Shown: in pieces, positions 1 to 20,252 of the stretch
How the letters are laid out: the number at the start of each line of letters is the position of its first letter
Numbering within the stretch: position 1 is the stretch's first letter
Virus record (IMG/VR): IMGVR_UViG_3300023179_000622
Location: 1 to 20,252 of that record
Length of the DNA: 20,252 bases
From: a virus
Reading direction: 5' to 3' (one strand)
Position numbers and translations under genes: made by a program
The notes under the pieces: model-generated
The model's input: the letters and a program-made list of their open reading frames with translations, nothing else
Told to the model about the DNA's origin: nothing
Databases searched by the model: none

Positions 1-210
1 ATAGTTGCCACCTTCGCCGCCCTTGTCGAACCAACGTGCAACCACAGATGACAATGTTGTACTGCGAAATACCTCACGTGTTGGAGCCCCACCATAGCCA
101 TCTTGAGTGACCAAAATATAGCCAGACATCTTAGAGTTGACTACCTTGGTAGACTGTGCTATCCCATTGACATATTTTGTCACAGTAACCGGCGAAGTAT
201 GCTTGGACAT
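1..210 (-). CDS. Hypothetical protein, N-terminal 70 residues (runs off the left edge)
   Basis: The reading frame starts at an ATG at 210 and stays open to the first base of the window, so the 3' part is missing. A Shine-Dalgarno-like GAGGT lies 8 nt before the ATG and overlaps the TGA of the preceding gene, which argues for cotranscription from the 466-516 promoter. The visible part starts MSKHTSPVTVTKYVNG and continues with a polar, beta-prone stretch and a Gly-rich end (KGGEGG). I do not recognise the family and see no signal peptide or membrane segment. Confidence 0.7.
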   Translation of the reverse strand, partial: MSKHTSPVTVTKYVNGIAQSTKVVNSKMSGYILVTQDGYGGAPTREVFRSTTLSSVVARWFDKGGEGGNY

Positions 211-219
211 AATTATACC

Positions 220-456
220 TCAAACAATTTGAATTGCGCGTGATAGTGCTGCCAAGATAGGAGTGGGCCAGCCTTGATTTTGTTGTGCCTTGATGATTGA
301 AGCTACATTAGGAGTCAGACGATGGTAAACCAAAGCAACTGAACGAAATGCACCTTCACGATCATTTTGGCTGAGTCTTGACAGATAAGATTTATTCAGA
401 ATACGAACAGCCCTAGCTTGTGTCAATGTCAGACCTGCATAGTAACGTATTTTCAT
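220..456 (-). CDS. Small hypothetical basic protein (78 aa)
   Basis: An ORF starting MKIRYYAGLTLTQARAVRIL. I chose the ATG at 456 because AAAGGA sits 5 nt upstream; a GTG one codon earlier is the less likely start. It is the first gene after the 51-bp promoter cassette at 466-516, and its stop overlaps the ribosome-binding site of the next gene. The protein is helical and basic (many Arg and Lys), with no recognisable domain. It belongs to the accessory small-gene cluster that T4-like phages often use for host takeover, but this function is only inferred from position. Confidence 0.7.
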   Translation of the reverse strand: MKIRYYAGLTLTQARAVRILNKSYLSRLSQNDREGAFRSVALVYHRLTPNVASIIKAQQNQGWPTPILAALSRAIQIV

Positions 457-465
457 CACTGTCCT

Positions 466-516
466 TTAGTTAACTGTCTAAGAGTATATTATATACCCAA
501 ACTGATTTATTGTCAA
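466..516 (-). promoter_or_regulatory. Sigma70-like promoter cassette, copy 1
   Basis: On the minus strand TTGACA (516-511) and TATAAT (493-488) are separated by exactly 17 bp, followed by a conserved leader CTTAGACAGTTAACTAA ending at 466, then the SD and ATG of the 78-aa gene. The same 51-bp block recurs at 707-757 and 1933-1983. The -35 box lies 2 bp after the stop codon of the upstream gene. Confidence 0.9.
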
Positions 517-518
517 AT

Positions 519-695
519 TTAGGCTTTCAGCATTTGATCAACAATTGTATCAGTCCCGTAGATGCGATCAAACTTTTCCCAAGCTTCATCCTCATCCTTA
601 GCAAAGATCAGGATGATAGCATCACGCCCAACAGGGTCGTAGGTGTAAAATTTGAACTTAATTTCACCTTCGAAACCCTTTGCTTTTACGATCAT
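519..695 (-). CDS. Small acidic hypothetical protein (58 aa)
   Basis: A short reading frame, ATG at 695 to TAA at 519, coding for a 58-aa protein starting MIVKAKGFEGEIKFKFYTYD and containing an acidic segment (AKDEDEAWEKFDR). It fits exactly between promoter copies 2 and 1: its start follows the conserved leader and a GGGG stretch, and its stop abuts the next -35 box. Codon use matches its neighbours. The alternating pattern suggests two beta strands followed by a helix. I do not recognise the family. The opposite-strand frame over this region has no ribosome-binding site and is not credible. Confidence 0.8.
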   Translation of the reverse strand: MIVKAKGFEGEIKFKFYTYDPVGRDAIILIFAKDEDEAWEKFDRIYGTDTIVDQMLKA

Positions 696-706
696 TTTTT
701 GCCCCG

Positions 707-757
707 TTAGTTAACTGTCTAAGTATGTATTATATACCCAAAACGATTTATTGTCAA
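707..757 (-). promoter_or_regulatory. Sigma70-like promoter cassette, copy 2
   Basis: TTGACA (757-752), 17-bp spacer, TATAAT (734-729), then the leader ACTTAGACAGTTAACTAA ending at 707. It is the same length as copies 1 and 3 and closest to copy 1. It lies between the TGA of the 85-aa gene, 3 bp upstream, and the start of the 58-aa gene. Confidence 0.9.
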
Positions 758-760
758 CTT

Positions 761-1018
761 TCATTTCTCTAAAATGTTTACCAATGTGGTAGCAATTTCT
801 TTTGCCATTTGTTTGGCTGTCTCATTGATTTCATTTTTGCTGCCTCGAATGTTGGCAATCATAAGCCACAAGTCAGCATTTTCTTCACAGTATCCAATGA
901 ACCATTTCCAATTAAAGTTACTACCGCGAAACTTGGGGTTATTGAACATTGCCAGCTGCACTGCGACATTGGCATACATGCAGTTTGCAATTTTAAGTCT
1001 AGTCTTATCTGAAATCAT
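761..1018 (-). CDS. Small hypothetical protein (85 aa)
   Basis: An ORF starting MISDKTRLKIANCMYANVAV. It is last in a chain of minus-strand genes linked by ATGA overlaps: its ATG overlaps the TGA of the upstream gene at 1015-1018, implying translational coupling. The protein looks mostly helical with a Trp-rich centre (FNWKWFIGYCEENADLW). Its TGA lies 3 bp before the next promoter's -35 box. No known domain is recognised. Confidence 0.75.
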   Translation of the reverse strand: MISDKTRLKIANCMYANVAVQLAMFNNPKFRGSNFNWKWFIGYCEENADLWLMIANIRGSKNEINETAKQMAKEIATTLVNILEK

Positions 1019-1251
1019 TCTTCAACTCCAAAATGTTTTTTCAGTACTTGTTGAAAGTTAGTCATTGACATTGAACAATAAGCGGCATGAACACTGCTTA
1101 GTGAATCATATCGCTCTTCTTCCTTTACTGCTAGATCAATACATTCCCGAATCAATAGCTCGGCGAACTTTTCCAGTTCATGACTAGAAATTAGATAGTT
1201 AGGTCCAGTTAGGCCTTGCCGTTCAGCAAGTTCACGAATTCGTTCATTCAT
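1015..1251 (-). CDS. Small phage protein of the MNERI...EKFAEL...HFGVE family (78 aa)
   Basis: The protein begins MNERIRELAERQGLTGPN, has a central EKFAELLIRECIDLA helix and ends KKHFGVEE. This layout (MNERIKELAEQ start, KFAEL(I/V) core, HFGVE end) is very common among small uncharacterised proteins of tailed phages; I know of no assigned function. A related gene lies immediately upstream (1248-1484) and a more distant one at 12843-13109. ATGA overlaps on both sides (1015-1018 and 1248-1251) indicate translational coupling. Confidence 0.85.
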   Translation of the reverse strand: MNERIRELAERQGLTGPNYLISSHELEKFAELLIRECIDLAVKEEERYDSLSSVHAAYCSMSMTNFQQVLKKHFGVEE

Positions 1252-1484
1252 TTTTCAAATCCGAAATATTCTTTAATACGATTTTGTACCTGTGATGCTG
1301 CTTCATAACTCAAGTCAGAATTTTCATCACGCAGTACATCACGCACACATTCTGTAGCATGACCGATAATCAACTCGGCGAACTTTTCCTTTACAGGGTT
1401 AGGAACAATGATAGTGGCATATTTGTTTTCTGCCTTGAATTCTTCGAGAGCCTGTTCAAAAAGTTCTTTAAGTCGTTTGTTCAT
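1248..1484 (-). CDS. Small phage protein, paralogue of the next gene (78 aa)
   Basis: It starts MNKRLKELFEQALEEFKAEN, has EKFAELIIGHATECVRDVL in the middle and ends IKEYFGFEK. It has the same length and same three landmarks as the adjacent 1015-1251 product, so the two probably arose by tandem duplication or are two acquired members of one family. It is linked by 4-bp ATGA overlaps to genes on both sides. Function unknown; probably a cytoplasmic helical protein. Confidence 0.85.
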   Translation of the reverse strand: MNKRLKELFEQALEEFKAENKYATIIVPNPVKEKFAELIIGHATECVRDVLRDENSDLSYEAASQVQNRIKEYFGFEK

Positions 1485-1690
1485 ACCAACTCTCCGGTTT
1501 CATCGTTAACACATCCTACATATACTGCCAGCAATGCTTCTTTATTTTGCTGAGCCCTAGTATTGCGTATTTCAACCCAAGAATGGGCTTCGAACGGCGA
1601 TTCAAATTCACGTTCTTCGAGAACTTTATGATCGTTTAAATGTCCACCGACTATTGGGTGAACTTGAACAATGTGAAAGAACTGAGTCAT
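1481..1690 (-). CDS. Small hypothetical protein (69 aa)
   Basis: It starts MTQFFHIVQVHPIVGGHLND and contains FESPFEAHSWVEIRN. Its TGA overlaps the next ATG in an ATGA. Ribosome binding upstream is weak, so it may rely on translation of the preceding 73-aa gene, which ends 10 bp before its start. The composition suggests a small mixed alpha/beta fold. It is the second gene of the run that starts at promoter cassette copy 3. I do not recognise it. Confidence 0.7.
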   Translation of the reverse strand: MTQFFHIVQVHPIVGGHLNDHKVLEEREFESPFEAHSWVEIRNTRAQQNKEALLAVYVGCVNDETGELV

Positions 1691-1700
1691 TTGTTTCTAC

Positions 1701-1922
1701 TTACCAAGCCTGACGGTTGATGGTTTCAAGTGCTTGACCAGAATCTTTCAGCTTGAAAGCATCTCCAGTTTTTCCCCAACGTTGAACTTCCTCCAGAAGA
1801 ACTTCCAGAGCAGTTTCTTTGTCCATAGAACTGAACACAAGTGACCAAGCACCATTGGGGTTTCGTTCGACATCATTCAGTTGACGCATGACACGATACT
1901 GATAAACTTTCTCTTGATACAT
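1701..1922 (-). CDS. Small hypothetical protein (73 aa), first gene after promoter copy 3
   Basis: I start it at the ATG at 1922 (MYQEKVYQYRVMRQLND), because a GGAG lies 7 nt upstream; the longer open frame up to 1955 would begin inside the promoter -10 region and cannot be translated from that transcript. The protein shows an N-terminal beta-like stretch and a helix (KETALEVLLEEVQRW). It leads the coupled run of five small genes down to 761. Function unknown. Confidence 0.75.
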   Translation of the reverse strand: MYQEKVYQYRVMRQLNDVERNPNGAWSLVFSSMDKETALEVLLEEVQRWGKTGDAFKLKDSGQALETINRQAW

Positions 1923-1932
1923 GTTCACTCCG

Positions 1933-1983
1933 TTAGTTAACTGTCTAAGTATCAATTATATACTAGAACCGATTATTTGTCAA
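1933..1983 (-). promoter_or_regulatory. Sigma70-like promoter cassette, copy 3
   Basis: TTGACA (1983-1978), 17-bp spacer, TATAAT (1960-1955), leader ACTTAGACAGTTAACTAA ending at 1933. The -35 hexamer contains the TGA stop codon (1982-1980) of the upstream SWIM gene. A perfect 17-bp dyad (1976-1992, TTTGTCAAATTGACAAA on plus) spans the -35 box and could be an operator; only this copy has it. Confidence 0.9.
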
Positions 1984-2300
1984 ATTGACAAAACATGTTT
2001 GCATTTTCCTCGGAATGTATATCCAGGGCAACTGCATGATTTATCAATGGTATTCACAGTGTAAATTTGTCCTTTGCTGCCTGTGATTTTTATCAATGAG
2101 GAATCCTCTTTGACTTTAGCAAAAGGATTGCTCTTTAAGATTTCAAATTTCCTACCTCGCAGATCAATTGTAATGGGCTTTTTAAAATATACTGGCGCCT
2201 TACCCACCGGGATATAGGCATGCATCTTATTGCCATCTAAGAGGTAGATATGGTTGGGAGTTGTAACACTCCAACGAGTAACTTCTTGGTAAGCTTGCAT
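1980..2300 (-). CDS. SWIM-type zinc-finger protein (106 aa)
   Basis: Residues 89-102 read CSCPGYTFRGKCKH, a CxCx8CxH pattern that matches the SWIM zinc-finger signature (CxCx(n)CxH; zinc ligands C89, C91, C100, H102), and the protein ends four residues later. SWIM fingers generally mediate DNA or protein binding and occur in transposases, bacterial SWI2/SNF2 proteins and small phage proteins. The N-terminal 80 residues are beta-rich (PVYFKKPITIDLRGRKFEIL) without a recognised domain, so this is a stand-alone SWIM protein. The ATG at 2300 has GGAG 6 nt upstream. Its leader, CTAACGGAG, resembles that of the promoter-cassette genes. The stop is nested in promoter copy 3. Confidence 0.85.
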   Translation of the reverse strand: MQAYQEVTRWSVTTPNHIYLLDGNKMHAYIPVGKAPVYFKKPITIDLRGRKFEILKSNPFAKVKEDSSLIKITGSKGQIYTVNTIDKSCSCPGYTFRGKCKHVLSI

Positions 2301-2320
2301 AACCTGCTCCGTTAGCGGGA

Positions 2321-2689
2321 TTAAGTAAAGGATTGATGACCTAGCTTAGAGGCTAGACTTTTTTGTTTTTTAATATTTGCTGGTTGTCCTGTGCCACTAT
2401 CATCATGGCTAAACAATCCATAAAGATAAATCACAGTGGGGTTAGATCCACTAATTGTATAAAATATACTGATATCTGAGGTTAGATGTGCATGCCTGAT
2501 TTTAGGCACGGCCTGCCCTATAGGTGCGAACGATCCCATGGGATAATCTTTGGAGCCAAATGGTTGCGTGGGATTTTCAATTTTGGCGCGTTTGAATTCT
2601 TCAAACTTTGCTTTTATAACGGGATTGGACTGCACCTTGTCTACAAATGTGTCCTGAAAAAGCTTACATATTTTGAAGACAACTGCCAT
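2321..2689 (-). CDS. RelE-superfamily-like protein, candidate toxin (122 aa)
   Basis: I start it at the ATG at 2689 (MAVVFKICKLFQDTFVDKVQ) because it overlaps the upstream gene's stop as TAATG; a longer frame to 2701 lacks a better site. The N-terminal half is helical (VIKAKFEEFKRAKIENP), and the C-terminal half carries the KIRHAHLTSDISIFYTI and TVIYLYGLFSHDDSGTG strands, as in the RelE/YafQ/HigB mRNA-interferase fold, where a basic/His surface cleaves mRNA on the ribosome. The fold assignment is from pattern memory and unverified. The protein is longer than typical RelE (about 85-95 aa). Coupling to a small upstream gene supports a toxin-antitoxin-like pair; a host-RNA-degrading phage factor is an alternative. 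Confidence 0.55.
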   Translation of the reverse strand: MAVVFKICKLFQDTFVDKVQSNPVIKAKFEEFKRAKIENPTQPFGSKDYPMGSFAPIGQAVPKIRHAHLTSDISIFYTISGSNPTVIYLYGLFSHDDSGTGQPANIKKQKSLASKLGHQSFT

Positions 2690-2874
2690 TATACAGCCCA
2701 AGATTCCATAAGAACACTGAGTTCATCACCAGTCATTTCCTGAGACCAGGCATTTTCAGCATGTGCCGCAGCAATTTTCTTCATGTCCTCAGACAAAAAT
2801 GCAGTGCCGCCTTCAGAAATAGACGGTTCGACGAGTTTTTTACTGTTATCTTCAGTGATTTCAGAGATTTTCAT
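2689..2874 (-). CDS. Small acidic protein (61 aa), candidate antitoxin partner
   Basis: It starts MKISEITEDNSKKLVEPSIS and contains an acidic/helical second half (SEDMKKIAAAHAENAWSQEM...). Its TAA shares a base with the ATG of the RelE-like gene (TAATG), the coupling typical of small bicistronic toxin-antitoxin operons with the antitoxin first. A strong promoter (2902-2930) precedes it. It has no recognisable DNA-binding domain, so the antitoxin role is inferred only from size, order, coupling and acidity. An AAGGA-like SD lies about 11-12 nt before the ATG. Confidence 0.6.
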   Translation of the reverse strand: MKISEITEDNSKKLVEPSISEGGTAFLSEDMKKIAAAHAENAWSQEMTGDELSVLMESWAV

Positions 2875-2880
2875 ATGCAG

Positions 2881-2888
2881 TATTTATC
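2881..2888 (-). promoter_or_regulatory. GATAAATA element, possible late promoter or chance match
   Basis: GATAAATAC reads on the minus strand just 6 bp before the ATG at 2874. The T4 late consensus is TATAAATA. A transcript started from this element would be nearly leaderless, and the element overlaps the SD, so the nearby sigma70-like promoter at 2902-2930 is the safer explanation. Confidence 0.3.
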
Positions 2889-2901
2889 CTTCTAAGCCAT
2901 T

Positions 2902-2930
2902 ATTATAACTTATCAGAGATTAATAGTCAA
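2902..2930 (-). promoter_or_regulatory. Sigma70-like promoter for the RelE-like pair
   Basis: TTGACT (2930-2925), 17-bp spacer, TATAAT (2907-2902) on the minus strand, about 28 bp before the ATG of the 61-aa gene. It gives a normal-length leader that carries the SD. Confidence 0.8.
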
Positions 2931-2968
2931 ATCATTTATATTGATCGATTGGGGCTGAAACTTGTTCA

Positions 2969-2997
2969 AATATAACTGGATTTGTATTTAAAGTCAA
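2969..2997 (-). promoter_or_regulatory. Upstream tandem sigma70-like promoter
   Basis: A second TTGACT (2997-2992), 17 bp and TATATT (2974-2969) lie just downstream of the terminator of the phasin-like gene and point toward the RelE-like pair. The 2875-3003 gap holds these tandem promoters and no credible gene. Confidence 0.6.
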
Positions 2998-3003
2998 ATT
3001 GGC

Positions 3004-3031
3004 AAAAAAAAGGGGCCAAAGCCCCTTTTTT
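3004..3031 (-). terminator. Intrinsic terminator of the phasin-like gene
   Basis: GGGGC (3012-3016) and GCCCC (3021-3025) form a short GC stem with a 4-base loop, extended by A:T pairs. On the minus strand it is followed by eight T residues (3011-3004). The stop codon of the gene lies at the foot of the stem. Confidence 0.9.
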
Positions 3032-3305
3032 ATTTTTTGCCCTGTGTGGCTTGCCAGGCCTTCATAACTCCCTCACCAAATTTTGCATAATCGATCTTAC
3101 CAAAATCCTGCACAACTTTGATGGTCTCTCCGGCAATTGTGGAGAACGCATTTGTGCTGGCATTTACTGCTGATTTAGTATATGTGGTTTGAGAGTCCAC
3201 AAATTTAATCATGGCGTCTGCTAATACATCGTTTTTAACAAAAGTTTTGACGAATTCTTTCTTTCCCATTTGAATTGCATCTATGGCGGTGTCAAGTGTA
3301 AACAT
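3030..3305 (-). CDS. Phasin-like small helical protein (91 aa)
   Basis: The protein (MFTLDTAIDAIQMGKKEFVK...) is predicted almost entirely helical, with heptad-like hydrophobics and an Ala/Thr-rich centre (KSAVNASTNAFSTIAGETIK), ending in KFGEGVMKAWQATQGKK. This resembles phasins, the amphipathic coat proteins of polyhydroxyalkanoate granules, but phasin similarity is easily produced by composition, so the call is tentative. It is a single-gene unit: a GATAAATA late-type element 50 bp upstream, a good SD (AAAAGGAAAT) and its own terminator. That suggests an abundant, possibly late, product. Confidence 0.6.
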   Translation of the reverse strand: MFTLDTAIDAIQMGKKEFVKTFVKNDVLADAMIKFVDSQTTYTKSAVNASTNAFSTIAGETIKVVQDFGKIDYAKFGEGVMKAWQATQGKK

Positions 3306-3355
3306 TTTTATTTCCTTTTAAAATTAATTTGCAGCACTGTGCCGCAACTTAGTGA

Positions 3356-3363
3356 TATTTATC
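3356..3363 (-). promoter_or_regulatory. Late-type promoter element (GATAAATA)
   Basis: GATAAATA on the minus strand, 50 bp before the ATG at 3305, preceded directly by TATAAT (3370-3365) without a good -35. The 3306-3481 gap is a divergent promoter region with this element to the left and a TAAATACT element for the plus-strand gene to the right. Confidence 0.6.
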
Positions 3364-3440
3364 TATTATAACATAAAAAATGCTGCGACCGCACATTTTT
3401 AGTATACTTTGGTGGAAAAAGTTTTGTAGTTATAAATTTG

Positions 3441-3450
3441 ATTAAATACT
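3441..3450 (+). promoter_or_regulatory. Possible late-type promoter (ATTAAATACT)
   Basis: ATTAAATACT lies about 31 bp before the ATG of the basic protein. It shares the TAAATAC core with other elements in the window but has an extra T in place of the GATAAATA form, so it is a weaker match. Confidence 0.4.
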
Positions 3451-3481
3451 ATATCGAAATTTATTTTTCAAGGAGATATCG

Positions 3482-3775
3482 ATGTTTAAAAAAATCAAGG
3501 AGTTTTTATTTGGTAAACCTATTGAAGTTACGCCGATCGCGGCACCTTATAAAATACCTGAACCTCAGCAACCCTTATCTGTTACCACCAAAGTTGAGCC
3601 TGTAGTATCAGCGATCAAGGAAGTAGCCAAGAAGAAGGCCTCTAAGCCTTCAGTGAAGCCTGCAAATGTAGCTGTTAAAAAGTCGACACCACGCACAGCC
3701 AAAACTACTAAAGCAAAACCAGTGGCAGCAAAAAAAGCATCAACCCCCGCAAAACCAAAATCAAAGAAGATTTAA
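3482..3775 (+). CDS. Lysine/alanine-rich histone-tail-like protein (97 aa)
   Basis: After an amphipathic start (MFKKIKEFLFGKP) and a Pro-rich stretch, residues from about 45 to the end are dominated by Lys, Ala, Pro, Ser and Thr with repeating K(K)A/KP steps (VKPANVAVKKSTPRTAKTTK, PVAAKKASTPAKPKSKKI). This composition is like histone H1 or AlgP-type tails and predicts a disordered, strongly basic nucleic-acid-binding segment. It has an excellent SD (AAGGAGAT) and is one of only three plus-strand genes here. It converges with and overlaps the UV endonuclease gene by 15 bp. A role in DNA compaction or protein-RNA binding is inferred from composition alone. Confidence 0.75.
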   Translation: MFKKIKEFLFGKPIEVTPIAAPYKIPEPQQPLSVTTKVEPVVSAIKEVAKKKASKPSVKPANVAVKKSTPRTAKTTKAKPVAAKKASTPAKPKSKKI

Positions 3776-4792
3776 TTGTTTAGCTTGCTTGGCTAGTTCA
3801 AAACTAGCCAAGTTTTTTGCCTTACTTTCGGCTACGATATCAAAATTTTCTAGGAAAGTCAATGCCCAATCATTGACTGCGGTATTCCAATAAAAATCAC
3901 TATGTGCTCGAATTTTTGACTTTTTATGCCCGCTTTTTAATAAAGCTTGCAGATCGGGCTTGTGAGTTGTAGAATGACCAATTAATAAATCCTCTCGGCT
4001 TACTGAATAGTGAATCGCTGGTCTAACCCCTCTCCAACTATCAATAATCCTTTTTACACGATCATCGGCAGCGTCAATATATTCTCCCGTCATCACCCAA
4101 TGGTGATGAATGTCTAAAACTAATGCTAGGTCTTTGGCGAGCTCTAAGCTTGCACCGATCCCCCAGTTGATTTCGTCGTTTTCAATGGTAATGCAATTCC
4201 TTGCTTCCGGGCTTAATCTCGGAAGTACAGCTCGAATACCAGCTGGGCCAGCACGGCCACTGATATGTACATTGATTTTAAAATCTTGAAATTTTTGCCC
4301 AAACCCCATCCATCGTGCCATATCAGTATGATATTCGAATTCTTCAATACTGCGGTCTACAATATCTGAGGATTCGCTAGCTAAAACAACGAATTGCCCT
4401 GGATGAAAACTAAGCCTGACATCTTTGCTTTTAGCAAGATCACCGATTTGTGCAAAGTGCTTTTGGCAATATGTGACGACATCGGGTCGTCTCCAAAAAT
4501 ATTTCCAATCTTCATGTGTATAAGCTGGCAATATGTCTGAACCTAGTCTAACCATTTTTAGATGAGGTTCTAATTCAGATACTTTAGAAACCAATCTACG
4601 AATAGCTTCAATGTTGAACGTCATTAGATCCCAGAGCTTTTCTTCAGCCACTGAAACAGTCTGACGATTCAACCAAGAAATTGTAGTGCTGGCAGTGTTG
4701 TACTTTTTGCAGTCATCTTTGGCTTTAATTCCGTTAATTTGATCACTGAAATCAATCCATTTGCAGCAAAAACCCAATCGTTTTTTGTTCAT
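3761..4792 (-). CDS. uvsE: UV-damage endonuclease (UvsE/UVDE family)
   Basis: A 343-aa protein, close to the size of bacterial UvsE. UVDE is a TIM-barrel, metal-dependent enzyme that nicks DNA 5' of UV photoproducts and other lesions, starting an excision pathway independent of UvrABC. Visible family motifs are RLGSD (82-86), LSFHPGQFVVLAS (around 127-139), ITIENDE (201-207) and LDIHHH (226-231); the His, Glu and Asp residues are the expected metal ligands. The first residues (KKRLGFCCKWIDFS) match the family's GYCC-like start. A sigma70-like promoter (4818-4846) drives it directly. T4 uses the unrelated DenV for the same task. Confidence 0.93.
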   Translation of the reverse strand: MNKKRLGFCCKWIDFSDQINGIKAKDDCKKYNTASTTISWLNRQTVSVAEEKLWDLMTFNIEAIRRLVSKVSELEPHLKMVRLGSDILPAYTHEDWKYFWRRPDVVTYCQKHFAQIGDLAKSKDVRLSFHPGQFVVLASESSDIVDRSIEEFEYHTDMARWMGFGQKFQDFKINVHISGRAGPAGIRAVLPRLSPEARNCITIENDEINWGIGASLELAKDLALVLDIHHHWVMTGEYIDAADDRVKRIIDSWRGVRPAIHYSVSREDLLIGHSTTHKPDLQALLKSGHKKSKIRAHSDFYWNTAVNDWALTFLENFDIVAESKAKNLASFELAKQAKQLNLL

Positions 4793-4817
4793 AATCTAGA
4801 ATTTTGATATATTCTAT

Positions 4818-4846
4818 ATTATAACACAAAACTACATTTATGTCAA
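4818..4846 (-). promoter_or_regulatory. Sigma70-like promoter for the UV endonuclease
   Basis: TTGACA (4846-4841), 17-bp spacer, TATAAT (4823-4818), 25 bp before the ATG. The TGA stop of the upstream gene (4845-4843) is nested inside the -35 hexamer. Confidence 0.85.
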
Positions 4847-5565
4847 AACTTGTCAAATTGTATGCTTATTACATGCTCATAATTTCGTCTAATCAAACTT
4901 TTATACATTAGATTTTTATGAACAAGAAAATCCAATGCACCTGAGTCAATTGAGAATTTGGCAAGTTGTTTAAAATACAGTGTTCGACGGTCAAAAGTAC
5001 CCAAGCAATCACTGCATTTATCAGTTAATTTATAAGCTGAAGTTTGCCAAGTATTTTTATCTTTTAGATCCCAATCATGTATTTCGGTAAATGCGGTAAC
5101 TTGATTGTTGGTTTTGATAATGGCGGGTTGACTGTATTCTCGTTCTTTAAAATCTTGATTTTTGTAATCTTTTACAGTGGTAACAACTATGCCATTGGTT
5201 AGAAAACATAATTGGCTGATCAATGCTCTTTGATCGGAATCAGTTTTTGCAAAAGTCAAGTATTCATCAACTGCCACCACGGTGTCAAACTTTCTTAAAT
5301 TGGCCAATGGCTGTACAGCTATATTTTGATTCGTCAACCAATTAAAAATTCTATCACTGACATTGGTTACGTAAATTTCCTTGGCTTTGGTTGATAATAT
5401 AGCTGGATTAAACCCCACAAATAGTATACTGTCGGTTACTGCATTGTAATGTTCATTGACTCGATCTAAAATTTCTTGTTTTTTGTCAATGATATCTTTT
5501 CTCTTGCTATGTAAGCAAAAGGCATCAAAGATGATATCACTATAATTTGTAAATTGTGTGGTCAT
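4843..5565 (-). CDS. Rossmann-fold, methyltransferase-like protein (240 aa)
   Basis: I start it at the ATG at 5565 (MTTQFTNYSDIIFDAFCLHS), downstream of a late-type element at 5583-5590; the frame stays open further upstream, but that would place the start ahead of the promoter. SILFVGFNPAIL resembles the glycine-containing first strand/turn of SAM-dependent methyltransferases, and FDTVVAVDEYLTFA resembles the post-motif acidic strand. NGIVVTTVKDYKNQDFKERE and EIHDWDLKDKNTWQTSAYKL follow, then a CSDC pair. The glycine loop is poor (only one Gly), so SAM binding is uncertain. The gene sits between a sugar dehydrogenase and UV endonuclease. It could be a conserved phage protein that has lost catalysis. 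Confidence 0.6.
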   Translation of the reverse strand: MTTQFTNYSDIIFDAFCLHSKRKDIIDKKQEILDRVNEHYNAVTDSILFVGFNPAILSTKAKEIYVTNVSDRIFNWLTNQNIAVQPLANLRKFDTVVAVDEYLTFAKTDSDQRALISQLCFLTNGIVVTTVKDYKNQDFKEREYSQPAIIKTNNQVTAFTEIHDWDLKDKNTWQTSAYKLTDKCSDCLGTFDRRTLYFKQLAKFSIDSGALDFLVHKNLMYKSLIRRNYEHVISIQFDKF

Positions 5566-5582
5566 ATAAATTATTAAACTTG

Positions 5583-5590
5583 TATTTATT
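5583..5590 (-). promoter_or_regulatory. Late-type promoter element (AATAAATA)
   Basis: AATAAATACAAG on the minus strand, 17 bp before the chosen ATG at 5565. It matches the T4 late consensus at seven of eight positions and shares the TAAATAC core with elements at 2881 and 11989. Confidence 0.6.
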
Positions 5591-5637
5591 GCAAAATTGC
5601 AATTACGGTAAACCAATGCCACCGTATTCAAATTTAA

Positions 5638-6879
5638 TTATTGTCCTCTGGTATTGCCGTAATGTATTACTTCAATACCAATTTGATCACGTGGGTAGGT
5701 ACGCCAGGGATCAACAATCACACTACCCTCTTCAATTATGCAATACAGTGGTTGCTCATTGACTTCACCTGAATAACCATAGGTAATTTTTTGATTATGA
5801 GCTAATAGTACTACACCTTTGATGCTATTGGGAACACTGGGTTCTGTCAATGGATCTATGTAAGTGGGAGTAAATCCCAGGTCTTGGCAATACCACCCAA
5901 CCAACAAACTGTAACTACCATCTATATATGACACGTTGGGTTTGTAAGCCTTACCGTGGATGTAAATAGGGAGTTTGGTTCTCTGAGACTGTTTGATCAA
6001 TTCAAAGGCCATGAGTTTTGCTTGCTTTTCTCTGGCATGCATGATGCTGTCAAAAAGATCATAGCCCAAATCTAATTTCTGAGCCAACCAACGCAGTGCG
6101 ATATTATCACGTGGATGACACGGTCCCGCATCTCCTAACCCCGCAGTCATATATTTAGGCCCCATGATACGCATATTACTTGATGCTAGTGCTTGGGTAA
6201 CTACATCAACATTGATATTGCCATTTTTAACTGCTACGTCTTGTATCATGTTTGCCAAACCAATCTTGGCACTTATGAACGTATTGTAAAAAATTTTGAT
6301 GCATTCTGCCTCGTCCCAGGTCCCCACTTCATAGCGTGGAGAATTCTGCATAAAGGTCTTATAAAAATCAATTAATTCAGCAGCATCTTTGTTTATATCT
6401 CCATCTTGGGTGCCAATGATAACCATTTCAGGATTGACCATATCCCATTCTACGCTGCCCATGGCAATCAAATAGGGATTATAAACAAATCTAGCATTAG
6501 TTATATGTTCCCTGAGCTCTCGACGAGTAGTTCCGGGCAAAACTGTACTAATTAACACAACCATTTGGTGTGGTTTGGCAAATTTATTGACTTGACTTAA
6601 TACAGATTTGGTGATTGAATAATCAAAATCCTTATTTTCCAAATGAGTAATGGGTTGGCTACCATCATACTTTGGATCATGCGGAGTTTGTACTGCGATG
6701 AAAATAATATCCTTGCCTTCTACTGCTTCTGCTAATGTAGCGGCAATTTTTACAGTTTTACTGCTTCTTGGCTGTATGTCATATCCTGTAACATCATATC
6801 CAGCTTCAGCCATGACCTGTGCACAAGCCAGACCTAATTTACCAATCCCCACAAATCCAATTTGTTTTTTATTTGACAT
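5638..6879 (-). CDS. Divergent UDP-glucose/GDP-mannose dehydrogenase family protein (413 aa)
   Basis: Family members oxidise a nucleotide sugar twice with NAD to the uronic acid for glycan synthesis. The N-terminal Rossmann fold shows GxGxxG (G11, G13, G16), D34 for NAD and STVLPGTT (111-118). The central region has the catalytic Cys and Asp in CHPRD (C254, D258) and K205/N210 in SAKIGLAN. The C-terminal domain carries IHGKAYKPN (307-315) and IDPLTE. Oddities: the family NPEFLxEG motif is NPYLIAMG (134-141), losing both glutamates, and the DxRxS Arg is replaced (YIDGS). The ATG at 6879 has AAGGA 8 nt upstream; a TTG two codons earlier is less likely. The substrate is unknown. Confidence 0.85.
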   Translation of the reverse strand: MSNKKQIGFVGIGKLGLACAQVMAEAGYDVTGYDIQPRSSKTVKIAATLAEAVEGKDIIFIAVQTPHDPKYDGSQPITHLENKDFDYSITKSVLSQVNKFAKPHQMVVLISTVLPGTTRRELREHITNARFVYNPYLIAMGSVEWDMVNPEMVIIGTQDGDINKDAAELIDFYKTFMQNSPRYEVGTWDEAECIKIFYNTFISAKIGLANMIQDVAVKNGNINVDVVTQALASSNMRIMGPKYMTAGLGDAGPCHPRDNIALRWLAQKLDLGYDLFDSIMHAREKQAKLMAFELIKQSQRTKLPIYIHGKAYKPNVSYIDGSYSLLVGWYCQDLGFTPTYIDPLTEPSVPNSIKGVVLLAHNQKITYGYSGEVNEQPLYCIIEEGSVIVDPWRTYPRDQIGIEVIHYGNTRGQ

Positions 6880-6989
6880 AGACAATTTCCTTAGAAAATT
6901 AATTATACAAGGTATACGCGGGTAACACTAGTATAACGACACAATTATCAATACAGTTTACCTTGTATTTTGAAACACAACTTTAAAAC

Positions 6990-6997
6990 TATTTATT
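6990..6997 (-). promoter_or_regulatory. Late-type promoter element (AATAAATA)
   Basis: AATAAATAG on the minus strand, about 110 bp before the dehydrogenase ATG. With the plus-strand element at 7029-7036 it makes the 6880-7082 gap a divergent promoter region. A TATAAT nearer the gene (6903-6908) lacks a convincing -35. Confidence 0.55.
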
Positions 6998-7028
6998 TGC
7001 TCTAGGCACTATCATTTTTTTTACTTTT

Positions 7029-7036
7029 GATAAATA
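7029..7036 (+). promoter_or_regulatory. Late-type promoter element (GATAAATA)
   Basis: GATAAATA on the plus strand, 46 bp before the ATG at 7083, with the gene's own SD (AAGGA) between. The same octamer occurs on the minus strand at 3356 and 2881. Confidence 0.65.
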
Positions 7037-7082
7037 AAATTATTAGTTAAGTTATTACTAAAAATCAATAAGGAAATTTATT

Positions 7083-7418
7083 ATGGCAGACCCAACTGCA
7101 TATTTAACTACAAAGATTGCTGCTGCAATTGGGGGATTTATGGGAGGTGCGGCAATTATGTCGTTTATTAAACCCAAATCAGTTGGAGAAGCTTTTGTCC
7201 GCGGAGGAGTCAGTGTTGGTAGTTCAATTATATTTGCTGGTCCGGCGTTGACTTTTTTAAATTTAAATCCGGATTGGGACATGCAATTGATGTCAGGCTC
7301 TATAGTAGGATTTGTGGCCTACAGTGTATTGGGGATGATTGCTAATTTTTTAGCAAAAAACAAAGATAGGGATATAGTTGACGTAGTAAGTACTATCAAA
7401 ACAGATCTAAATAAATAA
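7083..7418 (+). CDS. Small three-TM membrane protein, holin candidate (111 aa)
   Basis: Hydrophobic segments at about residues 8-28, 39-60 and 70-91 are separated by short loops and followed by a charged, soluble tail (AKNKDRDIVDVVSTIKTDLNK). The first two segments are rich in Gly, Ala and Ser (GGFMGGAAIM, GGVSVGSSIIFAGPA), as in pore-forming class I holins. It is followed 17 bp later by a second small membrane protein and preceded by a late-type promoter, both expected for lysis genes, though the lysin is 7 kb away. Function is inferred from topology only; another inner-membrane role is possible. Confidence 0.65.
   Translation: MADPTAYLTTKIAAAIGGFMGGAAIMSFIKPKSVGEAFVRGGVSVGSSIIFAGPALTFLNLNPDWDMQLMSGSIVGFVAYSVLGMIANFLAKNKDRDIVDVVSTIKTDLNK
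7410..7417 (+). promoter_or_regulatory. Possible late-type promoter (AATAAATA) over a stop codon
   Basis: AATAAATAATAC overlaps the TAA of the first membrane-protein gene and lies 18 bp before the ATG of the second. The short distance would leave a leader of about 12 nt, so it may be chance. Confidence 0.35.
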
Positions 7419-7435
7419 TACTCCTGAGATGAATT

Positions 7436-7768
7436 ATGAGTTATTTGGGAAATTTAATTTCATTCGTCTACGACACAGCAACTACATTAAACTTTTTTTG
7501 CTATGTACTGATATTTTTGAGTGGATTATTTTTGACAATACACAATAAATTTCTACCTCATTGGATGATACATCCAATTTGGTATTTGAGTGTATCATCG
7601 ATAATGGTGGTATGTTCAATTTCCTTGAGTTGGATATTTGGTCATGACTTTCCACTGGGCTATCATAAGCTTGGATTGTTATTCGAGATTTTATTTAATG
7701 TAAATCTAGCAGCGATTATGATATCATTGGTGATGCATTCATGCAAACATGAAGATAAATCAATTTGA
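7436..7768 (+). CDS. Small three-TM membrane protein, second lysis candidate (110 aa)
   Basis: Hydrophobic spans lie at about residues 15-36, 46-67 and 79-101, with a short His/Lys/Asp tail (MHSCKHEDKSI). It is richer in aromatics, Trp and His than the preceding protein and not clearly related to it. The SD is weak. It converges with the minus-strand gene at 7760 and overlaps it by 9 bp. A holin/antiholin pair is one possibility and an envelope-modifying or superinfection-exclusion protein another; the sequence does not decide. Confidence 0.6.
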   Translation: MSYLGNLISFVYDTATTLNFFCYVLIFLSGLFLTIHNKFLPHWMIHPIWYLSVSSIMVVCSISLSWIFGHDFPLGYHKLGLLFEILFNVNLAAIMISLVMHSCKHEDKSI

Positions 7769-8071
7769 ATCGTTAATTTTATCTCTGAGAATTTCGTAAA
7801 AGCTATCTAATTCACCACCAAATTTGTGCTTTAAATGGTCCAAAGCTTGCAGGCAAAATTGATAATTCTTTAATTCAAATTGTTCCATCATTGTTTTGTG
7901 CAATTTAACGTTGTTATCCAACTCTGCCACTTCAGCAAATGGTATACTTTCTGAATCAACAACACAAAAAGCACGAATATATGAATCATTAATTGGCATC
8001 TTTTCTAGATCCAATATAATGTAATTCTTGTTCAATGCTGATACTGCTTCTTCGCCTATTATTATATACAT
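7760..8071 (-). CDS. Hypothetical protein downstream of the DexA-like exonuclease (103 aa)
   Basis: The protein starts MYIIIGEEAVSALNKNYIIL with a beta strand-helix opening, then a beta segment (YIRAFCVVDSESIPFAEV), and a helical C-terminal half (YQFCLQALDHLKHKFGGELD). A good SD (GAGG) lies 8-9 nt before the ATG, and only 10 bp separate it from the exonuclease gene, so it is probably the last cistron of the Hsp20/ClpS/exonuclease run. It has the look of a conserved phage protein, but I can assign no function. Confidence 0.75.
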   Translation of the reverse strand: MYIIIGEEAVSALNKNYIILDLEKMPINDSYIRAFCVVDSESIPFAEVAELDNNVKLHKTMMEQFELKNYQFCLQALDHLKHKFGGELDSFYEILRDKINDSN

Positions 8072-8081
8072 GGCAAATACC

Positions 8082-8621
8082 TCAAAGGGTGGTCAATGAA
8101 TATCTCGCAACAGCAGATTGAAGTGCTTTGACTTGATAAATGCAATCTGCCAATGCATTGTGTATTTGATCTCTATTAGACTTACGATCGTCACCCAATG
8201 CACCAAATAGGGTTCTGCTATCACGTATGGCATAATATGCCCAGGGTGCTGGTTGACCCAATTGCTTATATAAATTTTCCAGTATAACAATATCAAACAC
8301 GGGACCTTGAGCCCAAATATGTTTATGACCGCTGATAAATTTATTCAATTTTTTGGTAAAAAAATCAAGGCTAACTCTATTCTCAGAGCTAAATGCTTCT
8401 TCTCTAACTTCTGGTTTTTGTTTCCCCCACCATTCTATGGTGCTGTCGTCCGCAACTCTACCAAGATCAAATTGAGAATCCACATCTAATTTTAGATATA
8501 GCTCCTCTATTATATCTGCATCTGGATCAAAAGGATTGAACTTTACTGCTCCCAGCGTGAGAATCACGGCATCAGGGCCTGTGCCCAGTGTTTCCAAATC
8601 CAGCATTATGCTAAAACTCAT
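8082..8621 (-). CDS. dexA: DexA-like DEDDh 3'-5' exonuclease (179 aa)
   Basis: The protein opens with MLDLETLGTGPDAVILTLGA, giving the DxE of motif I (D8, E10). STIEWWGKQKPEVR (60-73) matches the STIEWW segment of T4 DexA. Motif II supplies D110 (GPVFDIVIL), and motif III is HNALADC with H154 and D159, completing the DEDDh set. DexA degrades DNA 3'-5'; the related domain is also called exoribonuclease Rv2179c-like, so RNA is possible. At 179 aa it is shorter than T4 DexA (about 227). The ATG follows the ClpS stop by 3 bp, with AGG near the junction. Confidence 0.88.
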   Translation of the reverse strand: MSFSIMLDLETLGTGPDAVILTLGAVKFNPFDPDADIIEELYLKLDVDSQFDLGRVADDSTIEWWGKQKPEVREEAFSSENRVSLDFFTKKLNKFISGHKHIWAQGPVFDIVILENLYKQLGQPAPWAYYAIRDSRTLFGALGDDRKSNRDQIHNALADCIYQVKALQSAVARYSLTTL

Positions 8622-8624
8622 ATA

Positions 8625-8939
8625 TTACCTAGATGCTTCCAATTTAACTACCAATGGATATCCATTGTTTCTAGCCAACATAGATACTTCCACTCCCTTT
8701 TGTTCTGCCATTTCATAGGGCAAAGTTGCAACAACAGCTGAACCCTCAGTGTGTATTTTGTTAGTCATTTCCTCAGCCTGCGGTTGAGGGTAGTTAAAAA
8801 CGATTACCAATGACTCAATTACAAACTCTTCTGTAGTTATATCATCGTTGATATAAATCACATTGTAGTCAACAGGTTCAGTCAAATTAGTTTTGGGTTT
8901 TATTTTTGGAATTATCTTTGGTTCTGCAATTTCTGTCAT
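8625..8939 (-). CDS. clpS: ClpS-like N-degron adaptor (104 aa)
   Basis: ClpS delivers proteins with destabilising N-terminal residues to the ClpAP protease. The match covers the whole core: YNVIYINDDITTEEFVIESL (25-44) corresponds to YKVxLxNDDYTPMEFVxxVL, followed by the IHTEGSAVVATLPYEMAEQK segment and LARNNGYPLVVKLE. The alpha-amino-group ligands N31, D32, D33 and H63 are kept. Pocket residues differ: the position equivalent to E. coli M40 is E37 and M62 is T59. A roughly 24-residue Lys/Pro-rich N-terminal arm is present, the part that in E. coli engages ClpA. The ATG at 8939 lacks a clear SD; a TTG at 8957 is the alternative start. It lies between Hsp20 and an exonuclease. Confidence 0.9.
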   Translation of the reverse strand: MTEIAEPKIIPKIKPKTNLTEPVDYNVIYINDDITTEEFVIESLVIVFNYPQPQAEEMTNKIHTEGSAVVATLPYEMAEQKGVEVSMLARNNGYPLVVKLEASR

Positions 8940-8970
8940 GATATTTGATATTTTCAATTTGATAATATAG

Positions 8971-8995
8971 TTGGGGCCGATGTCATCGGCCCCAA
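8971..8995 (-). terminator. Perfect GC-rich hairpin after Hsp20
   Basis: Two 12-base arms, TTGGGGCCGATG (8971-8982) and its complement (8984-8995), surround a single T, making a very stable stem 6 bp beyond the Hsp20 stop. There is no T-run on the minus strand, so it may act as a factor-dependent terminator, mRNA 3'-end stabiliser or processing site. The symmetric structure could act on either strand. Confidence 0.7.
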
Positions 8996-9001
8996 CATCA
9001 A

Positions 9002-9448
9002 TTACTTGTCAAAAGTAATTGGAATACGCTTGGGTTTTTGCTCTTCTGGAATAACTTGTTCCAAAGAAATAGACAAGATACCATTGCGTACTTTGGCGCC
9101 CAGAACCTGCATATTATCTGAAAGTGCAAGTTTTCGTGTAAATTCACGAGAACTTATGCCACGATGCAAGTATTCTACAGATTCAGAACCGGACTGTACT
9201 TGTTTACCAACAACAGTCAGCTCATTACCATTTAAATCAACAGTGAGCTCGTTTTCTTCAAATCCCGCAACTGCCAATTCCACCTCATAGCTATAGTCAC
9301 CACGTTTGATGACATTATATGGGGGATAAGCATCATTACTACGACTGTTTGCAAATGTGCGATTCAATTCATTAAAAATGCGATCGAATCCAATTGCATG
9401 ACGATGTAAAGTTGGAAAGTCTAGGGTTGAAAGTTTAAGTTGTGTCAT
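9002..9448 (-). CDS. hsp20: Small heat-shock protein, IbpA-like Hsp20 (148 aa)
   Basis: The protein is an ATP-independent holdase of the alpha-crystallin family. The N-terminal segment has AIGFDRIFNELNR, the domain opens with YPPYNVIK, and AVAGFEENELTV, GISSREFTRKLAL and NGILSISLEQVIPEEQKPKRIPI follow, all matching E. coli IbpA closely in order and spacing. The ATG at 9448 is fixed by AAAGGAGA 6 nt upstream; an open extension to 9502 runs through the leader hairpin and is not credible. It is preceded by a late-type promoter and a 5' stem-loop. Phages of T4-like cyanobacterial and marine groups are known to carry Hsp20, probably helping virion protein folding. Confidence 0.95.
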   Translation of the reverse strand: MTQLKLSTLDFPTLHRHAIGFDRIFNELNRTFANSRSNDAYPPYNVIKRGDYSYEVELAVAGFEENELTVDLNGNELTVVGKQVQSGSESVEYLHRGISSREFTRKLALSDNMQVLGAKVRNGILSISLEQVIPEEQKPKRIPITFDK

Positions 9449-9475
9449 AATAATCTCCTTTAAGCAAAATATGAC

Positions 9476-9504
9476 TAGTGAGACCCCACCCGGGCATCTC
9501 ACTA
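9476..9504 (-). promoter_or_regulatory. 5' leader stem-loop of Hsp20
   Basis: TAGTGAGA (9504-9497 on the minus strand) pairs perfectly with TCTCACTA (9483-9476) around a 13-nt GC-rich loop. It begins at or near the likely transcription start of the late-type promoter and ends about 27 nt before the ATG. It could stabilise the mRNA; the SD is not in the stem, so it is not an obvious RNA thermometer. Confidence 0.55.
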
Positions 9505-9505
9505 A

Positions 9506-9513
9506 TATTTATT
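9506..9513 (-). promoter_or_regulatory. Late-type promoter element of Hsp20 (AATAAATA)
   Basis: TATAATAAATATTAG on the minus strand combines a TATAAT hexamer (9516-9511) with AATAAATA (9513-9506). No good -35 is seen, which favours a T4-type late promoter over sigma70. It lies 58 bp before the Hsp20 ATG. Confidence 0.65.
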
Positions 9514-9548
9514 ATAACTTATAGATATTAAAAAATAAATCTTTTTGA

Positions 9549-9830
9549 TTATTTTTTCTTAAACAAATCATCCAATTCTCGTAACCAAGTCACTGGATCT
9601 TGACCGCGATAATGGTTACAATCTAAAGTTTTAACAGCCATGTCCCTGATACCTTCCATCCATTGTATATCGTCGTTGCTGTCATTGTACAAATAAATGT
9701 CATAGACATCGTCACTGAGTTGCAGTAAGATTGCTTTAATTTCCTCTTCAGTCCAGTGGCAATTTCTTATTAAGACTTTGGGTATTGAACGGTCAAATTC
9801 TAGATCGGGTGCTGTAAAAATTCTTGGCAT
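9549..9830 (-). CDS. Small hypothetical protein after the glycosyltransferase (93 aa)
   Basis: The protein starts MPRIFTAPDLEFDRSIPKVL and alternates strands and helices (KVLIRNCHWTEEEIKAILLQ, YDIYLYNDSNDDIQWMEGIR), suggesting a compact alpha/beta domain, with an acidic/basic end (LRELDDLFKKK). Its ATG lies 1 bp after the TAA of the glycosyltransferase gene, so translation is probably coupled. The pattern recalls small alpha/beta nucleoside- or sugar-handling domains, but there is no signature motif and I leave the function open. Confidence 0.75.
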   Translation of the reverse strand: MPRIFTAPDLEFDRSIPKVLIRNCHWTEEEIKAILLQLSDDVYDIYLYNDSNDDIQWMEGIRDMAVKTLDCNHYRGQDPVTWLRELDDLFKKK

Positions 9831-9831
9831 A

Positions 9832-10560
9832 TTATTCTTTCTGTGTTGTATTGTTTGTTTTATCTTTAAGCTTGTTAATCCAAGCTGCTAAATCTTGTTG
9901 GCGATCTGGGTGAACATAATCATCGGGATTAGTGGGATCTTTACCATCTGCTGAATAATCACGCTCACGATAAGTTTCATCATCGTTACCACCAGTGACA
10001 TCAGCGCGGTCGTGGTAGACTTGTACTGAGATATTTTTCATTCGCCCCACAGGAGTTGACACATTGTATATCCACCAATCGCTGTGAGCAACTGGACTGA
10101 TACACCCAAAAAATTCAATCCAATCACATGGAATAATTGGAAATAGTGCAAATGGATGATTCATGTTTACGCAGGGCATTCTAAGCAAACCAAAATAACC
10201 GGAATTTTTCAAAACTTCCTGATCCCAGTTTTCAGTAAGCATGACTGCATCATCATTCCAAAACATAAGCCATTGACCCGAGGCTTGCTCTCCTAGAAAG
10301 TTAACATATCGATTGAGTTTTAAATAACCAAATCTTTGTGTTTCAAACACTTTGCTGGAAGCATTGCTTTGTGCTATAAAGTCAGGCCAAACATTTTCAA
10401 AGAATTCTCGGCTTTCATCATCATCATCATCGTAGGCTATTAGAATTTCCAAGTTTTCGCCCATGTTAGTGGCATTAGCTACCAAGCTGCCTAGACTTTT
10501 TACCAGTGCCTCGGTTCGTTTACGTGTAGGTAATAATATTGATATTTTAGGTTTTGTCAT
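9832..10560 (-). CDS. Family 2-type (GT-A) glycosyltransferase (242 aa)
   Basis: The opening MTKPKISILLPTRKRTEALV is typical of GT2 enzymes: a strand that binds the nucleotide sugar and the PTRxR turn. An acidic cluster DDDDDES (44-50) and WNDDAVM (101-107) follow; N-D-D occupies the place of the metal-binding DXD. A later HDRADVTGGNDDE segment may supply the second metal or catalytic His/Asp. Such enzymes transfer sugars from nucleotide donors onto glycans, proteins or, in phages, modified DNA bases. No membrane segment is seen. It overlaps the preceding membrane-protein gene by 14 bp. Donor and acceptor cannot be read from sequence. Confidence 0.85.
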   Translation of the reverse strand: MTKPKISILLPTRKRTEALVKSLGSLVANATNMGENLEILIAYDDDDDESREFFENVWPDFIAQSNASSKVFETQRFGYLKLNRYVNFLGEQASGQWLMFWNDDAVMLTENWDQEVLKNSGYFGLLRMPCVNMNHPFALFPIIPCDWIEFFGCISPVAHSDWWIYNVSTPVGRMKNISVQVYHDRADVTGGNDDETYRERDYSADGKDPTNPDDYVHPDRQQDLAAWINKLKDKTNNTTQKE

Positions 10561-11926
10561 TTTTTAAATTTTGAATTTTTTCTTCAATTAGATCTTGCTC
10601 ACGCTCTGTTAGTTGATTTAAGTCATATTCGTTGTTTTCTAATCTTTCAATGAGATAGGACAAATATTCATCGTCGTAATTATATTTGCTGGCTTGTGCT
10701 TTGTCAACTTCTATCCACTGTGCACCATTGAATTTGAACATTCTATTGGGAACATAGTCCACTCTTATGTAAACATCCCCACGCACTACATCTGTGGGAA
10801 ATTTAATCCCATAACGTCTATTACCAAAGGCATTAGCCTGAGGTGCATTGTCAGCCTGTGGGATTAATTGTTCAGACAATTTGAGCTCGTCCAAGGGATT
10901 ATTAGAAGGGTGCTCATTGGCAATGATAGAGTCTGATCCAGCTGGCATATCTCCTATACTAGAACTAATTTTATCGTCGGTGATTACCGATGTTATGGTG
11001 GAACTGGTGTTCGCAACCATGGGGCTAAGATTTTTAAAATGACTGAAAGATTTTTTTAAATAGGGATTGGAATCTAGAATTTTAGACTCCAAAGGCTTCG
11101 TTTGGGGTGCCTCGTCATTGACTGTGGGTTTGGGTGATTCTTCGGTTTTGGGCTTGCTGGTGGTTTTTTCAAGTTTTGCCCATTTAATACTTTGTTGACC
11201 TGATAAAATCAATACCAAGGCCAAGGGATCAAACACCAGAACAATTATAATAATGACCCAACGAACAGCACGTTCCAATAAGTTAGAATCCGGATTGTCT
11301 CCGTAGAGCAAAGCTGCGATATATTTGATAGGACCAACTTCAACTTCGGCCTTTCTAACCTCTACAGCAATTGGTGCTCGTTGCTCATTTAATTTATCTA
11401 TTTTAGCTTGGCTGGCAGAAAGATCAGCCAGCAATTTTTGTCTTTCGCGTTGCTGACTTTTACGAGTATTGACTGCTTTGTCTGCTCCAGATTCTGAAGT
11501 TGACCTACTCATTAGTTGGTCAACTGAATCATCCATTTGTTTTAATGCTTTACGAATATTTTGACTATTTTCTTTTTCCGTGGCTATCTTTTCATCTAAT
11601 AACGCAACCTGAGCCGATATATTTCCAGTAGAGGACGATTGATCTAAATGTGCCTTTGATAACCCACCAAAAATACCCATGCTGGTTAATAGCATTAAAA
11701 TACCCACTGCCGGCACTAGATAGAGTTTATATGTTATATTGGCTCTGTGCCAATTTAGCTTTAACCACATTGCAGCCGTGACTTTTCCCACCTCCAAGGC
11801 AGTTCCCAATATGACTATTGGCCAAAAAGAGCCAGGAAATATTGCGGTTAACCCCACTACAGAGTAAAAAGCACTGATAACAGATATTGTTACAGCAACA
11901 AATAAAGTATAAAGTCCGAATAACAT
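10547..11926 (-). CDS. Membrane-anchored coiled-coil protein (459 aa)
   Basis: Hydrophobic segments at about residues 2-28, 36-55, 69-90 and 221-242 enclose a long charged helical region (about 101-195) with heptad-like spacing (ALLDEKIATEKENSQNIRKA), likely a coiled coil. After the last span comes a Pro/Ser/Thr/Lys-rich linker, then a beta-rich segment near residues 370-405 (RYGIKFPTDVVRGDVYIRVD, FKFNGAQWIEV) like small domains seen in phage adhesin or tail proteins, and an acidic helical tail. I do not recognise the whole protein. A role in the host envelope is likely from topology. A late-type TAAATAC element lies about 63 bp upstream; the SD is weak. Confidence 0.7.
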   Translation of the reverse strand: MLFGLYTLFVAVTISVISAFYSVVGLTAIFPGSFWPIVILGTALEVGKVTAAMWLKLNWHRANITYKLYLVPAVGILMLLTSMGIFGGLSKAHLDQSSSTGNISAQVALLDEKIATEKENSQNIRKALKQMDDSVDQLMSRSTSESGADKAVNTRKSQQRERQKLLADLSASQAKIDKLNEQRAPIAVEVRKAEVEVGPIKYIAALLYGDNPDSNLLERAVRWVIIIIVLVFDPLALVLILSGQQSIKWAKLEKTTSKPKTEESPKPTVNDEAPQTKPLESKILDSNPYLKKSFSHFKNLSPMVANTSSTITSVITDDKISSSIGDMPAGSDSIIANEHPSNNPLDELKLSEQLIPQADNAPQANAFGNRRYGIKFPTDVVRGDVYIRVDYVPNRMFKFNGAQWIEVDKAQASKYNYDDEYLSYLIERLENNEYDLNQLTEREQDLIEEKIQNLKNDKT

Positions 11927-11966
11927 AGGATAAAACAGACTATCCCATAAGTCATTGGCACTTGAA

Positions 11967-12015
11967 AAAGGGAATTTGCAGTCTCTAAGTATTTAGCTAA
12001 CTGCAAATCCCCTTT
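11967..12015 (-). terminator. Strong hairpin with a promoter-like core in its loop
   Basis: AAAGGGAATTTGCAGT (11967-11982) pairs with ACTGCAAATCCCCTTT (12000-12015), a 16-bp stem with one mismatch, starting at the stop codon of the 118-aa gene. Its minus-strand end gives five T residues. The 17-nt loop contains CTAAATACTTAG, itself a dyad. Confidence 0.75.
11989..11996 (-). promoter_or_regulatory. Possible late-type promoter (CTAAATAC) in the hairpin loop
   Basis: CTAAATACTTAG on the minus strand shares the TAAATAC core of the other late-type elements and lies about 63 bp before the ATG at 11926. It is the only promoter candidate I see for the coiled-coil membrane protein. Confidence 0.4.
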
Positions 12016-12370
12016 AAGTTATTTTTATCTTGCCCAATGATAACCTATCACTGTAGAGTTTTTGACCTCTTTGCCGTATAAGATCACTGGACCCTTGTGG
12101 ATCCTTATCAAACATAGATTTTAAATCATCAATATCTATACTGTCATCCACCTGTACTATATAGATTTCATAATGCCTTTGAGGATTATAACGGGCTCTA
12201 AGCATAATTGACGAGATCAGTTGTGCTGCTAAGTGACTACGAATACCAGAATTACTATCCAATGATTCAGATTTCAATATATTGAATACATTTTCAGTTT
12301 CCAATAAATCTAAGTCAATACAAGATTCCAACCCATACATATCCCAGCTCAATAACACTGTTTTGCTCAT
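12014..12370 (-). CDS. Hypothetical protein (118 aa)
   Basis: The protein opens MSKTVLLSWDMYGLESCIDL and has a middle helix (HLAAQLISSIMLRARYNPQR) followed by a strand (HYEIYIVQVDDSIDIDDLKS) and a basic end (RLSLGKIKIT). It looks like a soluble alpha/beta phage protein; I cannot name the family. Its ATG overlaps the TGA of the upstream membrane protein gene in an ATGA (12367-12370). A strong hairpin begins at its stop codon, marking the end of this cassette. Confidence 0.8.
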   Translation of the reverse strand: MSKTVLLSWDMYGLESCIDLDLLETENVFNILKSESLDSNSGIRSHLAAQLISSIMLRARYNPQRHYEIYIVQVDDSIDIDDLKSMFDKDPQGSSDLIRQRGQKLYSDRLSLGKIKIT

Positions 12371-12615
12371 AACAAAGACCTCACACTGCCCAATGCGTAG
12401 ACCATTACCAATCCGGCGTTGACAACCACTAGGGCATTATCACGAATACGCATCGCCCAAATCAAAAAAATCAATGACCCAGCATTCAACAAGTAAACAT
12501 TAAGTGGATTGACATCTAAACTAGTACATATGGCACCAGCTAAGGTGGCAATTGTAGCCAGCCATTTTAGAATGCTATCTTTCTGTCGATACGTTAAATT
12601 AAGAAAAAGACTCAT
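12367..12615 (-). CDS. Small three-TM membrane protein (82 aa)
   Basis: I start it at the ATG at 12615 (MSLFLNLTYRQKDSILKWLA); a longer frame begins inside the preceding gene. Three hydrophobic spans (about residues 17-34, 37-55 and 60-78) have short links, including WAMRIRDNALVVVNAG. The layout and the LRD/IRD step before the last span resemble the product of 14023-14340 in this same cassette, suggesting distant paralogy. The arrangement recalls PnuC/PQ-loop-type small membrane proteins, but I have no diagnostic motif. It is coupled by ATGA to the next gene. Confidence 0.7.
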   Translation of the reverse strand: MSLFLNLTYRQKDSILKWLATIATLAGAICTSLDVNPLNVYLLNAGSLIFLIWAMRIRDNALVVVNAGLVMVYALGSVRSLL

Positions 12616-12834
12616 AATACTGTTCCATGTCATTTAATTCTTCCTCGGTCAGCGAGTAAGTTCTGGGATCCGTTGCCAGCATATCCAGGATTTCAGCTTC
12701 TAATTCCGCAGCAAATTGATTTGTTGAACTCAGCGGCTGTGTACTTACTATCAATTTGCCTCCACCCTCAACTTCAATTTGATGTAATTGTTCAAAACGA
12801 TTTGTTTTTTATTAAAAACTACTGTATAAGTCAT
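12599..12834 (-). pseudogene. Small acidic protein gene interrupted by a -1 frame change at an A6 run
   Basis: An ATG at 12834 with AAGGTG 6 nt upstream starts MTYTVVFNKK; in frame it ends after 27 residues. If the frame shifts by -1 at the A6 tract (12810-12805), translation continues without interruption to the TAA at 12599 and gives a coherent 78-aa protein: TNRFEQLHQIEVEGGGKLIV..., then an acidic helical end (SLTEEELNDMEQYYESFS). The open downstream frame has good codon use and only one internal ATG far in. A missing base in a homopolymer from sequencing, a true mutation or programmed/transcriptional slippage would each explain it. It fills the otherwise empty gap between two genes and overlaps the next by 17 bp. 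Confidence 0.7.
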
Positions 12835-12842
12835 AAAACACC

Positions 12843-13109
12843 TTAAAATTCAAGTATTTGAAAACCACGTACAATATCACCCTCAACTGCATTCAACGCC
12901 TCATCGACACTCCATTTTTGATCCAAGGCCTGAATATGCCGCTGCCTGATATAACTCAAACAATCAACTGCAATCAATTCGGTAAACTTTTTTAAGGCCT
13001 GCTCACTGAATTCTACTCCCTTACCTCCGGAATCATATACAATGCTATAAACCCCAGGAATGACGTCGGCAGTATTATCAACTAATTGAGAGATTCTTTG
13101 TTCGTTCAT
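12843..13109 (-). CDS. Small phage protein, distant MNER..KF.EL family member (88 aa)
   Basis: I start it at the ATG at 13109 (MNEQRISQLVDNTADVIPGV), which overlaps the stop of the preceding mini-gene as ATGA; an upstream extension would run through that mini-gene. The MNEQRI start and the FSEQALKKFTELIAVDCLSY core match the layout of the 1015-1251 and 1248-1484 products, making this a third, more divergent member. It lacks their HFGVE end (here RGFQILEF). Function unknown. Its stop overlaps the SD of the frameshifted gene. Confidence 0.8.
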   Translation of the reverse strand: MNEQRISQLVDNTADVIPGVYSIVYDSGGKGVEFSEQALKKFTELIAVDCLSYIRQRHIQALDQKWSVDEALNAVEGDIVRGFQILEF

Positions 13110-13216
13110 TGCCCGTCCCCAAGAAGAAAATACAACATATCTAGATCCAGTTCCCAACGACTATTATATATTTGACATTCAAGCCAAGAAAGAAAGGGGT
13201 CGTTTAATGTTTCCAT
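13106..13216 (-). CDS. Mini-gene, 36-aa hypothetical protein
   Basis: An ATG at 13216 leads to a TGA at 13106-13108 that overlaps the ATG of the next gene (ATGA), the same coupling used throughout this phage. The product starts METLNDPFLSWLECQIYNSR and is acidic and aromatic (ELDLDMLYFLLGDGQ). A GGGA lies just before the start. The frame exactly fills the gap between the GIY-YIG gene and the 88-aa gene. The small size leaves room for chance; the ATGA junction is the main support. Confidence 0.5.
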   Translation of the reverse strand: METLNDPFLSWLECQIYNSRWELDLDMLYFLLGDGQ

Positions 13217-13225
13217 TGAATCCCG

Positions 13226-13540
13226 TTAATATTGATTGAGTGCTGGGCAAAGATCAGCAATCAAGGCACGTTCACGTTGATGAGCAGGTCGACGACCACG
13301 GATAGTTTCCATCAACTCGTACTCAAAGGCGTCTGCCCCATACTTTCGAATACTGGCGCAAAGATTCCAGTCCTTGTTTTCGGTTAATGCACGTCGAATA
13401 TGCTTTTGAAAACGAACCTTGAGTGCTTTTTTAACTGCACTACCACAAACAGTGATGCCAATATAAAACTCAGCAGTGTTGGTGTTCACCAGCATATAAA
13501 CTGCATGCATTCTATCTTGCCGAGGTTTTCTTTTTTTCAT
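13226..13540 (-). CDS. Stand-alone GIY-YIG nuclease-like protein (104 aa)
   Basis: The sequence carries AVYMLVN (13-19) and FYIGITV (25-31) in place of GIY and YIG, the catalytic Arg in KVRFQKHIRRA (R43), ASIRKYGADAFEYELM (62-77), the metal-binding Glu in QRERALI (E90), and a terminal PALNQY (N102). All five GIY-YIG motifs fit within 104 aa, so no DNA-binding tail exists, unlike T4 Seg or intron-encoded homing enzymes. It may be a free-standing mobile nuclease or a repair/recombination nuclease. I take the ATG at 13540; a second ATG at 13510 is possible. The promoter places the transcription start essentially on the first ATG. Confidence 0.85.
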   Translation of the reverse strand: MKKRKPRQDRMHAVYMLVNTNTAEFYIGITVCGSAVKKALKVRFQKHIRRALTENKDWNLCASIRKYGADAFEYELMETIRGRRPAHQRERALIADLCPALNQY

Positions 13541-13546
13541 GCATAT

Positions 13547-13575
13547 ATTATAACGCAATCTGGATTAAAGGTCAA
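13547..13575 (-). promoter_or_regulatory. Sigma70-like promoter of the GIY-YIG gene
   Basis: TTGACC (13575-13570), 17-bp spacer and TATAAT (13552-13547). The -10 ends 6 bp before the ATG at 13540, predicting a leaderless transcript. The TGA of the upstream gene (13574-13572) is inside the -35 box. Confidence 0.75.
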
Positions 13576-13588
13576 CTAATAGTTGACC
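13570..13588. promoter_or_regulatory. Perfect dyad over a -35 box (operator or 3' hairpin)
   Basis: GGTCAACTAATAGTTGACC is a perfect 9+1+9 inverted repeat, extendable by one A:T pair each side. It includes the -35 box of the GIY-YIG promoter and the last codons of the upstream gene. It may be an operator or, as RNA, a transcript-end hairpin. Confidence 0.6.
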
Positions 13589-13820
13589 TCAACTGTGGCA
13601 AATCATGGGTTTTTTTCACAAATTCGCGATCTAAGTAATATTGAACCAGTTTAAAATTAATACAGCTGGGTAAATCCAAATAAGGTTCCTCAAGAATAAA
13701 CTTAAATTTGGTGTTTGACCAGGAATTTGTTTTAATAAAGTCCCTATATGCTAGACGATGTTCTTTATTAGCTGCATCAAAAAGCACATATTGGCGTGTC
13801 AATGAGAAAGTTTTAAGCAT
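13572..13820 (-). CDS. Small hypothetical protein (82 aa)
   Basis: I start it at the ATG at 13820 (MLKTFSLTRQYVLFDAANKE), 1 bp after the TGA of the preceding gene; the frame is open further upstream but would need a TTG start and a 38-bp overlap. The protein looks alpha/beta (HRLAYRDFIKTNSWSNTKFK, FILEEPYLDLPSCINFKLVQ). I do not recognise it. Its stop is nested in the -35 box of the next promoter. Confidence 0.7.
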   Translation of the reverse strand: MLKTFSLTRQYVLFDAANKEHRLAYRDFIKTNSWSNTKFKFILEEPYLDLPSCINFKLVQYYLDREFVKKTHDLPQLRSTIS

Positions 13821-13821
13821 A

Positions 13822-14013
13822 TCAGTGTAAGATTTGAGTTTTGATAGTAGAGATTCCAAACATTGCCATTATCTTTTTAACGGAGGCTGGTATTTCCTGA
13901 TTTTCAAATTCTTCAGGTATCATTATGGCCTTCAGATCACCCGAAGCATCAATGATGAATACGTAGTCATCCAAAGATATATTGTCAAATGCTGAGGTGT
14001 CCAGTGGAGTCAT
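13822..14013 (-). CDS. Small hypothetical protein (63 aa)
   Basis: The ATG at 14013 has AAGG 6-7 nt upstream and follows the preceding gene by 9 bp. The product starts MTPLDTSAFDNISLDDYVFI, is acidic, and shows a central two-strand pattern (DYVFIIDASGDLKAIMIPEE) and a helical end (SVKKIMAMFGISTIKTQIL). No family recognised; it belongs to the small-gene cassette between the lysin and the GIY-YIG gene. Confidence 0.7.
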   Translation of the reverse strand: MTPLDTSAFDNISLDDYVFIIDASGDLKAIMIPEEFENQEIPASVKKIMAMFGISTIKTQILH

Positions 14014-14022
14014 ATCTGCCTT

Positions 14023-14340
14023 TTATTTAAACAAAATCAAAGACATCATCACTGCTTGGGCGATAAAACCCGCGCCAATGGTAATAGTATTCAACTGGTC
14101 TCGTAGCAAAATTGCACGGGCAAATAATAATACCAAGCTGGCCCAGACAAATAATACTAGGTCTAAGTTTGGAGTTCTATCGCTTAACCCTGTTAATAAG
14201 GCCAGCAAACTTGGTATGGTACTACAATGCAATACGATTGCTGCCAACCAGCCCAGTGTGTCAGCTGTCATGCGTTTGAGGTGATCCAAGAAAAATTTTC
14301 GAGTCAAAATTAAAATACCCAAAAAAGTAAATTTACTCAC
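14023..14340 (-). CDS. Small three-TM membrane protein (105 aa), GTG start
   Basis: The start is GTG at 14340, with GGAG 7 nt upstream. After a basic N-terminal segment (MSKFTFLGILILTRKFFLDH) come hydrophobic spans at about residues 26-48, 58-77 and 82-103. The DTLGWLAAIVLHCSTIPSLL and LFARAILLRDQLNTITIGAG segments look like conserved cores of a PQ-loop- or PnuC-like small membrane protein, unproven. The layout matches the 82-aa protein at 12367-12615. It lies 12 bp after the lysin, so a lysis accessory (holin-like) role is possible but not shown. Confidence 0.7.
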   Translation of the reverse strand: MSKFTFLGILILTRKFFLDHLKRMTADTLGWLAAIVLHCSTIPSLLALLTGLSDRTPNLDLVLFVWASLVLLFARAILLRDQLNTITIGAGFIAQAVMMSLILFK

Positions 14341-14352
14341 AGTTATGCTCCA

Positions 14353-14925
14353 TTATTTGTAAAAAATATGTTGACCAATTTGATTAATTTTTTCCCGATC
14401 CCAGCCAGGTTTTATATATGCTGCGTGATAAAACATAGCTTGAGTTAGGCTAGGAAGTCTAAAATTTTCCAATAAAACACGTTTAGCTACCTCTTCGCTT
14501 TCTACATATTGTTTAGCTGATATAGCCTGAGTTCGATACTTTGTTTCGCAAGCCCAGCTGAACTGGCAAATCACCTTCTCATAAAATACATTCTTTTGGT
14601 AAACAACTCCACACACCCCAGACCCAAACTTTCCTGAGGCAACTCGATTTATTGTTACCTGCGCCACTGCTACTTTGCCCTCAAAAGGCTCATTGGCCGC
14701 TTCCCAGTAAATATTTTTAGTCAAACAATCTAGCTGCTTTACTCTTTCACTGGCAGTGATACCAACTACCTCTTGTGAGGCTATTTCAGTACGTAATGCT
14801 TGAAATTTTCTTACTGTGATATTTTCTAAAAACACAGCAATTAATACTATACCCAACACCATAACGCCTAGTTTTAAAACTGAAATAGCTTTGTTAAAGT
14901 ACCTGGCGGATTCAATAGAAGCCAT
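14353..14925 (-). CDS. SleB-type cell-wall hydrolase with N-terminal membrane anchor (190 aa)
   Basis: I start it at the ATG at 14925 (MASIESARYFNKAIS), with AAAGGAA about 6 nt upstream. A single hydrophobic span (about residues 16-33) follows, then a charged linker, then the hydrolase_2/SleB domain: CLTKNIYWEAANEPFEGKVA (67-86) with the probable catalytic Glu E75, VAQVTINRV, CGVVYQKNVFYEKVICQFSW, and a C-terminal MFYHAAYIKPGW...IGQHIFYK. This family cleaves peptidoglycan (lytic transglycosylase/amidase-type). The anchor makes it a candidate signal-anchor-release endolysin, which would explain a lysin distant from the holin candidates. Cys residues (67, and others around 111-133) could mediate disulphide control. 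Confidence 0.9.
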   Translation of the reverse strand: MASIESARYFNKAISVLKLGVMVLGIVLIAVFLENITVRKFQALRTEIASQEVVGITASERVKQLDCLTKNIYWEAANEPFEGKVAVAQVTINRVASGKFGSGVCGVVYQKNVFYEKVICQFSWACETKYRTQAISAKQYVESEEVAKRVLLENFRLPSLTQAMFYHAAYIKPGWDREKINQIGQHIFYK

Positions 14926-14997
14926 TGTATTTCCTTTCATGAAATATAAAGCACAGGAAAACCCCCATGCAAATAAGTTAAGTAGTTAACAGGTACT

Positions 14998-15025
14998 ATT
15001 ATAATGATTTTGTAATAAAAATCAA
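14998..15025 (-). promoter_or_regulatory. Sigma70-like promoter of the lysin gene
   Basis: TTGATT (15025-15020), 16-bp spacer and TATAAT (15003-14998), about 73 bp before the lysin ATG. The following leader contains CTGTTAACTA, reminiscent of the CAGTTAACTAA in the 51-bp cassettes, but the rest does not match. Confidence 0.55.
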
Positions 15026-15054
15026 TGTTTTCGGTTGTATCAAAACCTGTAAAC

Positions 15055-17001
15055 TTACAATGTACCGGTGGGTTTGATCCCTGCTTCGCCAAATAATTGG
15101 TTATTTTTGGCCTGTGCCAGAATGCTTTTAATGGTATCGCCTGCTTGATTGTCTTGGCACATTCCATACAACATGTAATCTGTGCCTATATTGTTGGGGT
15201 CAGCCCCAAATTCTGGCAACGCACTTACGAAGCTAAAAATTTGATTGTTATCTGGAAACGAATCAATAGTTATGTTTGCCTTATTGTAATTATTAAATTC
15301 ATAATACAATTGTTGACAAACATATGCATAATTATCATTGATCTGTTTAACAATCACTGGAATATTTCCAGTTTTGTCCGACACCAATTTATTTAGCAAA
15401 GTATAGTATTCTGCCTTTTTGGAAGTTAACAAATCTTTCCAATAATTCACATTTCTATTGGCCTCAGCTTCTTCAGCTGCGCTCAGTGAGAATTTTCCAT
15501 CTGCTCTACTGATTTCGGTGAGAACGCTTCTTATTTGTGGCCCATAGGAGGTTGCAAATAGTTGCTCCATGCCATTGTTGACTAAACTCATGGGGTCGTT
15601 CAAATAACCCGAGGCTGCTCCGATGACGTTGATCAATGAAATAGGTGAGTTTGAGGATGTCTGTGGTAGATAAGTTCTCAATGCAGCTATCAGACCAGGT
15701 GTTAACATATTTGTTGAACTTGCCAGTCCTTCTACTCGTGTACCCACATCGCTTTGAACACTGTCAATTAGTGCAGCCAATTCTAATCCTGTGCTCAATG
15801 AGAAATTGGGAGCTTTTTCAAACAAATCTAAACCCATGTCCGCAAAAGTGGAAAACTCACTGTCATTGCTTAACCCGCTGGCTCGTTCAATACTGATATA
15901 ATCCAGTGGGTTTAACATATTTGGAATCGTGCTACCCATAACGGATTGTATAGTGACTAAATCTGCCGGATTAGTTATGGCCTGTAATGTCTGTGTAATA
16001 ATGGCAGTATAAGTTGTATTGTAAATGTCTGAAAAATTTACTCCAGCTTGCTCCAGGGTATTGGATAAACCACCCACTGCACCAAGGCCTGCATCTAACA
16101 TAACTTTAGCCACTGAGTTTGATGTTCCAAATTTTCCATCAGGTATACAGGTAACCATACGACCTAGATTTTTAATGGCCTGTGTTAGAGCCTTACCCGT
16201 CTTGTACTTTCCCATGTTTTGGGAAATTAGACTGGAATAATTAGAAGCACCATAATAGGGAAAGTTTGTGGTTTCCGCTGCTTGTAATGCAGCCAAATAA
16301 TCATTGACGGTATATACCCAACCCTGTGCTTGATAAAATACATTAATAAAATGAAAAGTATCCCAAACGTTGCTACCAGTTAGTCTTATTAATTGTAAAT
16401 CCATGTAATAGTTAAAATTACCTGGCATTGTAGTATACTGAGCAGGCATAACTCCTGTCAGCGCCGGCATAGCACTGTCGGCACCGAAAGTCATAGCTCT
16501 GGGATCTTGCCAATATTCTCGAAAATATCCAGTTAAATAGGGAATAAATTTAGGTGAACTGCCATCTGGCCAAGTTGTAATTGTTACGGTAGCGCCATCT
16601 TCATTGACAACAGTTCTGACAGTGGGTGTAAGTGGTAATCCTGTAACAGAGTCCACTGCCAATCTTGCACCAGTATTTAATTGCATGGCCACTAAATTGC
16701 CTTGTGCACTTAGACTGCCAGAATAGACTCCACTGATAGAACTAGCTGTGGGTAAATATTCACTACCATCTAGGTACTCTCCCCAACCACCACCATTAAA
16801 GGTAGCAGGAAAACAACCTGATACCGCTCCAGACAATGCAGCTGCCAGAGTACAGCTTGTCGCTTCTCCCGAACCCTGGCCTGACCCTGGATCACCCGAA
16901 CCACCGGCTGCACCCCCACTACCCTCGGCGCCACCGCCACTTCCATCAGGAAATCGTAAATGATAACCCAGTGACTTTCTTTTAACTTCTAATAAGTTCA
17001 T
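15055..17001 (-). CDS. Large probable virion protein with Gly/Ser-rich N-terminus (648 aa)
   Basis: After 17 residues (MNLLEVKRKSLGYHLRF) comes a Gly/Ser-rich flexible stretch to about residue 46, then Cys-containing ASCTLAAALSGAVSGCF-like sequence and a long mixed domain with many Asn, Ser, Tyr and Thr (FNGGGWGEYLDGSEYLPTAS, MDLQLIRLTGSNVWDTFHFI). The C-terminal part is helical (EAEANRNVNYWKDLLTSKKA). No enzyme motif or membrane segment is seen. Composition, size and position directly after a PAAR spike-tip gene support a tail- or baseplate-associated structural protein, but I do not recognise the family. It has the weakest SD of this cluster (GAG 5 nt upstream). Confidence 0.7.
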   Translation of the reverse strand: MNLLEVKRKSLGYHLRFPDGSGGGAEGSGGAAGGSGDPGSGQGSGEATSCTLAAALSGAVSGCFPATFNGGGWGEYLDGSEYLPTASSISGVYSGSLSAQGNLVAMQLNTGARLAVDSVTGLPLTPTVRTVVNEDGATVTITTWPDGSSPKFIPYLTGYFREYWQDPRAMTFGADSAMPALTGVMPAQYTTMPGNFNYYMDLQLIRLTGSNVWDTFHFINVFYQAQGWVYTVNDYLAALQAAETTNFPYYGASNYSSLISQNMGKYKTGKALTQAIKNLGRMVTCIPDGKFGTSNSVAKVMLDAGLGAVGGLSNTLEQAGVNFSDIYNTTYTAIITQTLQAITNPADLVTIQSVMGSTIPNMLNPLDYISIERASGLSNDSEFSTFADMGLDLFEKAPNFSLSTGLELAALIDSVQSDVGTRVEGLASSTNMLTPGLIAALRTYLPQTSSNSPISLINVIGAASGYLNDPMSLVNNGMEQLFATSYGPQIRSVLTEISRADGKFSLSAAEEAEANRNVNYWKDLLTSKKAEYYTLLNKLVSDKTGNIPVIVKQINDNYAYVCQQLYYEFNNYNKANITIDSFPDNNQIFSFVSALPEFGADPNNIGTDYMLYGMCQDNQAGDTIKSILAQAKNNQLFGEAGIKPTGTL

Positions 17002-17025
17002 TAGTACTCAATCTATCAAATCGTG

Positions 17026-17553
17026 TTAACACCAAGTGCCACCAGTGTCTCCAGTATCAGGAGTAGATAATCCTGCAGGACTTAAACCTGTATCGGGGCT
17101 GACATAATCGCCGCCTCTGCCATCAAAACCCCCAGCACCATCAGATACAGATCCGGCAATGACTACCTTTTTACCATAATAAGCAAATGTCCCACTGGCT
17201 ACATCAGCACGTTTCCCAATGTATACTTCTTCATAACGATTTTCTTCTGGGCCGCAATCTTGAGCTCTGCGAAATAAAAAAATGTCATCGCCGCGACTGA
17301 CATAACTGACCCCGGTGACATTTCTAATTATATCTGGTTGTTTTGCTATTCCAGTTCTAGGGTCATAATCCAAGGGATTTAACCATCCACTGTCGTTAAA
17401 GGTCCGCATTGTCAATAAGAAATCCTGATTTATAAACAATGGTGGTGTTGACCCACTTGCTAAAAATGTTGCCGCTGCTAATTGCAAAGGTGATAGTTTT
17501 ACTTGACTTGCACCAGGTGTTAAATTAGCGTAAATATTTGGAACTGAACTCAT
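17026..17553 (-). CDS. Probable virion-associated protein with Gly/Asp-rich tail (175 aa)
   Basis: The protein starts MSSVPNIYANLTPGASQVKL and has a structured first 140 residues with strand-rich stretches (TGVSYVSRGDDIFLFRRAQD, EEVYIGKRADVASGTFAYYG). It ends in a low-complexity tail with DTG repeats (SPDTG, TPDTGDTGGTWC) and a terminal Cys. A good SD (AAGGA) lies 6 nt before the ATG. It sits between the PAAR gene and the large Gly-rich protein with short gaps, so the three are probably cotranscribed and may assemble together. Function unknown. Confidence 0.7.
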   Translation of the reverse strand: MSSVPNIYANLTPGASQVKLSPLQLAAATFLASGSTPPLFINQDFLLTMRTFNDSGWLNPLDYDPRTGIAKQPDIIRNVTGVSYVSRGDDIFLFRRAQDCGPEENRYEEVYIGKRADVASGTFAYYGKKVVIAGSVSDGAGGFDGRGGDYVSPDTGLSPAGLSTPDTGDTGGTWC

Positions 17554-17561
17554 AGGTATCC

Positions 17562-17891
17562 TTAACTTAATAATCCGGTGAACAAGCCCGAAGAACGGTT
17601 TCCAATTATGACATCAGCACTGGCTGTTCGAACTTCGTGCCCACATAACCCACGACCACTTTTGGTTATAGGGGGAACTCCATTTACTAAAATCCCACTG
17701 GGAGTGTCAAATGTTGGGCCACCGCAGTGGGTGGGAGGACAGTGGTATGCTCCACAACAAGGATGTGGGGAATATTGGCAATTCATTAATGCTATAGGTC
17801 TACCATTGACAAATACATTAGGGCTAACCGGAGCCATTAATGTGCCCCCGGGACCTAATATATCACCTAGTCTAGCAATGCCGCCTGCCAT
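17562..17891 (-). CDS. PAAR-domain spike-tip protein (109 aa)
   Basis: PAAR proteins cap the membrane-piercing spike of contractile tails (T4 gp5.4-like) and bind zinc at the tip. The sequence has the typical start MAGGIARLGDILGPGGTLMA, repeated SPNVFVNGRP/SGILVNGVPP hairpins (23-32, 65-74), and a metal-rich centre: C38, H43, C45, C46, H50, C51, H55, C56, with C83 and H85 later, more Cys/His than the minimal PAAR set. The excellent SD (AAGGAAA) and position next to two probable virion genes support a structural role. A possible TATAAATA element lies 134 bp upstream inside the preceding gene. Confidence 0.9.
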   Translation of the reverse strand: MAGGIARLGDILGPGGTLMAPVSPNVFVNGRPIALMNCQYSPHPCCGAYHCPPTHCGGPTFDTPSGILVNGVPPITKSGRGLCGHEVRTASADVIIGNRSSGLFTGLLS

Positions 17892-17899
17892 TTATTTCC

Positions 17900-18220
17900 T
17901 TAAATTATTATAGGTCCCTTAGACAAGGTCTTTATACCTGTGGTCGTTTGCAAGTAATGACCTTGAAGAGCGTCGATAGTTACTGAATGCATCATTACAT
18001 GCTCATATCTTAGCTCTATGTCTTTATTTATATCTGCAGAAAACAGGCTTTGCATTAAGCCCAGCCCTTGTTGACTTGGTACTACTGTACATGGCCGGTT
18101 TAAAACCCACCCATGTGGTGTGGTTTCCACTATTTTTGCTACTATTTCGTCCCCATTTACTAGTTTAAATGCAACAATTTCTCCTGTTTTATATTGGCTA
18201 TTAACTTTCAGCTTCAGCAT
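17900..18220 (-). CDS. Small beta-rich hypothetical protein (106 aa)
   Basis: The protein starts MLKLKVNSQYKTGEIVAFKL and reads as successive strands (VAFKLVNGDEIVAKIVETTP, GWVLNRPCTVVPSQQGLGLM) like the small beta-barrel proteins with an LxxGxEIxAKV motif common in T4-like phages, which can resemble Sm/Lsm folds; this is inference. Its ATG lies inside the end of the glutaredoxin gene (20-bp overlap) with an AAGGA 8 nt upstream, also inside that gene, so the overlap seems genuine. Confidence 0.75.
   Translation of the reverse strand: MLKLKVNSQYKTGEIVAFKLVNGDEIVAKIVETTPHGWVLNRPCTVVPSQQGLGLMQSLFSADINKDIELRYEHVMMHSVTIDALQGHYLQTTTGIKTLSKGPIII
18025..18032 (-). promoter_or_regulatory. Exact TATAAATA inside a gene, possible late promoter for PAAR
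   Basis: This is the only exact match to the T4 late consensus TATAAATA that I found. It points toward the PAAR gene, 134 bp downstream, but lies within the preceding coding sequence and could be chance in AT-rich DNA. Confidence 0.35.
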
Positions 18221-18461
18221 TGACGTTTTCCTTTAATTGATTTAAATATGTTTTTAGTTCTGTAAACCCACCTATATGCGAGTCATCAATAAAAATTTGT
18301 GGAACTGATCTCGCAGTGGGAACAGCTTCTAATAATTCTTCTTTAGTGTAACCGTCTCCGATTTTCTTTTCTTCAAACGGTATTCCTTTGCTTTGCAACA
18401 AAGCCTTGGCTTGATCACAATAGGGACAATTGGGTTTACTCCATATAATAGCAGTATTCAT
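18201..18461 (-). CDS. nrdC: Glutaredoxin (86 aa)
   Basis: The CPYC active site lies at residues 12-15 (KPNCPYC), followed by the cis-Pro strand SVPQIFIDD and the GGFTEL glutathione-binding turn, which together define a dithiol glutaredoxin of the normal 80-90 aa length. It probably reduces the phage ribonucleotide reductase directly, receiving electrons from host glutathione. The gene comes 12 bp after nrdB, with AGGAG 6 nt before the ATG. I use nrdC in the functional sense; T4 NrdC is a glutaredoxin/thioredoxin hybrid. Confidence 0.93.
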   Translation of the reverse strand: MNTAIIWSKPNCPYCDQAKALLQSKGIPFEEKKIGDGYTKEELLEAVPTARSVPQIFIDDSHIGGFTELKTYLNQLKENVNAEAES

Positions 18462-18473
18462 TTTTTCTCCTGT

Positions 18474-19577
18474 TTATAAGTTTGGTAATTCATCATAATC
18501 TAGTTTATCGGATAACACTCCGATAACATAGTTTGTACTTTCAGTTTCTTGTAATGCTGATTGCTTGTTTGAAATGTTTGTATGTTTCGTAAACCACGGA
18601 ATGGGAGTGGTTTTAGGTGACAACGACTGATAACGAATACCTATTTCCTTTAATGCAGATACGGCTGTGAAATCTACAAACTCTTTAAGAACAGCCGCAT
18701 TTAATCCAATCACTGGACCTTTCTTAAACAAATAGTCGGCCCAAGCCTTTTCTTCACGAATCACATCCATGTATAATGCGTATACTTCGGCTTCGCATTC
18801 TTGCTTAATTTCAGCAAATCTACTATCTTCCTTGATTACTTGATTGATGATATATGCAGTCCACTCTTTGTGTAACAATTCATCTTGTAAAATTAAGCTA
18901 ATGATATTACCATTACCGATGAAAATCTTATTCTCTACCATGGCTAAACTTGTAGCAAAACTCACCATGAATCTAAATGCTTCAAGTGCATAGCTTGCAT
19001 GTAGTGCTAACCAAATAGCTTTGATATGCTCTTTTTCATTTACTAACATTTCCGCAATTTCTTTTTGACAGTTTAGTTTATGCAAATAATCATAATGCTG
19101 ACCTACACTACTGGCCATATCAACAATTTCTTTGGTATCATGTATTGTGTTGAATACATCCTTGGGAACATTATAGATATTACGAATAATATGACTATAG
19201 CTCTTACTGTGAATATTTGATTCAAAAAATCCCCAGTTAAACATCAATGCTTCTACTTCGGGCAATGAGCATACTGGTGTAAAGACTTGTGTGGGACCTC
19301 GGCCCTGTAAACTATCTAATGCAGTTTGTCTCAAAACGTTACTGGTAAAGATATGTCTTACTGCATCACTGGCATTTTTAAAATCCCCCGAGTCTTTAGT
19401 CAAACTAATTTCTTCGGGTTGCCAAAAATAACCACGTGCAGTTGCTTCAAAGTCTGCAATCTTTTTGTACTTAACTTCCTCAAACCGTTGTACAGTTACT
19501 GGGCCTTGTGGGTCTAGAAACATCTTACGACTTAAATAATCTGTTTTTGTTGTTAAATTGTATTGTTGTTTTGACAT
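18474..19577 (-). CDS. nrdB: Ribonucleoside-diphosphate reductase beta subunit, class Ia-type (367 aa)
   Basis: The beta subunit holds the di-metal/tyrosyl-radical cofactor that starts the reduction of NDPs to dNDPs in the alpha subunit. Ligands are visible: D88 in LDSLQGR, E119 and H123 in FFESNIHSKSY, E199 in ALEAFRF, and E233/H236 in QDELLH; Y127 corresponds to the radical tyrosine. Between E119 and H123 there is one residue more than in the E. coli SETIHSRSY helix. The length matches the family (about 375). It lies 21 bp after nrdA and 12 bp before glutaredoxin. The ATG at 19577 (MSKQQYNLTT) has only a weak SD. Confidence 0.95.
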   Translation of the reverse strand: MSKQQYNLTTKTDYLSRKMFLDPQGPVTVQRFEEVKYKKIADFEATARGYFWQPEEISLTKDSGDFKNASDAVRHIFTSNVLRQTALDSLQGRGPTQVFTPVCSLPEVEALMFNWGFFESNIHSKSYSHIIRNIYNVPKDVFNTIHDTKEIVDMASSVGQHYDYLHKLNCQKEIAEMLVNEKEHIKAIWLALHASYALEAFRFMVSFATSLAMVENKIFIGNGNIISLILQDELLHKEWTAYIINQVIKEDSRFAEIKQECEAEVYALYMDVIREEKAWADYLFKKGPVIGLNAAVLKEFVDFTAVSALKEIGIRYQSLSPKTTPIPWFTKHTNISNKQSALQETESTNYVIGVLSDKLDYDELPNL

Positions 19578-19598
19578 ATTGATCTCAGAGTTTACACG

Positions 19599-20252
19599 TT
19601 ATAATTTGCAGGCGGCACAATCTTCTTCATCATCGAATTCTATCGCATCAAGCATAGTCGGGGCTTCTTCTGCGGCAGCTTTTGCACCTAGCTTATCAAT
19701 GAGACTATAATATATCGTCTTCAAACCCCAGTAGTGTGCCAACATTAAATTCTTAGCAATTAGTGTAACTGGTACTTTACGGTCTGCAAAGTGTTTAGGT
19801 GAATAAAAAGTATTTGTGGAAATAGATTGGTCAACATATGCTGCCAATACAGCAGCAGTTTTTAAGTAATCAACACAATCAGTTTGATCCCACATTAATT
19901 GATATTTGTTTTTCAACTTATGATATTCTGGTACTACTTGAGTGAATGATCCTGCTTTACTTTCTTTGACACTAACTAAACTCATGGGCAATTCAATACC
20001 ATTGGTGCTGTTAATGACCACTGAGCTAGATTCAACTGGCGCTATGGCCATTTGTGTAGCATTACGAACACCATACTTTTTCATTTCTGCGCGTAAGTGT
20101 TCCCAGTCTAATTCTGGAGTAAAGTCTGTTAGATCGTTAACTCCGTTAGCACGTAATTCCCAAGGAAACACACCTTGTCCATATCGTGTACGATCACTAT
20201 TTAAACACTTGCCACGTTCTTTTGCTAATTCAACACTAGACTCAGTTAGATA
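19599..20252 (-). CDS. nrdA: Ribonucleoside-diphosphate reductase alpha subunit, C-terminal 217 residues (partial)
   Basis: The frame is open to the right edge (YLTESSVELAKERGKCLNSD...), so the 5' two thirds are outside. The segment covers the C-terminal part of the catalytic barrel (VPEYHKLKNKYQLMWDQTDC, DQSISTNTFYS) and LMLAHYWGLKTIYYSLIDKL, in which the paired tyrosines correspond to Y730/Y731 of the radical-transfer path. The protein ends EEDCAACKL, the mobile redox-active Cys pair that is rereduced by glutaredoxin; here it is CxxC, tighter than the CxxxxC of E. coli. nrdB follows after 21 bp. Confidence 0.93.
   Translation of the reverse strand, partial: YLTESSVELAKERGKCLNSDRTRYGQGVFPWELRANGVNDLTDFTPELDWEHLRAEMKKYGVRNATQMAIAPVESSSVVINSTNGIELPMSLVSVKESKAGSFTQVVPEYHKLKNKYQLMWDQTDCVDYLKTAAVLAAYVDQSISTNTFYSPKHFADRKVPVTLIAKNLMLAHYWGLKTIYYSLIDKLGAKAAAEEAPTMLDAIEFDDEEDCAACKL

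Follow-up and report, generated by a model that had tools for sequence, protein, structure and literature searches.

Three near-identical 51-nt blocks on the minus strand of the analysed window (the whole 20,252-base IMG/VR virus record IMGVR_UViG_3300023179_000622, from an uncultured T4-like phage) belong to a promoter-plus-leader unit, here designated family A, which recurs in hundreds of copies across large uncultured phages, indicating a real, lineage-wide early-gene expression cassette. The unit is probably best described as a sigma70 early promoter joined to a selected initial-transcribed or 5'-UTR segment, the latter probably aiding promoter escape and translation.

Each block in the window consists of TTGACA-N17-TATAAT-N5-CTTAGACAGTTAACTAA, with the 17-nt leader CTTAGACAGTTAACTAA identical in all three. 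Pairwise identities between the blocks were 46/51, 41/51 and 43/51, and the -35 and -10 hexamers matched the sigma70 consensus at 12 of 12 positions with a spacing of 17 nt in 3/3 blocks, confirming the initial annotation of three near-identical 51-bp blocks with TTGACA and TATAAT boxes, 17-bp spacing and a fixed leader. The conservation of the spacer adjoining the -35 (AATAAAT..TTTGGGTA) and the recurrence of the unit in many other phages had been missed in that annotation. Cassette 1 (466-516) comprises the -35 TTGACA at 511-516, the 17-nt spacer, the -10 TATAAT at 488-493 and the leader at 466-482, with a transcription start predicted at ~481 (+/-2, minus strand) from the distance to the -10. 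It is followed by a Shine-Dalgarno (SD) sequence AGGA at 462-465 and small gene 1 (78 aa; ATG at 456, alternative GTG at 459), which together occupy 220-465 on the same strand; a 96% identical relative of this gene in IMGVR_UViG_3300023179_003731 is preceded by the same cassette. Cassette 2 (707-757, minus strand; -35 at 752-757, -10 at 729-734, leader at 707-723) precedes an SD-like CGGGG at 702-706 and small gene 2 (58 aa, ATG at 695; 519-706 with the SD-like element, minus strand). Cassette 3 (1933-1983, minus strand; -35 at 1978-1983, -10 at 1955-1960, leader at 1933-1949) precedes the SD CGGAG at 1928-1932 and small gene 3 (73 aa, ATG at 1922; 1701-1932 with the SD, minus strand), after which more small genes follow down to 761. 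Immediately after the blocks, AGGAC, CGGGG or CGGAG thus leads into a start codon. Outside the blocks, identity fell to chance, with 12-16 of 60 positions identical in the 60 nt upstream and 13-17 of 54 in the 54 nt downstream, and the three downstream proteins (78, 58 and 73 aa) are unrelated, their alignment being no better than that of shuffles. The leader 17-mer, allowing up to 3 mismatches, had an expected count of 0.09 in the window but was seen three times, a number that 0 of 100 shuffles reached.

The window further encodes UvdE, an exonuclease-like protein, Hsp20, a cell-wall hydrolase, NrdB and, as judged by sequence, a glutaredoxin-like protein; its NrdB is 61% identical to that of Xanthomonas phage X1 and ~54% identical to those of Menderavirus-type Stenotrophomonas phages. 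An additional perfect TTGACA-17-TATAAT site with a TG extension, overlooked in the earlier annotation, was located at 4818-4846 (minus strand), where it carries another leader (ATAGAATATATCAAAATTCTAG) and stands upstream of a UvdE-like gene (3761-4792). At 2902-2930 (minus strand), a TTGACT-17-TATAAT site is followed by CTTAGAAGGATAAATA, which opens like the leader and then diverges, before a 61-aa ORF. A 648-aa protein encoded at 15055-17001 (minus strand) has a Gly/Ser-rich N-terminal stretch and gave 0 Pfam matches. The T4 late promoter TATAAATA was matched once in the window against 2.15 matches expected, and an Rfam search returned no match.

A lack of further copies had been named in the initial annotation as grounds for abandoning its proposal; exact copies of the leader were present in 35 further IMG/VR loci, 34 of which had the copy exactly 5 nt past the -10 of a TTGACA-N17 promoter, with an SD and a start codon after it. 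A search of IMG/VR with the promoter alone identified at least 120 loci. A wider set of 524 non-redundant promoters was assembled from 97 locus groups sharing less than 10% of their 25-mers, the loci compared being contig fragments, and yielded the core consensus TTGACA[AT]TAAAT-n3-TTTGGGTA-TATAAT-n5-C[TA]TARACAGTTAACTAAAGGA and the full consensus TTGACA[AT]TAAAT[GC][GA]nTTTGGGTATATAATA[CG]AnTC[TA]TA[GA]ACAGTTAACTAAAGGA. The leader core, defined as the pattern YWTRNNCAGT, was found in 45% of 420 promoters and in 61 of 84 locus groups among loci fetched by promoter alone, and hence under no selection on the leader. Other leader classes (CTTATTCAGT, CTTAATCAGT, TATTGATTGA, CTTAGATTGA and CATACACTGA) occupied the same place, and single loci can hold several classes together. 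An exact search for the alternative leader TATTGATTGATTAAAGGA with a 4-nt gap, rather than the 5-nt gap of the family, gave 0 matches. Among cultured phages, neither the window nor the 56-nt unit matched anything in the phage collection, and the exact TTGACA-N17-TATAAT sites of PA5oct and Salmonella SD-1_S14 are without the family A spacer. A host origin was also considered and rejected: in a collection of genomes from 84,980 species, the relaxed leader pattern gave 0 hits and the extended promoter a single hit (a Clostridia MAG).

A second promoter family, B, was identified with the consensus GGTTGACC-AAAATTCCC-n-ATTTGC-TATAAT-n5-YATAGTAAnTAAAAAGGAG (loci L276-L355 and L356-L434; for example L277:9402-9440 and L351:14743-15120). 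Scanning for its leader as n5-[CT]ATAGTAAnTAAAAAGGAG after TATAAT, and thus with selection on YATAG, returned at least 120 IMG/VR loci. Family B shares with family A the geometry, the [CT]ATAG opening of the leader and its occurrence in relatives of the window's NrdB, but differs in the -35, the spacer and the second half of the leader; some intermediates between the two exist (CATAGACAG). Of at least 598 loci with relatives of the window's NrdB, 80 were retained; most were without family A, and some carried family B.

The position of the leader core was measured relative to both the promoter and the start codon. Its offset from the -10 was fixed in 239 of 245 cases, whereas its distance to the ATG varied, mostly from 21 to 28, which places the core with transcription initiation or with the 5' end of the transcript and not with the ribosome site. 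In 99 representative loci, 123 of the 128 cores away from contig edges had a promoter and 5 did not; two of these five follow degraded promoters, and the reversed-sequence control gave one. An antisense leader copy acting as a small RNA was discarded as a candidate, since the 5 promoterless cores were the only ones in 0.96 Mb and none was suggestive. A sigma70 start, predicted ~7 nt after the -10, fits the C[TA]T with which the leader opens at offsets 5-7; further downstream, 436 of 516 cases have an SD and a start codon, typically 32-34 nt past the -10. The information content at offsets 5-14 past the -10 was 7.8 bits in family A (630 promoters, partly selected on the leader) and 6.0 bits in promoter-selected loci, in which the leader was unselected, compared with 1.2 bits at other TATAAT sites of the same loci. 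With 43% A, the leader is A-rich, and it folds less than shuffled sequences do; the palindrome AGTTAACT is destroyed in common variants, so that a conserved palindrome or hairpin was rejected.

An open reading frame with a median length of 89 aa follows 439 of the 524 cassettes, and the encoded proteins form 131 sequence families, of which 69 have a single member. Nine common downstream families were tested, of which four matched PHROGs, the best match always being of unknown function; one of the four also weakly resembles clamp-loader ATPases. The sites in the large records, the longest of which has 524,565 bases, are arranged in tandem arrays on both strands at intervals of ~300 bases, and the reversed pattern gave zero matches. 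A T4-like Gp23 capsid gene was found in 8 of 18 large records and was full-length in seven, in which the nearest listed site lay 33-85 kb from the Gp23 gene. The sites therefore share with T4-type early promoters a setting in T4-like phages, before early or novel small genes and away from late genes. The largest record, G001 (IMGVR_UViG_3300027749_002876; 524,565 bases), is T4-like and carries Gp23 together with 33 exact promoter sites, which form arrays on both strands; its capsid protein shares 64-67% identity with the counterparts in PA5oct, Vibrio phage 2.275.O and Sinorhizobium phage Phosso. From this layout of arrays and capsid genes, read according to T4 practice (PMC1524935, PMC2988021), the cassette-driven genes would be expressed early. 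For a large group of uncultured T4-like and jumbo phages, the cassette makes early genes easy to trace by sequence, each match leading to a small, mostly unknown protein that is likely made first in infection.

In the preferred reading, each block would be a self-contained early-expression unit for the unmodified host sigma70 RNA polymerase, in which near-consensus -35 and -10 elements and the conserved spacer would direct a start at or beside C[TA]T, at offset 5-7 past the -10, and a conserved, unstructured, A-rich 5'-UTR of ~25 nt would follow, ending in the SD sequence. An initial stretch of ~10 transcribed bases (C[TA]TARACAGT) would most likely have a role in initiation, allowing faster promoter escape and a uniform 5' end, in the manner of the downstream region of T5 early promoters, and the second half of the leader (TTAACTAAAGGA) would most likely hold the ribosome site open. 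Against this reading, a general demand for AT-rich initial transcripts would not account for letters as specific as ACAGT; the other letters at the same offsets in family B, T5 and RB49 and the association between spacer type and leader class likewise count against it. The roles raised in the initial annotation, namely an operator, a binding site for a phage regulator or an mRNA-stability element, could each apply, though only speculatively. A leader that acts mainly after transcription, as a 5'-UTR tag raising translation or protecting early mRNA with the promoter merely its constant partner, is a possibility to which we give limited credence. It would account for the A-richness, the weak folding and the terminal SD, and a uniform 5' end would suit a stability element, the leader being placed at the 5' end in nearly all cases; however, the conserved core is locked to the -10 and not to the SD or ATG, and was not found at promoterless internal ribosome sites, where a pure translation enhancer would be expected, so that a pure ribosome-site element is disfavoured. 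It is doubtful that the leader is instead a binding site, either a DNA operator at the start or an RNA site, through which a phage regulator shuts off or times the early genes. The lineage-specific letters (ACAGT) fixed over the start site keep such a regulator among the candidates, and one switch could be common to many promoters of a genome, but no candidate for it was found, and the variability of the leader (55% of family A promoters have other leaders, with several classes in one locus) together with the lack of a dyad kept across variants disfavours a classic operator. More broadly, and only tentatively, the leader might be the target of a putative phage factor, one that binds RNA or DNA or modifies the start site and in this way marks or switches early transcript sets; if so, whole early sets would be switched at once across widespread uncultured T4-like and jumbo phages.

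Two further explanations concern how the cassettes came to be alike and what their arrays are for. The initial annotation had suggested duplication of a portable early-expression module. Portability was borne out by the reuse of the unit before the 131 families of small proteins, but recent duplication inside the genome was not: leader identity was 0.477 within a locus and 0.458 between unrelated groups, with upstream and downstream flanks at ~0.27 in both. Copies from the same locus should be clearly more alike if duplication or gene conversion were the cause, and it is therefore extremely improbable that recent copying of one module explains the conservation of a functionless leader, an outcome that the same annotation had regarded as fatal to its proposal. 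The tandem clustering in ~300-bp steps and the association between spacer type and leader class would suit such copying, and the association indicates that part of the pattern reflects joint inheritance; the random flanks do not suit it, nor does the occurrence of the leader behind a different promoter type, TTGACC-AAAAACACCCAATTTGC-TATAAT, in L277, a locus with an NrdB that shares 86% identity with the window's. It is also very unlikely that the cassettes belong to the T4-type PeSL class (promoter plus stem-loop terminator), with recombination between cassettes as their main role. The same dense arrays stand ahead of small unknown genes in T4-like phages, a T-tailed, terminator-like hairpin lies just upstream in 5.7% of family A (0.2% in shuffles), and one downstream protein family can have several leader types, which is compatible with cassette recombination. 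However, the stem-loop joined to the promoter that defines a PeSL was not found in family A, where promoter-internal stems occurred at the level of shuffled sequences (0.07 vs 0.07), whereas they were enriched in RB49 (0.49 vs 0.16 shuffled).

The RB49 and phi1 PeSL cassettes (Arbiol 2010 and Comeau 2014, as cited in PMC4503421) and T4-type early promoters resemble family A in that strong early promoters form arrays ahead of small novel genes in T4-like genomes, and RB49 (NC_005066; L249-L256) also has a conserved transcribed leader, CACnCATCGAAACGA...AAGGAGAATC (also given as CACnCATCGAAACGA..AAGGAGAATCAAA). In contrast to these PeSLs, the family A unit is without a stem-loop, has another spacer and leader and was found only in uncultured phages. 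Early-type promoters were extracted from the sequences of T5 (n=21), RB49 (n=35) and T4 (n=16), and the downstream information over 10 positions from offset 5 amounted to 10.7 bits in T5, 7.6 in RB49 and 2.9 in T4. T5 early promoters of the N25 class are, like family A, of sigma70 type with a conserved transcribed segment extending from the start to the SD, an ATG ~30 nt past the -10 and a conservation peak at offsets 5-12; in family A this segment is locked to the -10, from which the start is predicted. T5 differs in its TTGCTT-type -35 and its leader (C/T)ATAAATTnATGAGAGGA, and the ATAAATT leader was not found in family A. The function of the T5 downstream region has been measured, exchange of +3 to +20 of N25 cutting productive RNA ~10-fold (PMC12464699), whereas the role of the family A leader is read from its sequence. 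The earlier claim that the conserved leader exceeds the requirements of RNA polymerase holds in that conservation extends past the -35 and -10 boxes, but is too strong, because the equivalent transcribed segment of N25 changes output. The exact letters are not required by RNA polymerase in general, since family B, T5 and RB49 differ at the same offsets, the leader opening being (C/T)ATAAATTnATGAGAGGA in T5, CATCnAAAC in RB49 and C[TA]TARACAGTTAA in family A. A conserved initial transcribed segment is thus an architecture shared by the three in different letters, and the cassette appears to be of a type already known from T5 and RB49 with a new sequence; family A may work like the T5 N25 class without being a member of it. 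Segments of this kind have been studied in detail in T5, and their recurrence at matching offsets in several phage groups makes the role of the first transcribed bases comparable between lineages.

Follow-up and report, generated by a model that had tools for sequence, protein, structure and literature searches.

A ClpS adaptor with a variable gatekeeper position encoded beside Hsp20 in a jumbo phage lineage

Results

A clpS gene between hsp20 and an exonuclease gene

The window analyzed here is a 20,252-nucleotide stretch of viral DNA (positions 1 to 20,252 of IMG/VR record IMGVR_UViG_3300023179_000622) in which a clpS gene lies between genes for a small heat shock protein (Hsp20) and an Rv2179c-like 3'-5' exonuclease (Table 1). 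Searches of Pfam, PHROGs and NCBIfam placed the clpS product above the cut-off of the Pfam ClpS family (78.4 versus 23 bits) and matched it to two PHROG families labelled 'ATP-dependent protease'. Its top score against the NCBIfam ClpS equivalog models fell below their cut-offs (61.2 versus 143 bits), which marks the protein as a divergent ClpS; we claim family membership for it and not equivalog status. An AlphaFold2 model had a core pLDDT of ~95 and low values over the first ~20 residues (~59 over residues 1-20). All 36 Foldseek matches to this model at E <= 0.001 were ClpS entries, and the closest, E. coli ClpS, agreed with it to 0.6 A over ~84 alignment columns. The Pfam match and the predicted fold both agree with an earlier note on this DNA that had named the open reading frame ClpS. 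An in-frame TTG at position 8957 offers a possible start 6 aa further upstream. The window ClpS is real and its fold is ordinary; it is the setting that is interesting.

Table 1. Features of the clpS locus (window coordinates; residue numbers are those of the window ClpS unless marked E. coli)
Feature	Position	Strand	Basis or remark
Rv2179c-like 3'-5' exonuclease, downstream neighbour of clpS	8082..8621	-	Pfam PF16473, 123 bits
clpS, 104 aa	8625..8939	-	ATG start; Pfam PF02617, 78.4 bits; AlphaFold2 core with E. coli ClpS as top PDB matches
E76-E84 (EMAEQKGVE), region facing ClpA in E. coli ClpS	8688..8714	-	E. coli positions 79, 81-85 and 87 unchanged in 86 proteins
H63, amine ligand (E. coli H66)	8751..8753	-	His 82/87, Asn 5/87
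T59 codon (E. coli M62)	8763..8765	-	Alignment
GAA codon, E37 (E. coli M40 gatekeeper)	8829..8831	-	Alignment
N31-D32, amine ligands (E. coli N34-D35)	8844..8849	-	Invariant in 87/87
N-terminal extension, residues 1-22, up to junction proline P22	8874..8939	-	Low pLDDT
12-bp perfect hairpin in the 62-nt hsp20-clpS spacer	8970..8996	-	
hsp20 (small heat shock protein), directly upstream of clpS	9002..9448	-	Pfam PF00011, 66 bits

Conservation of the neighbourhood was counted across 152 loci, which reduced to 94 distinct contexts; seven of these had less than 900 bp upstream and were dropped (six of the seven do show Hsp20). In 86 of the 87 distinct viral contexts that remained, the 900 bp upstream of ClpS contained an Hsp20 gene in the same orientation, which in 84 lay within 250 bp; the sole miss was Vibrio phage 2.275.O. 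This count reflects conservation by descent, mostly in one lineage, and not 86 events. A homologue of the downstream exonuclease was present in 69 of 80 related loci. Among 11 phages that carry ClpA, ClpP and ClpS, an Hsp20 match was found in only four and was absent from seven.

The spacer between hsp20 and clpS was extracted from 92 loci, and the 80 distinct spacers of 16-249 nt were counted. Hairpins with z < -2 were detected in 78 of these, at a similar place and with varying sequence. The motif TATAAT was present in 59 of the 80 (~5 expected from shuffles), often just past the hsp20 stop codon and before the hairpin; it was absent from the window's own hsp20-clpS spacer. Hairpin and TATAAT together suggest that hsp20 and clpS may have separate transcripts, and the arrangement could represent a terminator plus a promoter; alternatively, the clpS message could carry the hairpin at its 5' end.

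Other genes of the window were also inspected. The product of positions 10547-11926 (459 aa) is hydrophobic in its N-terminal part and weakly matches a virion structural family; a homologous stretch was found upstream of hsp20-clpS in 65 of 80 related loci. Positions 18201-20171, 14353-14940, 3761-4792 and 5638-6885 encode functions that are usual in large phages (ribonucleotide reductase subunits, a cell wall hydrolase, a UvdE-type endonuclease and UDP-glucose dehydrogenase); the ORF at 18201-18461 was named glutaredoxin-like by eye.

The amine ligands and the N-terminal extension are conserved

Bacteria degrade N-degron proteins with ClpAP and ClpS, and the residue at position 40 of ClpS contributes to the choice of accepted N-termini. 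Alignment of the window ClpS to E. coli ClpS placed N31, D32, D33 and H63 at N34, D35, D36 and H66, E37 at M40 and T59 at M62. The earlier note had assigned these residues correctly, and its claim that the amine ligands are kept holds; we take the equivalents of N34, D35 and H66 to be these ligands, a role known from ClpS structures. With E. coli numbering used from here on, the window pocket keeps V43, V65 (as Ile) and L99 and replaces M40 by Glu and M62 by Thr.

Relatives were collected from viral contigs in two scans (160 and at least 432 confirmed), and 80 were kept from each. The resulting set of 87 distinct ClpS proteins includes the window protein, one from a contig of a metagenome-assembled genome (MAG; L082), one found with the PA5oct ClpS as query (L154) and other relatives. 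N34, D35, T38, V43 and L99 were identical in all 87 distinct relatives listed, window included, and H66 was replaced only by Asn, in five proteins. The length up to the junction between extension and core was 18-42 residues in 84 of the 87, with proline at the junction in 85; the three remaining lengths (-7, -7 and 7) reflect contig edges or odd starts and were scored as misses.

These data bear on the possibility that the viral ClpS is an anti-protease, which would occupy ClpA without delivery and thereby spare phage proteins, for example those tagged by tmRNA. E. coli ClpS does inhibit ClpAP degradation of ssrA substrates (excerpt of PMC9663308), hydrophobic side chains might bind less well with a Glu at the mouth of the pocket, and amine ligands are missing from some ClpS proteins of other jumbo phages. 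An inhibitor would, however, have no need of N34 and D35, kept in 87 of 87 members of the lineage, or of H66, kept in 82. The extension that is used in delivery and its junction proline are kept as well; in E. coli this extension is pulled on by ClpA (excerpt of PMC9663308). We consider an anti-protease role quite improbable. The frozen N34 and D35 argue that N-terminal recognition is the selected function in the window lineage, and the retained extension and junction proline favour delivery.

Position 40 is labile and Glu40 is confined to the window

Substitution at each alignment column was examined for 86 proteins (L154 left out) with a tree inferred after removal of columns 40 and 62. Few forks of the ClpS tree were well supported (7 of 107 starred), so the change counts given here are rough. 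Position 40 was Gln in 42 of the 87 distinct proteins, Met in 30, Val in five, Phe in four, Ile in two, and Lys, Glu, Ala and Arg in one each; these nine residue types required at least 18 changes on the tree, which ranked the position 16 of 80 columns. Rim positions 36, 40 and 63 required at least 19, 18 and 41 changes (86 proteins). Position 62 was Thr in 77, Cys in five and Ala in five of the 87, window included, and required four changes.

Glu40 was found only in the window contig among the 87 distinct relatives listed. The five rows nearest to the window ClpS by tree path had Gln at this position, and the codons of eight close relatives were CAA (six), CAG (one; Gln) and CGA (one; Arg), so that the GAA codon of the window is one base off the relatives' Gln codon. 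We therefore rejected a coordinated Glu/Thr specificity switch, the joint alteration that the earlier note had read into the pocket: Thr62 is general in the family and Glu40 occurs in a single contig. The headline change of the pocket is a single-sequence difference at a labile position. A Glu gatekeeper should give the entrance of the pocket a polar character and a negative charge.

Cellular ClpS proteins were compared at the same positions. Twelve Pseudomonadota ClpS had Met (eight) or Arg (four) at position 40 and Met at position 62 in every case. A further 30 were taken from the phylum of one Bacteroidetes MAG; they are close to the best-scoring loci (59 of 61 genomes had a match) and include two rows with an odd motif, perhaps in the wrong frame (L177 and L180). 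Position 40 was Phe in 28 of these and Tyr in two, and position 62 was Thr in 15, Ala in 11 and Ser in four. Half of the pair described in the earlier note, Thr62, is thus matched in 15 of 30 cellular proteins of one phylum and is not peculiar to phages, and non-Met gatekeepers are present in several lineages; the other half is not matched, position 40 of that phylum being Phe or Tyr and Glu occurring in none of the 42 cellular ClpS compared.

One account of Glu40 is neutral drift at a tolerant position, without functional meaning. The nine residue types, the number of changes and the single-base origin from Gln fit this account, as does the persistence of ClpS in bacteria and plants that have Arg, Phe or Tyr at position 40. 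The rank of only 16 among 80 columns also means that the lability may be neutral. Against it, position 40 is reported to control the binding of N-termini in E. coli and Arabidopsis. E. coli Met40 excludes beta-branched residues, as the earlier note had stated, and Leptospira ClpS1 has Tyr there (excerpt of PMC12493166); Arabidopsis ClpS1 has an Arg gatekeeper and a restricted specificity (excerpt of PMC7966870). Neutrality would be surprising on this basis if N-degron delivery matters. We regard drift as a real possibility that falls somewhat short of probable, and it is compatible with the explanation that we prefer.

A region that presumably faces ClpA is frozen

In contrast to position 40, the stretch equivalent to E76-E84 of the window protein was nearly fixed; we take it to be the ClpA-facing side, as in crystals of E. 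coli ClpS with the ClpA N-domain. Positions 79, 81-85 and 87 showed zero changes in 86 proteins, while 80 and 86 varied. The invariant residues were E79 (87 of 87), A81, E82, Q83, G85 and E87, with K84 in 86 of 87. Q83 and G85 were present together in all 87 members of the window lineage and in none of 14 bacterial ClpS compared. The idea that these letters are phage-specific was rejected, since E87 occurs in three of the 14 bacterial sequences and Q83/G85 is absent from other jumbo phages; the Q83/G85 pair is specific to the window lineage. A frozen region of this kind is expected if it is fitted to a phage ClpA, and is no proof of it. Our literature search on ClpS-ClpA contact residues returned nothing useful.

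ClpA and ClpP accompany ClpS in related phages

ClpA and ClpP were searched for in 14 large metagenomic contigs that carry a window-type ClpS, several of which are fragments. Clp_N was detected in 10, ClpP in nine and both in eight; PA5oct, searched beside them, had both. ClpP was absent from G007 and G009, Clp_N from G015, and both from G010, G017 and G020; these six contigs are 79-167 kb, except G007 at 354 kb. The contig G002 encodes a ClpS 76% identical to that of the window (L004), shares many window genes, and carries ClpA, ClpP and ClpS. Neither ClpA nor ClpP was seen in the window itself, a 20-kb fragment that is too short to show them.

ClpA ORFs were extracted from 10 contigs and PA5oct. 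All 11 were 739-770 aa long, with two Walker A motifs, an IGF motif and two pore loops, one of them KYR and the other of GYVG type (GYIG in one ORF). For the four that were scanned, NCBIfam ClpA was the best model at 791-828 bits, under its equivalog cut-off of 993. In nine extracted ClpP proteins (eight contigs and PA5oct, with the ninth contig, G008, left out) the Ser, His and Asp positions that we take to be catalytic were conserved. The ClpP proteins of two related phages, L216 (G004) and L222 (G006), agree in their first halves and differ in their second halves, with a 10-residue insertion and MIHRV replacing MIHQP; the second half looks as though it had been recombined or swapped. Bacteria were represented in the ClpA tree by only two rows, so its phage clade is little informative, and most forks of a 78-column ClpS tree that bears on whether phage ClpS forms one lineage were weak.

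Named phage records were examined as well. A tblastn search with two ClpS queries matched 15 and 18 of 50,697 phage records, some of them bacterial contigs. Two records of 'Acinetobacter phage MD-2021a' and one 4.9-kb faecal contig (MT838771) were left out, and all 16 named ClpS-positive records kept (14 genomes) also carried ClpA and ClpP. The MD-2021a records were rejected as phage ClpS on account of bacterial clpS-clpA neighbours: clpS is followed by clpA in both contigs (CAKLQF020000008.1, L085, and CAKLQH020000043.1), and the one examined has argC and aroF nearby and looks like host chromosome filed as phage. When 12 phage records with ClpA were searched with profiles, ClpS (>23 bits, three of the matches weak at 25-34 bits) was found in 11 and ClpP in the same 11; the remaining record, a 735-kb phage, had ClpA and no ClpS or ClpP match. 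The view that ClpS is unusual in phages is therefore sound for phages at large and fails for this jumbo-phage group. Scans of viral contigs with the PA5oct ClpS found one relative, and with the Phosso ClpS none.

In the main proposal of the earlier note, the viral ClpS may divert host ClpAP towards different N-termini. Conservation of E79 in 87 and of K84 in 86 of 87 proteins, in a region that presumably contacts ClpA, is in keeping with this, and a 2021 overview states that some jumbo phages have ClpP and that several others have 'instead' a ClpS for host ClpAP (excerpt of PMC7824862). The record counts above speak against this exchange, since all 11 records matched by the ClpS profile also had ClpP. 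The ClpS example of the overview, AMM43882.1 (excerpt of PMC7824862), has an accession number near that of the phage CBB ClpA (AMM43800.1) and is probably a CBB protein; ClpA, ClpP and ClpS matches were all found in CBB. Relatives supply ClpA and ClpP of their own, so that a host partner is not required; the presence of phage ClpA in 16 of 16 named ClpS records and the lineage-specific Q83 and G85 in the presumed ClpA-facing region also count against one. Host ClpA could still be a partner; redirection of host ClpAP is not supported in the form given by the earlier note, and we think it unlikely.

Phage affiliation and source of N-degrons

The major capsid protein gp23 was found in seven of 21 records searched, one of them partial. 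In a large relative it was 68-74% identical to the capsids of Phosso, Vibrio phage 2.275.O, PA5oct and GAP32-like phages (best 25 of 2,479 records; phages of Pseudomonadota), which places this relative, on capsid similarity, with the T4-related jumbo phages. A first scan of bacterial genome contigs for the phage-type ClpS gave no match, and a second gave one, a 4.4-kb contig (DLXM01000205.1, L082) in a Bacteroidetes MAG whose ClpS is 58% identical to that of the window. It may be phage DNA that was binned with the MAG, or may hint at the host, and is too thin for naming one. An AmoC search of 15 records gave no match, nor did any control, and a link to pmoC-bearing phages was given no weight.

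No Leu/Phe-tRNA transferase was detected in 22 records, so N-degrons would come from the host or from proteolysis. Peptide deformylase was present in one of the 22, Sinorhizobium phage Phosso (L249), directly before clpA.

Discussion

We consider it somewhat more probable than not that the window encodes a working ClpS of a T4-related freshwater jumbo phage, which docks on phage ClpA and delivers N-degron proteins to phage ClpP. The phage ClpS would dock on a phage-encoded ClpA that unfolds proteins into a phage-encoded ClpP, and would hand over proteins with particular N-terminal residues while other ClpA substrates are blocked. We infer that the window phage encodes both partners from their presence in its relatives; since phages that have ClpS usually encode ClpA and ClpP themselves, docking on phage ClpA seems more likely than redirection of host ClpAP. 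The kept ligands would grip the N-terminal amine in the normal way. The rim of the pocket, which reads the side chain, may be under weak or shifting selection, and the accepted N-termini would then probably differ between related phages. Hsp20, from the adjacent gene, would act in this pathway by holding unfolded proteins.

A bolder form of this explanation is that the lineage degrades N-degron proteins with a system of its own (phage ClpA, ClpP and ClpS, with Hsp20), in which docking and amine grip are frozen and the gatekeeper is repeatedly retuned, such that sister phages degrade different N-terminal classes. We hold this to be doubtful at present; if it is true, the shifting targets would be host or defence proteins. 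Phages that supply ClpA and ClpP as well would have a self-contained protease acting during infection, and nine gatekeepers on one fixed phage ClpS scaffold form a natural test set for the rule that relates this residue to specificity. The ClpA-ClpP-ClpS set, the Hsp20 neighbour and the variable gatekeeper are worth a biochemical test. In the excerpts of open-licence literature that we searched, we found neither a pairing of Hsp20 with ClpS nor variation of the phage ClpS gatekeeper reported.

Compared with E. coli ClpS (PDB 1MBU, 2WA8 and 3O2B), the window protein has a like fold (0.6-1.1 A for most core matches) and shares N34/D35/H66, V43, L99, E79, K84 and the extension with its junction proline. 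The two are 33% identical and differ by M40E, M62T, T83Q, V85G and M87E, the last also seen in three bacterial ClpS2-type sequences; E. coli clpS lies beside clpA, whereas clpS of the window lies beside hsp20. Agrobacterium ClpS2 (4YJM) and Arabidopsis ClpS1 (7D34) likewise have a natural non-Met gatekeeper, but it is Arg and not Glu, and Agrobacterium ClpS2 keeps Met at position 62 where the window has Thr.

Among phages, Atu_ph07, Phosso, PA5oct and Salicola SCTP-2 carry ClpS with ClpA and ClpP, although their ClpS sequences have diverged and their gatekeepers (Leu, Met, Met and Phe, respectively) differ from the Glu of the window. Hsp20 lies directly upstream of ClpS in PA5oct, as in the window, and one gene away in Phosso and Atu_ph07, with thymidine kinase between; SCTP-2 has no Hsp20 beside ClpS. 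N34 and H66 are lost in Atu_ph07 and H66 in Vibrio phage 2.275.O. Across 11 other jumbo-phage ClpS, all three ligands (N34, D35 and H66) were kept only in Phosso, PA5oct and SCTP-2 and at least one was lost in the other eight, which suggests that N-degron binding is not general among phage ClpS and counts slightly against the explanation that we prefer. Phages of the RaK2/121Q/GAP32 type have long ClpS-like proteins of 177-183 aa that match Pfam ClpS, with ClpA and ClpP in the same phages, amine ligands partly or wholly replaced, and no Hsp20 match. The six seen here (CBB, XbC2, GAP32, Munch, RaK2 and 121Q; L243-L248) have extra N-terminal length. Such proteins are perhaps adaptors for something besides N-degrons.

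Some parts of this arrangement have been described. ClpA is common in Moraphages and Hsp20 occurs in some of them (excerpt of PMC12619734). In 2018, ClpA, a Clp proteolytic subunit and ClpS were listed among seven Clp-like proteins of Atu_ph07, and clearance of aggregates was suggested (excerpt of PMC6102473). The combination of ClpA, ClpP and ClpS in one phage was thus already known, and it is the Hsp20-ClpS pair and the labile gatekeeper that are less expected.
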